From positions 62,001 through 126,000 of the forward strand of contig NZ_JAEQBW010000001.1 in the NCBI RefSeq assembly GCF_016679925.1: a stretch of 64,000 bases of DNA, in the 5' to 3' direction. This document shows, piece by piece, positions 1-64,000 of the stretch. Every line of letters starts with the position of its first letter. Positions within the stretch are counted from its first letter, which is position 1. Both the position numbers and the translations under genes were made by a program. Source of the stretch: Marivirga aurantiaca (lineage in GTDB: Bacteria > Bacteroidota > Bacteroidia > Cytophagales > Cyclobacteriaceae). Below the pieces are notes generated by a model. It ran no database searches. It was not told the origin of the DNA and saw only the letters and a list, made by a program, of their open reading frames with translations.

Positions 1-1
1 G

Positions 2-1591
2 GCAGGTTACGTGGATTTCAGAACTAAGAACAAGTTGGATAAAAGTCTGGTGAAAATTGAAGGAGGACAATTTAACACCATCAGGTCTTTAGTGGCCATG
101 GACGTGTTGGAAAAAAAAGGTGAGGATAAAAATCAAAATGCTTACGTTGCAGGTGATTTTATGTTAACAGATGGGCCTTTTGAGAGCCCTCAAAATTTTT
201 ACAGATACAACCTTTTTGGTAAGTTCAATCAAATGATCAATTCACAAAAAATGCTTACCCTGCAAGCCTCTAGTTTTAGAAGTGAATGGGATCATTCCGG
301 GCAAATCCCTTTGAGGGCAGTTGAACAAGGTTTGATTACGCGCTTTGGAGCCATTGATGATACGGAAGGCGGAAATACAGGAAGAACAGATATTAGTGCC
401 AGGTTAGATGAAAAAATTGGAGAGAATAGCTATCTCGAGAATATGCTCTATTTTACTAAATACGATTTTGAACTTTATTCTAATTTTACCTTCTTTTTGG
501 AAGATCCTGTGAATGGTGATCAGATTAGGCAGAAGGAGGAAAGAAATATCTTTGGTTACCAATCCATTTATACAAATGAAGCTAGATTAGGAAGCCGCCA
601 ACTCGCCAGTAGAGCAGGCGTAGGCTTCCGTCATGATAAAATTACAGGTAATGAACTGTCCCATTCTTTAAATCGTCAAACTACCTTGAACAGACTCGCA
701 TTGGGCGATGTAACGGAATCAAATGTGTATGCTTTTGTGGATGAGTCTACAACTATTGGCAAATTGACGATTAACGCAGGCTTAAGGCTGGACTACTTTA
801 AGTTTAATTATATAGACCAGCTCCTAGCTACTTTTGCCAGACAGACAGAAGATGAAATGGTACTTAGTCCTAAATTGAATTTTAATTACCAGTTAAATCG
901 GGAAGTAAATATTTTCCTTAAATCAGGAGTTGGTTTTCATTCCAATGATACCCGGGTAGTAGTGGTACAAGGTGGGGAATCAACTTTGCCTAAGGCTTAT
1001 GGGTTTGATTTTGGATCAAAATTCAAACCCTTGCCCAACCTTTATATGGATGTAGCTCTCTGGTATTTGTTTCTGGAACAAGAATTTGTATACGTGGGTG
1101 ATGCAGGTATTGTGGAACCTGGTGGCAAAACTGAACGCAAAGGAGTTGATGTGTCCGCACGATATCAAATATTGCCGTGGCTTTACATGGATGTAGATTT
1201 CAACTGGACAGATCCGAAAAGTATAGACGAGGCTGAAGGTGAGAATTATATTCCTTTGGCACCTGTTTACTCTGCTGTAGGAGGGTTCACTTTTAAGCAT
1301 GCCTCAGGAATAAATGGTGGGTTTAGGTTCAGGTATTTGGGTGACAGACCTGCAAATGAAGATTATTCCGAAACGGCTGTCGGCTATACAGTGGCAGATG
1401 CTAACATCAATTACACACAGCAAAAATGGGAGATAGGACTAATGGTGGATAATATTTTCGATGCTGATTGGAGAGAAGCACAATTTGACACAGAGTCCAG
1501 ATTATACAACGAAGCTCAGCCAGTAAGTGAAGTACACTTTACTCCCGGCATGCCCTTTTTTCTAAGAGCTAAATTTTCACTTTTCTTTTAA
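2..1591 (+). CDS. TonB-dependent outer-membrane receptor, C-terminal part (5' end outside window)
   Basis: The reading frame is open from base 2, so the gene begins upstream and only about 529 C-terminal residues are visible. They look like the beta-barrel of a TonB-dependent receptor: alternating amphipathic strands, a GLRLDYF strand near the middle, a YTVADANINYTQQKWEIGLMVDNIFDADW segment-type ending (positions about 1384-1476) and a terminal strand that ends in Phe, as outer-membrane barrels do. Such receptors import siderophores or other ligands using TonB energy. The plug and signal peptide are not in view, so ligand class cannot be judged. A valine codon GTG at 11 could be mistaken for a start but lies in the middle of the barrel. 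The NTF2-like gene follows after 11 bases and is probably co-transcribed. Confidence 0.85.
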   Translation, partial: AGYVDFRTKNKLDKSLVKIEGGQFNTIRSLVAMDVLEKKGEDKNQNAYVAGDFMLTDGPFESPQNFYRYNLFGKFNQMINSQKMLTLQASSFRSEWDHSGQIPLRAVEQGLITRFGAIDDTEGGNTGRTDISARLDEKIGENSYLENMLYFTKYDFELYSNFTFFLEDPVNGDQIRQKEERNIFGYQSIYTNEARLGSRQLASRAGVGFRHDKITGNELSHSLNRQTTLNRLALGDVTESNVYAFVDESTTIGKLTINAGLRLDYFKFNYIDQLLATFARQTEDEMVLSPKLNFNYQLNREVNIFLKSGVGFHSNDTRVVVVQGGESTLPKAYGFDFGSKFKPLPNLYMDVALWYLFLEQEFVYVGDAGIVEPGGKTERKGVDVSARYQILPWLYMDVDFNWTDPKSIDEAEGENYIPLAPVYSAVGGFTFKHASGINGGFRFRYLGDRPANEDYSETAVGYTVADANINYTQQKWEIGLMVDNIFDADWREAQFDTESRLYNEAQPVSEVHFTPGMPFFLRAKFSLFF

Positions 1592-1602
1592 ATAACACAA
1601 TT

Positions 1603-2061
1603 ATGAAACATGTATTGATATTGGTCATCACTTTACTATTAGCTACTTATTCCTTTGCTCAAAATGATAAGGATAAAATCGATATTGTGATGGATGCCTG
1701 GCACAAGGCGGCAGCTACAGCCAATGAAGAAGTTTTTTTCGGTTCTATGACAGCTGATGGAATATATCTGGGGACTGATAAAACGGAAAAATGGACACGT
1801 GATGAAATGAAAGAGTGGTCAAAAAAATATTTCGAGAGGGAAAGTGCATGGGCATTTACAGCCATCAGCAGGGATGTTTACTTTTCAGAAAATGGCAACA
1901 CTGCATGGTTCAATGAAAAACTGGATACGTGGATGGGTATTTGCAAAGGTACAGGTATTTTAGTCAATCAGAATGGCGAATGGAAAATTGCACTCTATGA
2001 TTTATCAGTAACAGTTGATAATGATAAAATCCAGGAGTTTATCGAATTAACTAAAGAATAA
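1603..2061 (+). CDS. Secreted NTF2/SnoaL-like protein
   Basis: A 152-residue protein with a signal peptide (residues 1-19, cleavage after SFA) followed by a small NTF2-like fold: a helical KIDIVMDAWHKAAA start, a GTDKTEKWTRDEMKEW segment and paired strands around NTAWFNEKLDTW and GILVNQNGEWKIALYDLS. This layout is typical of DUF4440/SnoaL-like proteins of Bacteroidota, which are usually periplasmic or secreted and mostly of unknown substrate. It starts 11 bases after the TonB receptor and may form an operon with it. No catalytic residue can be assigned from sequence alone. Confidence 0.75.
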   Translation: MKHVLILVITLLLATYSFAQNDKDKIDIVMDAWHKAAATANEEVFFGSMTADGIYLGTDKTEKWTRDEMKEWSKKYFERESAWAFTAISRDVYFSENGNTAWFNEKLDTWMGICKGTGILVNQNGEWKIALYDLSVTVDNDKIQEFIELTKE

Positions 2062-2109
2062 GTGGGTAGCTTTTTCAGGGGTTAAACTTTGGAAAATTCT
2101 AACTATCTA

Positions 2110-2631
2110 TTAAAATTCCTGTTGAATCTCATTTTTCAGAAAAGTAAGGCCATATTCTATGCTGTCTATCCTTTTGTCTAATGATTGGGAATAAATAATT
2201 TTCACCAGTTCAATGCTTTTGGCTTCAGGATCTAATTCTTTAGCAGATTGGTTGATGAGCATTATCAATTCTTCCTTGGCATTTTTTATGATTTTCCAGG
2301 ACTCATCACTCATATATACCTGCTGTGATAGGTTATGATTAAATTCCTCACGGATATCGTTTAGAAGTACAAACTGTAGTTCTGCCACATTCATTTCGCC
2401 TTTACTGACACGTTTAATGATTTGATCCGGGGAAATGCGTTCAAGGAAAAGTGTCATTCTTTCATACGCCTGGAGTCTAATCGGTAAAACGATTTCTTTG
2501 TTTTTGGATTTCATCTCTATGATTTTAGCTTCATTTTGCTTTTGCATCATGGTTTTTACTACTAAAAACATTGCGTAAAGGACTATTCCTGCCGGAATAA
2601 TTATTTTTGATAAATCCCAAATTGGTTCCAT
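2110..2631 (-). CDS. Conserved Bacteroidota membrane-anchored protein, function unknown
   Basis: A 173-residue protein with one N-terminal membrane segment (about residues 9-26, IIIPAGIVLYAMFLVV) followed by a charged, mainly helical cytoplasmic part. It contains a conserved-looking LPIRLQAYERMTLFLERI stretch (about 49-66). I recognise this as a family that is common in Bacteroidota genomes and has no known function. It converges with the NTF2-like gene, 48 bases apart, and is transcribed alone. No catalytic motif is visible. Confidence 0.7.
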   Translation of the reverse strand: MEPIWDLSKIIIPAGIVLYAMFLVVKTMMQKQNEAKIIEMKSKNKEIVLPIRLQAYERMTLFLERISPDQIIKRVSKGEMNVAELQFVLLNDIREEFNHNLSQQVYMSDESWKIIKNAKEELIMLINQSAKELDPEAKSIELVKIIYSQSLDKRIDSIEYGLTFLKNEIQQEF

Positions 2632-2756
2632 ATAGATAAAGTGTTAATTAATGATTTTCAAAATTAGTTAATTTCCCTCCAAATAAAAGTAGTAGTTTTC
2701 CTTAAACTTTTGGAATTTCACAAACGTTACCTTTTCAAATCAAAAAAAACATATTT

Positions 2757-3080
2757 ATGATTCCTGTTACTATTACTGAAAATGCTATCAAAGAGATCAA
2801 GAATATTATGGACAATAAAAGCATTCCTGCGGAATACGGGCTACGCATAGGAGTACGTGGAGGTGGGGGATGTAGTGCTGCCGGAATGAATTATATGTTG
2901 GGTTTTGACAAACAGAAAAGCACTGACAAAACTTTTGAAATTGAAGGAATTCCTGTTTACATAGAAAAAAGCCATGTGATGTACATTATCGGAATGGAAA
3001 TCCACTTCCATGACAGCAATGAAGCAAGAGGGTTCATGTTTGTAAATCCGGAGACTAAAGAAGAGAAGGCGGTTGGTTAA
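2757..3080 (+). CDS. HesB/IscA-family iron-sulfur carrier-like protein lacking the C-terminal Cys pair
   Basis: A 107-residue protein with the A-type carrier fold: TITENAIKEIKNIM at the start, then RIGVRGGGGCSAAGMNYMLGF with Cys39, and IPVYIEKSHVMYIIGMEIHF. Classical A-type carriers (IscA, ErpA, SufA) use this Cys plus two in a C-terminal CGCG motif. Here the end reads GFMFVNPETKEEKAVG and both later cysteines are absent. It may be an atypical carrier, or a paralogue with a changed role. It stands alone between the unknown membrane protein and the first SusC locus. Family assignment is firm; function is not. Confidence 0.8.
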   Translation: MIPVTITENAIKEIKNIMDNKSIPAEYGLRIGVRGGGGCSAAGMNYMLGFDKQKSTDKTFEIEGIPVYIEKSHVMYIIGMEIHFHDSNEARGFMFVNPETKEEKAVG

Positions 3081-3460
3081 AAAGGGCTATGTATCGATTA
3101 GTTTTCTTATTCTTTTAATTGGTAAATACAAATCAATATTAATTATAAAATCACATTGTAATTTTGCAATTAAAATCTAAAATCATGTTAATGTAATGGA
3201 GCTTTTTTTCTATGGTTCCTTTCTTCCTCTTAAGGATTTCTTTTCATTGGATGAAATGGAATTTTAGCAAAAAAATACATTTATTTAATTTTAGAGCATA
3301 TTTTAATTGAATTCTTTTCTCTTTTGCTGATAATTTTCTTAGTTTATATAAGGGTTTTAAAGATCGGATCTGCGGACGTTCTAAATTATCTCTGATGCTA
3401 AAAGTTTTATTTTTCAATAAAATTAGTTAAAACTTACATGAAAATATTGTATTAAATCCT
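3081..3460. other. Intergenic region without a recognisable gene
   Basis: About 380 AT-rich bases between the IscA-like gene and the first susC promoter. No coding frame of convincing composition, no RNA gene and no strong hairpin was seen. The last 45 bases begin the segment that is repeated upstream of the second susC. Confidence 0.6.
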
Positions 3461-3490
3461 TTCGTATATATTTATTCTTCTCTAAATTTG
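3461..3490 (+). promoter_or_regulatory. Predicted promoter of susC locus 1
   Basis: A Bacteroidota-type -7 element TAAATTTG lies at 3483-3490. Exactly 18 bases upstream is TTCG (3461-3464), one mismatch from the -33 TTTG. The start codon is 36 bases after the -7 element. The surrounding bases (about 3418-3528) align closely with the segment upstream of the second susC. Confidence 0.6.
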
Positions 3491-3525
3491 TTAGGAACTC
3501 ATTTTTTAACCTAAAAGAATAATAT

Positions 3526-6345
3526 ATGAAGAAGATTCTATTAACTTTTTTAATGTGGGTATTCGTGCTTTGTGTATGGGCTCAGGATCGCATTGTAAGG
3601 GGCACTGTGACTGATGCTAGTACAGGTGAAAATTTACCGGGCGTGAATGTATTGTTGAAGGGATCCAATACAGGAGTGAATACCGATTTGGATGGTAACT
3701 ATCAGATTTCAGTCCCATCTGATGGAGGTACTTTAATTTTCTCTTTCATTGGAATGGAAAGAAGAGAAATTTCGGTTGGAGCCAGATCTGTAATAGATGT
3801 GGAAATGGTTACTGATGTTCAGCAGTTAAGCGAAGTAGTTGTAACTGGGCAAGGTTCTGGTATTGAAAAACGAAGACTTTCAACTACAGTGGATAGAATT
3901 TCTACAGAGCAACTTGAGTCTACACCAATAGTGCAGTTGGATCAGGTTTTAAGGTCACAACTCCCAAATGCTCAGATAAGGCTTGCTTCAGGACAGCCTG
4001 GAACGGCTTCTTTCATCCGGTCAAGAGGGCCTGTCTCTGCGGCTGTGGGTACCACGCCTATAATTTATATAGACGGTGTGAGAGTTGATAATTTAAATAG
4101 CCAGGCTGAATTAGGGCTTGCCACCGGTGGAGCTGTAAGTAGTGCTATTGCGGATATTCCTATTGAGAATATTGAGAGTATTGAATTTGTAAAAGGTGGT
4201 GCGGCTACTACTTTATTTGGAGCAGACGCGGCCAACGGTGTGTTGCAAATATTTACTAAAAAAGGGACTGCAGGGAAAGCCAGAGTTACTTTTGAGACTC
4301 AATTGGGTGCTCAGGTAGGCACCGAGGATTATCTGTTTTTTGAAGAAACAGCGGATATCATATTTAGGCCTGGCTTACAGCAAAGCTATCGCATAGGTGT
4401 TGATGGTGGATCGAATGATGTTACTTATAGCTTTTCGGGCAATTTGTATGGTGATGATGGCTTTAGGTATGGTAATAGTCAGATCAGGAGAAATTTTAGG
4501 GCAGGCTTGAAAGCTAAAGTAAATGATGTAGTTACTTATACGACTTCAGCAGGTTTCTCCAGTAATGAATTTACCAGGGACTATAATGCCAACTCATCCT
4601 TTGGAGAATTCGGTAATTTAGAAACCGTTGCCCGGTGGGGGGATTTAACTGAAAAAACAGATGAAGAATTGGAAGACATCAAAGAGCAAGTTCGTAACAT
4701 TATAGAGCTCACTGATATAACTGAAAGGGTAAGAAGGTTCCAAAATTCCCATCAGTTTGATTTTAATTTTACGGAAGCTTTTTCTGTCAGGGCTTTAATG
4801 GGACTTGACTTTAGGTCCAGTGAACAAAAGAATATTACTACAAATGAACAACTGATTGTAAGGGGTAGTGCGCCAGAGGGTAGTACGGACAGAGGTACAA
4901 TAGATGTTGCAAAAAGGGATTTTTTCACTGTAACAGGCGAAATTAATGCTGCCTATAGAAAAGATTTTGACAATATGTCTACAGTGACCATTGTAGGAGG
5001 TCAGTTTTTTAGAAATCAGGATGAGCAAATCCAGATAAATGCATCAGAAGTAACTGAAGGCTCTATTTCTATTAATAACGCTGGTGAGACAACTGCGGAG
5101 GATTTTTTAAGTGCAGTTACTAATTATGGGTTTTTTGCAAAAGAAAATCTAGGGTTTAAAGACAGGTATTTTATTGAAGCAGGAATAAGATTCGATGGGA
5201 ACACAGCCTTTGGTGAGGATATTGGCCTTGTTGCTTTTCCAAGTGTAGGAGTTTCTTACATGTTGTCAGATGAGCCTTTTCTTCGTGATAATATATCAAT
5301 TGAAACTTTGTCAAGCATAAAGATAAGAGCCAATTATGGAGTAGCAGGTAATTTCCCCAGGCCTTTTGCAAATGACAAACTTATAGCGGTTAATAATTAC
5401 CTAGGTGAGCCTAGTTATACGTTTGGAAACCCCGGTGATCCTACTTTAAAGCCGGAAAGAACTGCTACAACCGAACTGGGTTTAGATGTAGGTTTGTTTA
5501 CTAATAGAGTTAATTTTCAATTCACCTATTATAATGCCACAACGAGAGATGCTCTTTTTAATGCCCCTTTTGCTTCCTCTGTCGGACAGATTAATCAATT
5601 AAGGAATATAGGAGAAATAAACAATGAGGGTATAGAGTTAGGGCTTAACCTAATTCTTGTAGATAATGCGGATTTCACTTTGACAATTGGTGGTTCATTT
5701 AATACTGTGGAAAATATTGTGGTAAGTTCTGGCGGTGCGCCTGAATTTGTGGTAGGCGGGTTTACTTTCTTAGGTTCTTTTGTGAAAGAAGGGGAACCTT
5801 TGGGTTATCTAAGGGGGAACAAGCCAATATATGATGAGGAGAATAATCTAGTGGAGGTTGAGCCTAACGCCTATCTGGGCAATCCAATAGCGCCTATATT
5901 TGGCTCTGTAAATCTTAGTGCCAGGTACAAAAACCTGAGTCTGTACATAACGTCCGATTATCAGTCTGGGGGTAGTACAGTTGCGGTAGATGATGTGCTA
6001 AGGTACTTTGCCGGTGCCTCCACATTAGTACCTGAATATGCGGATGAGTCTGCTGCAAGCTTTTTTGATCTTACGCCTTTCTGGGTCCAGGAATCAGATT
6101 TTTATAAGGTTAGAAATATTTCGTTAATGTACAGCTTCGCGGATGGTTTCTTTAATAATACGATTAAAAATCTCACAATCGGTGCTAATGTCCTAAACCC
6201 TTTAAATTTCTATAAAGCTGATGTTGATCCTGAAGTAAGTGGTTCTGGTTTTGGCACGCAAAACAGTTTTGCCGGTGGAGGATTCGGTTATGGTACTGAA
6301 TCAGCACCACGGGTTTATTTAGGAACTGTAAGGTTTAGTTTTTAA
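3526..6345 (+). CDS. SusC/RagA-family TonB-linked outer-membrane protein (locus 1)
   Basis: A 939-residue SusC-like receptor, which would form the barrel of a SusCD glycan or peptide importer in the outer membrane. Signal peptide 1-19 (cleavage after VWA); carboxypeptidase-regulatory-like domain about 24-105 (VRGTVTD ... GVNTDLDGNYQISVPSDGG); the LSEVVVTGQG box opens the plug at about 105; barrel from about 230 to the terminal VRFSF. It is shorter than the other two SusC proteins here, and its plug (EKRRLSTTVDRISTEQLES) diverges from them right after the shared N-terminal module. SusD follows after 18 bases. The substrate is unknown. Confidence 0.95.
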   Translation: MKKILLTFLMWVFVLCVWAQDRIVRGTVTDASTGENLPGVNVLLKGSNTGVNTDLDGNYQISVPSDGGTLIFSFIGMERREISVGARSVIDVEMVTDVQQLSEVVVTGQGSGIEKRRLSTTVDRISTEQLESTPIVQLDQVLRSQLPNAQIRLASGQPGTASFIRSRGPVSAAVGTTPIIYIDGVRVDNLNSQAELGLATGGAVSSAIADIPIENIESIEFVKGGAATTLFGADAANGVLQIFTKKGTAGKARVTFETQLGAQVGTEDYLFFEETADIIFRPGLQQSYRIGVDGGSNDVTYSFSGNLYGDDGFRYGNSQIRRNFRAGLKAKVNDVVTYTTSAGFSSNEFTRDYNANSSFGEFGNLETVARWGDLTEKTDEELEDIKEQVRNIIELTDITERVRRFQNSHQFDFNFTEAFSVRALMGLDFRSSEQKNITTNEQLIVRGSAPEGSTDRGTIDVAKRDFFTVTGEINAAYRKDFDNMSTVTIVGGQFFRNQDEQIQINASEVTEGSISINNAGETTAEDFLSAVTNYGFFAKENLGFKDRYFIEAGIRFDGNTAFGEDIGLVAFPSVGVSYMLSDEPFLRDNISIETLSSIKIRANYGVAGNFPRPFANDKLIAVNNYLGEPSYTFGNPGDPTLKPERTATTELGLDVGLFTNRVNFQFTYYNATTRDALFNAPFASSVGQINQLRNIGEINNEGIELGLNLILVDNADFTLTIGGSFNTVENIVVSSGGAPEFVVGGFTFLGSFVKEGEPLGYLRGNKPIYDEENNLVEVEPNAYLGNPIAPIFGSVNLSARYKNLSLYITSDYQSGGSTVAVDDVLRYFAGASTLVPEYADESAASFFDLTPFWVQESDFYKVRNISLMYSFADGFFNNTIKNLTIGANVLNPLNFYKADVDPEVSGSGFGTQNSFAGGGFGYGTESAPRVYLGTVRFSF

Positions 6346-6363
6346 TCTTTAAAATTAGCTAAT

Positions 6364-7815
6364 ATGAAATTCATAAATATAAAATACTTACTATTTGGGA
6401 TACTGGCAATTTCAGCTTTTGGCTGTGATCTTTTAGACCCTACTGAGGTTGTAAATCCTAATTTAACAGAAGAAACAGTTTTAAATACACCTAATCCAAC
6501 TTCGCCATTAGTTAATGGGGTAAGGAGGCAGGCTGCTATTTTAACTAATGCACATGTGCCAATTTCTGAGATTGCATCAGATAATTATGACAATACGCAA
6601 ACTTTTTATAATCAGAATATGGATGACCTTGTCATAAGGCCAACTGATGCGGATATGAACACGCTTAATCAGCAGGTGGCAAGGTTAAGGGAATTGGCAA
6701 TGTATGGCTTGCAAACTGTTGTTCCGCAAGATCCGGATGCGACTGCTGAGCAAATTGCTGAACTGCACTTTTGGAAAGGTTATGCATTTATGTTGTCATC
6801 TGAATTGTTCTCTTCTTTACCTATTGAGCCAGAAGGAGAGGCTGTGTCTTCGTCTGTAATTGCTGATTCAGCTTTAAAAGAAATGAATATAGTAATATCG
6901 CAAGGAGGAAGTCAAACTGATTTAATGGCCAGTGCTCAATTGGCTTCAGCAAGAATTCATAGGGCGCAAGGTAATAAGATGGAAGCTGTTGATTTTGCTC
7001 AAAGTGCAATAAATACTTCGCCTGATTTAATCCTTTATATAGAGTTTGATCAGCAAAATGGCCCTTTAAATACAATGCAAACCGCTTTGGTTGACAGGGG
7101 TACTTTTGATGATTTTCAGGTTTTGCCAAGAATGGATTTTTTGGATCCGAAATATTATTTTAGGGGAGCTAATCAGGCAAGTCCTGTGGCTGTACTAAAA
7201 ATAGAAGAAGCGCATCTCATAATCGCAGAAGCCCTACTTTCGGATCAGGATTTAACAGCAGGAATAAGTAAATTAAGAGACGTGATTAATGTAGTTGACT
7301 CAAGACCTGTGGAAAGTTTTTCTAATCAACAACAAGACCGGACTCAGCGCTCCCCGGGTTCACGGCCGGATAGTACAGATATAGAAGTAGCAGCTTCTCC
7401 GACTGATTCATTAAGAAGTGGGCTGGTTTTATACAGAAAAGGTGATCCCATCAGTGTGCCAACAGTTTCCGGCACTTCAGTTGATAATGATTATTTGGAT
7501 AATGTTACAACTTTGGATGGAGCACTTGAAACACTTTACTTAATACGACAGGAGGTATTTATTGGAGAAGGAAGACGAATTATGGATATGGGGGTTAAGT
7601 TTGTAATAGGTGAAATCGAATATTTATCAAACCCAAATATTGATCCTTCTGATCCCGGAGTTTCTCCCGTTATCCCTTCATTTATTGATAATGTCCGGAC
7701 AGAACTAGATGATTTTACTTATGATCCTGAGGCAAGAGAAGCGGTAATCTTGCATGATCTTAATCGGATTTTAGTTGAGAATAAAACAAGTCCCTATGTT
7801 TTGCCCTTTGAATAA
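6364..7815 (+). CDS. SusD/RagB-like surface lipoprotein (locus 1)
   Basis: A 483-residue partner of the preceding SusC. The lipobox SAFGC puts the lipidated Cys at 21. Helical TPR-like segments follow (for example AELHFWKGYAFMLSSELF, about 132-149, and IEEAHLIIAEALL, about 280-292), as in SusD proteins that lid the SusC barrel. A polar, Ser/Asp/Gln-rich stretch at about 313-350 looks like a loop insertion. Sequence agreement with classical SusD is weaker than in the other two loci, so the assignment leans partly on position directly after susC. A terminator hairpin follows 48 bases downstream. Confidence 0.85.
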   Translation: MKFINIKYLLFGILAISAFGCDLLDPTEVVNPNLTEETVLNTPNPTSPLVNGVRRQAAILTNAHVPISEIASDNYDNTQTFYNQNMDDLVIRPTDADMNTLNQQVARLRELAMYGLQTVVPQDPDATAEQIAELHFWKGYAFMLSSELFSSLPIEPEGEAVSSSVIADSALKEMNIVISQGGSQTDLMASAQLASARIHRAQGNKMEAVDFAQSAINTSPDLILYIEFDQQNGPLNTMQTALVDRGTFDDFQVLPRMDFLDPKYYFRGANQASPVAVLKIEEAHLIIAEALLSDQDLTAGISKLRDVINVVDSRPVESFSNQQQDRTQRSPGSRPDSTDIEVAASPTDSLRSGLVLYRKGDPISVPTVSGTSVDNDYLDNVTTLDGALETLYLIRQEVFIGEGRRIMDMGVKFVIGEIEYLSNPNIDPSDPGVSPVIPSFIDNVRTELDDFTYDPEAREAVILHDLNRILVENKTSPYVLPFE

Positions 7816-7862
7816 TTAATTTTTAAAGTTGAAAGGTTAAAATAAAGCTTATTTTATTTATT

Positions 7863-7896
7863 AAAAGAGTCCAAAATTACTGTTTTGGGCTCTTTT
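7863..7896 (+). terminator. Intrinsic terminator after SusCD locus 1
   Basis: The arms aaaagagtccaaaa (7863-7876) and ttttgggctctttt (7883-7896) pair over 14 bases with one G-T wobble and a 6-base loop. The 3' arm runs into a T-rich tract. Confidence 0.85.
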
Positions 7897-8388
7897 TATT
7901 TGTCAGAAATGCAAAAACCTGAGTTCATTTGCTATAGAATGCCGCCCTTGTAACTGATCAATTCCTGTATGTGTAGCCTATACGCCCAAACTTCAATTCT
8001 GAAGAAAACTGGCTTTTCTGGTTGAATTTATGTATTTGTATTATTTAAATAATTGGAATAAAAAAATTACTTATTATTTATTTATTACTCCAATATTTTA
8101 TAAAAAATAATTGTAATTCTGTAAATATATACCAGATGTATTTCTTATTTCTCCCCCGTGCTTTATGGTGGTGTTTGGGGGATGGTGATGTTTATTGATT
8201 TAGTATTTTGTGTCTAAAAACGCATTTTTACACCTTTTTAAGGTGGTTATTCCTTTTTCAGAATTGGTGTGATTAATCCTTTTATGGAAAAGAATTGATA
8301 CTTTGTGTTCTAATTGTACTATAGTAATAGTTTTTATTATTGTTAAAATTAATGATAAAACTTACATCAATATATTGTATTAAATCCT
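7897..8388. other. Intergenic region between SusCD loci 1 and 2
   Basis: About 490 AT-rich bases with no coding frame, RNA gene or strong hairpin that I could support. A G-rich stretch (about 8166-8190) interrupts the AT-rich composition. From about 8345 it becomes similar to the leader of locus 1. Confidence 0.6.
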
Positions 8389-8418
8389 TTTGTATGTGTT
8401 ATTTCTTCTTTAAATTTG
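8389..8418 (+). promoter_or_regulatory. Predicted promoter of susC locus 2
   Basis: TTTG at 8389-8392 and TAAATTTG at 8411-8418 are separated by 18 bases, a full match to the Bacteroidota -33/-7 pattern. The start codon lies 36 bases after the -7 element, the same distance as in locus 1. Confidence 0.7.
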
Positions 8419-8453
8419 CTTTGAACTCAATTTTTTAACCTTAAAAAGCGAAT

Positions 8454-11400
8454 ATGAAGAAGATTCTATTAACATTTTTTGTGTTGGTGCTCGTGCTGGA
8501 TGCATGGGCACAGGATCGCACCGTAAGAGGTACTGTCACCGATGCCGAGACTGGCGAAGGACTACCAGGTGTGAATGTGGTATTAGAGGGGACAAACACC
8601 GGGGTAAATACAGACCTGGAAGGAAACTACCAAATTTCGGTTCCTTCTGATGGAGGTGTATTGGTGTTTAGTTTTATTGGTATGGCAAATCAGGAAATTT
8701 CCATTGGCCAGAGATCAGTTGTGGATGTAGAGATGGCTGCGGACATAAAACAGCTTTCGGAAGTGGTGGTAACTGCCTTGGGTATAGAACGTGAGCAAAG
8801 ATCACTGGGATATTCTGTTCAGGAAATCAGTGGTGACGATATGGTAAATGCCGGTGAAACTAATATGATTAATTCCATGCAAGGGAAAGTAGCCGGAGTC
8901 CAAATTAGTGGAAATGGTGCAATGGGCGGCTCTTCCAATATCTTAATAAGAGGAGCTAATTCTATTGCAGGAAACAACCAGCCACTATTTGTAGTGGATG
9001 GGGTGCCTATTGACAATTCCAATTTTAATGATCCTAATCAACAAAGAGGAGCAAGTGGTTATGATTATGGTAATGCAGCTCAGGATATTAATCCGGATGA
9101 CATTCAAAGCATGTCAGTACTGAAAGGTGCCAGTGCTGCAGCACTTTATGGTAACAGAGCTTCTAATGGGGTTATAATTATTACCACCAAAAAAGGTAGA
9201 AGAAATCAGGCACTAGGTTTAACAGTTAATTCAAGCGTTACTTTTTCAGATCCTTTAGTATTGCCGGAATACCAGAATGAATTTGGTGGTGGATTTGGGC
9301 CTTTTACCGTTGAAAATGGACAGCATGTTGCGGCCTTTGCAGTGGACCAAAGCTGGGGCCCGCGCTTAGATGGCAGGCCAGTAAGGCAATGGTATAGCTA
9401 TTATGAGGATCATCCCAGTTACGGGGAAGAAACTCCATGGGTGGCGCATCCTGATAACATCAGAAATTTTTATGAAACAGGAGTAATGTTCAATAATAAC
9501 ATTTCATTATCGGGTGGAAATGACCAAGGCTCTTTCAGGTTATCATATACTAATATGGACCAAAGCCATGTGGTTCCTAATGCTGATATGCAAAGAAATA
9601 CAATAAACTTTAACAGTTCTTATTCTCTATCTGAGAAATTGACAGCTAGTGCTGGTGTAAATTATGTTCATTCGGACTTTAATGGAAGGCCTTCCCAAGG
9701 TTATGGGGATATTATTGTTCAGTTTAATCATTTTGGCCAAAGGCAGCTGGATATGGAGCAACTGGAAAACTACTATATTGTTGAAGCAACTGGCGAGCAA
9801 AGGTCATGGAACAGAATAAGTTCTGGGAATCCAACCCCTTTGTATGCAGATAACCCTTACTGGATCAGAAATAAAAACCTACAAAATGATAGCAGGTCGA
9901 GGGTGTTTGGTAATGCTACTTTATCCTATGATTTTACTGAAAACCTATCATTGACCGGAAGAGCTTTGATAGATTTTTATACTGATAGGCGTCAAGAAAG
10001 AGTGGCAGAAGGTTCAGTTGCTCAATCAAGCTACATGGAATCAGTTCTACAGCAATCAGAATTAAATACAGATTTAATTCTGAAATATGATGGCAATATC
10101 AATGAGGATTTCTCCCTAACCGCACTTTTAGGAGGGAACATCAGAATTGACGATTTCAGGGAAAACACCGGGACAACAGTAGGAGGATTAAGCGTTGGTG
10201 GATTCTATAGTTTAGAAAATTCCAACGATCGACCGAATTTACTTGACAGAACAAGGGAAAGAGAGATATACAGCTGGTTTGCATCCGCTACTGTTGGATT
10301 TAGGGATTTATTGTACATTGATGCAACTCTCAGGAACGATGTTTCTTCCACCTTGCCTGAAGGTGATAATTCCTATTTCTACCCATCTCTAAGCGGAACC
10401 TTTATTTTCACCGAATTAGATCCCTTAAATGATAATGACATACTTTCTTTCGGGAAATTAAGGGCCAGTGTTGCGCAGGTAGGAAACGATACAGATCCAT
10501 ATAGAATCAGTTCTGTTTATGCACCTCTTGTTAATTTTGGGGATAATCCTGCTTATTCATTGCCTAATGCACTGAATAACCAAAACCTGAGACCGGAACA
10601 AACAGTGTCATATGAGGTGGGTGCTGAATTAAGGTTTCTTTCTGATAGAATATATTTAGATGGTACTTACTACCATAACACATCTACTGATCAAATTTTC
10701 GAAGTTGATGTGTCAGGATCATCAGGATACAGATCACAAATTATTAATGCAGGAGAGATAATTAATAGAGGTATTGAATTTTCGTTAGGGGCAGCAATTA
10801 TTAATACTACTGACTTTAACTGGAATTTGGATATTAATTGGGCCAGGAACAGAAATGAGGTAGTTGAATTGGCTCCTGGTATAGACAATTACAGAATTGC
10901 CAACGGGGTTTTTGAGGCAACTCTTGATGCCCGTATAGGACAACCTTATGGGTCTATTTATGGGGCCAATTTTGTCTTGGATGAGGATGGTAATAGAGTA
11001 ATTGGTGAAGGAGGTAATTACTTGCAAACCAGTGGCACACAGCCTTTAGGTACTTATCTCGCTGATTGGACCGGTGGAGTTAGAAATAGCTTTTCCTATA
11101 GAGGGCTCAATTTCAGCTTTTTAATTGATACCCAGATGGGAGGATCATTGCACTCTGTAACAAATCTCTTCGCCAAATATTCCGGAATGGTAGAAGAAAC
11201 GGTTGATGGAAATATCAGACAGGTAGGAATTGTTGCCGAAGGTGTAGTGCAGAATGAAGATGGTGAAACAGTAGGGCCTAACACAACTGCAATTGATGCA
11301 GCTTCCTATTTCTCAGGTCATTTTGGACTGGCAGCGGCTCATGTGTATGATGCCACTTATGTAAAGTTGAGGGAAATGACCTTAGGTTACTCTTTGCCAC

Positions 11401-11594
11401 AATCTATTATTGAAAACACACCGTTTACTTCAGTGAATTTCGGACTTCAAGGAAGAAACCTGGCTATTCTGTTTAAAAAGGTGCCACATATAGATCCGGA
11501 AGCTTCCGCTAATTCAGGTAATGTTCAAGGACTTGAAGGTGGTGCTTTACCTACTTTAAGATCTTATGGTTTTAAAGTGAATTTTGGATTTTAA
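8454..11594 (+). CDS. SusC/RagA-family TonB-linked outer-membrane protein (locus 2)
   Basis: A 1046-residue SusC-like receptor. Signal peptide 1-19 (cleavage after AWA), carboxypeptidase-regulatory-like domain about 24-105, the LSEVVVTALGIEREQRSLGY box and a plug with VAGVQISG, SNILIRGANSI, PLFVVDGVPIDNS and GASAAALYGNRASNGVIIITTKKG (about 145-245), then a long barrel that ends GFKVNFGF. The length and motifs are standard for SusC. It is closely related over its whole length to the locus 3 receptor and less so to locus 1. SusD starts 25 bases downstream. The imported substrate cannot be told from sequence, since no glycoside hydrolase or sulfatase gene accompanies it. Confidence 0.96.
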   Translation: MKKILLTFFVLVLVLDAWAQDRTVRGTVTDAETGEGLPGVNVVLEGTNTGVNTDLEGNYQISVPSDGGVLVFSFIGMANQEISIGQRSVVDVEMAADIKQLSEVVVTALGIEREQRSLGYSVQEISGDDMVNAGETNMINSMQGKVAGVQISGNGAMGGSSNILIRGANSIAGNNQPLFVVDGVPIDNSNFNDPNQQRGASGYDYGNAAQDINPDDIQSMSVLKGASAAALYGNRASNGVIIITTKKGRRNQALGLTVNSSVTFSDPLVLPEYQNEFGGGFGPFTVENGQHVAAFAVDQSWGPRLDGRPVRQWYSYYEDHPSYGEETPWVAHPDNIRNFYETGVMFNNNISLSGGNDQGSFRLSYTNMDQSHVVPNADMQRNTINFNSSYSLSEKLTASAGVNYVHSDFNGRPSQGYGDIIVQFNHFGQRQLDMEQLENYYIVEATGEQRSWNRISSGNPTPLYADNPYWIRNKNLQNDSRSRVFGNATLSYDFTENLSLTGRALIDFYTDRRQERVAEGSVAQSSYMESVLQQSELNTDLILKYDGNINEDFSLTALLGGNIRIDDFRENTGTTVGGLSVGGFYSLENSNDRPNLLDRTREREIYSWFASATVGFRDLLYIDATLRNDVSSTLPEGDNSYFYPSLSGTFIFTELDPLNDNDILSFGKLRASVAQVGNDTDPYRISSVYAPLVNFGDNPAYSLPNALNNQNLRPEQTVSYEVGAELRFLSDRIYLDGTYYHNTSTDQIFEVDVSGSSGYRSQIINAGEIINRGIEFSLGAAIINTTDFNWNLDINWARNRNEVVELAPGIDNYRIANGVFEATLDARIGQPYGSIYGANFVLDEDGNRVIGEGGNYLQTSGTQPLGTYLADWTGGVRNSFSYRGLNFSFLIDTQMGGSLHSVTNLFAKYSGMVEETVDGNIRQVGIVAEGVVQNEDGETVGPNTTAIDAASYFSGHFGLAAAHVYDATYVKLREMTLGYSLPQSIIENTPFTSVNFGLQGRNLAILFKKVPHIDPEASANSGNVQGLEGGALPTLRSYGFKVNFGF

Positions 11595-11619
11595 TATCAA
11601 CTTCTAAAATAAAATAATT

Positions 11620-13089
11620 ATGAAATATATAATAAAAACATCTTTACTCCTGACCATGATATTTGTAATGGTCACAGGATGCGAGGATTTAACTGATATA
11701 AATGAGGATCCTAACAGACCGGCAGAGGTATCCGTTGATTACCTGCTTACAGCTGCCCAGAGGCAGTTAGGACTCAGGTATTATGGAGTATTTGACAACA
11801 TTGCGTTTGGTATGACAATCGCTCAATATTGGGCACAAAATGAATATTCAGATGAAGTGAGGTATCAGTATCGACCAGCAACCAATAATACTTTTTGGTT
11901 GCAATTTTATACTGCTATCAACGATTTGGAGGAAATCATCAGGATCAATGATGAGCTGGATTTAGAAGATCCAACAGTGAATGCAGCTCAGGTAAACAAC
12001 CAAAATGCCATAGCTACCATTATGAAAGCCTGGGCTTATCATAATATGGTAGATATTTATGGTAATATACCTTACTCAGAAGCACTTCGGGGTTCAGAAA
12101 TTCCCAATCCTGCCTATGATGATCAGGAAGAGATTTATAACAGCTTAATCACTAACGTGCAAAACGCAGTAGCTGATATAGATGAAGATGAACCGGGCTT
12201 TGCTGGTGGAGACGTGGTATATGGAGGTGACATGAGTAAATGGGCTAAGTTTGGAAATTCTTTACTCTTAAGAATGGGAATACGTATTTCAGATGTTAAC
12301 TCAACACTTGCTCAGGACGTAATTTCCGGAGCGGCTGACAATGCTATTTCAAGCAATGCAGATAATGCTGCTTTCCAATTCATAACAGAACAACCGAGTG
12401 TCAATCCATTATATGTTTCGTACATAGTAGATGGAAGGCAGGATTATGCAGCTACTGCAAACTTTATCAATTTATTAAATAGCCTTAATGATCCCAGGGT
12501 AGCGGAGTATTTTTCTCCTGCGGATGAATCGGGCGAGTTTGTAGGACTTACTTATGGGTTGGAAAGTGCTGAAGCGGCAGCTATACCAAGAAGCGAAGTA
12601 TCTCAATTGAACCCTCAACTTCTGGAACCGGATTTTGAAGGTATGATGATGGATTATGCTGAAACAAGTTTTATTTTGGCAGAAGCTGCATCCAAAGGAT
12701 GGGTTAGCGGATCTCCTGAGCAATTCTATAACCAAGGTATTGCAGCGAGTATGGAATATTGGGAAGCGGCCAGCTCTGCTCAGATATCCAATTACATTGC
12801 CTCCAATCCATATAGTGAGGATAATTTAGCTATACAAAAATATATAGCATTTTATATGCAAGGCTGGCAAGCATGGGCGGAAATCAGAAGATTGGATTTA
12901 GAAAATATTCCTGAAGCTAACCTGGTGGTTTATGAGCCGAGTGAAAATTTCATTGACATTCAGGGGATACCAAAAAGAAGGATTTATCCATTGGATGAAC
13001 AATCATTGAACAGTAGCAATTATGCAGAAGCCGCAAATGATATAGGTGGTGATGAATATGATACGAATTTATTTTGGGACGTTGACTAA
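11620..13089 (+). CDS. SusD/RagB nutrient-binding surface lipoprotein (locus 2)
   Basis: A 489-residue SusD-like protein of the RagB/SusD nutrient-binding type. Lipobox VTGC gives a lipidated Cys21; then EDLTDINEDPNRPAEVSVDYLL, a segment typical of this subfamily, helical repeats (AWAYHNMVDIYGNIPYSEAL, about 138-157), a FILAEAASKGW segment and the C-terminal RRIYPLDEQSLNSSNYAEA close. It would bind substrate on the cell surface and close over SusC. The next lipoprotein gene follows after only 8 bases, so all three genes probably form one transcript. Confidence 0.95.
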   Translation: MKYIIKTSLLLTMIFVMVTGCEDLTDINEDPNRPAEVSVDYLLTAAQRQLGLRYYGVFDNIAFGMTIAQYWAQNEYSDEVRYQYRPATNNTFWLQFYTAINDLEEIIRINDELDLEDPTVNAAQVNNQNAIATIMKAWAYHNMVDIYGNIPYSEALRGSEIPNPAYDDQEEIYNSLITNVQNAVADIDEDEPGFAGGDVVYGGDMSKWAKFGNSLLLRMGIRISDVNSTLAQDVISGAADNAISSNADNAAFQFITEQPSVNPLYVSYIVDGRQDYAATANFINLLNSLNDPRVAEYFSPADESGEFVGLTYGLESAEAAAIPRSEVSQLNPQLLEPDFEGMMMDYAETSFILAEAASKGWVSGSPEQFYNQGIAASMEYWEAASSAQISNYIASNPYSEDNLAIQKYIAFYMQGWQAWAEIRRLDLENIPEANLVVYEPSENFIDIQGIPKRRIYPLDEQSLNSSNYAEAANDIGGDEYDTNLFWDVD

Positions 13090-13097
13090 ATATAACT

Positions 13098-14189
13098 ATG
13101 AAGAATTATAAATCATTTTTTAAAATAACTTTTAGCCTGCTAGCGGCAATAATATTTGTGGCTTGTGAGGGTGAAGAAGAGTCTATAAGTTTAACTCCCG
13201 GTTCGGGTCTAATGATTTCCGGGCCAGATGATATTTTAACTTATAGTAGTAACAGATACTTTGTGCGAGGGCATGATATTAATGAAGAATATACATGGTC
13301 TATTTCCGGGGATGGAGTAGCAACAGTTACAGAAGAAGAAGGTAGATCCGGGGAATATGTCAGGGTTTTTGTAGAAGACGAAGGTTCCTATACACTTACT
13401 GTTGAAAATAATGAAGGGCTTGTTGGGTCGTATGAAATTAATGTGAGAGATGTTGATGAATTCATAGGAGTGGGACAGGACACTTTATATATTTCGGAGG
13501 AAGAATACCAGGCCGGCTCAGACACCTTACTGGTTCCTGTAACTATTTCTGAGAGAAATATTGATTCAACCGCAATAGAATTCGAAATCATTGATGGTAC
13601 AGCTGTTCAGGGAATCGATTACGAGGTATTAAATACTGACAATGTATTAAGGTTCTCTCCCGGGCAAACCGAAGCTTATGTTAGAATTTTAACAAATGAC
13701 AATATGACTATAGATGGGGTGCGGGATTTTCGAATTGTTTTGGGAGAAATATTGACTACGGGTGAGAAATCATCAGCTGTTGAACATGCTCCTGATTCAT
13801 TGGAAATAGGGCAGTCAGTTATATATATTCAGGATGATACTAAAACAGTAAATCTTTCTGTTGAATTTGAAGAAGTTGAAGTGAACGAAGCTGGAAACTA
13901 TTTTATTGAGGTTGCCCTTAACAGAGCTGTTTCTGAAGATGTAACAATAGAATACACTATTGATGGCTTGCCACTTTTATCTGATGCAGATAAAACAGAT
14001 GGTTCAGTTACTATTTATGCTGGTAACACCTCTGAGGAAATCGTACTGGATATTGATCCTGATTGGTTAGAGGAAGGAGAAGAGCCGACCGTGTTGGAAA
14101 TCCAACTAGAAGAGGTAATTTCCAATGATGAGGAAGTGACACTGGGATCGGTAACTGAATTTACTATTGTTGCAGGACCAGCAGAGTAG
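13098..14189 (+). CDS. Surface lipoprotein with PKD-like and Calx-beta-like domains (locus 2 accessory)
   Basis: A 363-residue lipoprotein; lipobox FVAC with Cys23. Residues about 35-118 resemble a PKD/Ig-like fold (YTWSISGDGVATVTEEEG). About 130-245 resemble a Calx-beta domain (GTAVQGIDYEV then FSPGQTEAYVRI and a DFRIVL strand), and about 250-360 a second beta-sandwich. Very acidic. Genes in this position in SusCD operons often encode extra surface glycan-binding proteins; that role is inference from place and fold. The start is 8 bases after susD, and a terminator lies 73 bases after the stop. Confidence 0.8.
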   Translation: MKNYKSFFKITFSLLAAIIFVACEGEEESISLTPGSGLMISGPDDILTYSSNRYFVRGHDINEEYTWSISGDGVATVTEEEGRSGEYVRVFVEDEGSYTLTVENNEGLVGSYEINVRDVDEFIGVGQDTLYISEEEYQAGSDTLLVPVTISERNIDSTAIEFEIIDGTAVQGIDYEVLNTDNVLRFSPGQTEAYVRILTNDNMTIDGVRDFRIVLGEILTTGEKSSAVEHAPDSLEIGQSVIYIQDDTKTVNLSVEFEEVEVNEAGNYFIEVALNRAVSEDVTIEYTIDGLPLLSDADKTDGSVTIYAGNTSEEIVLDIDPDWLEEGEEPTVLEIQLEEVISNDEEVTLGSVTEFTIVAGPAE

Positions 14190-14261
14190 GAAATAAAAAA
14201 ATCATTTAATGATCAGGTTTATTTTTTGATCACAAATAGGGCGGTCATAATAATCGATTTT

Positions 14262-14294
14262 TAACACCAGTCATAAATTCAATGGCTGGTGTTA
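14262..14294 (+). terminator. Intrinsic terminator after SusCD locus 2
   Basis: The arms taacaccagtcat (14262-14274) and atggctggtgtta (14282-14294) pair over 13 bases with one wobble and a 7-base loop, followed by seven T residues. Confidence 0.9.
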
Positions 14295-14703
14295 TTTTTT
14301 TGTTATTTGTTAGTTATTTATAATAAAAGGCTTGTTAGCTGTAAGAGTGATAATTATTAATGATAAGTTGAAAGCACTTTCTATAGAAATAAATGTATTA
14401 TTCTTCATTATCCATATAAGTCAAAATAAATACTTGATATTTTGCTTTTGAGAAACTTTTACCTTATTCACTTTTTGTTCATTATAAGTGCTTTTAGGGG
14501 AATGAGACGGTATTTGAGAGGATAATTATTAGATCTCACATTAACCCCATGAAGAAGCTGTTCCACATGAGTGAAATACTCCCAGTCTCTATTAAATTAA
14601 TGAATATAATTAAACAGTTAATTAATTAAACAATAGTAATATTTTGCTGTAAAAGCATGAAATAGCTATCTAAATCAACTCGAAATTAATTTTATATAAA
14701 TGT
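14295..14703. other. Intergenic region between SusCD loci 2 and 3
   Basis: About 410 AT-rich bases upstream of the third susC. No coding frame, RNA gene or strong hairpin was seen. Unlike locus 1 and 2, the bases just upstream of this susC do not align with the shared leader. Confidence 0.6.
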
Positions 14704-14733
14704 TTTGTTACGGTGAATTCTTTGTTAAGTTTG
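14704..14733 (+). promoter_or_regulatory. Predicted promoter of susC locus 3
   Basis: TTTG (14704-14707) and TAAGTTTG (14726-14733) are separated by 18 bases, a full match to the Bacteroidota promoter pattern. The start codon is 38 bases after the -7 element. Geometry matches loci 1 and 2 although the flanking sequence differs. Confidence 0.7.
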
Positions 14734-14770
14734 TCAATAGATAATTAATTTTAAACCTAAACAAATAAAA

Positions 14771-17700
14771 ATGAAGAAGATTCTACTAACATGTCTCATG
14801 TTGGTGTTCGTGCTACATGCATGGGCACAGGATCGCACCGTAAGTGGTAAAGTGACCGATGCTGATACAGGCGAAGGCTTACCGGGTGTGAATGTGTTAT
14901 TGAAAGGAACAAGTACAGGGGTTAATACTGACTTAGATGGAAATTACAAGATTTCCGTTCCTTCCGATGGTGGTACTTTGGTTTTTACCTTCATAGGAAT
15001 GGCGAAAAGCGAAGTTTCAGTTGGCTCCAGATCTGTAATTGATGTACAGATGGAAACAGATGTTCAGCAATTGAGCGAAGTTGTTGTAACTGCTTTTGGA
15101 TTAGAAAGGGAGAAGAAATCATTAGGGTATGCTGTTCAGGATGTGTCTGGAAGTGAAATTACTACTGCTCGAGAGACCAATGTGGTTAATTCCTTATCTG
15201 GAAAAATTGCAGGTGTGCAAATTACCAATGGATCAGGTGCTCCTGGATCATCATCAAGGGTTGTACTTAGAGGAGCTACGTCTTTGACAGGTAACAACCA
15301 ACCATTATTTGTGGTGGATGGTATTCCAATCAACAATACTAATTATGGAAATGCAGGGCCATTTGGCGGTGCAGATGCACCAAATGGAGCGGCTGATATT
15401 AATCCGGATGATATTGAAACTATTTCAGTATTGAAAGGAGCTAACGCTGCTGCTTTGTATGGCTCAAGAGCTGCTAATGGTGTTATTTTAATCACTACTA
15501 AATCTGGAAAAAACACAAAAGGAATTGGTGTTGAAATCAATTCGAACATTACTTTCCAAAATCCATTAAGGTTACCTTCATACCAGAATTCTTATGGTGG
15601 AGGTTATGATAACACATATTATGAGTGGATTGATGGAACCAATGGAAGTGGTGGAGAAGATGAAAGTTGGGGGCCTGCATTGGATGCTGGTTTGAAGTTC
15701 AGACAATTCCAGGATTATCAAGGTGATGGCCAGTTTGGTGAACCAAGTGATTGGGTTTCAAGACCAAATAATGTTAGAGACTTTTTTGAAACAGGTGTAA
15801 CTGCAACAAATAACGTTTCTTTAACAGGCGGAAATGAAACATCTAATTTTAGACTTTCAATGACCAACTTGAATCAAGATGGTATGGTTTATAACACGGA
15901 TTTAGTAAGAAATACTATTGCAGGTAATGCGGGCGTTCAGTTAACTGATAAATTTAGAGCTGACTTCTCTGTGAATTACATTAAATCAGGAAGTGATAAC
16001 CTTTCTGGTGGAGGATATGATAATAATAACCCAATGCAACAATTCACTTGGTTTCAAAGACAGGTTGATATTTCTGCACTGAAAGATTACAAAAATCTTC
16101 CAACGAATTCAGCAGCAACTTCTGCAAGATTTACTCCATTAAACTGGAATACAAACTTTAACAATAACCCGTACTGGGTATTGGATAATAATACGCAAAG
16201 CTTTGAGAAAAACAGATTGATTGGTAACATAAAATTACAATATGATTTTACTGATTGGTTGAGCTTGACAGCTAGAACAGGTACAGATTTCTTTACTGAT
16301 TTACAGGAATCAAAAAGAGCTGTAAATTCAAATGATTTCCCGAATGGTTTTTATCAAGAGGTTGATAGAACCTGGTCTGAAACAAATTCTGACATAGTGT
16401 TGACATTTGACAAAAATATCATCGAGGATTTTGGCGTTTCGGTTAGTGTAGGAGGTAATTTACGTCAGGAGCAATATGATAGGAATACCCTAGAGGCTGG
16501 AGAATTGGAGATTCCTGAAGTGTATACAATTAGTAACTCTGCAATACCTGTTGTTGGAAATAATTATGAAGAGCAAAGGGAAATGCAAAGTGTTTACGGA
16601 ACAGCTCAATTTCGTTTCAGAAACTACCTTTTCTTGGATTTAACAGCAAGAAATGACTGGTCAAGTACATTACCTGAAGGAAATAACTCTTACTTCTATC
16701 CCTCTGCTTCTTTAAGTGCAGTGATTTCTGATATGATAGAAATAGACAGAAATATATTAACTTTTGCTAAGGTAAGAGGTAGTTGGGCACAAGTAGGTTC
16801 CGATACTGACCCTTACAGATTGCAAGATGTTTTTGCCTTTAGAGATAGATGGGATGGTAGTATTAATCAAGCAACAGTAAGCAATACTCTATTAAATCCA
16901 AACTTACGTCCGGAATTAACTACTTCAATTGAGTTTGGAACTGATGTTAGATTCTTTAACGATAGATTAGGTTTGGATTTCACTTATTACGATACTAAAA
17001 GTGAAGATTTAATTGTTCAGGTTGATGTTTCAGGTGCTTCTGGTTGGACTTCTCAATTTGCCAATGTAGGTGAAATGACAACGAAAGGTATAGAGATTCA
17101 GTTGAATGCTACGCCTGTTCAAATTGGAGATTTCAGATGGGATATGAACCTTAATTATTCTACTTATGAAAATAAAGTAGTGAGCTTAGGTGGAGTTGAT
17201 AATTTAAGATTAGGTGGACAATGGAACGTAGATGTTATGGCTATACCAGGTCAGCCATATCCAGCCTTATTTGGCCCTGATTACCAAAGAGACCCTAATG
17301 GAAATATTATTCACGGAGAGAATGGCTTACCTCAAAAAGATCAGACTAACAAAGTACTCGGTGATGCTGTTCCTGATTGGACAGGAGGATGGAATAACTC
17401 TTTTACCTACAAAGGAATCAACTTAAATGTTTTAGTTGACGCTAAAATTGGAGGAGAAATATATTCTATGACTAATGCATGGGGTAGATACGCAGGTATT
17501 TTAGAGGAAACTTTAAAAGGTAGAGAAAACGGAATTGTTGGTGAGGGTGTAATTGAAGTTTCAGAAGGTGTTTATGAAGAAAATAATGTTGTAGTACCTG
17601 CTTTGAATTATAATCATGCCGCCTTTGGTAACAATATTGCTGCAGGATCTGTTTTTGATGCTAGTTATGTGAAATTGCGTCAGATTACATTAGGTTATTC

Positions 17701-17902
17701 TTTACCTAAAGCATGGATACAAAATACGCCATTCAGAGGTGTGCAAGTTTCTGCTGTAGGTAGAAATCTTGCATTATTATATGCTAAAGCTCCACATATT
17801 GATCCTGAAACAGCATTTAATAATGGAAATGCCCAAGGGATTGAACATGCACAATTGCCTTCAGCAAGAAGTATAGGATTTAACGTAAATCTTAAATTTT
17901 AA
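14771..17902 (+). CDS. SusC/RagA-family TonB-linked outer-membrane protein (locus 3)
   Basis: A 1043-residue SusC-like receptor. Signal peptide 1-19 (cleavage after AWA), carboxypeptidase-regulatory-like domain about 24-105, LSEVVVTAFGLEREKKSLGY box, plug motifs IAGVQITNGSGAPG, VVLRGATSLTGN, FVVDGIPINN and ALYGSRAANGVILITTKSG, and a barrel ending GFNVNLKF. It is closely similar to the locus 2 receptor along its length, which suggests tandem duplication followed by divergence. Its codons look more AT-rich than those of locus 2, judged by eye. SusD follows after 21 bases. Confidence 0.96.
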   Translation: MKKILLTCLMLVFVLHAWAQDRTVSGKVTDADTGEGLPGVNVLLKGTSTGVNTDLDGNYKISVPSDGGTLVFTFIGMAKSEVSVGSRSVIDVQMETDVQQLSEVVVTAFGLEREKKSLGYAVQDVSGSEITTARETNVVNSLSGKIAGVQITNGSGAPGSSSRVVLRGATSLTGNNQPLFVVDGIPINNTNYGNAGPFGGADAPNGAADINPDDIETISVLKGANAAALYGSRAANGVILITTKSGKNTKGIGVEINSNITFQNPLRLPSYQNSYGGGYDNTYYEWIDGTNGSGGEDESWGPALDAGLKFRQFQDYQGDGQFGEPSDWVSRPNNVRDFFETGVTATNNVSLTGGNETSNFRLSMTNLNQDGMVYNTDLVRNTIAGNAGVQLTDKFRADFSVNYIKSGSDNLSGGGYDNNNPMQQFTWFQRQVDISALKDYKNLPTNSAATSARFTPLNWNTNFNNNPYWVLDNNTQSFEKNRLIGNIKLQYDFTDWLSLTARTGTDFFTDLQESKRAVNSNDFPNGFYQEVDRTWSETNSDIVLTFDKNIIEDFGVSVSVGGNLRQEQYDRNTLEAGELEIPEVYTISNSAIPVVGNNYEEQREMQSVYGTAQFRFRNYLFLDLTARNDWSSTLPEGNNSYFYPSASLSAVISDMIEIDRNILTFAKVRGSWAQVGSDTDPYRLQDVFAFRDRWDGSINQATVSNTLLNPNLRPELTTSIEFGTDVRFFNDRLGLDFTYYDTKSEDLIVQVDVSGASGWTSQFANVGEMTTKGIEIQLNATPVQIGDFRWDMNLNYSTYENKVVSLGGVDNLRLGGQWNVDVMAIPGQPYPALFGPDYQRDPNGNIIHGENGLPQKDQTNKVLGDAVPDWTGGWNNSFTYKGINLNVLVDAKIGGEIYSMTNAWGRYAGILEETLKGRENGIVGEGVIEVSEGVYEENNVVVPALNYNHAAFGNNIAAGSVFDASYVKLRQITLGYSLPKAWIQNTPFRGVQVSAVGRNLALLYAKAPHIDPETAFNNGNAQGIEHAQLPSARSIGFNVNLKF

Positions 17903-17923
17903 TTTACTCTAAAGATTTTAAAG

Positions 17924-19375
17924 ATGAAGACAAATAAATATTTAAACATCGGTTTAAGCTTGGTGGCTTTAGTTTTTACAGCCACCTCTTGTACAGATGA
18001 TTTTGAGGAAATAAACACAAATCCAAATGGTCCTATTTCAGTCCCATCTGATTTGTTGTTGACAAGTATACAGGAATCTACTGCAGATATACTTTATAAC
18101 GCCCAAATTGGAGGCGATATGGGAGCATGCATCATACAACACTGGGGTAAGGTACAATATAATGATGAAGAGAGGTATGCTTTCAGGTCAGGTGTTATTA
18201 ATAACATTTGGAATGGTTTTTATGCCGGAGGAATCAATGATGCTAAAGCTATGATTAGGTTGGCGGAAGAAGAAGAGAATGAAGTAAATCAAGGGGTTGG
18301 TAAAATTATGCAAGCCTATATCTATTCTTTATTAGTAGAAATGTACGGGCCAATCCCATTCTCTGAAGCACTTTTAGCAGATGAGGGAAATACAACCCCT
18401 GCTTATGATGATGAAGCTACAGTTTATAGTGGAATCATTGATTTGTATGATGAAGGTATAGCACTTTTAGACGGTTCAGGGTCAATTAATGAGACTCAGG
18501 ATTTGATGTATGATGGAGATGTTGACCAATGGAAAAAGGCTGCTAATTCTTTGAAATTCAGAACGTTAATGAGAATTTCTGATGCATCTGTTGCAGGTGT
18601 TGATGTGGCTGCGGGTTTACAAAGTATTGTAAATAGTGGTGTTCATTTCACAAGCAATGCGGACAATGCTATATTGCCTTATACTGGTGTTAACCCTAAT
18701 GCCAATCCTATTTGGAATACAATTGTATTTACAACTAGAAGTGAATATAAAATCAATCAAACAACTGTTCAATTATTAGAGGGATTGAATGATCCTAGAT
18801 TAGCTGTTTATGCCCAACCTAATGATGGAGGTATTATCAGAGGTGTTGCTCCTGGTATTTTGAATCCTGTTCAAAATGGTTTTAGCTATGCGAATGTAAG
18901 TGCGTTAGGAACACAATTTCTTGCGGCTGACTTTCCTGCTACTTTTATGTCTTATTCTGAATTAAATTTTCTTTTAGCTGAGGCAGCAAAAAGAGGATTG
19001 ATTAATGGAGGAGATGCAGCAGCTGAACAATTTTATAATGCAGGAATAACAGCTTCATTTGATACTTATGGTGTAGCTGGGGCTTCAAATTATATTAGCA
19101 ATGAGGTAGCTTATGAAGCAGCCAATGCCTTAGAGCAAATTGGAACGCAAAACTATATCGCATTATATAGTCAGGGTGTAGAAGCTTGGACAGAATGGAG
19201 AAGAACAAAATTCCCTGCTTTATCTCCTGCAATTGATCCAATTGTAGGCACACAAATTCCTTCTCGATACACATATCCAACTGATGAGCAATCATTGAAT
19301 TCAACTAATTATTCAGCTGGATCAAGTATGTTGGGAGGAGATGATTTGAGTACTAAGCTTATTTTTGTTAAATAA
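17924..19375 (+). CDS. SusD/RagB nutrient-binding surface lipoprotein (locus 3)
   Basis: A 483-residue SusD-like lipoprotein; lipobox ATSC with Cys23. It has the subfamily marks EEINTNPNGPISVPSDLLL, MQAYIYSLLVEMYGPIPFSEALL (about 126-148), LNFLLAEAAKRG and the closing RYTYPTDEQSLNSTNYSAG. These match the locus 2 SusD closely, so both the SusC and SusD of loci 2 and 3 are paired paralogues. It would act as the substrate-binding lid of the locus 3 transporter. The next lipoprotein starts 16 bases downstream. Confidence 0.95.
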   Translation: MKTNKYLNIGLSLVALVFTATSCTDDFEEINTNPNGPISVPSDLLLTSIQESTADILYNAQIGGDMGACIIQHWGKVQYNDEERYAFRSGVINNIWNGFYAGGINDAKAMIRLAEEEENEVNQGVGKIMQAYIYSLLVEMYGPIPFSEALLADEGNTTPAYDDEATVYSGIIDLYDEGIALLDGSGSINETQDLMYDGDVDQWKKAANSLKFRTLMRISDASVAGVDVAAGLQSIVNSGVHFTSNADNAILPYTGVNPNANPIWNTIVFTTRSEYKINQTTVQLLEGLNDPRLAVYAQPNDGGIIRGVAPGILNPVQNGFSYANVSALGTQFLAADFPATFMSYSELNFLLAEAAKRGLINGGDAAAEQFYNAGITASFDTYGVAGASNYISNEVAYEAANALEQIGTQNYIALYSQGVEAWTEWRRTKFPALSPAIDPIVGTQIPSRYTYPTDEQSLNSTNYSAGSSMLGGDDLSTKLIFVK

Positions 19376-19391
19376 TACTAAATAAATTATT

Positions 19392-20228
19392 ATGAAAAAT
19401 ATATTATATGTTTTTTTACTTTCTGCAATTGTTTTTGCAGGATGTACCGAACCTGAGAATTTAGTTACAGGAACTGCTCAAGAAGGAGCATTCCTTAGCT
19501 TGAGTGGTTCTGGCTCATTAGCTGGTGCTCCGGCACCTGGTGTGGAACTGGAGGATGCTACTATTAGTTTTCAAGCAACTATACTTGATTACAATGTAAA
19601 AGTTTCTAGCGATGCTAGTGTAGTTGATGAATTAGTGGCTTATAAGTCCTTTGGGGGAGAGGTTGTAGAAATTTCTAGAACTTCTGCATCATCTGATGAA
19701 GGACTAAGTGTTAATTATGAAACTATAGGAGATTTTCTTTCTGGATTCAGTGGTGTGGCATCTAGTGACCTTCGTGTAGGTGATCAAATCAGTTTTTATA
19801 CAGAAATAGTGATGAAAGATGGTAGAGTTTTGGTTGATAAAGAGGCAACTTTAAATATAAATGTTTCTTGTTTAGCTGATTTAACAGGTACCTATTTGGT
19901 AACCAATACTTGGTGTGCTCCTTCCTTTACGGTAGAAATTACCCAAAATGCAGATGGTTCTTATTATTTACCTGTTGCTGATGGTGGTGGGCTTTCAAAA
20001 TGTACTGCTAATACAACGCTTCCTAATTACGGTTCAATAATTGAGCAATGTGGTGAAATCTTGCCAACTGATGAACTTCAATATGGTACTGGTGGATCTG
20101 GTAACGCAATTGGTGATATCACCGGTGGATCTTGGGATGCAGAGAATGGTATTATTACCTTGCAACATACTCAAGGCTTTACTGCTAACTGGCCATCAGA
20201 ATGGGAATCTACCTACACCAGACAATAA
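19392..20228 (+). CDS. Surface lipoprotein of unknown function (locus 3 accessory)
   Basis: A 278-residue lipoprotein; lipobox FAGC with Cys18. Two parts are visible: an N-terminal beta-rich domain (about 30-150) and a C-terminal domain beginning at CLADLTGTYLVTNTWCAPSFTVEI that holds six further Cys, possibly disulfide-bonded outside the cell. It resembles SusCD-associated lipoproteins in Bacteroidota that have no defined function. Position after susD suggests a role in substrate capture by the same transporter (inference). Confidence 0.7.
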   Translation: MKNILYVFLLSAIVFAGCTEPENLVTGTAQEGAFLSLSGSGSLAGAPAPGVELEDATISFQATILDYNVKVSSDASVVDELVAYKSFGGEVVEISRTSASSDEGLSVNYETIGDFLSGFSGVASSDLRVGDQISFYTEIVMKDGRVLVDKEATLNINVSCLADLTGTYLVTNTWCAPSFTVEITQNADGSYYLPVADGGGLSKCTANTTLPNYGSIIEQCGEILPTDELQYGTGGSGNAIGDITGGSWDAENGIITLQHTQGFTANWPSEWESTYTRQ

Positions 20229-20246
20229 TCTTTAATTTTTAATTAA

Positions 20247-21053
20247 ATGAACATGAAGTTAATAAATAAATTTAAATATGCATTATCAATATTAGGGGCA
20301 AGTTCCCTGATATTGATGTCTTGCGAACAGGATGAATTAACTGGTCTTTCTCCACTTAAAGCGACTAATCCAGGAGTATCAATATCTCCTGATCCGGGAA
20401 GTTTTTCGATGATTGAACAGGATACAACTATTGAAGTAACAATTACTTTAAGTGAAGCTCAAATAGTAGATGTTCCTTTTTACTTTACTCATACTTCAGA
20501 AGAAGGTGTTGACGGTGAGGATTTTGAAGTTCAAAGCGTTGTTGTTGAAAAGGGATCAACTGAAGGAGTAGGCTATATTACACTTATTGGTAGCGCAACC
20601 CCTCAAGGTAAGCGATCAATTTCTATAGCAATTGGAGATAATCAAGTTGCAAATACTAATTATACCCCCCAAACCTTTACCTGGGATGTGATTGATTATG
20701 ATGCAAGTATCACTTGGGCTGATTGCGATACTGATATTGATTTATATTTAGTAACTTCGGGCACTGCAATTGATGGTTCTTTTACAGTTGATTGTGTTGA
20801 ACCGGTTAATCTTGAAGGTTTACCAAATGGAGAATATGAATTATATGCGGAATATTGGGCTGGAGATGATTCAAAAGTTCATCCGGTAACAGTTGAGTTC
20901 TCTAATAATAATGGAGAAAATTACCTATATACTCAATCTGAGGATGATGCAATAAGTGTTGATAATCCATTTGCACTAATTGGAAGCGTTGTTGTAAATA
21001 ATGGTTCTTATACAGCTTTTGATGGTGATGGTAATTCTTTAGGAGCAATGTAA
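20247..21053 (+). CDS. Surface lipoprotein, Calx-beta-like then C-terminal beta domain (locus 3 accessory)
   Basis: A 268-residue lipoprotein; lipobox LMSC with Cys26 (Cys24 if the second ATG at 20253 is used, which is equally likely). Residues about 45-150 form a beta-sandwich with a Calx-beta flavour (GVDGEDFEVQSVVVEKGSTEG). The remainder (about 150-268) is a second domain containing CDTDIDLYLV, close to the pattern of small acidic domains that may bind calcium. It is the last gene before a perfect terminator hairpin. Function unknown; position suggests a SusCD helper. Confidence 0.72.
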   Translation: MNMKLINKFKYALSILGASSLILMSCEQDELTGLSPLKATNPGVSISPDPGSFSMIEQDTTIEVTITLSEAQIVDVPFYFTHTSEEGVDGEDFEVQSVVVEKGSTEGVGYITLIGSATPQGKRSISIAIGDNQVANTNYTPQTFTWDVIDYDASITWADCDTDIDLYLVTSGTAIDGSFTVDCVEPVNLEGLPNGEYELYAEYWAGDDSKVHPVTVEFSNNNGENYLYTQSEDDAISVDNPFALIGSVVVNNGSYTAFDGDGNSLGAM

Positions 21054-21084
21054 TTTAGTAATACAATAATATACATAATGTGAT

Positions 21085-21113
21085 AAAAGGTGCAACCATT
21101 GGTTGCACCTTTT
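21085..21113 (+). terminator. Intrinsic terminator after SusCD locus 3
   Basis: A perfect 13-base stem: aaaaggtgcaacc (21085-21097) and ggttgcacctttt (21101-21113) with a 3-base loop, ending in a T-rich tract. Confidence 0.92.
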
Positions 21114-21530
21114 ATTTGTTTAACCAACAATTACTTAATCAGCTGTAAGCTTTTTTATTGGATATAATTCCTCAGAATTAATTTTTTTAATTCCTCTCAC
21201 GGTAATGAATCTGAGAGTAAAATCTACTACTTCTTATGAGCTTTTTCTTTTAATGATTAGAATATAAATTAATTAAAAACGCTTTTCGATTCACTACTTT
21301 TTAAGTCTGAATAATTTATTAATTTAGAAGAGGTTGTATGTGTTGGTTTTTATTAGTCTAAATAGTAGCTTAAGGGCTTATTATTTAATGACAACTTTTC
21401 AATTAGTTGGCATTATGTAAGTAGTTATTAAGTTTATATCTGTTCCCCTATATTGGGAAATTGTATTTATTTATGTACATTCGGAGCGTGCAATTGTTGT
21501 TTTAATTATTATTAAATTGTTAAACATTTT
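21114..21530. other. Intergenic region upstream of the Asp-box protein operon
   Basis: About 415 AT-rich bases. No gene or RNA seen. A near -7 element TACATTCG, one mismatch from TAnnTTTG, lies around 21476-21483, about 48 bases before the next start codon, but no clear -33 partner was found. Confidence 0.5.
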
Positions 21531-22238
21531 ATGAAGAACTTATTGGTAGTTTTATTGATACTTATAATAGTAGTATCAAAATCCTATGCTCAATCTACAG
21601 TAGGCGGTATAGCTGGTAAAGGAATGGACATGCAAACGGTACCTGCGGGTTTCGTTTCTCAAATTGATTTGGCTGATTATTCTACTGAAGGCTCAGTTTA
21701 TTTATTTGATGATTGGAAATATGGAGTGCTATATTTCACTAATAATCAAGAGTTTAAGTGTAACTTAAATGTGAATTTAGAAACAAGTAGTGTTGAAGTG
21801 CTTGTTGATAAATCGATTAAAGTTGCCTCTCCTAAATATTTAACTAAGATAGTTGTGTTTAATCATTTAGATACTTCAGATTATGTGTATGAAACACTGA
21901 TGATTGATGAAAAAAAGATTGAAACTTATATATCCCCCCTTTTTGAGGGAGAGAATTTTTCAGTCTATAAGCAATTTGGTGTTCAACTTAAAGAATCAAA
22001 TTATGTACCAGCTTTAGATATGGGAAGTAAGAAGGATAAATATATCTCAGACAACCATTTATTAATTAAAGGTGGTGACAACTTCTTTTATGTAAGAGGA
22101 GGTAAAAGAAAGTTTGCTTCTAATTTTCAACATTCAGATAAAATATTGAGTTTTATTAAGGAAACTGCCTTAAACCATAAAAACGAAAAAGATCTTGTGA
22201 AAATAGTAGAATATATAGATAATATTACCAATCAATAA
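21531..22238 (+). CDS. Exported protein of unknown function
   Basis: A 235-residue protein with a signal peptide (1-20, cleavage after SYA). The rest is beta-rich with evenly spaced strands (GSVYLFDDWKYGVLYF, LTKIVVFNHLDT) and ends in a charged helix. I do not recognise the family. It lies 5 bases before the 1235-residue Asp-box protein and is surely co-transcribed with it, so a joint role at the cell surface is likely (inference). Confidence 0.65.
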   Translation: MKNLLVVLLILIIVVSKSYAQSTVGGIAGKGMDMQTVPAGFVSQIDLADYSTEGSVYLFDDWKYGVLYFTNNQEFKCNLNVNLETSSVEVLVDKSIKVASPKYLTKIVVFNHLDTSDYVYETLMIDEKKIETYISPLFEGENFSVYKQFGVQLKESNYVPALDMGSKKDKYISDNHLLIKGGDNFFYVRGGKRKFASNFQHSDKILSFIKETALNHKNEKDLVKIVEYIDNITNQ

Positions 22239-22243
22239 TAATT

Positions 22244-25200
22244 ATGAAAATAAATTTTATCAAATCTTTAATAATAGCTTGCCTGGTTATTACAACAGGC
22301 ACCTATTTATATACTAATTACTCTACTTCTACAGATGAAAGCATAAGAGTAGAAAAAGTATGGTCGTCAAAAAAGACCAAAGTGAAATCCGGAGAAGAGG
22401 CATTCATGAAACCCGATGGTTTTATTGAGTACTTTAATTCAATTTCAAAGGAAATTAACCAAACTGAGTCTGGCTATCAAAAGGGGTATCGTTTTAATGA
22501 GCTTTCAAAGTCATTAAAGAAGCAAGCGCAAGCAAGGACTAATGCTAATGTTCCAGCCGAATTTATTTCCCGTGGACCGGGGAACGTAGGTGGTAGAACA
22601 AGGGCAATAGCCGTTGATCCTGATGATAATACAAGCTGCACCTGGCTGGCCGGTGCTTCAAGTGGTGGGATCTGGAAAACTACTGATTGTGGTGAAACCT
22701 GGATCAATATTTCACCTGATTTACCAAACCTTTCTACTAATTCAATTGCACAGGCCTCTTCTAATCCTGATGTAATCTATGTGGGTACAGGAGAAGTGTT
22801 TGCAGGAAATACAACATTTGTAAGAGGTGATGGTATTTATAAAAGTACGGACAGAGGAGCTACATGGAGTTTGCTTTCTTCAACAGTAGATAATGCTGAT
22901 TATATTTCTGTAAACAGAATTGCTGTTGATCCTACAGATGAAAATACTGTAGTGATTGCTACTAACAGTGGTATTTATAAGTCAACAGATGGAGGTGCAA
23001 CATGGTCAGAAACTTATAGTGCTTCTTCAATTGGTTCAGTTCAGGATTTGCAAGTAGACCCATCGGATTACAATATTCAATATGCAGGTGTAAATAGCAA
23101 TGGTATTTATAAATCTATCGATGCAGGTGACACCTGGACAAGATCTTCTGACGGAATTGCTGAAGGTGTAAGATTTGAAATTGCAGTGGCTCCAAGTGAT
23201 CCTAATATTGTTTACACTTCAACTTTTTCAGGTGAAGAAACTGTTTTATACTATTCAGAGGATAAAGGAGAAAGTTGGATACTCGTTGGAGACCCTGATT
23301 ATGATACTAATTTCTTAGGGGCACAAGGTTGGTATGACAATACTATTGCAGTAAACCCTTATAACCCTTATGAGGCATATGTGGGTGGTGTAAGCATCGG
23401 CAAGTATTTAGTTGACCCTAATAATATTGGTGAAACGGAAAGACAATTTATTGGAGTAGATATTGAAGGAACTAACTTTATAGAGTTTGTGAATTTTGGT
23501 GCAACTTACAACGCAGGTTCACTTAATATATCAGATGGAAGTAATAATCCTTCGGAAAATCCTGTTACAGTTGAAATTCGTTTTGGGGCAGATAATGTAC
23601 AAAAAGCTCATAGGTTTACTGTACCCGAAGGTGCTACTTCCGGAGTGGCCATTGCAGATTATACTTATCAGGATTACATTGATGTGCCTTTTGAAGTGTG
23701 GGACATTGAAAATGATCGCCAATTAATGGTTTCTTTTCGTGACCAGGAAAATGATGGAGAGTTTAATCTTAATTCACGTAGTTCAACGGATGAAGATTTA
23801 TCCGCAGCAAGAGAATACTTTTATGTTCATGATGTGGATTATGATGCATCAACTCCTAATAGTGATATTGCAATAGATGGTGGTGTTGAATTCGCAAATA
23901 TGTATTACTTCTGGCCTGTATTGGCTGAAGAGGCTACATGGGATCCTGCTTCATTTGAAAATGCCATAATGAGAATTAATTATGGCTCGCAATTTCTGGC
24001 TCAAGCTACAGCAGTTGCTATTTATGATGCCTACGGTAATTATGAGGGACAAAATCAAAATACTGTTCACCCGGATCATCATCATTTGACTTTTGTTAAA
24101 ATTGATGATGACAATGAAACTTTTATGATTATCAATGGTAATGATGGTGGTTTTAGTCTTTCAATGAATAACGGAGAAACAATGGATCAAATCACTGATG
24201 GTTATGTAACTTCTCAATTTTATGGTGCTGATAAAAAGCCGGGAGAAGACAAATATATTGGTGGTACACAGGATAATGGAACCTGGGTTTCCACCGGCAC
24301 ATCGGTTGATGAAACCAATGCTTATAATTTCGTGATAGGTGGAGATGGTTTTGAAGTGCTTTGGCATGCTACTGACACTGAGAAAGTGTTGGGAAGTATT
24401 TATAATAACAGAATCCAAAAGTCAACCAATGGAGGACAATCATTTTCAGCATCTGCAAATGGTATAACTTCCGGTGATGGTCCTTTTATTACAAGGCTTG
24501 CTGGTTCTGTTAGTTCTCCTGATGTGGTTTATGCTATTGGTGAAACTGGTGTTTATAAAAGTACCAATTTTGGAGGTAGCTGGACAATGAAGACCATTGA
24601 TAATGAAACCTGGGGCGGAAATGCAAGTGCAAGCGATGTAGAGGTTTCTTTAGCTAATGACCAGATAGTGTGGGCAGGTGCCGGGATGGCAAGTAGCTTA
24701 AACTTTTTCGTTTCAACTGATGCAGGAGAGACCTATGAAGCGGTTAATAATTATACTTCAGATCCTAATGCTTATTCCACTGGGATATATACCCATCCAA
24801 CGGAAGAAAATACAGCTTATGCATTGTTTTCCAGAGCTAACTTTCCTAAAATCTTAAAAACTACTGATTTAGGACAAACGTGGACGGACATCTCAGGCTT
24901 TGCTGAAGGAGGGAATGAAAGTACCAAAGGATTTCCTGATGTATTCGTTCATAGCCTTTTGGTAATGCCATTTGATACAGATATTATATGGGTAGGTACG
25001 GAAATTGGTTTGTACGAATCTTTAGATGGTGGTGAATCATGGAATATTAGAAATGATCTCCCTGCTGTGTCTATTTGGTCAATGAAAATTGTAGATGATC
25101 AGGTGGTACTGGGAACACATGGTAGAGGTATCTGGACAGCAACAATTGGAGAGTTAGCCATTGCTGGTTTAAAGGCTCAAACTTTCAACTATGTGGGTTA

Positions 25201-25951
25201 TGGAGAGGCAGAATTGACGCTTGATTTACCAGTGGATTATTCTCAGGTAAAAGTATTGGTGAATGATGTTGAAGTTGAAACAATTGATAATCCGGTTGCA
25301 GGCAATTCTACTGTTATGTTAGAGAATTTTATTGAATTTGAGGGTGCTGACATCAAAATAGTAGGTACTTATGAAGGTGTGGATTATCAATCTAGTGTAT
25401 TGAAAACAGAAGCTATAGATGCTACTCCTGAAATATTGGATTTCTCAGCAGCTAATGAAGGTGATAATTTCCCTGTGTCAATAGAATTGGAAAACAATGA
25501 GCCATTTGAAAAAGTTGAAGTGATTTTTGGTGATGAAGTTGTTTATACTGATACGCAATCACTTACCAAGTCTGATGTGTCAAGAGTAATTAATTTTGAT
25601 TATGCTGAAGCAAACAGTAATAACGTACAGCTGAAAGCATATATTAATGATTTCGTATTCACGACTAATACAGTAAATATTGTTACTTCCAACAAACAGA
25701 AAAAATTGAATGCAGGCTTAAAGTTATACCCCAATCCTGCTGTTGATTTTGTGAACGTAACTGTTGAAGGAATGAATATTGTTGAACTCTCTGTTTACAC
25801 TGCTAATGGACAGTTTGTGAAAAACCAAAGAGTGAAGCAGACAGAAAAACAAGCGCAGTTGAACATTGCAGACCTGAAACAAGGAATGTACCTGCTTCAG
25901 GTAAAAGATGCTAAAGGTGCTTTAAGAACAAAAAGGTTTATTAAGCAATAA
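22244..25951 (+). CDS. Secreted Asp-box (BNR/VPS10-like) beta-propeller protein with T9SS sorting domain
   Basis: A 1235-residue exported protein. After an N-terminal hydrophobic signal (about 7-24) come many Asp-box motifs of the S/T-x-D-x-G-x-x-W type, among them about 201 (STDRGATW), 247, 291 and 338, then weaker ones at about 641, 727 and beyond (KSTNFGGSW, KTTDLGQTW, ESLDGGESW). Such repeats form seven- to ten-bladed propellers as in sortilin and xyloglucanases. A stretch of about 215 residues (about 390-605) without Asp-boxes splits the propeller; it has its own beta-rich character and is followed by HPDHHH. The last about 75 residues (LKLYPNPAVDFVNV to the end) are a type A T9SS sorting domain, so the protein should reach the surface or medium. 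Enzymatic activity cannot be claimed. Confidence 0.88.
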   Translation: MKINFIKSLIIACLVITTGTYLYTNYSTSTDESIRVEKVWSSKKTKVKSGEEAFMKPDGFIEYFNSISKEINQTESGYQKGYRFNELSKSLKKQAQARTNANVPAEFISRGPGNVGGRTRAIAVDPDDNTSCTWLAGASSGGIWKTTDCGETWINISPDLPNLSTNSIAQASSNPDVIYVGTGEVFAGNTTFVRGDGIYKSTDRGATWSLLSSTVDNADYISVNRIAVDPTDENTVVIATNSGIYKSTDGGATWSETYSASSIGSVQDLQVDPSDYNIQYAGVNSNGIYKSIDAGDTWTRSSDGIAEGVRFEIAVAPSDPNIVYTSTFSGEETVLYYSEDKGESWILVGDPDYDTNFLGAQGWYDNTIAVNPYNPYEAYVGGVSIGKYLVDPNNIGETERQFIGVDIEGTNFIEFVNFGATYNAGSLNISDGSNNPSENPVTVEIRFGADNVQKAHRFTVPEGATSGVAIADYTYQDYIDVPFEVWDIENDRQLMVSFRDQENDGEFNLNSRSSTDEDLSAAREYFYVHDVDYDASTPNSDIAIDGGVEFANMYYFWPVLAEEATWDPASFENAIMRINYGSQFLAQATAVAIYDAYGNYEGQNQNTVHPDHHHLTFVKIDDDNETFMIINGNDGGFSLSMNNGETMDQITDGYVTSQFYGADKKPGEDKYIGGTQDNGTWVSTGTSVDETNAYNFVIGGDGFEVLWHATDTEKVLGSIYNNRIQKSTNGGQSFSASANGITSGDGPFITRLAGSVSSPDVVYAIGETGVYKSTNFGGSWTMKTIDNETWGGNASASDVEVSLANDQIVWAGAGMASSLNFFVSTDAGETYEAVNNYTSDPNAYSTGIYTHPTEENTAYALFSRANFPKILKTTDLGQTWTDISGFAEGGNESTKGFPDVFVHSLLVMPFDTDIIWVGTEIGLYESLDGGESWNIRNDLPAVSIWSMKIVDDQVVLGTHGRGIWTATIGELAIAGLKAQTFNYVGYGEAELTLDLPVDYSQVKVLVNDVEVETIDNPVAGNSTVMLENFIEFEGADIKIVGTYEGVDYQSSVLKTEAIDATPEILDFSAANEGDNFPVSIELENNEPFEKVEVIFGDEVVYTDTQSLTKSDVSRVINFDYAEANSNNVQLKAYINDFVFTTNTVNIVTSNKQKKLNAGLKLYPNPAVDFVNVTVEGMNIVELSVYTANGQFVKNQRVKQTEKQAQLNIADLKQGMYLLQVKDAKGALRTKRFIKQ

Positions 25952-26367
25952 TGAGAAATATTATTTTAATTTTTTCATTGATAGTTGTTATCGGATGCAA
26001 TAAAAAAGTTGCATCCGGCAATAGCTCCTCCGGTTATAGAGAGGTTGCTTATGAAGCCCTGGATATTCCGCAAATGCAGTTTACTGAGAATATTAGTAAG
26101 GATTATGTGCTAGGAACATTCCAAAATAGAGCGGATGTCCCAGGTTCTGAGCCATTAAAGTATATAGTAATTAAAATTGCTGATAACTCAGTAATTAAAA
26201 AAGGCTCTATACCCAATGGCTCGGTGAAATGGGCGGATGATTACCAGTTGGAGATTGTTGCTCCACCAGGTATGCCTGAAGGTAATGACAAAACCATTGC
26301 TGATTATACTTACAGGTTCGATGTAAAAAGTGGTAAGAAAATTCAACAAGCCACAATTTCAAATTAG
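25951..26367 (+). CDS. Small lipoprotein of unknown function
   Basis: A 138-residue lipoprotein; lipobox VIGC with Cys16. The mature part is short and beta-rich with no recognised family. Its ATG shares one base with the stop codon of the Asp-box gene, which points to translational coupling. The stop codon overlaps the 3' end of the convergent hldD gene by four bases. A role with the Asp-box protein is inferred from the operon only. Confidence 0.65.
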   Translation: MRNIILIFSLIVVIGCNKKVASGNSSSGYREVAYEALDIPQMQFTENISKDYVLGTFQNRADVPGSEPLKYIVIKIADNSVIKKGSIPNGSVKWADDYQLEIVAPPGMPEGNDKTIADYTYRFDVKSGKKIQQATISN

Positions 26368-27314
26368 AGTTTAATCTTTTTAATATAATCCTTAACCCCT
26401 TCCTCTAATGGAGTGAAGGGGTTTTTATATCCAATCCCTTTCAATTTCCTCATATCAGCTTCAGTAAAATATTGATATTTATCCCTAATATCGGCTGGGG
26501 TATCAATAAAGGAGATTTTTTCAGGCATATCCATTGATTTGAATACAGCTTTTACTAAATCAACGAAAGTACGCGCTGTACCACTTCCTAAATTATATAT
26601 TCCTGAATTCTTTCTGTGGTGCATTAACCAAATCATCACATCCACTACGTCTTTTACATACACGAAATCTCGCATTTGCTCTCCATCCTTAAAATTCGGG
26701 TTGTGGGAACGGAAAAGTTTCATGGCTCCTGTTTCCTTAATTTGTTTATAAGCATGCATGATTACGCTTGCCATTCTACCTTTATGATATTCCCCAGGGC
26801 CGTATACATTAAAGAATTTTAAGCCAGCCCAGAAGAAAGGCTTCTCTTTTTGTTGTAAAGCCCATATATCAAATTCATTTTTAGAATCTCCATAAGCATT
26901 CAATGGCTTTAGTTGAGGAATTAAAGCTTCATCATCTTTGTAGCCCATTTCACCTAGTCCATAAGTGGCAGCAGAACTGGCATACACTAAAGGGATTTGC
27001 TTTCTGATACACAACTCCCATATTTTTTTGGTGTAATCTGTATTCAACTGATAAAGCAATTCGCGGTCAAACTCCGCTGTGTCTGTTCTGGCTCCAATAT
27101 GAAATATAAATTCAATTTCTTCTTTTTGCTCTTCTATCCATTCAAAGAAATTATTTCTATCAACTTTTTGCGTAATCTTTAAACCCTCAATATTTTTATT
27201 TTTTAGGGAATTGTCGAACTTATCAACAGCAATGAGATGTTTAAAACCGTCTTCGTTGAGTCTTTTAATCAAGTTACTGGCTATAAATCCTGCTGCTCCG
27301 GTGACTATAATCAT
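26364..27314 (-). CDS. hldD: ADP-L-glycero-D-manno-heptose 6-epimerase
   Basis: A 316-residue extended short-chain dehydrogenase that epimerises ADP-D-glycero-D-manno-heptose to the L form used in LPS inner core. It shows the Rossmann motif TGAAGFIAS (5-13), HIGARTDT (72-79), SSAATYG (113-119) with the catalytic Tyr141-x-x-x-Lys145, and FFNVYGPGEYHKGRMASV, a hallmark of HldD that separates it from UDP-sugar epimerases. Length fits the family. It is divergent from queD and converges with the lipoprotein gene. Its 3' coding end also contains the hairpin that probably terminates the opposite operon. Confidence 0.93.
   Translation of the reverse strand: MIIVTGAAGFIASNLIKRLNEDGFKHLIAVDKFDNSLKNKNIEGLKITQKVDRNNFFEWIEEQKEEIEFIFHIGARTDTAEFDRELLYQLNTDYTKKIWELCIRKQIPLVYASSAATYGLGEMGYKDDEALIPQLKPLNAYGDSKNEFDIWALQQKEKPFFWAGLKFFNVYGPGEYHKGRMASVIMHAYKQIKETGAMKLFRSHNPNFKDGEQMRDFVYVKDVVDVMIWLMHHRKNSGIYNLGSGTARTFVDLVKAVFKSMDMPEKISFIDTPADIRDKYQYFTEADMRKLKGIGYKNPFTPLEEGVKDYIKKIKL
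26394..26423 (+). terminator. Probable intrinsic terminator of the Asp-box operon, inside hldD
   Basis: The arms aacccctt (26394-26401) and aaggggtt (26416-26423) form an 8-base stem followed on the plus strand by a T tract (26422-26426). It begins 27 bases after the lipoprotein stop codon and lies within the antisense of the hldD coding sequence. Confidence 0.6.
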
Positions 27315-27374
27315 GGGTTATTTTTTTATGGTTAAGCTATTAGCACAAAACTATTTATATTAAATGAATAAACG

Positions 27375-27382
27375 TATATTTG
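27375..27382 (+). promoter_or_regulatory. Predicted -7 element of the queD-dnaX transcript
   Basis: TATATTTG fits TAnnTTTG exactly and is followed by GCACC, a likely start-site context, 22 bases before the queD ATG. The -33 region has only TTTA at a 17-base distance, so the assignment rests on the -7 element. Confidence 0.5.
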
Positions 27383-27404
27383 CACCCTAAAAATTAAGGT
27401 TGAC

Positions 27405-27833
27405 ATGGTTTACGTTAATCGTAAAGAACATTTTAATGCAGCTCATAAACTTTTTAATCCGAACTGGACTAAAGAGAAAAATGAAGAAGTATTTGGCCCT
27501 TGTGCCAATGAAAACTGGCATGGGCATAACTTTGAGCTAATAGTTACAGTAAAAGGAACTCCGGATCCTGATACAGGATTTGTTGTGGACTTAAAAAAAT
27601 TAAGCACTCTTATAAAGGAGGATGTTATTAATTTAGTGGACCATAAGAATCTAAACATAGATGTGCCTTTTCTGAAAGGAAAAATGGTGAGCTGTGAGAT
27701 TATTATTTCCGAATTCTGGAAGATATTGGAGCCTAAAGTAGCTCAACTGCAAAAAGGAGCAAGCTTATACAAGCTTACCCTTTATGAAACGCCCAGAAAT
27801 TATGTAGAGTATTTTGGAGAACAGGGGATTTAA
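27405..27833 (+). CDS. queD: 6-carboxytetrahydropterin / 6-pyruvoyltetrahydropterin synthase family protein
   Basis: A 142-residue member of the PTPS/QueD family. Zinc ligands His14 (FNAAHKL), His39 and His41 (HGHN), catalytic Cys33 (FGPCANENWHGHN), the Asp79-His80 pair (VDHKNLN) and Glu128 (LYETPRNYVEY) are all in place. In bacteria this enzyme makes 6-carboxytetrahydropterin from dihydroneopterin triphosphate for queuosine synthesis; the pterin-type activity of the family cannot be excluded, and no other queuosine gene is adjacent. dnaX follows after 47 bases. Confidence 0.88.
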   Translation: MVYVNRKEHFNAAHKLFNPNWTKEKNEEVFGPCANENWHGHNFELIVTVKGTPDPDTGFVVDLKKLSTLIKEDVINLVDHKNLNIDVPFLKGKMVSCEIIISEFWKILEPKVAQLQKGASLYKLTLYETPRNYVEYFGEQGI

Positions 27834-27880
27834 TTCATCTCTTTCTACTAAAATTATCCAGAGATTTTTAACTTGCAGTA

Positions 27881-28990
27881 ATGGAAAACTTTGTAGTATC
27901 AGCCAGAAAATACAGACCAAAGGGTTTTGATGAAGTAGTGGGTCAAAAGCATATTACCACTACTCTTAAAAATGCTATTGATAACAATCATCTGGCTCAA
28001 GCTTTATTATTTTGTGGCCCAAGGGGAGTAGGTAAAACCACTTGTGCCAGGATACTTGCCCGTCTCATCAACAACTTTGATATAGATAATATGGAAGGTT
28101 CCTCTTCTATGAATATCTATGAATTGGATGCTGCTTCCAATAATTCGGTAGATGATGTAAGGAATTTAATTGACCAGGTGCGTGTACCTCCCCAGCATGG
28201 GAAATACAAAGTGTATATTATTGATGAGGTTCATATGCTTTCAAACCAGGCATTTAATGCTTTCTTGAAAACTTTGGAAGAGCCACCTTCTTATGCCATA
28301 TTTATTTTGGCCACTACAGAAAAACACAAAGTTATTCCGACTATTCTCTCAAGATGTCAGATTTATGATTTTAACAGGATCCAGGTAGCTGATATTGCCA
28401 ACCATTTGCTGGATATAGCCAATAGGGAGAAGATTGAAGCAGAAGATGCTGCTTTGCATCTGATAGCTCAGAAGGCTGATGGTGCTTTGCGTGATGCACT
28501 TTCAATCTTTGACTTAATTGTCACCTTCTCCCCGGATAATAAGATTACCTACCAAGCTACAATTGATAATCTGCATATTCTTGATTACGATTACTATTTT
28601 AAGGTAACGGCAGCATTAGTGGAAGAAAAAATTCCCCAGGCTTTACTATTATTTGATGAAATTTTAAAGAAAGGATTTGATGGACATAATTTCATTATTG
28701 GTTTGGCTGCTCATTTCCGCGATTTATTAGTTTGTAAAGATGAAGCAACCCTTGTGCTGTTGGAAGTTTCTGAACAAGTGAAACAACAGTACAAGGAGCA
28801 GGCTGGTATTGTTTCCACATCTTTTCTGCTGTCCGGATTGCACATCATTAACCAGTGCGATCAAAATTATAAAACAAGCAAGAATCCTCGTTTACATGTG
28901 GAACTGACTTTAATGAAGCTTGCCAAAATTAATAGCGCAGTGGATTTAGCACGCTCTAATGAAGAGTTTCTAAAAAAAAAAGTGAGTTAA
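27881..28990 (+). CDS. dnaX: DNA polymerase III gamma/tau: frame-0 product (gamma-like form)
   Basis: A 369-residue AAA+ clamp-loader subunit. Walker A GPRGVGKT (46-53), Walker B IIDEVHML (113-120), sensor segment ATTEKHKVIPTILSRCQ and the DnaX collar domain are present. It starts MENFVVSARKYRPKGFDEVVGQ, as in other Bacteroidota. The four-Cys zinc module usually found between Walker A and ELDAASNN is missing: that gap is short and has no C-x-x-C. The frame stops at 28988-28990, three codons after a run of ten A (28972-28981), while the conserved tau C terminus lies in the -1 frame downstream. This product would therefore resemble the gamma form of other bacteria. Confidence 0.93.
   Translation: MENFVVSARKYRPKGFDEVVGQKHITTTLKNAIDNNHLAQALLFCGPRGVGKTTCARILARLINNFDIDNMEGSSSMNIYELDAASNNSVDDVRNLIDQVRVPPQHGKYKVYIIDEVHMLSNQAFNAFLKTLEEPPSYAIFILATTEKHKVIPTILSRCQIYDFNRIQVADIANHLLDIANREKIEAEDAALHLIAQKADGALRDALSIFDLIVTFSPDNKITYQATIDNLHILDYDYYFKVTAALVEEKIPQALLLFDEILKKGFDGHNFIIGLAAHFRDLLVCKDEATLVLLEVSEQVKQQYKEQAGIVSTSFLLSGLHIINQCDQNYKTSKNPRLHVELTLMKLAKINSAVDLARSNEEFLKKKVS
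28972..28981 (+). other. dnaX: A10 slippage site in dnaX (programmed frameshift or transcriptional slippage)
   Basis: Ten consecutive A residues followed by GTGAGTTAA. Frame 0 reads CTA-AAA-AAA-AAA-GTG-AGT-TAA and stops. A -1 shift on the run gives ...AAA-AGT-GAG-TTA and stays open to 29598. I see no strong stem-loop just downstream, which favours polymerase slippage (as known for Thermus dnaX) over E. coli-type ribosomal frameshifting; both remain possible, as does a homopolymer error. Confidence 0.7.
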
Positions 28991-29598
28991 ATACAGAATC
29001 ACAAGAGGAAGTAAAGAAGAAAGAAACCACGTCCCTGGCTGAAAGCCTCGGTCATAAAGCAACACAACCCAAACCATTAAGGCCAACTATTGAAATTCCC
29101 AAAGCTTCAGATGTAAAACCTTCTAAAACCATTATTAAGGAAGAGAAGCCTGTTGAGATTATCAGCACTAAAGAGGAAAGTAAAGTCGGTAAAGAGCAAG
29201 AAGAAAACAACTCTTCATTTGAAGAGCATGTTAATTTGCCTTTAAACGAGGATACTATTAAGGTAGAATTAAAGAACTTTCTGGCTAGAGAAAAAGGTAA
29301 AATAGGAGCCTTGGGTGCTAATGCTTTAACCAATAGTTTTGTCATTCAAGAAAACTTAATTACCCTGCAACTGACCAATCCGGTAGAAGTTGATGCAATT
29401 GAAACCATAAAAGCCGATCTGGTGACTTACTTGAGGGGTGTTTTTAAGAGAGAGTTACTGCAAATCAATTATGAAGTGAATGCTCAGAATGCCATAGAAA
29501 GACCATATACTCCTAAAGAGAAGTTCGATTCAATGGTTAAGAAAAATCCTATTCTAGGGAAGTTGAAAGATAAATTAGGACTGGATACAGATTTCTAA
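28972..29598 (+). CDS. dnaX: dnaX tau-specific C-terminal region in the -1 frame
   Basis: This frame is open from the A10 run to the stop at 29596-29598. It encodes a Glu/Lys-rich linker of about 80 residues followed by a folded C-terminal domain (about 120 residues) that ends YTPKEKFDSMVKKNPIL and LKDKLGLDTDF, which is how full-length Bacteroidota DnaX proteins end. There is no ATG near its beginning; the first possible start is a TTG at 29236, so independent translation is unlikely. Joined at the slippage site it gives a tau of 572 residues. The tau-specific part normally contacts the polymerase core and helicase. Confidence 0.82.
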   Translation, partial: KKKSELNTESQEEVKKKETTSLAESLGHKATQPKPLRPTIEIPKASDVKPSKTIIKEEKPVEIISTKEESKVGKEQEENNSSFEEHVNLPLNEDTIKVELKNFLAREKGKIGALGANALTNSFVIQENLITLQLTNPVEVDAIETIKADLVTYLRGVFKRELLQINYEVNAQNAIERPYTPKEKFDSMVKKNPILGKLKDKLGLDTDF

Positions 29599-29600
29599 TA

Positions 29601-30539
29601 CTAAAATGAAAAAGCAAGGCCGATATTAATCACGCTTTTAAATTGTACTCCGGGAGCAAGTCTGCTTTCACCCGTCACTTCATTCACCACTATTTCTTTC
29701 GATTTGATATCCTCATCATAGATTAATTGGGTAGAGAAACTTGAAGTAAAGAATTTATTAATCTTGAAAGTAAAGGCAGTCTCCCAGTTTACATCTATTT
29801 CAGTGAGTTCTCCATAAGCAGAAAAGAGATTGAGGTTAGTGGTGAAGTCGATGTTTTCCATGACTTTAGTTTCTAAAGAAGAGGTAAAGTTCAGACCTCC
29901 TTGAAATCTGTAGGTTTCTCCCGGCTCAACCCCATAGGAACCAGCTGCAGAAAGTGAATCGTCTTGTACAAAGGTTGTTTTGGAAGAGAGTGGGGAGAAA
30001 GTAGCGGAGAACATTTTTTTGTAGCGGTAAGTAACACCTATATTGGCCAATAAAAAACCTGGGGCCATAAATCGGGAAATAACTACCTCCTCATCTTCTA
30101 TTGTGTCTACACCTTTATAGAACTGTGTTCTGAAATCTACTAGTCCGGACACAAACATGTTATTTTTGATTTTCCTGCTGTACTTGGTTGTGAAAATGAT
30201 GTTATCATCAGTCTTAACAAATGGCTGGTCTTCTTCTCCTTGTCTTAAAACACCGTAGGCCAAATCCAGCCTATTATCCCATACATCTTTGTTTTTTTGA
30301 TAATTAGCCTTAAAGTTAGTTAATGCACCAATTGATATTGAGCTTTTACCACCACCGGACCAATTAGTTAAACTAACTTGTGAAAAGTTGATATTCAATT
30401 GAGCTCCTTTATTCCAATAAGTTGTATCAGTAGATATTGAGTCTACTGGTATTGTATTAACTACTATAGTGCTATCATTTTGGGCAGAAGTATTAAATGC
30501 CACAAAAAATATGGAAATGATAGATATGAATATTTTCAT
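29601..30539 (-). CDS. DUF3078 family predicted outer-membrane protein
   Basis: A 312-residue protein with a signal peptide (1-19, cleavage after TSA). The mature part starts with WNKGAQLNINFSQVSLTNWSGGGKSSISIG, a signature of the Bacteroidota DUF3078 family, and continues with amphipathic strands that end in GLAFSF with a terminal Phe. An outer-membrane beta-barrel is therefore likely. Function unknown. It converges with dnaX, separated by 2 bases, and follows the response regulator gene by 50 bases on the same strand. Confidence 0.85.
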   Translation of the reverse strand: MKIFISIISIFFVAFNTSAQNDSTIVVNTIPVDSISTDTTYWNKGAQLNINFSQVSLTNWSGGGKSSISIGALTNFKANYQKNKDVWDNRLDLAYGVLRQGEEDQPFVKTDDNIIFTTKYSRKIKNNMFVSGLVDFRTQFYKGVDTIEDEEVVISRFMAPGFLLANIGVTYRYKKMFSATFSPLSSKTTFVQDDSLSAAGSYGVEPGETYRFQGGLNFTSSLETKVMENIDFTTNLNLFSAYGELTEIDVNWETAFTFKINKFFTSSFSTQLIYDEDIKSKEIVVNEVTGESRLAPGVQFKSVINIGLAFSF

Positions 30540-30589
30540 ATTTACTCAATTTAGTTGAAATGTGAAATAATGGAGGAAACTGCTACGGT

Positions 30590-31006
30590 TTAATGCAAAT
30601 CCAATGACCGGATTTCATTTAAGGCATTCTCAGTTAATGGCTTTGTAATGAATTTAATCACGTGATCATTATTAACAATTTTGTCAATATCCCTCTTATT
30701 GTCAGAACTCGAAAGGATAATTACTTTGCACTTGTCTCTAACTGTATCGGAAAATTTTTCAAATTCATACAGAAACACAAAGCCATCTACTATAGGCATA
30801 TTGATATCCAGGAATATTATATTAGGCAGTTTATCCGGATTTTCCTTATTTTCTTCTAAGTAATCCAGGGCACTTTTACCCGAGTTTTTTATTTCAACGT
30901 ATTTCGCGAATTCAGTTATTTCGATGATACGCTTGCTGATAAAATTATCAGTATCGTTGTCATCAACAAGCATCACTAAATCAACAGTTTTTGCAGCTGT
31001 TACCAT
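30590..31006 (-). CDS. Single-domain (CheY-like) response regulator
   Basis: A 138-residue receiver domain with no output domain. The acidic pair Asp15-Asp16 (LVDDND), phosphorylatable Asp67 (FLDINMP), the Ser at 99-100 (IILSSSD) and Lys122 (FITKPL) are all conserved. Single receivers of this sort in Bacteroidota usually relay phosphate from hybrid kinases; no kinase gene is adjacent, so the partner is unknown. It may be co-transcribed with DUF3078. Confidence 0.92.
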   Translation of the reverse strand: MVTAAKTVDLVMLVDDNDTDNFISKRIIEITEFAKYVEIKNSGKSALDYLEENKENPDKLPNIIFLDINMPIVDGFVFLYEFEKFSDTVRDKCKVIILSSSDNKRDIDKIVNNDHVIKFITKPLTENALNEIRSLDLH

Positions 31007-31174
31007 GTAATTTCCACTTGATTCAATATTAAATACTTATTGTCTTGAGATATCTCTAAACATAAGTAAACTTTCTTTTATTTAAAACTAATTCTATATC
31101 AAAAATGAGATATTTTTGACTAGCAGGTACAAATGTAAGATAATGTAGCCAAGAATAAACGGTTTACTAACTAA

Positions 31175-33145
31175 TTATTTCTTTTTTATCAGGATTACAT
31201 CCCCCTCGCTCAACGAATAATCAGACTTCCCGTTCCACTCCATAATTTCTTTTAATGATGTCCCGTATTTCTTGGCCAACCCATACATTGTTTCTCCTGC
31301 CTGCACCCGGTGTTCAATTTGATTTAAGCTGTCATTGATATCTGTGTCTGTACTTAAATCATTTGTAGCCATGGGCTCTTCATCTTTGTTATTAGAAGTA
31401 TTTTCAGTGATTTGATCATTGTATTTGTTTACACTTATCTTTTGACCAATGGAAAGTGTATCCCTGATGTTTAATTCATTAAATTCCAAAAGATCAGATA
31501 TACGCATATTAAAGCGATTAGCAATAGAGAAAAATGTGTCTCCTTTTTTGATTTCATAGATCATTAATTCTTGCCGAACGGGTTTTTCTTCCTCTGATTC
31601 TAATTCATCATCAATAACTTCTTCGTTTTTTTCTTCTACATATGCAGCCTCGGGCAATTCTTCCACATCCATATTTTCATCAGGCAAGGCAATATTTTGC
31701 TCCGGGATATTTTGGGCAATAGGAGTTGAAATCTTTGAAGTGTCTTTTAATTCAGGTTTTAAGGTTTTTTCAGTCTCAATAATCTTTTCTGATATGGGTT
31801 GTTCTGCGGAAACCTGGTTTTTAGGCTCCGTTACTTCTTCCTTTGGAACTTGCTGGTATTCAACTGCTATTTTTTCAGGTCTGTTCAACCTCAGCCATAG
31901 AACCCTTCCTGGCTTAGGTTGGGCAGGGCTTTCCATTCTGTTTTTTCTGTAAAGTTTGTGGAGTTTTAATCCGTACTTTTGGCTTATTTCCCACATGTTT
32001 TCCCCAGCCATTACAGTATGATAATAGAATTTAGCGCGGTTCCTTTTTCTTTGCAGATAATAAATGCTCCCTGTATTTACATTTTGCCCGGGCGCCATAT
32101 CATTGAATTTTCTGAATTTACTTTCGGAAATCCCCCCTGCTTCTGCTAAAGAGGAAACAGTATACCCCTGAGCTGCCAATATTCCCTTTCTTCCGTTTAT
32201 TTTAACCTCATGAGGTGCGGTGGCTCTCGATTGATTAATGTCCCCCTCTACTAAAGGGAATTTTTTCTGCGCGGCAGTATTTACTTCTCCCGGAAGGGCT
32301 TTGTTTGGATTTCTACTCTCTTTTCTGCCTCTGTTTTCTGCAATTCCTGCATCCTCTAATGGAACAATTACGGCATAGGTTTTATCATCAGGAACAGCGC
32401 CTCTTTTAATCCATTTATTGTATTCCTGAATAAGATCTAAAGGGATGTCATATTCCTTTGCGATATCTTTTAGATGCATACCAGCTGCATCTGTTTTTTC
32501 AAAAAGAAAATAGGGGACTGTGGAAGAACCTAAAGCGTTTTCATATGCAATTTTATGTGCTAAAAATTTCTTTAGGTACCAGTATGTATTCTTAGTGATG
32601 GTAAGTTTCTTTTTACCGGAGTCTTTTTTGTCAATTAGCTTTTCAGCGCCATATCTTCCTGACTGATACGCTATTAATGAATGAGCCCAATTGTCAAAAT
32701 AGGAATTGTGGCTCTTCAGGTAAGTGGCTGCAGCACGTGTTGATGCCACTATGTTGATTCGTTCATCAATGTGACGGTCAATTCTGAGGTCATTTTCCAA
32801 ACCTGAAATTTCCTTGAATTGCCAGAATCCTACAGCATTGCTGCTGGAAACAGCATCCGAAACCAAGGCGCTTTCCTGTATTACCAGGTATTTGAAATCG
32901 TCAGGTAAGCCCTCTTCGGCAAAAATTCGCTCTATGATGGGCATATACATGTCCACTCTTTCCAGGTTTTTCTGAAAATACTTCTCACTACGGGTCATAG
33001 CATCCACATCGGATTGGATGTCCTTGATGGCATCATTTGTGAGCCGAAGGTCCAGGTCAGCAAACTGCATACGAGAGGGCACTTGCTGGGCATTGGCTAC
33101 AAAACCAATCAGTACCAAAATCAATACAAAACTATGTCTTATCAT
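31175..33145 (-). CDS. LysM-containing lytic transglycosylase (MltD-like)
   Basis: A 656-residue exported protein. Signal peptide 1-19; an SLT-type lysozyme-like domain (about 65-215) with catalytic Glu91 (LVIQESAL) and the motifs VGFWQF and SLIAYQSGRYGAEK; then LysM domains at about 375-420 (AGENMWEISQKYG), 530-575 (KKGDTFFSIANRFN) and 608-652 (QAGETMYGLAKKYG). A Glu/Pro-rich linker separates the first and second LysM. It would cleave peptidoglycan with release of 1,6-anhydro ends. The ATG overlaps the stop of the upstream O-methyltransferase by four bases, so the two are translationally coupled. Confidence 0.92.
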   Translation of the reverse strand: MIRHSFVLILVLIGFVANAQQVPSRMQFADLDLRLTNDAIKDIQSDVDAMTRSEKYFQKNLERVDMYMPIIERIFAEEGLPDDFKYLVIQESALVSDAVSSSNAVGFWQFKEISGLENDLRIDRHIDERINIVASTRAAATYLKSHNSYFDNWAHSLIAYQSGRYGAEKLIDKKDSGKKKLTITKNTYWYLKKFLAHKIAYENALGSSTVPYFLFEKTDAAGMHLKDIAKEYDIPLDLIQEYNKWIKRGAVPDDKTYAVIVPLEDAGIAENRGRKESRNPNKALPGEVNTAAQKKFPLVEGDINQSRATAPHEVKINGRKGILAAQGYTVSSLAEAGGISESKFRKFNDMAPGQNVNTGSIYYLQRKRNRAKFYYHTVMAGENMWEISQKYGLKLHKLYRKNRMESPAQPKPGRVLWLRLNRPEKIAVEYQQVPKEEVTEPKNQVSAEQPISEKIIETEKTLKPELKDTSKISTPIAQNIPEQNIALPDENMDVEELPEAAYVEEKNEEVIDDELESEEEKPVRQELMIYEIKKGDTFFSIANRFNMRISDLLEFNELNIRDTLSIGQKISVNKYNDQITENTSNNKDEEPMATNDLSTDTDINDSLNQIEHRVQAGETMYGLAKKYGTSLKEIMEWNGKSDYSLSEGDVILIKKK

Positions 33146-33786
33146 TTTTTTCTTAATATCATGAGACCATCCCTGATAGGGAAAAGTACATTTTGAACAC
33201 GATGATCTTCACTAACGAATTGATTAAATTCTAGTATGGCCTCAGTATCTTTATCTAATTTTTTTCTGTTTTTTTCCAATACCTTTCCACTCCACAACAC
33301 ATTGTCAATCAAAATATAAGCTCCTTTTCTGACTTGATCAATACAAAGTTTGTAATAGTTCAAATAATTGGATTTATCGGCATCAATAAATACCATATCC
33401 CATTCCAACTTTAAAGTGGGAATTACCTCTAGTGCATTGCCTTTTTTAAATTCAATGTTATGGGCGAAATCCGATTCCTTGAAATAACCCTCAACTCTTT
33501 CGGTCAATTCCTCATTTTTATCAATAGTAATTAATTTTCCATCACTTTGCATCCCTTCAGCCATACATAATGCCGAATAGCCTGTATAAGTGCCAATTTC
33601 CAGTATGTTTTTAGGTTGGATCATGTGGGAGATGATAGATAGTACCCGTCCTTGCAAATGACCACTGAGCATTCGTGGCTTTAAAACCTGGGTATGGGTT
33701 TCCCTGTTGATTTTTTGCAATAAGGGAATTTCTTCTTCTGTATGCTGCTCAATATATTTTTCTAATTCCGGATCGAGAAATTCCAT
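33142..33786 (-). CDS. SAM-dependent O-methyltransferase (family 3, catechol/caffeoyl-CoA type)
   Basis: A 214-residue class I methyltransferase. SAM-binding motif ILEIGTYTGYSALCMAEG (about 61-78), the Asp in FIDADKSNY (about 132-140) and LIDNVLWSGKV (about 158-168), where the metal-binding Asp-Asn lies, are typical of the caffeoyl-CoA/catechol O-methyltransferase family. The substrate in this organism is unknown. It sits between the M16 protease (60 bases upstream) and the LysM transglycosylase (4-base overlap). Confidence 0.92.
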   Translation of the reverse strand: MEFLDPELEKYIEQHTEEEIPLLQKINRETHTQVLKPRMLSGHLQGRVLSIISHMIQPKNILEIGTYTGYSALCMAEGMQSDGKLITIDKNEELTERVEGYFKESDFAHNIEFKKGNALEVIPTLKLEWDMVFIDADKSNYLNYYKLCIDQVRKGAYILIDNVLWSGKVLEKNRKKLDKDTEAILEFNQFVSEDHRVQNVLFPIRDGLMILRKK

Positions 33787-33845
33787 AAAGGGTTCAATTT
33801 TTCTGTTAAAATATAATTCTCAGGATACCTTAAAACATTCTGATT

Positions 33846-35075
33846 CTATGACTGGTAAGTAAGAATACTTAATCGTTCTTCTGGCCAGATTTCATTGGCT
33901 ACTTCCTGCAAGTCCCCGGCTTGAATGTTTTTGATCTGATCGAATAATTCATCTAAAGATTCTATTTTGTCCTTGTCAAGCAGGCTTCTGCCTAACATTA
34001 ACATAAAACTCATATTGTTTTCCTCGGCCATGGCCAGCTGTCCCATCAATTGTTCTTTGGCCACGTGAAGTTGTAATGTGCCCAACCTTACTTCCTGTAA
34101 TTTCTTCAGTTCTTTTTTTACAAGTCTGATGCTTTTATTAAGTTGACCGGAGTCTGTCCCGAAAAATATACTGAAAAGTGCTGTATCAGAGAAAGGGTGA
34201 TAACCCGCATCAATCGCATAGACAAATCCATATTTTTCTCTTAATGCCATATTAAGCCTGGTGTTCATTCCAGGTCCACCAAGAATATTCACCATCATGA
34301 AAAATGGCAATCTTTGAGGGTGGTGAATAGGATAGGCTGTAGTGCCTATAGCACACTGTGCCTGGGTAACTTCCCGTTTCACATGTATTTCCTTAGGACT
34401 ATAGGCTGTAAAAGGAAGTCTTTCCCTGTTTCTTTTTTGTCTGGGAATATTGCTTAAATATTTCTTTACCAAACGGTTTAGCTTGTTTGGTGCAATATCT
34501 CCCACAATGGAAAATACGATTCGCTCTGTATCCAGGTTTTCTTGTAAAAACTCAATAAAATCCGATCTCTTAAATCGTTTAAGGCTTTCCTGATTGCCTA
34601 AAATATTATTCCCCAATGGGTGTCCCTGAAAGATTAGCTCATCAAATTGATCCTGAATAGCATCTTCCGGGGAGTCATAATACATGGACATCTCTTCCAA
34701 TATTACTTGCCTTTCTTTTTCTATTTGTTTTTCAGGAAATATGGATTCAAAAGTAATGTCTACTAAAAGATCAAAAGCTTTTTCCACATAACTATCCAAA
34801 ACAGAAGCATGAAAAAATATTTTCTCTTTGGTGGTGTAGGCATTTAATTCTCCGCCAACAGAATCAAGGCGATTCAGTATGTGGAAAGATTTTCTTTTTT
34901 TGGTGCCTTTAAAGGCCATGTGTTCCCAAAAATGCGCTATTCCCACCTGGTGGGCCTTTTCATCTCTGCTGCCAATGTCCAAAACAAAGCCACAGTGTAT
35001 GATTTTTGAATTATTGACTGGTTGATGTATGACCCTTATGCCGTTATCTAAAGTCTGAATTTGGTATGCTTTCAT
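33846..35075 (-). CDS. M16 family zinc metallopeptidase
   Basis: A 409-residue inverzincin. The inverted zinc motif His48-x-x-Glu51-His52 (HFWEHMAFKGT) is followed about 74 residues later by the third-ligand Glu in VILEEMSMY. The C-terminal half has the usual M16_C segment with GGPGMNTRLNMALREKYGFVYAIDA. Length and layout match the single-chain bacterial processing-peptidase-like enzymes that act as dimers. No signal peptide, so probably cytoplasmic. It is the first gene of a three-gene minus-strand operon and is divergent from the glycosyltransferase gene. Confidence 0.93.
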   Translation of the reverse strand: MKAYQIQTLDNGIRVIHQPVNNSKIIHCGFVLDIGSRDEKAHQVGIAHFWEHMAFKGTKKRKSFHILNRLDSVGGELNAYTTKEKIFFHASVLDSYVEKAFDLLVDITFESIFPEKQIEKERQVILEEMSMYYDSPEDAIQDQFDELIFQGHPLGNNILGNQESLKRFKRSDFIEFLQENLDTERIVFSIVGDIAPNKLNRLVKKYLSNIPRQKRNRERLPFTAYSPKEIHVKREVTQAQCAIGTTAYPIHHPQRLPFFMMVNILGGPGMNTRLNMALREKYGFVYAIDAGYHPFSDTALFSIFFGTDSGQLNKSIRLVKKELKKLQEVRLGTLQLHVAKEQLMGQLAMAEENNMSFMLMLGRSLLDKDKIESLDELFDQIKNIQAGDLQEVANEIWPEERLSILTYQS

Positions 35076-35094
35076 TCAATCCCCTCTTGTGTTG

Positions 35095-35102
35095 CAAAAG
35101 TA
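35095..35102 (-). promoter_or_regulatory. Predicted -7 element of the M16 protease operon
   Basis: CAAAAGTA on the plus strand reads TACTTTTG on the minus strand, a full TAnnTTTG match 20 bases upstream of the start codon. A TTG lies 22 bases further upstream, slightly beyond ideal spacing. Confidence 0.45.
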
Positions 35103-35129
35103 CAAATTATCTTTGTTTTTACCCCAATG

Positions 35130-35161
35130 TTGAACGATGTATCAATAATTAATTAGTTTTG
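35130..35161 (+). promoter_or_regulatory. Predicted promoter of the glycosyltransferase gene
   Basis: TTG (35130-35132) and TAGTTTTG (35154-35161) are 21 bases apart and the -7 element is 20 bases from the ATG. The site lies in a 105-base divergent spacer shared with the M16 operon. Confidence 0.5.
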
Positions 35162-35180
35162 TTTTTTTAATGAGTAAAAT

Positions 35181-36317
35181 ATGAAGATTGCATTTGATGC
35201 CAAACGTGCTTTTAATAATTTCACTGGCCTTGGAAACTATAGCCGCTTCGTGATTGAAGCATTAGCGGAAAATTTCCCGGAAGACGAACAATTACTATTT
35301 ACCCCAAAAGTAGCAGATCACCCGGAAGCAGAAGCGTTTTATAAAAAAAGAAAGGATAATGTATTCTTACCGAAAGCTTTGTGGAAGAATTCTTTGATGC
35401 AGAGCGCATGGAGATCGAAGCACATAGGTAAACTTGCTTCCAAACAAAAAATCGATATTTTTCATGGATTAAGTAATGAATTGCCTTCAGGTTTAAATGC
35501 TGAAATAAAGAAAGTAGTTACCATTCATGACCTGATATTCTTACGCTATCCCGCATTTTATCCATGGATTGACAGGCAGGTTTATAAGAAAAAATTTAAA
35601 TCAGCCTGTGAAAAAGCAGATCAGATAATTGCGGTAAGTGAGCAGACAAAAGGAGATATTATTGAATTCTTTGGGACAGATCCGCAGAAAATTCATGTAG
35701 TATATCAGGGTGTACATCCTATTTATCAGCAGGAAATAAAGCCCAACAGGATGATATATATGATTGAACAATACCAGTTGATGCAACCCTATTTTTTATA
35801 TGTCGGCTCTATTGAAGAAAGAAAAAATGCAGAAAGCCTGGTAAGGGCTTTCAAGTTAGTGTTGGATAAAGTTGAAGATGATTTGTTATTACTGATTGTG
35901 GGGAAAAAGACGGATTATCAGAAAAGAGTAGAAAAGACTATTGAGGAGTTGGGTTTGATCCATAATGTAAGGATATTAAACCAGGTGCCTTTCAATAATT
36001 TACCGTTTTTGTATAAAGGAGCCCTGGCTTCAGTGTATCCCTCTACATTTGAAGGATTTGGTATTCCTGTGTTGGAATCCTTAATGATGCGTACCCCTGT
36101 AGTGGCTGGAACAGGATCCAGTCTTCAAGAGGCAGGAGGGAAGCATGCGTTATATGCTGATCCTAAAAATAATGAGGAACTGGCAGCTCAAATGTTAAGA
36201 ATGGCTACTGAAAGTAATATTGGTGATGAATTATTGAAAGGCATTGAAGGTCATCTTTCCCGTTTTACCTCTACTGCAATTGCAGAAAAGATAAGAGCTG
36301 TTTATAATATTTTATAA
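35181..36317 (+). CDS. GT4-type glycosyltransferase (group 1)
   Basis: A 378-residue GT-B enzyme of family GT4. The N-terminal half begins MKIAFDAKRAFNNFTGLGNYSR, and the C-terminal half has the nucleotide-sugar motif STFEGFGIPVLES with the E-x7-E pair Glu291 and Glu299. GT4 members use retaining chemistry; many similar Bacteroidota proteins add mannose or related sugars to polysaccharides. No polysaccharide gene cluster surrounds it, so the acceptor is unknown. Confidence 0.92.
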   Translation: MKIAFDAKRAFNNFTGLGNYSRFVIEALAENFPEDEQLLFTPKVADHPEAEAFYKKRKDNVFLPKALWKNSLMQSAWRSKHIGKLASKQKIDIFHGLSNELPSGLNAEIKKVVTIHDLIFLRYPAFYPWIDRQVYKKKFKSACEKADQIIAVSEQTKGDIIEFFGTDPQKIHVVYQGVHPIYQQEIKPNRMIYMIEQYQLMQPYFLYVGSIEERKNAESLVRAFKLVLDKVEDDLLLLIVGKKTDYQKRVEKTIEELGLIHNVRILNQVPFNNLPFLYKGALASVYPSTFEGFGIPVLESLMMRTPVVAGTGSSLQEAGGKHALYADPKNNEELAAQMLRMATESNIGDELLKGIEGHLSRFTSTAIAEKIRAVYNIL

Positions 36318-36342
36318 AACAATTATCGAATATAACCACTAT

Positions 36343-37839
36343 TCAATCTATCCATTCCACTTCAATCAATAATTTATTCCTGCTTACAATAGTGGTATAT
36401 GCTGCTTTTTCTTTTCTTTCAATGGATATGCTCTTAGTATCTGTAGAAACTTCCAAAGATTCCTGAAGCAACACATTTCTCTCATCTTTTTTGTGAAAAA
36501 GTATTAATTCCGGGATTTCATCATCCAGTGCGAATTGAAAATTATCACCCTTTTGGAGTTTCTTTTTAATGATACTCGTTGTGAAATTGCCCATTAATAT
36601 CGATCTAATTCTTTCTCCATCAGGGATGCCGTAGCCTAAAAAGTTATTGGGCACATCCGCTATATGACCGGATTTTTTGATGATGTCCATCACTTCATAG
36701 TTAGTTAAAGTGCTGTCGTATTGCCAGATGCAGGCGGCCAGGCCAGTGATAACAGGAGCTGAAAAAGAGGTGCCATTTGAAGCAAAACATACTACATCAG
36801 GTTTTACATAATCTATTTTTTCAGGGCCGGTAGAGCTATAGTATACCTTTGTCCATTCGTCAAAAAGTACTGAGCCAACAGTAAGTACATCTTTGGCGTC
36901 AGCCGGTAATGAAAGAGTTTCCCACTTTTTATTGGCGCCATCATTGCCGGCAGAAATCACTAAAAGCATCCCTTTCTCTGCAGCTTTTTGTGCGGCCCGG
37001 GTAATGATGCTGCTTTTTCCATCTACCTCTTTTACATGATGATTTTCCTTTTTCTTGTCAAATCCATCAGTATACCCCAAAGAAGAATTAACAAGCTTTA
37101 CACCCATCTCATAAAATGATTCCACTGCCATAAGCCAATAATCTTCTTCTAACCGGTTTTCCCTGATACCGTGATCTGTTCTTGCCAGGTAATAATTTGC
37201 ATCAGTAGCCATTCCATATTGTATATTTATACCTGCATCAAACCCTGCTATCATTTTCAAAACATCTGTACCATGATCGTCATGGGCAATTCTTCTTCCG
37301 TAAAATGCGTCTTCATTTTTATCCAACAAATAATCTTTAAAATAAATGACCTGACCATTCTTTATCATGTTCTGAAGGGCCGGATCCTGATCAGCTTTCA
37401 TAAAACCGCCATCAATTACACCAATTTTCACTCCTTTCCCACTCAACTTCATACTGTCGGTCAAATAGCTGGCCTTCATTTGCTCCAATGCGAAAGCATA
37501 TTCTTTGCTGAAATCTGCTTTGTTGGTTTGCGGATACAGTGCTCCGACAGCCCGGATAGATGTTGTGAATGGCAAAGATTCAGCTGTCGCAAGTAATTCA
37601 TTAGGAAGGGTAATACTCACGATATTGAACCATTTGGATTGGTAGTTAATTTGAATATCTTTATTATTTTTCAGGAAATACTTCCATTCTTCCGGCCATC
37701 CACAGTTGCTGTAGTCGAGTGATTGGCACCATTCATCAGAAAATTGCACCCAATATTTATTTTGACCGAAACAGGCACATGAAAATAGTATTAGAAATAG
37801 TATATTGAGGCCAATTTTAAGAATAATAGAATTTCGCAC
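36343..37839 (-). CDS. Secreted S8 (subtilisin-like) serine protease
   Basis: A 498-residue exported subtilase. N-terminal signal (about 8-25, ending in CFG or nearby); catalytic Asp143 (IGVIDGGF), His189 (DDHGTDV), oxyanion Asn299 (ISAGND) and Ser358 (SNGTSFSAP). About 110 residues precede the catalytic domain and may act as a prodomain. A beta-rich tail of about 90 residues follows; I do not see a clear T9SS sorting domain, so its final location is open. It converges with the glycosyltransferase and is divergent from pepP. Confidence 0.93.
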   Translation of the reverse strand: MRNSIILKIGLNILFLILFSCACFGQNKYWVQFSDEWCQSLDYSNCGWPEEWKYFLKNNKDIQINYQSKWFNIVSITLPNELLATAESLPFTTSIRAVGALYPQTNKADFSKEYAFALEQMKASYLTDSMKLSGKGVKIGVIDGGFMKADQDPALQNMIKNGQVIYFKDYLLDKNEDAFYGRRIAHDDHGTDVLKMIAGFDAGINIQYGMATDANYYLARTDHGIRENRLEEDYWLMAVESFYEMGVKLVNSSLGYTDGFDKKKENHHVKEVDGKSSIITRAAQKAAEKGMLLVISAGNDGANKKWETLSLPADAKDVLTVGSVLFDEWTKVYYSSTGPEKIDYVKPDVVCFASNGTSFSAPVITGLAACIWQYDSTLTNYEVMDIIKKSGHIADVPNNFLGYGIPDGERIRSILMGNFTTSIIKKKLQKGDNFQFALDDEIPELILFHKKDERNVLLQESLEVSTDTKSISIERKEKAAYTTIVSRNKLLIEVEWID

Positions 37840-37914
37840 GTGAATAAATTATTTTTACCCAATTTATAAGGTAAAGCGAGAAAAACACAATTTATCATCT
37901 AAAAGAATACATTT

Positions 37915-39204
37915 ATGAGGTATAATCCATTAGACAAATCATTGTACATTAACAACAGGAAGAATTTCAATAAGCAATTACCTGCCAAATCCCTGGCCAT
38001 TTTCAATTCGAATGATGTAATGCCCACTAATGCCGATGGCACCATGACTTTCAGACAAAACAGTGACTTGTTTTATTTGTCGGGTATCGATCAGGAGGAC
38101 AGTATACTTGTAATGTTTCCTGATTTTCCGAATGATGGTTGGAGGGAGATTCTGTTTGTGAAGGAAACTAATGAACATATAGCTATATGGGAAGGGCATA
38201 AATACACCAAAGAAGAAGCTACAGATGCTTCCGGCATTCAGAATATTATGTGGTTATCTGAATTTCCTGTAGTTTTCCGCACGCTTATGGCTGAAGCGGA
38301 AAATGTTTTTATCAATACGAATGAGCATATCAGGGCTGCTTCTGAGGTGCAAACCAGGGACGAAAGATTTATTAAGTGGTGCAAGGAAACCTATCCTGCA
38401 CACCAATACCGAAAAGCGGCTCCTATTATGCATAATTTAAGGGCTATAAAATCGGCTGAGGAAATCAAGCAAATGCAAATTGCATGCAATATAACCAATG
38501 AAGCCTTCAGGAGAGTGCTGAAATTTACCAAGCCTGGAAAAATGGAGTATGAAATTGAAGCTGAATTCCTACATGAATTTGTTCGCAGAGGTTCTAAAGG
38601 TTTTGCTTATACACCTATTGTTGCTTCCGGTGCCAATGCCTGTGTTTTACATTATATTGAAAATAGTAAAGCTTGTAAAGATGGCGACCTCATTTTAATG
38701 GATGTGGGTGCTGAATACGGTAACTATAATGCAGATATGACACGTACAATTCCAGTAAATGGGCGATATACACAGAGGCAGAAGGATGTTTATAATGCTG
38801 TTTTGCGGGTGAAACGAGAAGCCATGAAAATGCTAAAGCCGGGCAATGTGATTGCCGAATATCATAAGGAAGTAGGTAAAATTATGGAAAGTGAATTGGT
38901 TGGTCTTGGATTGTTAGATAAAACAGACATCAAGAATCAGGATGCTAAAAATCCGGCCTATAAAAAATATTTCATGCATGGTACCTCGCACCATATTGGA
39001 CTGGATGTACATGATGTGGGAAATGTGTATCGTAAAATGGAAGAAGGTATGGTATTCACCGTTGAACCGGGTATTTATATTCTAGAAGAAGGTCTGGGGA
39101 TAAGGCTTGAGAATGATCTGGTAATCACAAAAAGTGGATTGAACGATTTGATGGGTGATATTCCAATTGAATTAGAGGAAATTGAGGATTTGATGAATAG
39201 TTAA
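37915..39204 (+). CDS. pepP: Xaa-Pro aminopeptidase (M24B)
   Basis: A 429-residue pita-bread metallopeptidase that removes N-terminal residues preceding proline. The aminopeptidase P N-terminal domain (about 1-140) is followed by the M24 domain with metal ligands Asp263 (LMDVGAEY), Asp274 (YNADMTRT), the His of GTSHHIG (359 or 360), Glu384 (VEPGIY) and Glu399 (RLEND), at spacings close to those of E. coli PepP. No signal peptide. A terminator hairpin follows 84 bases after the stop. Confidence 0.94.
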   Translation: MRYNPLDKSLYINNRKNFNKQLPAKSLAIFNSNDVMPTNADGTMTFRQNSDLFYLSGIDQEDSILVMFPDFPNDGWREILFVKETNEHIAIWEGHKYTKEEATDASGIQNIMWLSEFPVVFRTLMAEAENVFINTNEHIRAASEVQTRDERFIKWCKETYPAHQYRKAAPIMHNLRAIKSAEEIKQMQIACNITNEAFRRVLKFTKPGKMEYEIEAEFLHEFVRRGSKGFAYTPIVASGANACVLHYIENSKACKDGDLILMDVGAEYGNYNADMTRTIPVNGRYTQRQKDVYNAVLRVKREAMKMLKPGNVIAEYHKEVGKIMESELVGLGLLDKTDIKNQDAKNPAYKKYFMHGTSHHIGLDVHDVGNVYRKMEEGMVFTVEPGIYILEEGLGIRLENDLVITKSGLNDLMGDIPIELEEIEDLMNS

Positions 39205-39287
39205 AGGTGTGGTGTGTTGAGGTATTATAAAGACTGAAGTAGATTGTTTGGTCCTTTCAGTATATCTACCATCTGTTCAGGTAATTG

Positions 39288-39314
39288 ATCCGGGCTATTT
39301 CATTTAGCCCGGAT
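39288..39314 (+). terminator. Intrinsic terminator after pepP
   Basis: The arms atccgggcta (39288-39297) and tagcccggat (39305-39314) pair perfectly over 10 bases with a 7-base loop, followed by a T-rich tract. Confidence 0.8.
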
Positions 39315-39355
39315 TATTTATTTGATTTCCTGAATAACAATTTAATATTAGAATT

Positions 39356-39916
39356 ATGATCTGGCTTAAAGATGTCATCAAAGATTTAAAGGCTATCCAG
39401 CTAGTAACAAAGGAAGAGTTTCTTTCTCTTTCTGAGGAGGAATTAATTTGGAAACCTCAGCCTGACAAATGGTCGGTAGCCGAGTGTCTTAAACACATTC
39501 TTATAGCCAATGAAATTTACCTGAAAGACATTGAGAATAAATTAAAAAAAGCAGAGGTGCGTACCATTGAACATCCTGTAAAATTTTCATTAACAGGCAA
39601 GATTTTTCTTTTTTTTGTGGATCCCAAATATAAATGGAAAGTGCCTTCTCCTAAAATTTTCAAACCTGTTCAAAAAAATAAAGTTGAAGAAGGTAAAGCT
39701 ACAATAATGGAGTTTCTGGATTTGCAGGGACGTATCATTGAAGCAGCTGAAAAAGCTTATGGGTATGATCATACCAATATTTACACCTTTAGCCCAATCA
39801 GTAAATTCCTACGGTTTAATATTGGCGAACAATTTTATATCATGATGCGCCATACAAAAAGGCACTTGAACCAGGCCAGGAGAGTAAAGAACTTACAAGA
39901 AAAACAATCAGTATAA
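39356..39916 (+). CDS. DinB/YfiT-family four-helix-bundle protein
   Basis: A 186-residue protein of the DinB_2 type: WKPQPDKWSVAECLKHILIAN (about 32-52), a motif with a potential metal-binding His at 47, and the C-terminal MMRHTKRHLNQARR (about 162-175), which supplies two more His. Members of the family are thiol- or metal-dependent transferases or of unknown role. A pair of hydrophobic residues (KIFLFFV) in the middle is unusual but too short for a membrane span. The RidA gene follows after 1 base. Confidence 0.85.
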   Translation: MIWLKDVIKDLKAIQLVTKEEFLSLSEEELIWKPQPDKWSVAECLKHILIANEIYLKDIENKLKKAEVRTIEHPVKFSLTGKIFLFFVDPKYKWKVPSPKIFKPVQKNKVEEGKATIMEFLDLQGRIIEAAEKAYGYDHTNIYTFSPISKFLRFNIGEQFYIMMRHTKRHLNQARRVKNLQEKQSV

Positions 39917-39917
39917 A

Positions 39918-40343
39918 ATGAATAATTCCAAGGATATCAGAAATTCCAATAATGCTCCACGTCCTGTAGGGCTTTATCCCCATGCCCGAAAAGCAGGCAA
40001 TTTATTGTTTTTATCAGGAGTTGGTCCACGCAAAAAAGACAGCAAGGAAATCCCGGGTGTTACTTTGGATACTGATGGGAATATTATCAATTATGATATT
40101 GAAAAGCAGTGCCATGCTGTTTTTGAAAATGTACGTATGATATTGGAGGATACAGGGAGTGATTGGTCCCAGCTTCTGGATGTTACAGTTTTTCTCACCA
40201 ATATGAAAGCAGATTTTGCAGCCTTTAATAAAATATATGCCGAATATTTTAAAGATAACCAACCATGCAGAACAACAGTGGAAGTGAATGCACTGCCGAC
40301 TCCTATTGCCATTGAGTTAAAGTGTATTGCTTTAATTTCCTGA
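39918..40343 (+). CDS. RidA/YjgF/Rid-family protein
   Basis: A 141-residue protein of the Rid family, which in well-studied members hydrolyses reactive enamine/imine intermediates. It shows NLLFLSGVGPRKKD, DVTVFLTNMKADFAAFNKIYAEYF and PCRTTVEVNALP with the conserved Arg118 that binds substrate carboxylate. The GVGPR motif and an added loop (EIPGVTLDTDGNI) resemble the 2-aminomuconate deaminase-like branch rather than archetypal RidA. It is coupled to the DinB gene. Confidence 0.88.
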   Translation: MNNSKDIRNSNNAPRPVGLYPHARKAGNLLFLSGVGPRKKDSKEIPGVTLDTDGNIINYDIEKQCHAVFENVRMILEDTGSDWSQLLDVTVFLTNMKADFAAFNKIYAEYFKDNQPCRTTVEVNALPTPIAIELKCIALIS

Positions 40344-40510
40344 ATTACATAGAGTCTGTGAGGCAATTATACAACAGGAGGTAATCTGTTGACTTTCAAC
40401 AGCAACCTGAAAGCTTTGTGAATTTAAATCAGACTTTATATAAATTATTTTCAACAGCAAACATTTTAGCATATAGAACAGTTAAAATAAGTGTATCCAT
40501 TTTATTTGAA

Positions 40511-42853
40511 ATGAAATATGCTTTTCTTTTTTCTATTGTATTATTTACCAACCTGCAAGCTTTCACCCAATCTTTTACAGTAAAAGGAACTGTAATTAGT
40601 GAGGAGTCAGAAAAACCATTGCCCTACGCACAAGTGGCTTTTTATCCTTCCGGTTCAGATGATATTTCGGCAGGCAGTACTACTGATGGCCAAGGTGAGT
40701 TTTCGGTTCAATTAGCTCCGGGCAAATATCGTTTTATGGTCAGTTTTGTAGGCTATGAAGATTTCACAAGAGACATAGAGGTAGCCAGTGAGGATGCTAA
40801 TCTGGGGAAAATAGCAATTTCCAAAAATGTGGAGGTGATGGAGGAAGTAACAGTGGAGGGAGATGAGGTGGTACGTAAACCAATATTGACCACTATGGAG
40901 GGAATGGAAATTCGTCCTGATCAAACCATAGCAAATATAGGAGGTACTTTACTGGATATTTTACGTAACACCCCCTCAGTAAATGTTTCTGATGATGGAG
41001 CCGTTTCTTTGCGTGGCAGTGGAAGCACGAATGTTCTGATTGATGGAAGAAATTCGGCTTTAGCCACAGACCTGGAACAAATTCCAGCCAGTGCTATTGA
41101 AAAAGTGCAAATTATTAACAACCCCAACGCCCGCTACGATGCAGAATCTGATGGAGGGGTGATTAATATTATACTCAAACAAGGAGAAGACCTGGGGACA
41201 AAAGCCAGAGCTGAGGTGACAACGGGAACACGATGGAGAACCAACGCAAATTTTAATGTCAGCAGAAAAACAGAAATTTTTTCTATTTACGGAGGTTATA
41301 GCTACAGGAATTGGCCTCGGGTAGGTAGAGGGGAAACTGTTAGGGAGACCTATGATAATATGGAGCGGTTAAAACAGTTTACCGCTGACGAAAGACATGA
41401 TAAAGAACATACTGTAAATTACGGAACAGACTATTACTGGGGACAAAATAAGATCAGTTTTGAAGGTGTGTTTAACACAGAAAAGGAAAATGATCTGGAA
41501 GCTATTTCCACTACTTTAACCGACATGCAAACAAGCGAGAATCTTTTGAGTTATGTTAGAAATAATAATGAATCTGAAAATAATTACACTACTGACAATG
41601 CACTAATTTATGAACGCTCTTTTGATGACAAAGAGCAAAGCTTACGCGCATTGACAAGTGTTTCTATTAGAGGGCAAGAAGAAGATCAGGCTATAGATGT
41701 TTATAACAATGCCTTAATTCCTGAAAACCGAAATCCTGACCGGCTCGAAAGATCCCACACCAATGAATTTAGAAACACTTCCATTGTTCAGATAGATTAT
41801 GTACAACCTCTGTCTATTGGAAAAATTGAAACAGGTTACAAATCTACTTTCAGGAATTTCCTGAATGATTATACTTATGAAATTTATGATGAGGAGTTAG
41901 AGGATTTCCGAAATCAGGATAGCATTTCCAACCAATTTGATTATTCAGACCAAATTCATGCCTTGTATGGTATTTTTTCAGGGGAAGTAGGTGAATTTAA
42001 CTACGCTTTAGGAGTAAGGGCTGAACAAACTTTTGTAAGGAGTGAGTTGATAAATACCAATGAAGTGAATACGCAACAATATTTGGATTTTTTCCCGAGT
42101 GTGCAGGCGGATTATGCGCTTAATGAAGAAAATACCCTTAAAGCAACTTATTCCCGTAGAATAGACAGACCAAATGCCTGGATGTTAAACCCTTTTCCGG
42201 ATTTTGCCGATTCCCTGAATGTGCGTATCGGAGATCCTAATTTACAACCTGAATACATCAATTCATTTGAATTAGGACATATGCTTGATTTAGGTCGTTT
42301 CAATTTAACCTCAAATGCATTTTATAGAAGAATAGATGGTCAGGTGGATTGGATAGTAAGAGTATTGGATGGAATATCTTATCGTGGGCCACAAAATCTC
42401 AATGTCAGTAATTTATATGGTGTAGAATTAATCAATACCACTGAAATTACTGATTGGTGGGTAGTAAATGCCAGTTATTCTATTTTTGAGGTACAGGTAG
42501 ACGGAACTAACCTCGATAATAGCTTCACTAACAGAGGGCTTTCATGGTATGCGAAACTGACTACTGATGTAAGCTTGCCATGGGGAATTAATTTACAGCT
42601 CACCGGGAATTATTTTGCTCCTGAGATAGAAGCTCAAGGGAGGGATTTGGCCAGATACTACCTGGATGCGAGTTTACAGAAGCATTTTTGGGACAAGCAA
42701 TTATCATTAAGTGCCAGTTTTAGGGATGTTTTTGATACCAGAAACTTTGCAGGTGAAAATTACGGGCCGGATTTTTTTCAATCTTTTGAATGGAAACGTG
42801 AAACGCAAATACTTCTTCTCACAGCCTCCTATACTTTCCGTAAAGAACTATAA
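40511..42853 (+). CDS. TonB-dependent receptor, outer-membrane beta-barrel family
   Basis: A 780-residue outer-membrane receptor counted from the ATG at 40511, which directly precedes a good signal peptide (MKYAFLFSIVLF, cleavage after AFTQ or nearby). A GTG 93 bases upstream keeps the frame but would bury the signal, so I reject it. A carboxypeptidase-regulatory-like domain (about 22-110) is followed by a plug (TLLDILRNTPSVNVSDDGAVSLRGSGSTNVLIDGR, about 148-183) and a barrel of the outer-membrane beta-barrel family. This family differs from SusC and usually stands alone, as it does here. Substrate unknown. Confidence 0.9.
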   Translation: MKYAFLFSIVLFTNLQAFTQSFTVKGTVISEESEKPLPYAQVAFYPSGSDDISAGSTTDGQGEFSVQLAPGKYRFMVSFVGYEDFTRDIEVASEDANLGKIAISKNVEVMEEVTVEGDEVVRKPILTTMEGMEIRPDQTIANIGGTLLDILRNTPSVNVSDDGAVSLRGSGSTNVLIDGRNSALATDLEQIPASAIEKVQIINNPNARYDAESDGGVINIILKQGEDLGTKARAEVTTGTRWRTNANFNVSRKTEIFSIYGGYSYRNWPRVGRGETVRETYDNMERLKQFTADERHDKEHTVNYGTDYYWGQNKISFEGVFNTEKENDLEAISTTLTDMQTSENLLSYVRNNNESENNYTTDNALIYERSFDDKEQSLRALTSVSIRGQEEDQAIDVYNNALIPENRNPDRLERSHTNEFRNTSIVQIDYVQPLSIGKIETGYKSTFRNFLNDYTYEIYDEELEDFRNQDSISNQFDYSDQIHALYGIFSGEVGEFNYALGVRAEQTFVRSELINTNEVNTQQYLDFFPSVQADYALNEENTLKATYSRRIDRPNAWMLNPFPDFADSLNVRIGDPNLQPEYINSFELGHMLDLGRFNLTSNAFYRRIDGQVDWIVRVLDGISYRGPQNLNVSNLYGVELINTTEITDWWVVNASYSIFEVQVDGTNLDNSFTNRGLSWYAKLTTDVSLPWGINLQLTGNYFAPEIEAQGRDLARYYLDASLQKHFWDKQLSLSASFRDVFDTRNFAGENYGPDFFQSFEWKRETQILLLTASYTFRKEL

Positions 42854-42856
42854 AAT

Positions 42857-43234
42857 TCAGTTTTTGTTTTGTTGCCTTTCTTTCTTTTTTACAATCAGGT
42901 ACCAATCATTGTCCAGTGCCAGATAGCCAAAATCAAAGCAGTAATTGTATATATCGCCCCGCTTATTGGTATAGGTATGTGTATGATATTTAAATATAAA
43001 ACCAGATGCCAACAACCTTTCTCTGGGTACCCGGATGGTTTCTTCCGACTCTATTAAAAGAGACTCCAGGATATTTCTGTTTTTACGGAGTGCATTACTG
43101 ATGTTTCTGATCAGATTGTTGCTTCCTCTCTTGAAGTGATTGTTGTATGCATTACGGCAATAGTCATCGCAAAATTTTTTGTCCGCCCGCCCATGTATGG
43201 GTTTTTCGCATTGGATACAAATTTTGTTTTCCAT
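42857..43234 (-). CDS. Small Zn-ribbon protein (DUF2116-like)
   Basis: A 125-residue protein. Residues 1-30 form a C-x2-C...C-x3-C zinc finger with Cys6, Cys9, Cys22 and Cys26, followed by a basic helix and a C-terminal beta-rich part (FKYHTHTYTNKRGDIYNYCFDFGYLAL). It matches small Bacteroidota proteins annotated as Zn-ribbon family with unknown function; DNA or RNA binding is plausible but unproven. It converges with the TonB receptor, 3 bases apart. Confidence 0.75.
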   Translation of the reverse strand: MENKICIQCEKPIHGRADKKFCDDYCRNAYNNHFKRGSNNLIRNISNALRKNRNILESLLIESEETIRVPRERLLASGFIFKYHTHTYTNKRGDIYNYCFDFGYLALDNDWYLIVKKKERQQNKN

Positions 43235-43442
43235 CAGTTAATGAATTGTAGTTTTGCTGGAATAATGAACTCTTAAATTTAGAAAAAAAATATTAAACAG
43301 AAATTATCATCAATTGATGGACATTAAGCCTATAGCTGGAAGAAATAAATATTGCTTCCGTTAATTCACTTTTGTGATTTTTTTGTCAGTAGGCCTTTCT
43401 ACGAAATGGGTCATTTCCAGCTAAGTATTTCATGTCATAGGC

Positions 43443-46400
43443 TTACTTTTTTATAATTTTAGATTGGTTCACCAATGGGCCAATAGCAGACCCTGAAATG
43501 GTTTGTAGCTGATAAAACCCTGAAGGTAAACTACTTAAATCAATGGTGATTTTCTGTTCGTTTTCTCCTTTTAATACATATCGTTTTTCTAACATTAATG
43601 CCCCCATACTGTTGTATATTGAAACAGTACAGCTTAATAGGTCATTATCATCAAAATGGATATTGAGGTCATCTTTTACTGGATTGGGGTAAAGGGAAAT
43701 TATTCCGGCTTTCATTTTAAAGTCAATGGAAACTATAGGTGAATAGGCAAATTCTCCATTATAATCTACTTGTTTGAATCTGTAATAGGTAGTGCCGGAA
43801 TTTTCACTCTTGTCCACAAAAGTATATTGGCTGAAAGCGTCTGTAGTCCCATTTCCTTTTACAAGCCCAATCTTTTTGAATGATCTTCCATCTTCTGATT
43901 TCTGGATTTCAAAAAAGTCATTATTGAGTTCACTGCTTGTCTTCCAATTTAATTCAGCTCCTTTATGAGTTAATTTACCCTTAAAATAATTCAAACTGAT
44001 AGGTAGCGGCCCTTCAGAAGAAGCGCCAATTGAGAAATCACTGAATGCCGCTAAATTGGCTCTTGATACGGTAATAGGATCAGAGAAACTTCCTCCTTCG
44101 TTTAGCGATGAATAATCACCCTGAATACCCCAGTCAACACCACTATTGGCTCTTTTTAACAATACATGATGTAGTGGGTCCACTCCATTGGTATGGCCAA
44201 TGGAAGTAATTGAAATGTCATAATTTATATTGGCAGCTACATTGGTTGGACTTATTGTCCAATATCCATAATTTAAGATGCCATCTACAGCATTCGAGCC
44301 GACATATAGATCTGCTGGAGGAGTCCCGGGGGAGCCTGTTACAAACTCCGCATCAAGGCTGGTAGCCTCGCTAATGGAATTGAATCTTAAGTTGACTAAT
44401 TCGGAAAAATCGGCAGAACCAACAGGAAAATCATAATTTTGACCTGCTAACACACTTCTTCTTAATTTTCCATCTACAAATGATGTACTGCTGAATGATG
44501 AGATTGCATTGGAATTGGAGTTCTCTATTTCAAAAATTCCATTATCCATTACGATGATACCTCCTGATAATGTAAGAGTTCCGCTAATCTTCAGGTTATT
44601 TCTTAACGTAATTGAACCACCTGACCTATTGATGAGGAAATTATTTAGGGAATTATTGGTGCTGTTGATGGGTAAAATCCCTGCATCCCCACTTCCGGTG
44701 ATGGTAATGTTGGAGAGTATATTCCCACTCACATCACCTGTAGAGTTGGTGACATTGCCATTAAGCGTAAGATCATGTGAATTTAACATCAGGCTTCCGG
44801 CATCAAGTGACAATTCTCCATCTACAATTAAGTTAGCTGTAAGTGTTAATCCGTTTCCATTATCTAAGGAAAGGTTATTAAGATGGTTTATCTGACCAGG
44901 AACCTCAATTCCAGATACACTTCCTTCAACTATCAGGGAAGAGGTGCTGTTGGTGATGAGATTGGAACTTGTTCCACTAATAATGTTTCTAATAGTGATC
45001 GTATTATTGCCTACAGTTAGATTTCCAGAGATTAGATCTAACACGCCTTTAATATTGGTTTCACCATTCATAGTTACGCCATTTACATTATTGATGGCTA
45101 AACCACCAACTAAACCTTTGAAATCCTGGCTGCTGCTTCCCACCATATTGATGTTTCCGTTTCCGGTTGTTTCAACGCCATCATTATAGAAATCCCCATA
45201 TACATCCAGGTTCCTTGTGGCATTGATAGTTAAAACTGCTCCATTGGCAATACCTATATTATTAACTGAAGCATCGGAATTGATGACCGGAAAATTACCT
45301 CCAATCGGACTAGATGGAATAAAAACACTGTAGTTGGATGCAGGAACGAATGCAGACCAGTTTTCCACCGTATTCCATTCATTGGAATAGCCCAGCCATA
45401 CATTTCCTACAAAAACATCAAAATATAGGTCAGTACTGCAAAAACCGTCATCTACTGTGAGGGTAATTCTTACAGTACCGAATTGATCATTGGCGGGAGT
45501 TAATGTGATAGTCCTGTTTTCGCCCGTCCCACTAATTGATATGTTGGCATTCGGGACAATAGTTATGTTGGAAGATTGAGCGGAAATATTCAGGTCGGAA
45601 GCTAAAGTTTCCGCATCTGTTATCGTAAAAGGTATAGCATCAGTAGCTGTGTTGTAGTCAGTAATTACATCATCTATCTCTGAAATGACAGGGGCTACAT
45701 TGTCTGCAACTGTAATTACCACATTACCTGAATTATTGCTATAGTCTGTATCTGATTGGTCATAAGATCTTACGCTTGCATAAGCTGTAATAGTATTGAG
45801 GTTTTGACCTGTATTCACCTTTCCGCTTAATTCCAAACTTACGGTTTCACCATTTCCTATAAAGGGAATAGACCAATAGCCGCTCTCCTCATTATAATCT
45901 CCGGTGCTGGCTGTGGATTCCTCAAGGGTAAATCCTACTGGCAAGGCAGCAGAAATGGTAACATTCGTAGCATTACTGGGGCCATTGTTGATGATGTTGA
46001 CGGTATAAGAAACCAGGCTTTGAACACATGGAGTAGCATTGTTGGTGCTAAAGGTGAGCGCCAATTCAGATTCCTGATCCGGAGTTTCACCAAAAACCAT
46101 CATTCGGTGCATTCCTCTTCCGTTTACAAAAAGTCTTTCATTTAAGTCAAAGTTAATCCCATAGGGTTCGCTCATATTCTTATCTGTTGGTGTTCCGCTT
46201 ACACCTGCCCCATCATTAAAAGCTACATTTTGGGTGAAATCCGGCTGTCCCAATACAATATCTGCACTTGCACCATTTACTGAGGGGATTTCGTTAAAAA
46301 CAGATACTCTATGATTGAAGTAATCGGCTACAGCAACTACTCCCGATGGGGAAACTGTAACGCCCGGACTATTAAATTTATCAGCAGTAGATCCACTTGT

Positions 46401-48569
46401 TGCACTGGTGAAATTTGTTTGACCAATTACTACATCAGCATTTGCTCCATTTGAAGTGGGAATACTATTGAAGATCAATATTCTGTTATTACCATCATCC
46501 GCAATAATCAATTTCCCATTCCTGGCAAGGGATGTATTCCATGGTGCCCTTAATCTGTTTTGCAAAGTTTCGCCAGTATTGGATGTAAAATCGCTTTGAC
46601 CAATTACTAAATCGGCACTGACAAAATCAGTAGTAGGTATGCTGTTGAAAATGAGTACCCTGTTATTGTTCCTGTCTGTGACAATCATTTTTCCATTCGG
46701 TGTAACTTGCACATCTGTTGGTCTGTTAAACCTATTGTCAGCTAAACCGGTGGTATTATTAGTAAAGTTGGATTGACCAATAACCACGTCCGCTGGCTGA
46801 TTATTGGTAGTGGGAATGGTATTCCATATTAAAATCCTGTTATTTCCTGCATCGGCCACAATGAGTTTATTGCCATCAGGGCTAAATGCCACACCGTCAG
46901 GGTTTCTTAAGCCTGAAGTGCTTGTTGAAGCAATTTCATCTGTGAAATTACTTTGACCAATTACAATATTGGCAGCTGTGCCATTTGCTGTAGGCACGCT
47001 ATTCCAAATCAATACCCTGTTTTTTGTTTGTGATCCAACTGCTAACACTCCTTTTGCACTTACTGCTGAGCTATTGGAACCTGGTGCGACTATCTGGCTT
47101 GCAGTGGTATTGGTTGTATTGAAATCCATTTGACCTACTACAATCTGGGCACTTTCGAAATCGGAATATGTTTGCTTGAATACTACTACAGAAAAGGAGA
47201 TAGAGGAGGAGCAAATCCCATCTGATACTTCAATGGTAATAGTGGAAGTGCCAAATTGGTTTAATCCCGGAGTAATAACCAATGATTTATTTCCTCCTGT
47301 ACCTTGTATTTCAAGGCCTGAAAGAGGGATAGTTGTAGTATTGGAAGAGGTTAAGTTGAAAATCAAATCATCCGCAGCAGTTTCCAGGTCACTAATCGTG
47401 AAAGGGATAGGAGAAGAGCTTTGATTGTAGCCAACTGTCTGGTCGCTTATTGAAGAAATTTCCGGCAGGGCATTGTTTTTAACTGTGATGCTTAGATTGG
47501 AAGTGTTGTTCGCGGAAAAAGGATCCCAAATACTGGAATTGGAAATACTTGCTTCTGTAAAAAGGCTACTACCACCCTGATCAGCATTAATGGAGGCCCT
47601 GATCAGCAAAATAGCTTCTTCATCATCAGCCATAGTTCCCACATCCCATATACCTGTTCCGGAATCGTAACTTCCTTTTACTGTTTCAGCATCGATAAAT
47701 GTTAAGCCTGCCGGCAACTGACATAAAACAGAAACGGCTCCTGTACTTGTGGTGGCAGATGAAGATAAATCAATCTGGTAAATTATCTCTTCACCTACAC
47801 AGGGGTTACTGGAGTTTACTGAAAGATCGACTGATAAATCAGCTCTTTCTTCATAAAAGGAAAACGAAAGACCATCCTCAGGATAGGCCGCATTTCTTAA
47901 GGGTAAGCCGTAATTATTGTCAGTGGCATTAATGGTATTGGCAGGAGTCCATATTACTGCGGAGGCTATCGTTCTATGGTTTGAATCAGTATTGGTGTTT
48001 CCGTTTAACCCCACCTGCACTGTTTGGTCGTTGCCACTATGAGACATGCTTCCGTAATGGAATTCTACCTCATTGATGGTTTCATATAATCGGATTTGGA
48101 AGTTGTAGTTTCCGGCTTCCCCGTAGTTTCTGTAGCCGGACCATTGAATTACGCATATTCTGTTAGGGGCACTTCCTAAAGTTTCGATACGTAATTCAGC
48201 ATCCGTCTGGGAAGTTAAATCACCAGAAAGGCCACATATTGCAGAGTATAAATTTTCGGAAATGGGAAAAAAGTGACCATCTCCATTAGTCCCCAAAGTG
48301 ATGAAGCCATTAGTAGAAACACCCACTTGGGTGAAATTGCTCCCCAGATAACCGAAATCAAAACCAATGGATTGGCTGGCAAAATACTCATCGTCATGTG
48401 AAGGGTTATTGCTGATAATAGTTCCACCTGTGATAGGGGAGTAACTTTTATTTTCTGCGGAAAATGTATAGTCTGCTGCATTTTGCCCTTTGGCAACATG
48501 GCAGAATATTAAAGAAAAAGTAATTACAATCCATAAATTAATTCTAATTGATTGCGTTTTAAATAACAT
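43443..48569 (-). CDS. Giant T9SS-secreted multi-domain protein (DUF11 repeats, NHL-like propeller)
   Basis: A 1708-residue exported protein. Signal peptide about 1-28 (cleavage after AKG or nearby). In order: an N-terminal beta domain (about 30-240) found in Bacteroidota secreted proteins, a DUF11-like domain (about 243-366), a cadherin-like repeat with NHL-like propeller blades marked by recurring VVIGQSNFT-type segments and VLIFNSIPT motifs (about 470-820), a second DUF11/cadherin pair (about 835-1055), and a strand-rich repeat region (about 1060-1520) beginning WLGYSNEWNTVENWSAF. The last about 85 residues (IISLYPNPVKDDLNIHF) are a type A T9SS sorting domain. Such proteins often act as adhesins, but no catalytic site is visible. 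It is transcribed alone. Confidence 0.88.
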   Translation of the reverse strand: MLFKTQSIRINLWIVITFSLIFCHVAKGQNAADYTFSAENKSYSPITGGTIISNNPSHDDEYFASQSIGFDFGYLGSNFTQVGVSTNGFITLGTNGDGHFFPISENLYSAICGLSGDLTSQTDAELRIETLGSAPNRICVIQWSGYRNYGEAGNYNFQIRLYETINEVEFHYGSMSHSGNDQTVQVGLNGNTNTDSNHRTIASAVIWTPANTINATDNNYGLPLRNAAYPEDGLSFSFYEERADLSVDLSVNSSNPCVGEEIIYQIDLSSSATTSTGAVSVLCQLPAGLTFIDAETVKGSYDSGTGIWDVGTMADDEEAILLIRASINADQGGSSLFTEASISNSSIWDPFSANNTSNLSITVKNNALPEISSISDQTVGYNQSSSPIPFTISDLETAADDLIFNLTSSNTTTIPLSGLEIQGTGGNKSLVITPGLNQFGTSTITIEVSDGICSSSISFSVVVFKQTYSDFESAQIVVGQMDFNTTNTTASQIVAPGSNSSAVSAKGVLAVGSQTKNRVLIWNSVPTANGTAANIVIGQSNFTDEIASTSTSGLRNPDGVAFSPDGNKLIVADAGNNRILIWNTIPTTNNQPADVVIGQSNFTNNTTGLADNRFNRPTDVQVTPNGKMIVTDRNNNRVLIFNSIPTTDFVSADLVIGQSDFTSNTGETLQNRLRAPWNTSLARNGKLIIADDGNNRILIFNSIPTSNGANADVVIGQTNFTSATSGSTADKFNSPGVTVSPSGVVAVADYFNHRVSVFNEIPSVNGASADIVLGQPDFTQNVAFNDGAGVSGTPTDKNMSEPYGINFDLNERLFVNGRGMHRMMVFGETPDQESELALTFSTNNATPCVQSLVSYTVNIINNGPSNATNVTISAALPVGFTLEESTASTGDYNEESGYWSIPFIGNGETVSLELSGKVNTGQNLNTITAYASVRSYDQSDTDYSNNSGNVVITVADNVAPVISEIDDVITDYNTATDAIPFTITDAETLASDLNISAQSSNITIVPNANISISGTGENRTITLTPANDQFGTVRITLTVDDGFCSTDLYFDVFVGNVWLGYSNEWNTVENWSAFVPASNYSVFIPSSPIGGNFPVINSDASVNNIGIANGAVLTINATRNLDVYGDFYNDGVETTGNGNINMVGSSSQDFKGLVGGLAINNVNGVTMNGETNIKGVLDLISGNLTVGNNTITIRNIISGTSSNLITNSTSSLIVEGSVSGIEVPGQINHLNNLSLDNGNGLTLTANLIVDGELSLDAGSLMLNSHDLTLNGNVTNSTGDVSGNILSNITITGSGDAGILPINSTNNSLNNFLINRSGGSITLRNNLKISGTLTLSGGIIVMDNGIFEIENSNSNAISSFSSTSFVDGKLRRSVLAGQNYDFPVGSADFSELVNLRFNSISEATSLDAEFVTGSPGTPPADLYVGSNAVDGILNYGYWTISPTNVAANINYDISITSIGHTNGVDPLHHVLLKRANSGVDWGIQGDYSSLNEGGSFSDPITVSRANLAAFSDFSIGASSEGPLPISLNYFKGKLTHKGAELNWKTSSELNNDFFEIQKSEDGRSFKKIGLVKGNGTTDAFSQYTFVDKSENSGTTYYRFKQVDYNGEFAYSPIVSIDFKMKAGIISLYPNPVKDDLNIHFDDNDLLSCTVSIYNSMGALMLEKRYVLKGENEQKITIDLSSLPSGFYQLQTISGSAIGPLVNQSKIIKK

Positions 48570-48940
48570 ACTTTTTTAATTTTAAAAAAAAATAATACAA
48601 TTAAATATAAACTATAATTAGTTTATTCAAAGTTCTCCCAATAAAAAAACGGCACAAAAGGAAGTAAGCAATCAGCTCATAAACAATAATAAATTCAATT
48701 GTTGGATAGATATAGGGGAATATCTCCTTTATGTAAATCAAAGATAAGGCTTTAATGTTATTATATTACTGTTTGATGTAGATGTACTTAATATAATTCA
48801 TATGTACTCTTTGTATTGTTATAAATGAATTATTAGTGGGAACATCAATTGAATTAAGGTTTTTCCACAGTATTTCCTTTCTTATAAGCTCGGTTGGCTA
48901 ATAATTTCTTGAGAAGATAAACATTGAAAGAGAAATTTCC
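48570..48940. other. Intergenic region between the giant T9SS gene and rsgA
   Basis: About 370 AT-rich bases; both neighbours are on the minus strand. A minus-strand TATCTTTG (plus strand CAAAGATA, 48739-48746) fits a -7 element, 170 bases upstream of the giant gene, but has no clear -33 partner. No gene or strong hairpin seen. Confidence 0.5.
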
Positions 48941-49855
48941 TTACCGCCTGTTGTCATCATCAGCAAGCATGCTCAAATAATTTTCATAACGGAAAGGTGC
49001 AATTTTTCCTTGTTCCATTGCATCGCGAAATGCACAGCCCGGTTCATGAATATGTGTGCAATTGTGGAAGCGGCAAGCCCCAATATATTTTCTCATCTCC
49101 GGGAAATAATGGCATAACTCCTCATCCCCAATGTTCCATAACCCCAGCTCTTTAATGCCGGGGGTGTCAATTACATAGGTATTGTTCCATACTTCAAACA
49201 TTTCTGCAAAAGTGGTTGTGTGTACCCCTTTTCCCACAGATTCGGATATTTCACTTACCCTTTGAGTAATTTTTGGAGAAAGTAAATTCAACAAAGTAGA
49301 TTTTCCTACTCCTGAATGGCCGGCAAAAAGACTTGTTTTACCAGTTAACTTTTCTTTCAGCAGTTCAATTCCCTGATTGGTTTCAGCTGATATTAAGAGC
49401 GTTTGATAACCCAATTCCTCATAATCGAACTTCAATTCTTTGTAAGAATTCAGTCCGGCCTCATCCAGTAAGTCTGCTTTATTGAAAGCCAGAATAGCAG
49501 GTATCCTGAAAGATTCACAAGTGACTAAAAAGCGGTCAATAAAACCTAAACTTGTACGAGGGGCAACAAGGGTAACAATTAAAATGGCCTGATCAATATT
49601 GGCGGCTAATCTATGACTATGTTTTTTCTTGCGGGTGGATTTACGAATAATATAGTTTTCTCGCGGCAACACCTCGTAAATAATGCCTTCTTTTTCATTG
49701 TCCATGGTAATACCTACCCAATCACCCACCGTAACAGGGTTGGTTACTTTCTCATCATCCAAACGCATTTTGCCTCTTAACCTGCATTCAATATATTTCC
49801 CATCCACTTTTACTGTGTACCACGATCCGGTTGATTTAAAAACTCTTCCTTTCAT
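48941..49855 (-). CDS. rsgA: Ribosome small subunit-dependent GTPase A
   Basis: A 304-residue circularly permuted GTPase that checks late maturation of the 30S subunit. N-terminal OB domain (about 1-70), then G4 NKAD (125-128), G1 GHSGVGKST (179-187) and G3 DTPG (230-233), and a zinc knuckle with Cys261, Cys266, a His at 268 or 270 and Cys274. The motif order G4-G1-G3 is diagnostic. The start codon overlaps the end of waaA by four bases. Confidence 0.96.
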   Translation of the reverse strand: MKGRVFKSTGSWYTVKVDGKYIECRLRGKMRLDDEKVTNPVTVGDWVGITMDNEKEGIIYEVLPRENYIIRKSTRKKKHSHRLAANIDQAILIVTLVAPRTSLGFIDRFLVTCESFRIPAILAFNKADLLDEAGLNSYKELKFDYEELGYQTLLISAETNQGIELLKEKLTGKTSLFAGHSGVGKSTLLNLLSPKITQRVSEISESVGKGVHTTTFAEMFEVWNNTYVIDTPGIKELGLWNIGDEELCHYFPEMRKYIGACRFHNCTHIHEPGCAFRDAMEQGKIAPFRYENYLSMLADDDNRR

Positions 49856-51108
49856 GACTTTTCTATTTGGTGAACGAGAGGTGTAACATGTTGAATAATT
49901 TTATCTGTGGCCCCCAAATTAGCGTTAACAAAAATGCGAGCTTTTTCTGACATAAGGCTTAACTTTTTTTCCTGTAGTTGGGATTCAAGTTGGAGGTTGA
50001 AATCATTTCCTTCACTGACAGTATGGGCGGCACCGATCTTCAGCAACTGCCTGGCTTCCTGAAATTTCTGGTAGTTTTTATTACCGAAGAAGATTGGAAG
50101 TCCGAAACAGGCGGCTTCCAACGTATTGTGCAAGCCGGCACCAAAGGCCCCTCCAATAAAAGCTACAGTTCCGTATTGGTATAACTGGGAAAGCATTCCA
50201 ATATTGTCAATCAAAATCACTTTTACATCTGCAGGAATTTCATTAGGAATCTTGCTTAATCGGATGGTTTTAATTTTCAATTGGCTTTCATGAATTTTCA
50301 GGTTTTGTTCACTAATGTCATGAGGAGCAATAATAGCTTTCCAATTTTCATGTTGTTGCAAAAATGGAGCAATGGCTTTTATGTCCGGCTCCCAGGTGCT
50401 CCCGCCAATTAATAACTGATGACCATCTGCAAATTTTAAAAATTTCTGGTTAGGTTGTATTGTCTGAACAATCTCATTCACCCTGTCAAAGCGTGTATCA
50501 CCTGTTATGCTCACATTATAAATATGAAGGCCTTTTAAAAGGGCTTCCGAGCTTTCATTTTGCACAAAAAAATGATCAATTTCTTTCAATAAACTTCGGT
50601 AGAATTTGCCGTAGGGTTTAAAAAAAACCTGCTCACTCCGGAAAATTGCTGATACTGAGAATATCCAACAGTTAATAGCTGATAATGCTTTTAAATGAAA
50701 ATACCAGAATTCGTACTTAATAAAGAAGGCCATTTTAGGTTCTGCAATCTTCACAAAACGCTTTGCATTTCCTGAACTATCTAAAGGCATATAACTGATA
50801 TAATCAGCGTGCTCATAACTTTTTTTTACTTCATAACCAGAGGGGGAAAAGAAGGTAAGAAGAATGAAGTACTCAGGGAAGTTAGCCTTAAATGCTTCTA
50901 TCAATGGTCTTCCTTGTTCAAACTCTCCCAGGGAAGCGCAGTGGAACCATACCAACGGACGTTTATTTCCATTTAGTGTGGTTTCTAATTCAGAGAAAAG
51001 GTTCTTACGCCCCTGAACAGATAGTTTAGATTTTTGATTGAACAGGGCATGGGTATGCAAGAATGTTTTGAGCAGAAAAATACCTAATTGATAAACCAAT
51101 TTCCCCAT
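49852..51108 (-). CDS. waaA: 3-deoxy-D-manno-octulosonic-acid (Kdo) transferase
   Basis: A 418-residue GT30 enzyme that transfers Kdo from CMP-Kdo to lipid A precursor at the inner membrane. It has an N-terminal hydrophobic segment (about 3-18), the CASLGEFEQ motif with the probable catalytic Glu62, RFDRVNEIV, LIGGSTWEPD, IAPHDI and a GGAFGAGLHNTLEAACFGLPIFFG sugar-nucleotide motif near 315-338. With hldD elsewhere in the window it shows that this organism makes LPS or LOS with an inner core. It is coupled to rsgA by a 4-base overlap. Confidence 0.95.
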   Translation of the reverse strand: MGKLVYQLGIFLLKTFLHTHALFNQKSKLSVQGRKNLFSELETTLNGNKRPLVWFHCASLGEFEQGRPLIEAFKANFPEYFILLTFFSPSGYEVKKSYEHADYISYMPLDSSGNAKRFVKIAEPKMAFFIKYEFWYFHLKALSAINCWIFSVSAIFRSEQVFFKPYGKFYRSLLKEIDHFFVQNESSEALLKGLHIYNVSITGDTRFDRVNEIVQTIQPNQKFLKFADGHQLLIGGSTWEPDIKAIAPFLQQHENWKAIIAPHDISEQNLKIHESQLKIKTIRLSKIPNEIPADVKVILIDNIGMLSQLYQYGTVAFIGGAFGAGLHNTLEAACFGLPIFFGNKNYQKFQEARQLLKIGAAHTVSEGNDFNLQLESQLQEKKLSLMSEKARIFVNANLGATDKIIQHVTPLVHQIEKS

Positions 51109-51184
51109 CGGGTAAAATTACGCTGAATTTTATTGCGCTGAAAATATAGCGAGCAAATTTCTCTTAATATTAAAGAGTAAAAAA

Positions 51185-51214
51185 AAATCCTGCTAACTCT
51201 CGCTAGCAGGATTT
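51185..51214 (-). terminator. Intrinsic terminator of the perR-peroxiredoxin operon
   Basis: The arms aaatcctgcta (51185-51195) and tagcaggattt (51204-51214) pair perfectly over 11 bases with an 8-base loop. On the minus strand the stem is followed by a run of nine or more T, 19 bases beyond the peroxiredoxin stop. Confidence 0.92.
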
Positions 51215-51233
51215 CAATGAAATTGAATTTCAA

Positions 51234-51869
51234 TTATTTTTTATTGCTGGCAAGGTAAGAAGATACACCTTCTTTAGTGGCTTGCATTGCACTTTTACCT
51301 TCTTCCCAGTTGGCAGGACATACTTCACCGAATTTTTCAACATGTTGCCATGCATCAACAATCCTTAACATCTCGTCAATATTTCTGCCTAATGGTAGAT
51401 CATTGATGGTTTCATGACGTACAACTCCTTCTTTATCAATAAAGAAAGTTCCTCTGTATGCTACCGGCTGACCTTCAAATATCAAATCACCTTCTTCATT
51501 GTAATTCCAGTCACCGGCCAAAACACCAAAGTTGTTAGCTACAGTTTTAGAAGAATCAGCAACTAAAGGATAGTTAACACCTTCGATTCCACCTTTTTCC
51601 TGAGGAGTACTTAACCACGCAAGGTGAGTTTCTTCAGTATCGCAAGAAGCACCAACAACAGCGACTCCTCTTTTTTCGAATTCAGCTAACTTTTCCTGAA
51701 ATGCAATAATCTCAGTAGGGCAAACAAAAGTAAAATCCTTAGGATAGAAAAAGAAAATCACGTCTTTTTTTCCTAAGTATTGATCTAATGAAAAGTTCTC
51801 TACAATTTCTTCACCATTAATGACGGCTGGTGTATTAATTACCGGGGCTTTTTTTCCTACTAGTGACAT
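51234..51869 (-). CDS. Typical 2-Cys peroxiredoxin (AhpC/Prx1 type)
   Basis: A 211-residue peroxidase that reduces H2O2 and organic peroxides. Peroxidatic Cys50 lies in FTFVCPTE and resolving Cys184 in GEVCPANW; YRGTFFIDKEGVVRH is the Prx core motif. It is cytoplasmic. It lies 27 bases downstream of the perR-like gene on the same strand and precedes a strong terminator, so both genes form a two-gene peroxide-response operon. No AhpF or thioredoxin reductase gene is adjacent. Confidence 0.95.
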   Translation of the reverse strand: MSLVGKKAPVINTPAVINGEEIVENFSLDQYLGKKDVIFFFYPKDFTFVCPTEIIAFQEKLAEFEKRGVAVVGASCDTEETHLAWLSTPQEKGGIEGVNYPLVADSSKTVANNFGVLAGDWNYNEEGDLIFEGQPVAYRGTFFIDKEGVVRHETINDLPLGRNIDEMLRIVDAWQHVEKFGEVCPANWEEGKSAMQATKEGVSSYLASNKK

Positions 51870-51896
51870 TTGTTTTATTGTTTTAAGTTATAAGAT

Positions 51897-52340
51897 TTAC
51901 TTTATTGAAACGGACAATTTCTTATCGATTTTGTCTGCATTTATTTGTAATTGAACGTCTTTTATTTTGATGTTGTTCAATTTTTTCTTCTTCAGATAAT
52001 CGAGGATTATTTGTTGTAATTCCTCATCATGATAGTCTATTATTTCCTTTGAATTCTCTAAATAAATATGGTTATGCTTGCTAATATTGGCATCAAACCT
52101 TTTTAAATGATCGGTTGATAATACTTTCTTGGCCAAATCCACTTCCACGAACTTGTCAAGTGTTTTATGAACAGTTCCCAGTGATACAGAGGGATTGTCC
52201 TCTTTGATTTTATCGTAGATGTACTCAGCTGTCGGGTGGTTCATACATTTTAACAAAGCCTCATAAATCACCAACCTTTGATGTGTGATTTTTAAATTGG
52301 CTTCTGTTAATTTGTCTTTTATGTCTGTTAATGTGACCAC
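51897..52340 (-). CDS. perR: PerR-like Fur-family regulator without the structural zinc cysteines
   Basis: A 147-residue Fur-family repressor with N-terminal winged helix (KITHQRLVIYEALL ... SLGTVHKTLDKFVE). Ligands of the PerR sensing site are at His35, Asp83, His89, His91 and Asp102, each exactly two positions before His37, Asp85, His91, His93 and Asp104 of B. subtilis PerR; Asp at 83 is the residue that marks PerR as opposed to Fur. The two C-x-x-C motifs that hold structural zinc are absent: positions 94 and 97 are Leu and Ser, and the C terminus has no Cys pair. It is the first gene of the peroxiredoxin operon, which supports a peroxide-sensing role. Confidence 0.88.
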   Translation of the reverse strand: MVTLTDIKDKLTEANLKITHQRLVIYEALLKCMNHPTAEYIYDKIKEDNPSVSLGTVHKTLDKFVEVDLAKKVLSTDHLKRFDANISKHNHIYLENSKEIIDYHDEELQQIILDYLKKKKLNNIKIKDVQLQINADKIDKKLSVSIK

Positions 52341-52360
52341 CTATATTATTTACTAATCAG

Positions 52361-52386
52361 TAATAATTCTTATTTAGGAATTATTA
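52361..52386 (-). promoter_or_regulatory. Candidate operator: 9-8-9 inverted repeat over the perR start site
   Basis: A perfect 9-base inverted repeat, taataattc (52361-52369) and gaattatta (52378-52386), with an 8-base spacer. It begins 21 bases upstream of the perR ATG and ends next to the predicted -7 element, so it would cover the transcription start. AT-rich inverted repeats at such a site suit autoregulation by the Fur-family product. Confidence 0.55.
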
Positions 52387-52388
52387 TG

Positions 52389-52419
52389 CAAAACTAATCA
52401 GATCAACGACTCTGAGCAA
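52389..52419 (-). promoter_or_regulatory. Predicted promoter of the perR-peroxiredoxin operon
   Basis: On the minus strand the -7 element reads TAGTTTTG (plus CAAAACTA, 52389-52396) and TTG (plus CAA, 52417-52419) lies 20 bases upstream. Confidence 0.5.
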
Positions 52420-52724
52420 GTCTTGTTTCATCTTTTTTAAAGAAAATCAGGCAGATAAGAACAAGAAGTGTTTTATTAAATAGAGTTTAATTTTGCATTT
52501 CGCAGGGGCATCCTAATTATAGTTTAGGGTAGTTGTTAAGTAGCAAATATATTGGTGAATTTAAGATGTTATACGGAATGATATTTTATTAAAAAAAAAG
52601 TGGAAGGTAATTAATATGATCTGGTTTTTTTAAACAAAAAAGAGTAGTAATGCTTTAAATATGATAGTGGGGTTATTGAAATTTAAAACCCACCAATACT
52701 TTTCCTCTCTATTTTAAAAGCATG
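52420..52724. other. Intergenic region between perR and the polyprenyl synthase
   Basis: About 300 AT-rich bases in the divergent spacer. No gene, RNA or strong hairpin seen beyond the two promoters at its ends. Confidence 0.5.
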
Positions 52725-52732
52725 TATATTTG
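52725..52732 (+). promoter_or_regulatory. Predicted -7 element of the polyprenyl synthase-rhomboid transcript
   Basis: TATATTTG is an exact TAnnTTTG match, 17 bases before the ATG, in the same GTATATTTG context seen before queD. A -33 partner is not clear. Confidence 0.5.
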
Positions 52733-52749
52733 GGCGTGAAATTGAAAGT

Positions 52750-53730
52750 ATGAATAAAAATATCCAACAGATAATACAAAACATTAACTTGCGTATAGAC
52801 CAACTTTCTTATGGTGAAAGTCCTGCTGAATTATATGATCCCATCGCATACATTATGGCTTTAGGAGGAAAAAGAATGAGGCCATTGCTATCTGTATTAG
52901 CTTATCAATTATATAAATCAGCCGATGATCAAACCATAGATGCTTCTTTGGCGGTTGAAATATTCCATAATTTCACCTTAATGCATGATGACATTATGGA
53001 TGAAGCCCCGCTTCGAAGAGGGCAGGTAACAGTGCATGAAAAGTGGAATGCTCCGGTAGCCATTCTTTCCGGTGATGTGATGTTGGTACGTGCTTATGAG
53101 CAAATATTAAATTTTTGTCCGCCTGAAAAACTGCCAGTGGTATTAAGGAAATTTAATCGTTGTGCTGCAGAAGTTTGTGAGGGTCAGCAGCATGATATGA
53201 ATTTTGAAAAGCGGGACATAGTTAGCGAAGAAGAGTATATCAGTATGATTTCGCAAAAAACTGCTGTTCTGTTGGGCTTCAGCCTGGAATTTGGTGCTAT
53301 CTTAGCCGATGCTGATAAAGAGGATGTGGAGAAGCTCTATCAAATGGGAGTGAATATAGGCATTGGCTTTCAATTGATGGATGATTTATTGGATGTATAT
53401 GCTGACCAGTCCAAATTTGGCAAACAAGTTGGAGGGGATATTATTTCCAATAAAAAAACCTACTTGTTGATAAAAGCTAAAGAACTGGCAAAAGGTGAGG
53501 ATAAAGAATTACTTGATCAATGGCTTTCAAAAACTGAATTCGATAAATCAGAAAAAGTAGAAGCTGTAAAATGTATTTATCAAAATTTGAAAATAAAAGA
53601 ATTATCAGAAGCGAAAATGGATGAATATTTTCAAAAAGGCTTTGCCAATCTGGAATCCATAAAAGGCAATGAAAAGCAGAAGCAATTATTGTCTGATTTT
53701 TTTCACTATCTGATCAAAAGAGAACATTAA
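52750..53730 (+). CDS. Trans-polyprenyl diphosphate synthase
   Basis: A 326-residue all-helical prenyltransferase that lengthens isoprenoid diphosphates. First aspartate-rich motif Asp80-Asp81-x-x-Asp84 (LMHDDIMDEAPLRRG) and second Asp211-Asp212-x-x-Asp215 (LMDDLLDVY), the GGKRMRP substrate motif at about 39-45, and GGDIISNKKTYL. The product length (geranylgeranyl or longer, for instance for menaquinone) cannot be set with confidence from the sequence. The rhomboid gene follows after 1 base. Confidence 0.94.
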   Translation: MNKNIQQIIQNINLRIDQLSYGESPAELYDPIAYIMALGGKRMRPLLSVLAYQLYKSADDQTIDASLAVEIFHNFTLMHDDIMDEAPLRRGQVTVHEKWNAPVAILSGDVMLVRAYEQILNFCPPEKLPVVLRKFNRCAAEVCEGQQHDMNFEKRDIVSEEEYISMISQKTAVLLGFSLEFGAILADADKEDVEKLYQMGVNIGIGFQLMDDLLDVYADQSKFGKQVGGDIISNKKTYLLIKAKELAKGEDKELLDQWLSKTEFDKSEKVEAVKCIYQNLKIKELSEAKMDEYFQKGFANLESIKGNEKQKQLLSDFFHYLIKREH

Positions 53731-53731
53731 A

Positions 53732-54349
53732 ATGAGTACTACATTAATAATTATAATCGTCACTTCCATTATATCTATTTGGGCCTGGAGCAATCCTGAA
53801 AAACAAAAGGCACTGCTGATGAACCCCTATCAGATAGTACATAATAACCAATATTACCGTTTAGTGACTTCCGGCTTTCTTCATGCGGACTATGTTCACT
53901 TAATTTTTAATATGCTCACACTGTTTTTCTTTGGGGGAATTGTGGAGGCGTATTTTAATAACCTATCAGAATATGGTACACTGCTTTATATTATAATGTA
54001 TATAGTAGGAATTGTAGTTTCTGATCTTTCAACTGTGGTGAAATACAAACACAGTCCACACTACAATGCTTTAGGGGCTTCAGGAGCTGTTTCGGCCGTT
54101 GTTTTCAGCAGTATTTTATTCAATCCTTTGAATGAGTTGTGTTTATATGGATTATTGTGCCTGCCGGGCTTTATATTCGGAGCTATTTATATCCTTTATT
54201 CTTATTATCAGGGAAAGAGAATGTCGGATAATATCAATCATGATGCCCATTTATATGGAGCTGCATTTGGCATTGTATTTACTATAGCAGTATGGCCGGG
54301 TGTAATTCCCCACTTTATCGATCAACTGTCACAGTTTTCATTGTTCTGA
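53732..54349 (+). CDS. Rhomboid-family intramembrane serine protease
   Basis: A 205-residue polytopic membrane protein with about six membrane helices. The rhomboid core is present: HADYVHLIFNMLTLFFFGG (51-69), the catalytic Ser117 in GASGAVSA and His173 in DAHLYGAAFG. It would cleave transmembrane helices of other proteins in the inner membrane. Close coupling to the prenyl synthase gene (1 base) suggests only co-transcription; no functional link is known. Confidence 0.92.
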   Translation: MSTTLIIIIVTSIISIWAWSNPEKQKALLMNPYQIVHNNQYYRLVTSGFLHADYVHLIFNMLTLFFFGGIVEAYFNNLSEYGTLLYIIMYIVGIVVSDLSTVVKYKHSPHYNALGASGAVSAVVFSSILFNPLNELCLYGLLCLPGFIFGAIYILYSYYQGKRMSDNINHDAHLYGAAFGIVFTIAVWPGVIPHFIDQLSQFSLF

Positions 54350-54514
54350 TTAAATCCGTCAGCAGAGGTTCTTAAGTGCTAAAGTGATTAGGTGGTAATG
54401 TGTCGTAGTTTATTCTGAAATAGGTTTGCATAAATGAGTGTAAAATAGGAAAAGAATGTAACACACTAAGCTGTTGTAGCTAATGCAAATATAGTTAGGT
54501 GCAAAATTCCAAGC

Positions 54515-55096
54515 ATGGATAGATTAATAGAAAATATAAAAGTGTATTCACCACTTAGTGAACATGAAATTCTATTGCTTCAAAATGCTGTAGAAAAAAT
54601 TACCTATCAAAAGAATGAGATAATTTTCACTGAAGGAAAAATATCTACCGAAATCTATTTTGTGACAAAAGGGTGTGTAAGGCTTTTTTATAATGTGGAT
54701 GGTAGCGATAAAACAGCTTTCTTTTACACGGAAGGACAATTTATATGTGCTGGAGAGAGCTATACTTTCAATATCCCGGCAATTGAAAATTATCAGGCAG
54801 TTGAACAAACAGAAATCTTTGTTTTTAGAAAATCAAAAATCGAAACTTTATTAAAAGAAGTTCCCAAATTTGAAGTAATTGCCAGAATCGCAACAGAAAA
54901 TGAATTAATAACTAGTCAAAAGGTAATTGCCTCGTTTGTGACAAAATCAGCAGAAGAACGTTATATTGATTTATTAAATACGCAAGGAGAACTATTCCAG
55001 CGTGTTCCACAGCAATATATTGCATCGTTTTTAGGTGTCTCTCCTGAAACTTTGAGTAGAATAAAAACTCGAGTATTCAATAAAAAAAAATCTTGA
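54515..55096 (+). CDS. Crp/Fnr-family transcriptional regulator
   Basis: A 193-residue regulator with a cyclic-nucleotide-type beta-roll domain (about 20-115), a dimer helix (about 117-140) and a C-terminal winged helix (about 163-187). The recognition helix reads SPETLSRIKTR: Glu178, Ser181 and Arg182 match the E-x-x-S-R residues by which FNR reads TTGAT half-sites. It lacks the N-terminal Fe-S cysteines of FNR, so the signal sensed is unknown. A TAGGTTTG (54421-54428) may be its own -7 element. The stop codon lies inside a perfect palindrome with TTGAC half-sites that this protein could bind. Confidence 0.9.
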   Translation: MDRLIENIKVYSPLSEHEILLLQNAVEKITYQKNEIIFTEGKISTEIYFVTKGCVRLFYNVDGSDKTAFFYTEGQFICAGESYTFNIPAIENYQAVEQTEIFVFRKSKIETLLKEVPKFEVIARIATENELITSQKVIASFVTKSAEERYIDLLNTQGELFQRVPQQYIASFLGVSPETLSRIKTRVFNKKKS

Positions 55097-55106
55097 CGAT
55101 CGTCAA
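55093..55106 (+). promoter_or_regulatory. Candidate Crp/Fnr-type operator TTGAC-N4-GTCAA
   Basis: The bases TTGACGATCGTCAA are fully palindromic (the symmetry extends to 16 bases, 55092-55107). The half-site spacing equals that of the FNR consensus. It lies at the end of the regulator gene, 24 bases before the -7 element of the next gene, so its centre is near -44 relative to the inferred start. Confidence 0.65.
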
Positions 55107-55129
55107 GGGAAATGTAGATACAGAACCTC

Positions 55130-55137
55130 TAAGTTTG
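55130..55137 (+). promoter_or_regulatory. Predicted activator-dependent promoter of the SDR-like gene
   Basis: TAAGTTTG is an exact -7 match. At the -33 position (55108-55111) the sequence is GGGA instead of TTTG, so basal strength should be low. The Crp/Fnr-type palindrome sits just upstream. Confidence 0.6.
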
Positions 55138-55156
55138 TATTAAAAAGATGAATACA

Positions 55157-56014
55157 ATGAGAGTTTTAGTAGCAGGAGCAACTGGATATCTAGGGCAATA
55201 CCTGGTAAGGGAACTAAAAAGCAGAGGTTTCTGGGTAAGAGTTTTGATTAGGAAAAAAACTCAAAAAGATAAATTTAAAAATATTGACGATGTTTTCATA
55301 GGTCAAATAACAGAACCAAATTCTATAAAGGGTATAACAAATAATATTGATTGGGTTTTTTCTTCTATTGGTATTACCAGGCAAAAGGATGGAATGACTT
55401 ATATGGATGTTGACTACCAAGGAAATTCAAATTTATTAAAAGAGGCGTTAAAAGATAGAGTTGAAGCATTTCAATATATTTCTGCAATAAACGGAGATAA
55501 ACTGAGGCACCTCAAAATATTTCAAGCAAAAGAAAAATTTGTTGATGAATTGAAAAATTCAGGGATTCATTATTGTGTTTTACGTCCAAATGGATTCTTT
55601 TCTGATATGAAAGATTTTCTAAATATGGCAAAAACTGGTCGGGTGTTTTTGTTCGGAGATGGAAAATTAAAATTAAACCCAATTCACGGTGAGGATTTGG
55701 CAAAAGTATGCGTTGATAAGATAATTATGGGCGTTAAAGAAGAATCAGTAGGAGGAGTTGATATTTTAACTCAAAATGAATTGGCCAAACTAGCACTGAA
55801 GGCATGGCAAAAACCTGAAAAAATTATTCATCTTCCCGATTGGACAAGGAGATTTACGATTTGGTTTTTGAGAACATTTACATCTTCAAAAACTTATGGA
55901 CCGATTGAATTCTTTTTAACAGCAATGGCATTGGATAATATTGCAAACCCATACGGAACTAATCGACTTGAAGACTTTTTTAATTTTGAGGTAAAAAGAA
56001 TGAAAGGAAAATAA
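55157..56014 (+). CDS. SDR-like NAD(P)-binding protein (atypical, NmrA/SDR-a5 type)
   Basis: A 285-residue Rossmann-fold protein; the glycine motif GATGYLG (7-13 from this start) binds NAD(P). I choose the ATG at 55157 over 55148 because the predicted transcript starts only a few bases before 55148. The canonical Y-x-x-x-K is not visible, as in atypical SDRs that act as sensors or electron-transfer partners. LRPNGFFSDM is typical of this group. It follows the Crp/Fnr gene by 60 bases and is likely its target. Codon use in this pair looks AT-richer than the housekeeping genes around it. Confidence 0.85.
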   Translation: MRVLVAGATGYLGQYLVRELKSRGFWVRVLIRKKTQKDKFKNIDDVFIGQITEPNSIKGITNNIDWVFSSIGITRQKDGMTYMDVDYQGNSNLLKEALKDRVEAFQYISAINGDKLRHLKIFQAKEKFVDELKNSGIHYCVLRPNGFFSDMKDFLNMAKTGRVFLFGDGKLKLNPIHGEDLAKVCVDKIIMGVKEESVGGVDILTQNELAKLALKAWQKPEKIIHLPDWTRRFTIWFLRTFTSSKTYGPIEFFLTAMALDNIANPYGTNRLEDFFNFEVKRMKGK

Positions 56015-56083
56015 GCACTAATACAGCATTTTGTTTAAAAAATTGCAGGGTGAAGTCATAAATATAAAGGTTTGTGGCCCACT

Positions 56084-56124
56084 CAGACTGTGTAGTGGTT
56101 GAAAGGGAACTACCACACAATCTG
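56084..56124. repeat. Imperfect 17-base hairpin upstream of the DPP-IV gene
   Basis: The bases 56084-56100 and 56108-56124 can pair over 17 positions with two mismatches and one G-T wobble around a 7-base loop. No T tract follows, so it does not look like a standard terminator. Further function unknown. Confidence 0.5.
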
Positions 56125-56251
56125 CCAACTTCTACACCTCTTCACCCAAACACATCAACACCTGGCACCATTTATCAATAAATCAGATAGAAATTTCCAA
56201 TCTTTTCTTAACTTCCCTCTCAATTTATCAAATCATATAAATCTCAAAAAT

Positions 56252-58465
56252 ATGCAAAATATCCGTAGATGGCAGATTCTATTCTTGCTATTATTAATAA
56301 GTTATTCTGGCTTTGCTCAGGAGAAACAAACTTTTTCTTCTTTTCAGGAAGCCATGGTCGGCTTGAGGCCATTGAATGGTGACAGCGGGCCCGGTAATGT
56401 GAACTGGATCAATGATGGGCAGGCTTATTCATTTACCGAACGAAATGAAGAGGGAGCCCAATTAATAAAAACTTTTAATCCTAAAACAAATGAGGAGAAA
56501 CTGGTTTTTAGTACTGAAGGTTTAACAATTCCCAATTCTGAGGAGGCTTTTAACTATGTGTCTTTTCAGTGGTCAGATGATTCCCAGTATTTATTGTTTC
56601 AGGTCAACTTTCGTCCGGTGTGGCGCAGGTCCGGAATCTCAGATTATTACTATTACTCCATCGCAGACAAAACTTTGGATTTAGTAGCTAAAGATGCACA
56701 AACGGCTGAATTATCTCCTAATGGAAAAAAAGTAGGCTATGAAAGAGGAGGTAACCTTTTCATTTTTGATTTGGCCGATAGAAAGGAAACTCAATTGACT
56801 GATGATGCGGAAGATGGTTTTTATAATGGTCGATTTGGCTGGGCGTATGAAGAGGAATTTGGTTTGGCTCAAGCCTGGGAGTGGTCTCATGACAGCGAAT
56901 ACATTGCTTTCTGGCAATCAGATGAGCGTGAGGTACCAATCTTTCAAATGACAGATTATGAGGGCACTCATAAGGAATGGGTGAAATTACCTTATCCACA
57001 AGTGGGAGATAAAAATCCTACCGTAAAAATTGGGGTAATTAATGTAGCGAAAAATTCTAAGGAGTGGATGAATGTGCCTCTGAATGATGGCTATATCCCT
57101 AGAATTTACTGGACTGCTGAGAAAGCAAAGTTGGCAGTAATGCAAATGAACAGGGCACAAACAGAAATGAGGATTTATATGACAGATGCCAATTCAGGTA
57201 AAGCCGATATGATCTTTGAGGAAACTTCCGATGCATGGATTGATGTATTCGATTTCTTTGCTGGTATTATGCATTATGCTTTCTTCCCTAAAGACACCAA
57301 AGAGTTTTTCTGGATAACAGACAAGGGGGGCTATGCACATTTATATCGTTACGATTACAATGGCAAATTACTTAACCAGGTAACAAGTGGAGACTACGAA
57401 GTAGTATTTGTTCATGCAGTCGATAGCAAGAAAAAGAAGATATATTACAGTTCTACAGAGGACTCTCCTTTGGAAAGACAGTTATATGTAGTGAATTTCA
57501 ATGGTAAGGGCAAGAAGAAACTGACTGAATTGGAAGGTAGACATAATATTGATATGTCCCCTGAAGCAACCTATTATATTGATAGATTTTCTAATGTAAA
57601 TACGCCTCCAAAAGTGGAGTTAAGAAATGCTCCCGGTAAATTAGTAAAAACTCTGGAAGAGAATCAATCAGTGAACGAAGCTTTGTCCGGTGTTCATTTT
57701 GTAAAGCCTGAGTTGTCACAATTCACTAACAGAAGTGGTGATAAAATTGATATCTCCATTTATAAACCTGTTGGTTTTGATGCTAAAGAGAAGTATCCTA
57801 TGGTAATTGATGTATATGGCGGGCCTGGTGCACAATCTGTCTATAACCAATGGAGTGTGAGTGCATGGCACCAGTATTTAGCACATAATGGTTATGTAGT
57901 AATTCAAGTGAACAACAGGGGTGGAGGAGGCTACGGCCGTGAATTCGAAAAGATAGTCTATAAGAACCTTGGACATGCCGAAGGAGAGGATTTTGCTGAC
58001 GCAGCCAAACATATGGCCGAATTAGGTTATGTAGATGCTGATAAGATTGGTATAAGAGGCCACAGTTATGGAGGGTATATGTCCAGCTTTGCTATTCTGA
58101 ATCATCCTGATGTGTTTGAAGTGGCATTAGTTGGCGCACCTGTTACCGATTGGAGATTGTATGATAGTATTTATGCAGAACGCTATATGGGTTTGAATGA
58201 GGATAATGAGGAAGGTTATATCAATTCTTCATCTACTACCTATGCTAAAAACCTGGAAGGGCATATATTCATTGCACATAGTACAATGGATGAAAATGTG
58301 CATGTTCAAAATACTTTTCAATTAGTGAAAGCTTTAATAGATAACGGGAAAGACCATGATTTAAAGATATTCCCTCCGGGTGCGCATGGTGTGGCTTATA
58401 ACTACCCAAGCTATTTGCTTTTGATGAATAACTATATTAATTATTTGGATAGATATTTGAAATAA
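56252..58465 (+). CDS. Dipeptidyl peptidase IV-type serine peptidase (S9B)
   Basis: A 737-residue exported protease from the ATG at 56252, which directly precedes a signal peptide (MQNIRRWQILFLLLLISYSGFAQ-type, about 1-23). The frame extends upstream to a TTG at 56099, but the extra residues do not look like protein that would precede a signal. The beta-propeller N-terminal half contains FGWAYEEEFG, the Glu-Glu motif that binds the substrate N terminus, and the hydrolase half has the triad Ser605 (RGHSYGGY), Asp680 (STMDENVH) and His712 (GAHGVAY). It would cleave Xaa-Pro dipeptides in the periplasm or at the surface. A terminator follows 41 bases after the stop. Confidence 0.94.
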   Translation: MQNIRRWQILFLLLLISYSGFAQEKQTFSSFQEAMVGLRPLNGDSGPGNVNWINDGQAYSFTERNEEGAQLIKTFNPKTNEEKLVFSTEGLTIPNSEEAFNYVSFQWSDDSQYLLFQVNFRPVWRRSGISDYYYYSIADKTLDLVAKDAQTAELSPNGKKVGYERGGNLFIFDLADRKETQLTDDAEDGFYNGRFGWAYEEEFGLAQAWEWSHDSEYIAFWQSDEREVPIFQMTDYEGTHKEWVKLPYPQVGDKNPTVKIGVINVAKNSKEWMNVPLNDGYIPRIYWTAEKAKLAVMQMNRAQTEMRIYMTDANSGKADMIFEETSDAWIDVFDFFAGIMHYAFFPKDTKEFFWITDKGGYAHLYRYDYNGKLLNQVTSGDYEVVFVHAVDSKKKKIYYSSTEDSPLERQLYVVNFNGKGKKKLTELEGRHNIDMSPEATYYIDRFSNVNTPPKVELRNAPGKLVKTLEENQSVNEALSGVHFVKPELSQFTNRSGDKIDISIYKPVGFDAKEKYPMVIDVYGGPGAQSVYNQWSVSAWHQYLAHNGYVVIQVNNRGGGGYGREFEKIVYKNLGHAEGEDFADAAKHMAELGYVDADKIGIRGHSYGGYMSSFAILNHPDVFEVALVGAPVTDWRLYDSIYAERYMGLNEDNEEGYINSSSTTYAKNLEGHIFIAHSTMDENVHVQNTFQLVKALIDNGKDHDLKIFPPGAHGVAYNYPSYLLLMNNYINYLDRYLK

Positions 58466-58505
58466 AGAAACTTATTCCAATCAACAATTTGGATTTTTGA
58501 TAAAG

Positions 58506-58538
58506 AAAAGCCGTGGTATTTGATTTGCCACGGCTTTT
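58506..58538 (+). terminator. Intrinsic terminator after the DPP-IV gene
   Basis: The arms aaaagccgtgg (58506-58516) and ccacggctttt (58528-58538) pair perfectly over 11 bases around an 11-base loop, followed by a T tract. It could also serve the convergent small gene in part. Confidence 0.92.
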
Positions 58539-58561
58539 TTATTAGTTTAAGCAGGCGCTAT

Positions 58562-58819
58562 TTAATTAACATTTCCATTTAATAAAGCGAACATTCCTAC
58601 TCCGAATACCAGGCTAAACAGTATACCTAGAACGAAGAAAATAACCATTAGTAATAAAGCGGCTTTTGCCCAATTAGCTTTATTAACATTGGTATCTGAG
58701 CTGAATGCCCAAACAAGTAGCATGATGAATCCTATTAAAGGAATAGCTGTAATAATCAGCGTGATTAACCAATCCTTTGTAGATAATGGTGTGGTGTTTT
58801 TCTGAATTTGAGTTTCCAT
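58562..58819 (-). CDS. Small two-helix membrane protein of unknown function
   Basis: An 85-residue protein with two predicted membrane helices (about 18-40 and 51-77) and a short polar N-terminal tail. Proteins of this size and layout are common in Bacteroidota, with unknown function. It lies between two terminators and is transcribed alone, convergent to the DPP-IV gene. Confidence 0.7.
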   Translation of the reverse strand: METQIQKNTTPLSTKDWLITLIITAIPLIGFIMLLVWAFSSDTNVNKANWAKAALLLMVIFFVLGILFSLVFGVGMFALLNGNVN

Positions 58820-58971
58820 AGTTTCAGTTTTTTTAGATTGTAGATAGAGTAAAATTCAATCTATTATAAGGAATATTCTATTAAATATAAAACTTTCTAT
58901 TGTTTATTTGTTTTATACAAAACCCTTTCTTTAAATGAAAACCTCCAAAGAAGAGGAGAGAGGTGCAAAAA

Positions 58972-59007
58972 AAAAGGCCTGTAGCAATTGAATGCTACAG
59001 GCCTTTT
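58972..59007 (-). terminator. Intrinsic terminator of the rplU-rpmA operon
   Basis: The arms aaaaggcctgtagca (58972-58986) and tgctacaggcctttt (58993-59007) pair perfectly over 15 bases with a 6-base loop. On the minus strand a run of T follows, 22 bases after the rpmA stop. Confidence 0.95.
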
Positions 59008-59028
59008 CACAAGTAATTACTACCTGAA

Positions 59029-59286
59029 TTAATTAACTGGCTCAACAGATACGTAAGATCTGTCTTTTCTTCCTTTTTTGAAAGTTACTACACCATTTGT
59101 TAAAGCAAATAGTGTATGGTCTTTGCCAATACCTACATTCTCTCCCGGGTGATGAGCGGTTCCGCGCTGACGAACAATGATATTGCCCGCTATAGCAGCT
59201 TGTCCACCATATATTTTCACACCTAATCTCTTACTTTCCGACTCTCTTCCGTTCTTGGAACTACCGGCTCCTTTTTTATGTGCCAT
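59029..59286 (-). CDS. rpmA: 50S ribosomal protein L27
   Basis: An 85-residue L27: starts [20 protein letters not shown] with the basic N-terminal tail that reaches the peptidyl-transferase centre, then [29 protein letters not shown]. Full length for the family. It is the second gene of the rplU-rpmA operon, 8 bases after rplU. Confidence 0.98.
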
Positions 59287-59294
59287 GGTTTATC

Positions 59295-59606
59295 TTAGTT
59301 TGAAATTTTTTCGATTAATACTTTTGTGAAATCCTGACGATGTCCGTTTCTCTTCTTGTAACCTTTTCTTCTTTTCTTTTTGAAAACGATTACTTTATCG
59401 CCTTTTACATGTCCAAGGATTTTCCCTGATACTTTGGCTCCTTTTACTAAAGGTGCACCTACTTCGACTTTCCCGTCATTGTCTAATAACAATACTTTGT
59501 CGAACTCTACGGAAGCGCCATCTTCACCCTCCATTAATGGAGCGTAAACGAACTGGTCTTGTGTTACTTTGAACTGCTTTCCGGCTATGTCTACTATTGC
59601 GTACAT
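59295..59606 (-). CDS. rplU: 50S ribosomal protein L21
   Basis: A 103-residue L21: begins MYAIVDIAGKQFKVTQDQFVYA and ends with a basic stretch (FKKKRRKGYKKRNGHRQ) that contacts 23S rRNA. Full length. First gene of the operon with rpmA, behind a strong predicted promoter. Confidence 0.98.
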   Translation of the reverse strand: MYAIVDIAGKQFKVTQDQFVYAPLMEGEDGASVEFDKVLLLDNDGKVEVGAPLVKGAKVSGKILGHVKGDKVIVFKKKRRKGYKKRNGHRQDFTKVLIEKISN

Positions 59607-59648
59607 GAAATAATGATTAATTATTTATAAAATTCCCCAAAAGGAATG

Positions 59649-59679
59649 CAAAGATAGGAATTAAATTAATAGTTGCAAA
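59649..59679 (-). promoter_or_regulatory. Predicted promoter of the rplU-rpmA operon
   Basis: On the minus strand TTTG (plus CAAA, 59676-59679) and TATCTTTG (plus CAAAGATA, 59649-59656) are separated by 19 bases, a full match to the Bacteroidota pattern, about 43 bases upstream of the rplU start codon. Confidence 0.7.
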
Positions 59680-59894
59680 ACTAATTGGTTTTATACAGTG
59701 TAAATTCCTGTTTTGTACTTCTGCACATTGCAACAGCGATTCTATTCTTGCTTCATTTTTATTAAAAGTAAAGCGGATAAAGCATATATCTGGTTTTATC
59801 AGGCTTTTTGAGATGATATTCGCTTGATCTGCTTGCTTGTCTTGCTTCTTTTACTTTACTTTGCTTATATTTCATTCCATTGAATCCATTGCTT

Positions 59895-60401
59895 ATGAAA
59901 CTGAATATACCTGAAAAATACACCGATCTGTATGTGAAAGCTTTAAAAGAGAAAAAGCAGACTTTACAGCTGAAAATTAATCAATTTAAAGCAGAGATCA
60001 ATGAGATTGATGTGCATTTGGATTCGCTCCTTAATTTACCACTTTTTCAGGAAAATGAAGAACAAAACCTTATGCACCAAAAGACTAATACTTACCATGA
60101 TCAATGGCCATGGACCAAAAAAATCGCCTATTTTATTGATTTTAGGCGGAAATTGGTCAAAACGATGGAAGTAGTGGAATTTATAATGGAAAAGGAACCG
60201 GAACTGAATAAGTCAAAGGTAAGGAGCTCTGTTTCAGCTGCCTTGTCCAACAAAATGAAGAAAGGAATCTACAGGAAATTTGAAGATCCCGTAACAGGCA
60301 ATACTTACTATGGACCTGTGAACTTTTTCCTTAATCAACATGAACCCCACATAGAATACATGCCGGAAGATCTGAAAGAGAGGCTTTTATATAATAAATA
60401 A
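59895..60401 (+). CDS. Hypothetical protein with C-terminal winged-helix-like region
   Basis: A 168-residue protein; I choose the ATG at 59895 over an in-frame TTG 15 bases upstream. An N-terminal coiled-coil-like segment (about 12-50, KALKEKKQTLQLKINQFKAEINEI) is followed by a compact region (about 75-145) with the pattern of a winged helix: VVEFIMEKEPELNKSKVRSSVSAALSNKMKKGIY then a short beta wing (GNTYYGPVNFF). DNA binding is plausible but not proven; I do not recognise the family. It lies alone between rplU and nrdB. Confidence 0.6.
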   Translation: MKLNIPEKYTDLYVKALKEKKQTLQLKINQFKAEINEIDVHLDSLLNLPLFQENEEQNLMHQKTNTYHDQWPWTKKIAYFIDFRRKLVKTMEVVEFIMEKEPELNKSKVRSSVSAALSNKMKKGIYRKFEDPVTGNTYYGPVNFFLNQHEPHIEYMPEDLKERLLYNK

Positions 60402-60768
60402 GCGTGTAATATTTCTCTGTTTTACTCATTTTAAGCTAATATTTTCGCTTGTACTTGTGGAAAACTTTTTAATATTTTTACTATCCTCTCATAGCTACTA
60501 AATAGGCATAAGTATAATTGAAATAAATGAACTTAAATATCAGTAATACAGTTATTTAAGGACTTATCCACATGCTTGTGTCTGTAACTTTTTACCCTTT
60601 GATTTATCAACTTCATTGCCAATATTTGTAGAGACGAAAGACAAAATAAGGGGAAAATTTTTGGCTTTACAGTTCGTAACTTTTTGTATCTACTTTATAC
60701 AGAAATAATTAACACCATTTACTCCTTATTTTCTCGTGATATTTTTTCAAAACATAAATTATTAGAAA
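60402..60768. other. Intergenic region upstream of nrdB with DnaA-box-like sites
   Basis: About 370 AT-rich bases without a gene. It contains a perfect DnaA box TTATCCACA on the plus strand (60564-60572) and a one-mismatch box TTTTCCACA on the minus strand (60456-60464). No clear full Bacteroidota promoter was identified. Confidence 0.55.
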
Positions 60769-61761
60769 ATGAGTGATGTAATAGAACATTTGGACGAACC
60801 TATCTTAAAGGAAAACAAAGACCGCTTTGTATTATTTCCTATACAACATGCCGACATTTGGGAATATTACAAAAAGGCCGAAGCTAGTTTTTGGACTGCC
60901 GAGGAAATTGACTTAAGCCAGGACCAGAAGGACTGGGATAACTTAAGCGACAATGAAAGATACTTTATTAAGCATGTGTTGGCTTTCTTCGCAGCCAGTG
61001 ATGGTATAGTAAATGAAAACCTGGCAGAAAACTTTGTAGCAGAGGTACAATATACTGAAGCTAAATTTTTCTACGGTTTCCAGATAGCCATGGAAAATGT
61101 ACACTCTGAAACTTATTCTCTTTTAATAGACACTTACGTAAAAGACAATAAAGAAAAGAGTATGCTTTTCAATGCCATTGATACAATGGATTGCGTAAAG
61201 AAAAAAGCAGATTGGGCTTTGCGTTGGATTGACGAAGGGTCTTATGCAGAAAGACTAATTGCCTTTGCAGCGGTTGAAGGTATTTTCTTCTCAGGAAGTT
61301 TCTGCTCCATCTTCTGGTTAAAGAAAAGAGGATTGATGCCTGGCTTGACTTTCTCTAACGAATTAATTTCAAGAGATGAAGGATTACATTGTGATTTCGC
61401 TTGTCTTTTATATAACAGTCACCTTAAAAACCAGCTCCCTAAACAAACTGTGATAGACATTATTGCTGATGCAGTAAGAATTGAGCAGGAATTTGTAACC
61501 GATTCATTGCCTGTCAACCTAATTGGCATGAATGCTGATTTAATGCGTCAATACATTGAGTTTGTGGCAGACAGATTATTGACTGAATTAGATTGTCCTA
61601 AATTATATAATGCCACCAATCCATTTGATTTTATGGAGATGATATCCCTGCAAGGTAAAACGAACTTCTTTGAGAAAAGAGTAGGAGATTACCAGAAAGC
61701 AGGAGTGATGAAAAAAGACGATGATAACCAGGCGAGGTTCTCATTGGATGAGGACTTTTAG
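60769..61761 (+). CDS. nrdB: Ribonucleoside-diphosphate reductase class Ia, beta (radical) subunit
   Basis: A 330-residue R2 protein that houses the diiron-tyrosyl radical needed for deoxynucleotide synthesis. By motif it is of the eukaryote-like branch: Asp78 ([13 protein letters not shown]), Glu109 and His112 ([10 protein letters not shown]) with the radical Tyr116, then the second metal set in [11 protein letters not shown] and [11 protein letters not shown]. The C-terminal tail (DEDF) fits the short acidic R1-binding end. nrdA follows after 129 bases on the same strand; gene order nrdB-nrdA is the reverse of E. coli. Confidence 0.96.
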
Positions 61762-61774
61762 ATTCCGGCACGTC

Positions 61775-61837
61775 ATCCCTGTGGAAGCAGGGATCTCCTC
61801 ATGAGTATACGAGGGGTTTTGTTTTCGCTGGAAACCC
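61775..61837. repeat. GC-rich palindromic repeat-like element between nrdB and nrdA
   Basis: A hairpin atccctg/cagggat (61775-61781, 61788-61794) in a CGTCATCCCTGTGG...GGATCTCC context looks like the family of small dispersed palindromes found in many bacterial genomes. A second weak stem gggttt/aaaccc (61814-61819, 61832-61837) follows. No further copy is in this window. Confidence 0.55.
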
Positions 61838-61890
61838 GGTGAAAAAAGTCTATTGAAAATATTAAAGAACCTTAAATCCTACAATTAAAA

Positions 61891-64000
61891 ATGCTAGTAG
61901 TAAAAAGAGACGGACGCAGGGAATCCGTCAAATTTGATAAAATAACCGCACGTATTGAGAAATTATGCTACGGACTGGATCTGAACTATATCCAGCCGAT
62001 TGATGTGGCTCGTAAAGTGATTAATGGTATTTATGATGGTGTAAGCACTCAGGAATTAGATAACCTGGCGGCAGAAACTTCTGCTTCCATGACTGTGAAG
62101 CACCCTGATTATGCTAAACTGGCAGCAAGGATTGCCATTTCCAATTTGCACAAAAACACCAGTAAGTCTTTTTCAAGCACTATGAAAAGACTTTACACTT
62201 ATGTGGATGCCAAAACAGGACAAAATGCACCATTGCTTTCAACAGAAACTTATGGTATCATAAAAAAGCATGCTGCTCAACTGGATTCTGCCATTATTTA
62301 TGACCGTGACTTTGGCTATGACTATTTCGGTTTTAAAACACTGGAAAGATCATACCTGATGAAAGTAGATGCCAAAATTGTGGAACGCCCTCAGCATATG
62401 TTGATGCGTGTATCTATTGGTATCCATGGTGAGGATATTGATGCAGCCATCAAAACATACAATTTGATGTCTGAAAAATGGTTTACACATGCTACACCTA
62501 CACTTTTCAATGCAGGTACGCCTAAACCACAACTGTCCTCTTGCTTCCTTTTAACCATTCAGGATGATAGTATCGATGGTATTTATGATACCTTGAAACA
62601 AACTGCCAAGATTTCCCAGTCTGCAGGCGGTATCGGTCTAAGCATTCATGATGTAAGAGCTACAGGTTCATACATTAAAGGTACCGGTGGTGTTTCCAAT
62701 GGTATTGTGCCAATGTTGAGAAACTTTGACATGACGGCCCGTTACGTGGATCAGGGTGGTGGAAAAAGAAAAGGTAGTTTCGCTATCTATCTTGAGCCAT
62801 GGCATGCGGATATCTTTGCTTTCCTTGATTTGAAAAAGAACCATGGTAAGGAAGAAATGCGCGCAAGAGATTTATTCTACGCCTTGTGGATTTCTGATTT
62901 ATTCATGAAAAGGGTAGAAGCTGATGCGGACTGGACATTGTTCTGCCCGAATGAAGCTCCCGGCCTGGCAGATTGCTATGGTGAGGAATTCGAGAAGCTT
63001 TACGAAAAATATGAGCGTGAAGGAAAAGGTAGAAAAACTGTTAAAGCACAGGATTTATGGTTTGAAGTACTGGAGTCGCAAATAGAGACAGGTACTCCGT
63101 ACATGTTGTACAAAGATGCAGCGAACAAGAAGTCTAACCAGAAGAATTTAGGCACGATCAAATCTTCCAATCTGTGTACTGAAATCATGGAGTATACTTC
63201 CAAAGATGAGGTAGCGGTTTGTAACCTGGCTTCTTTGGCTTTGCCTATGTTTGTTACTCAGGATGAAAAAGGTCATCCGGTTTTCGATCATGATAAATTA
63301 TATGACATCACTTACACAGCTACTAAAAACCTGAATAAAGTAATTGATGTTAATTATTACCCGGTAAAAGAAGCGGAAACTTCCAACATGCGACACAGAC
63401 CAATTGGTCTGGGAGTGCAAGGATTAGCAGATGCATTCATTTTAATGCGCTATCCTTTCGATTCCCCTGAAGCACGTAAGCTGAACAAGGATATTTTTGA
63501 AACCATGTATTTTGCGGCTATGACTGCTTCAAAAGATTTGGCAGCAGTGGATGGCCCTTACCAGACTTATAAGGGATCTCCTGTTTCCAAAGGAATCTTC
63601 CAGTTTGACATGTGGGGTGTATCTCCAAGTGACAGATGGGACTGGACTGCTTTAAAGCAGGAAGTGAAAAAACATGGTGTACGTAACTCCTTGTTGTTGG
63701 CACCAATGCCAACGGCTTCTACTTCTCAAATTCTTGGGAATAACGAATGCTTTGAACCTTATACTTCCAATATCTACACAAGAAGAACACTTTCAGGTGA
63801 GTTTGTGATAGTGAACAAGCATTTAATGCGTGACTTGATTGAACTAGGTATCTGGAATGACAATATGAAGAACAAATTGATCGGTGCAAATGGATCAGTT
63901 CAGAATATTGAGGGTATTCCTGCCCATATCAAAGAGCTTTACAAAACGGTTTGGGAGATTTCTCAAAAAGCAGTGATTGATATGGCAGCCGACAGAGGAG
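61891..64000 (+). CDS. nrdA: Ribonucleoside-diphosphate reductase class Ia, alpha (catalytic) subunit (3' end outside window)
   Basis: An R1 protein open to the end of the window: 703 of probably about 800 residues are visible. An ATP-cone at the start ([22 protein letters not shown]) suggests allosteric control by ATP/dATP. Catalytic residues are in place: Cys218 (SSCFLL), Asn427, Cys429 and Glu431 (NLCTEI) and Cys444 (VCNLAS), and the phosphate-binding [11 protein letters not shown] motif lies at about 609. The C-terminal cysteines that re-reduce the site are outside the window. It pairs with nrdB to make dNDPs from NDPs. Confidence 0.96.

Follow-up and report, generated by a model that had tools for sequence, protein, structure and literature searches.

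The dnaX gene of Marivirga aurantiaca lies in a 64,000-nucleotide stretch of contig NZ_JAEQBW010000001.1 (the whole stretch is called the window below) and is interrupted by a run of ten adenines. One frame ends shortly after the run, and the remainder of the protein continues in the −1 frame. This locus raises the question of whether the interruption is genuine and, if so, whether slippage of the RNA polymerase or of the ribosome joins the two frames. Judged from the nucleotide sequence, A10 is in all likelihood a programmed slippage site through which one dnaX gene would supply both clamp-loader subunits, with RNA polymerase slippage as the most likely mechanism.

Anatomy of the dnaX junction

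Direct reading of the sequence placed the frame-0 start at the ATG at 27881 and gave TTT CTA AAA AAA AAA GTG AGT TAA as the end of that ORF (Table 1). This agrees with the first-pass annotation, made from the letters alone, which had described a dnaX interrupted by an A10 run, with a 369-residue frame-0 product and a −1 frame open to 29598. The same annotation had the product stopping three codons after the run; the stop is indeed close by, but it is itself the third codon. From 28981, the −1 frame reads AGT GAG TTA AAT and stays open up to the stop ending at 29598. Adding the 205 codons beyond the run to the 367 that lead up to its end gives a tau of 572 aa, which by frame arithmetic is reached if reading slips by −1 or if the mRNA gains a single A. 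The predicted pair of products, a 572-residue tau with a −1 slip and a 369-residue gamma-like form with none, is the one proposed at first pass and would follow from this anatomy; from residue numbers, the two forms are estimated at about 64 and 41 kDa, respectively. We call third frame the frame reached with one A fewer or two A's more.

Table 1. Features of the dnaX locus, in window coordinates
Feature	Position	Strand	Remarks
dnaX frame 0, gamma-like product, 369 aa	27881..28990	+	AAA+ ATPase, lid, domain III; stop TAA 28988-28990
A10 slippage run (putative)	28972..28981	+	frame 0 = CTA AAA AAA AAA
Third-frame TGA	28983..28985	+	begins 2 bases past the A10 run
Frame-0 stop ending gamma	28988..28990	+	two sense codons between the A10 run and the stop
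tau-specific C terminus, −1 frame	28981..29598	+	205 codons plus stop

Profile searches identified both parts as DnaX. The frame-0 product matched PF13177, PF22608, and PF12169 at 235–353 in Pfam and TIGR02397 in NCBIfam, and its residues 1–360 matched positions 1–372 of the NCBIfam gamma/tau model NF011531/PRK14971 (E 7e-199). The −1 frame matched positions 423–613 of the 614 in NF011531 (E 3e-15), each half scoring below the whole-protein cut-off of the model, as halves should. An HMM of the tau C terminus built in this analysis recognized the −1 frame with an E of 3e-27; a Pfam search of the C-terminal part returned nothing useful (EFP_N at E 0.12, below the cut-off). Among ten genus members, pairwise differences at codon positions 1, 2, and 3 of the C-terminal frame numbered 3155, 2152, and 4734 over 8739 codon pairs, and the −1 frame varies like protein-coding sequence within the genus.

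The downstream frame might instead be a separate protein with its own start, which we consider very improbable. Some ATG, GTG, or TTG does occur within 60 codons after the run in 84 of 135 split genes, but a start within 15 codons is found in only 16 of them (ATG in 4), and in 152 single-ORF genes the corresponding region continues DnaX in the same frame. The ORF listing of the window contains no ATG, GTG, or TTG in the −1 frame before the TTG at 29236, ~85 codons downstream. The earlier claim that this frame encodes the DnaX C terminus with no start nearby is borne out by that distance and by the NF011531 match. On the start-codon scans of the window and of the split genes, an own start for the downstream frame was rejected.

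Homopolymers are a classic site of error, and the split could be read as a sequencing or assembly error, or as a decaying pseudogene, the true gene having one frame. The comparison with relatives, a check named beforehand in the first-pass annotation, makes this reading hardly credible. In all ten Marivirga genus genomes examined, assembled in 1 to 460 contigs, the codon position of the A10 run is identical and tau lies in the −1 frame, although the flanking bases vary; for practical purposes this excludes a homopolymer error. A third-frame stop stands directly after the run in all ten (TGA in 8, TAA in 2), and the gamma stop, TAA or TAG, starts 7 bases after the run in all ten, five bases beyond the third-frame stop. 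A10 is likewise found in 128 of the 136 genes with a −1 split in the survey described below, and the pattern of variation in the C terminus is that of coding sequence. The genome of the window (5.01 Mb, 99.98% complete) holds a single match above the dnaX family cut-off. With ten genus genomes in agreement, we rejected the error or pseudogene reading.

The run is more than a chance occurrence. In the genome of the window, A10 or T10 gave 26 overlapping matches, counted as 21 distinct places. Of these, only the one in dnaX is embedded in an open frame by >120 codons, the rest falling in short frames or near frame ends. Outside the main run, just 16 further runs of at least nine A's occur in 291 dnaX genes (511 kb). 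The site is real and conserved, and it is very probably functional.

Elsewhere in the window, an ORF at 22244–25951 encodes 1235 aa with repeated sialidase/sortilin-like motifs, as judged by eye. Its C-terminal stretch, also by eye, resembles what we take to be a type IX secretion sorting signal.

Distribution of the run among Bacteroidota dnaX genes

We examined 311 loci, comprising an order sample of 58 that includes the window, class and phylum samples, and the 80 named loci nearest the window. Removal of 16 exact repeats left 295 distinct loci, and removal of two cut by contig ends and two classless genes left 291. Sampling was not random: 72 of these 295 belong to the named loci closest to the window. 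Genomes giving only weak or partial matches were left out (G017; G067, G071, and G127; G190 and G213), as were 13 full phylum matches without a locus (G181, G182, G184, G197, G200, G214, G215, G221, G223, G227, G231, G235, and G239), and G094 had no dnaX match. Taking one gene with a run per cluster of 80% identity gave 114 representatives (60 single-ORF and 54 split).

A run of A9–A12 follows domain III in 250 of the 291 classifiable genes. By longest run, 21 genes have fewer than six A's, 9 have A6, 10 A7, 1 A8, 31 A9, 206 A10, 12 A11, and 1 A12. Tau lies in the −1 frame of a split gene in 136 cases (A10 in 128, A9 in 6, A11 in 1, and A7 in 1; at least nine A's in 135 of the 136) and in the +1 frame in three, each with at least nine A's. 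The 152 single-ORF genes divide into 112 with A9–A12 (77 with A10, 25 with A9, 9 with A11, and 1 with A12) and 40 without. In the class sample, taken without the order and named sets, the run is present in 93 of 110 clear-class genes and absent in 17; the 93 consist of 65 single-ORF, 26 split −1, and 2 split +1 genes. In the 114 representatives, the run lies a median of 70 bases (range 33–328) from a reference point set close to where domain III ends.

The tau C-terminal HMM, built from single-ORF genes, agreed with the assigned tau frame for 133 of the 139 split genes; the six without a match (L329–L331, L333, L334, and L339) all belong to family f84 of the phylum sample. Codon phases 0, 1, and 2 of the run are represented by 20, 64, and 28 single-ORF genes with at least nine A's and by 8, 27, and 100 split −1 genes. 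Because the run occurs in all three codon phases and with tau in frames 0, −1, and, rarely, +1, it is conserved as DNA, not as a peptide or a frame. AAG accounts for 31% of the lysine codons elsewhere in the 114 representatives.

The three +1 genes are L160 (A11), L228 (A10), and L241 (A11), with the tau frame confirmed by the tau C-terminal HMM. They are unreplicated, as the genera of two of the three hold one genome each, and L160 comes from a metagenome bin, so that its A11 could be an assembly error.

Single-ORF dnaX genes with no run also occur in the phylum sample (e.g. L324, L325, L316, and L304). A run of nine is absent from 9 of 12 representatives with a G+C content of at least 55%.

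Spare-frame stops, stimulators, and the probable mechanism of slippage

Polymerase slippage spreads transcripts over three frames, whereas a single ribosomal −1 slip visits one. Owing to this scatter, slippage by the polymerase leads one to expect that both non-tau frames close soon after the run. In the window, the third-frame TGA and the frame-0 TAA directly follow the run, and among the representatives both non-tau frames are closed within 10 codons of it in 108 of 114. Control rates were 18–28%: both frames were closed at 108 of 476 A5–A8 runs elsewhere in the N part of the same genes, at 132 of 470 in the tau part, and at the same place in 3 of 17 run-less single-ORF genes. Tested singly, either spare frame gave p < 1e-15 over all genes and stayed significant after clustering at 90, 80, 75, and 70% identity, with p no higher than 0.013 (17 split genes at 70%). 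Among split −1 genes with a run of at least nine, frame 0 stops within 10 codons in 135 of 135, which is partly a matter of class definition, and the third frame in 132 of 135, which that definition does not require. E. coli dnaX, a ribosomal case and one data point, has its −1 stop after 2 codons and its +1 stop after 12.

The RNA-DNA hybrid of RNA polymerase spans 9–10 base pairs, a length that the ten A's match. In the mechanism that we favor, RNA polymerase would slip on the ten A's. Transcripts with 10 A's would be read to the nearby TAA and yield gamma (369 aa), those with 11 A's, or with any length one more modulo 3, would be read on in the −1 frame and yield tau (572 aa), and third-frame transcripts would meet the TGA at once. 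Such slippage presumably happens in the cell, and both products would then be made in useful amounts. The leap from one gene at A8 to 31 genes at A9 fits slippage by the polymerase and not a 7-base ribosomal heptamer. Runs of nine have been analyzed as slippage-prone in bacteria (PMC1088944), and runs of eight or longer are named in this context in a passage of PMC3711429. Run length and the closed spare frames of the survey both favor transcriptional slippage, as had been supposed at first pass.

A second reading places the event on the ribosome: −1 frameshifting on A_AAA_AAA within the run would make tau from a faithful mRNA. Ten A's also leave tRNA-Lys room to slip, A10 always offers tandem AAA codons, and 136 of the 139 split genes need a −1 shift. 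A 7-base site would suffice for this, yet A6–A8 is found in 20 of 291 genes and A9–A12 in 250, the third frame is closed too, and tau lies in the +1 frame in three genes, where a −1 ribosomal slip cannot make it. Ribosomes are described as sliding on poly-A (PMC4363877), and sliding of this kind could also reach the third frame. The passages of PMC5009743 treat the reversed dnaX arrangement, with tau arising from the shift, under ribosomal frameshifting and name a Chlorobium with E. coli-like stimulators. Taken with the stimulator data below, these points make purely ribosomal frameshifting improbable, and slippage is probably mainly the work of the polymerase.

The lean of the split genes toward the −1 direction, 136 to 3, was counted against the transcriptional reading, a single shift direction being taken as a sign of ribosomal frameshifting in PMC3711429. 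Slippage on nine A's is reported to add up to 6 extra nucleotides (PMC5009743), and a polymerase biased toward insertion would account for the direction equally well. Under the transcriptional reading, insertions by the polymerase would outweigh deletions.

Downstream stems and strong Shine-Dalgarno (SD) motifs are not clearly enriched at the run. The 80 bases downstream of the run in the window fold no better than shuffles (z = −0.39), and among the 114 representatives the stability of the downstream fold relative to elsewhere in genes had mean ranks of 0.476 and 0.506 (p 0.56 and 0.87). The first-pass statement that there is no obvious stem-loop thus extends from the window to the representatives, and in neither did the search for a conserved stem-loop give a significant signal; this lack of significant structure also speaks against the ribosomal reading. 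The most stable 10% of folds contained 9 of 60 and 8 of 54 representatives (17 of 114), with 6 and 5.4 expected, a slight excess that counts against the transcriptional reading.

No SD-like word was seen by eye in the 20 bases upstream of the A10 run in the window. Among the representatives, five-base SD-like words precede the run in 1 of 60 and 3 of 54 (4 of 114), against 1.2% and 1.5%, and four-base words in 22 of 114, against ~11% elsewhere. Words of both lengths are in mild excess, which supports ribosomal frameshifting and counts against the transcriptional reading. Bacteroidia ribosomes, according to PMC9976891, fail to recognize SD sequences, so that an SD stimulator of the E. coli type should be weak here, a point against the ribosomal reading. 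In-frame A_AAA_AAG, the heptamer of E. coli, closes the run in 14 of the 60 single-ORF representatives and in 12 of the 54 split ones and is absent at the run of the window, where the frame is CTA AAA AAA AAA GTG; at 26 of 114, it was rejected as a conserved unit.

A further observation that counts against the transcriptional reading comes from the genes with A6–A8, in which both spare frames are closed within 10 codons in 10 of 20; the signature therefore needs no run of nine. In these genes, slippage may recently have been lost or the run shortened, or another mode or a shorter tract may operate.

The A6–A7 genes with both frames closed include L056, L168, L169, and L173 (the last three from Pontibacter), L212, L223, L224, and L293. 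The same group also holds L277, whose tract lies far downstream, and L035 (G023, same family), a split dnaX with A7 in which GGAGG is followed after nine or ten bases by an in-frame A_AAA_AAG and immediately by TAG. By analogy, the L035 junction is reminiscent of the E. coli site and may mark a switch to ribosomal frameshifting, a reading tempered by the reported indifference of Bacteroidia ribosomes to SD words.

Slippage might also operate at both levels, the polymerase setting most of the ratio and the ribosome adding to it. This reading overlaps with polymerase slippage and does not exclude it. The same site permits both, and among orthologous dnaX genes some employ one mechanism and some the other (PMC5009743 and PMC3711429), but a clear separate ribosomal signature is lacking here, and we regard a two-level scheme as possible though rather doubtful.

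Relation to known systems and evolution of the tau frame

The GeneTack dnaX cluster of Antonov et al. (2013) contains 17 two-ORF genes that need a −1 shift for tau; nine of the 17 have ten A's, and programmed transcriptional realignment was proposed for them (PMC3711429). The dnaX of the window shares with that cluster the frame-0 gamma, the tau reached after a −1 shift, and the poly-A junction, and nothing essential in the published passages sets it apart. It belongs to this already-known two-ORF, ten-A type, and a Marivirga may be among the ten-A species, which are given in the supplement of that paper. The first-pass suggestion that the same principle may have evolved independently here is not supported, both because the type was published in 2013 and because an A9–A11 run sits at this place in most of the phylum's dnaX genes examined. 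The account in the passages of PMC3711429 makes no mention of single-ORF relatives that keep the run. Among the literature matches listed, with subscription journals and supplements outside the scope, we found no report of the run in single-ORF Bacteroidota dnaX or of an interchange between the two forms.

In Thermus thermophilus, dnaX undergoes transcriptional slippage on A9, with tau templated and gamma made by slippage (PMC1088944 and PMC5009743). The run in the window carries the Thermus-type signature: at least nine A's, both alternative frames closed by nearby stops, and two products, here deduced from gene anatomy. The arrangement is nevertheless a mirror image, as the template in the window encodes gamma and slippage would give tau; the phylum's single-ORF genes with A9–A11 resemble Thermus in their layout, and in one with A10, such as L113 of Rhodocytophaga aerolata, gamma should be the slippage product. 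E. coli dnaX likewise uses an A-rich site to obtain both clamp-loader products from a single gene, by a ribosomal −1 shift at A_AAA_AAG, with tau templated, gamma from the shift, and an SD stimulator and a stem-loop (PMC5009743). Compared with it, the present system has a longer run, no clear enrichment of stimulators, and swapped product roles. Shigella mxiE also has two overlapping ORFs joined by homopolymer transcriptional slippage into a longer product (PMC1088944), but on a U-run and in an unrelated gene, for a transcription activator.

We mapped the gene forms on a tree that a quick method (LG+G4) gave for the N-terminal parts of 146 DnaX proteins. Parsimony gave about 29 changes between the split and single-ORF states, at least 14 of them forced by well-supported branches, and 20 changes for having or lacking at least nine A's on the same tree. 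Both forms occur with A10 or A11 within each of families f25, f53, f58, f72, and f73. In f73, the split L282 (A10) and the single-ORF L284 (A11) are identical over the seven codons that precede the one where the run starts. L284 carries one A more and seemingly an additional codon immediately behind the run.

If the polymerase slips on the run, a change of a single A in the DNA would still yield both products, and the templated frame would be left to drift. Single-A frame changes in the DNA would then be nearly harmless, slippage supplying both products from any template frame. On balance, we lean toward a phylum-wide picture in which the A9–A11 run is the conserved element and the tau frame is close to free, the gene drifting between templated tau and templated gamma while each spare frame retains its stop. 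In that case, transcriptional slippage would be the ancestral, default route to gamma and tau in Bacteroidota, a phylum whose class Bacteroidia is reported to have ribosomes blind to the SD signal used by E. coli.

The gene in the window is one more case of a known recoding type, and the interest lies in the pattern across the phylum. The survey extends a handful of published cases to a conserved, phylum-wide slippage site; relative to the 2013 account, what is new is that the run is kept across relatives whichever frame carries the long form. The closure of both spare frames provides a sequence test relevant to deciding whether the Thermus or the E. coli mechanism applies. In practice, gene finders may call such dnaX genes split or pseudogenes. 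Culturable Bacteroidota would also allow one to test whether gamma has any role beyond E. coli and Thermus. These data suggest that, even in an essential replication gene, a frameshift mutation can do almost no harm when transcription errs in a programmed way.
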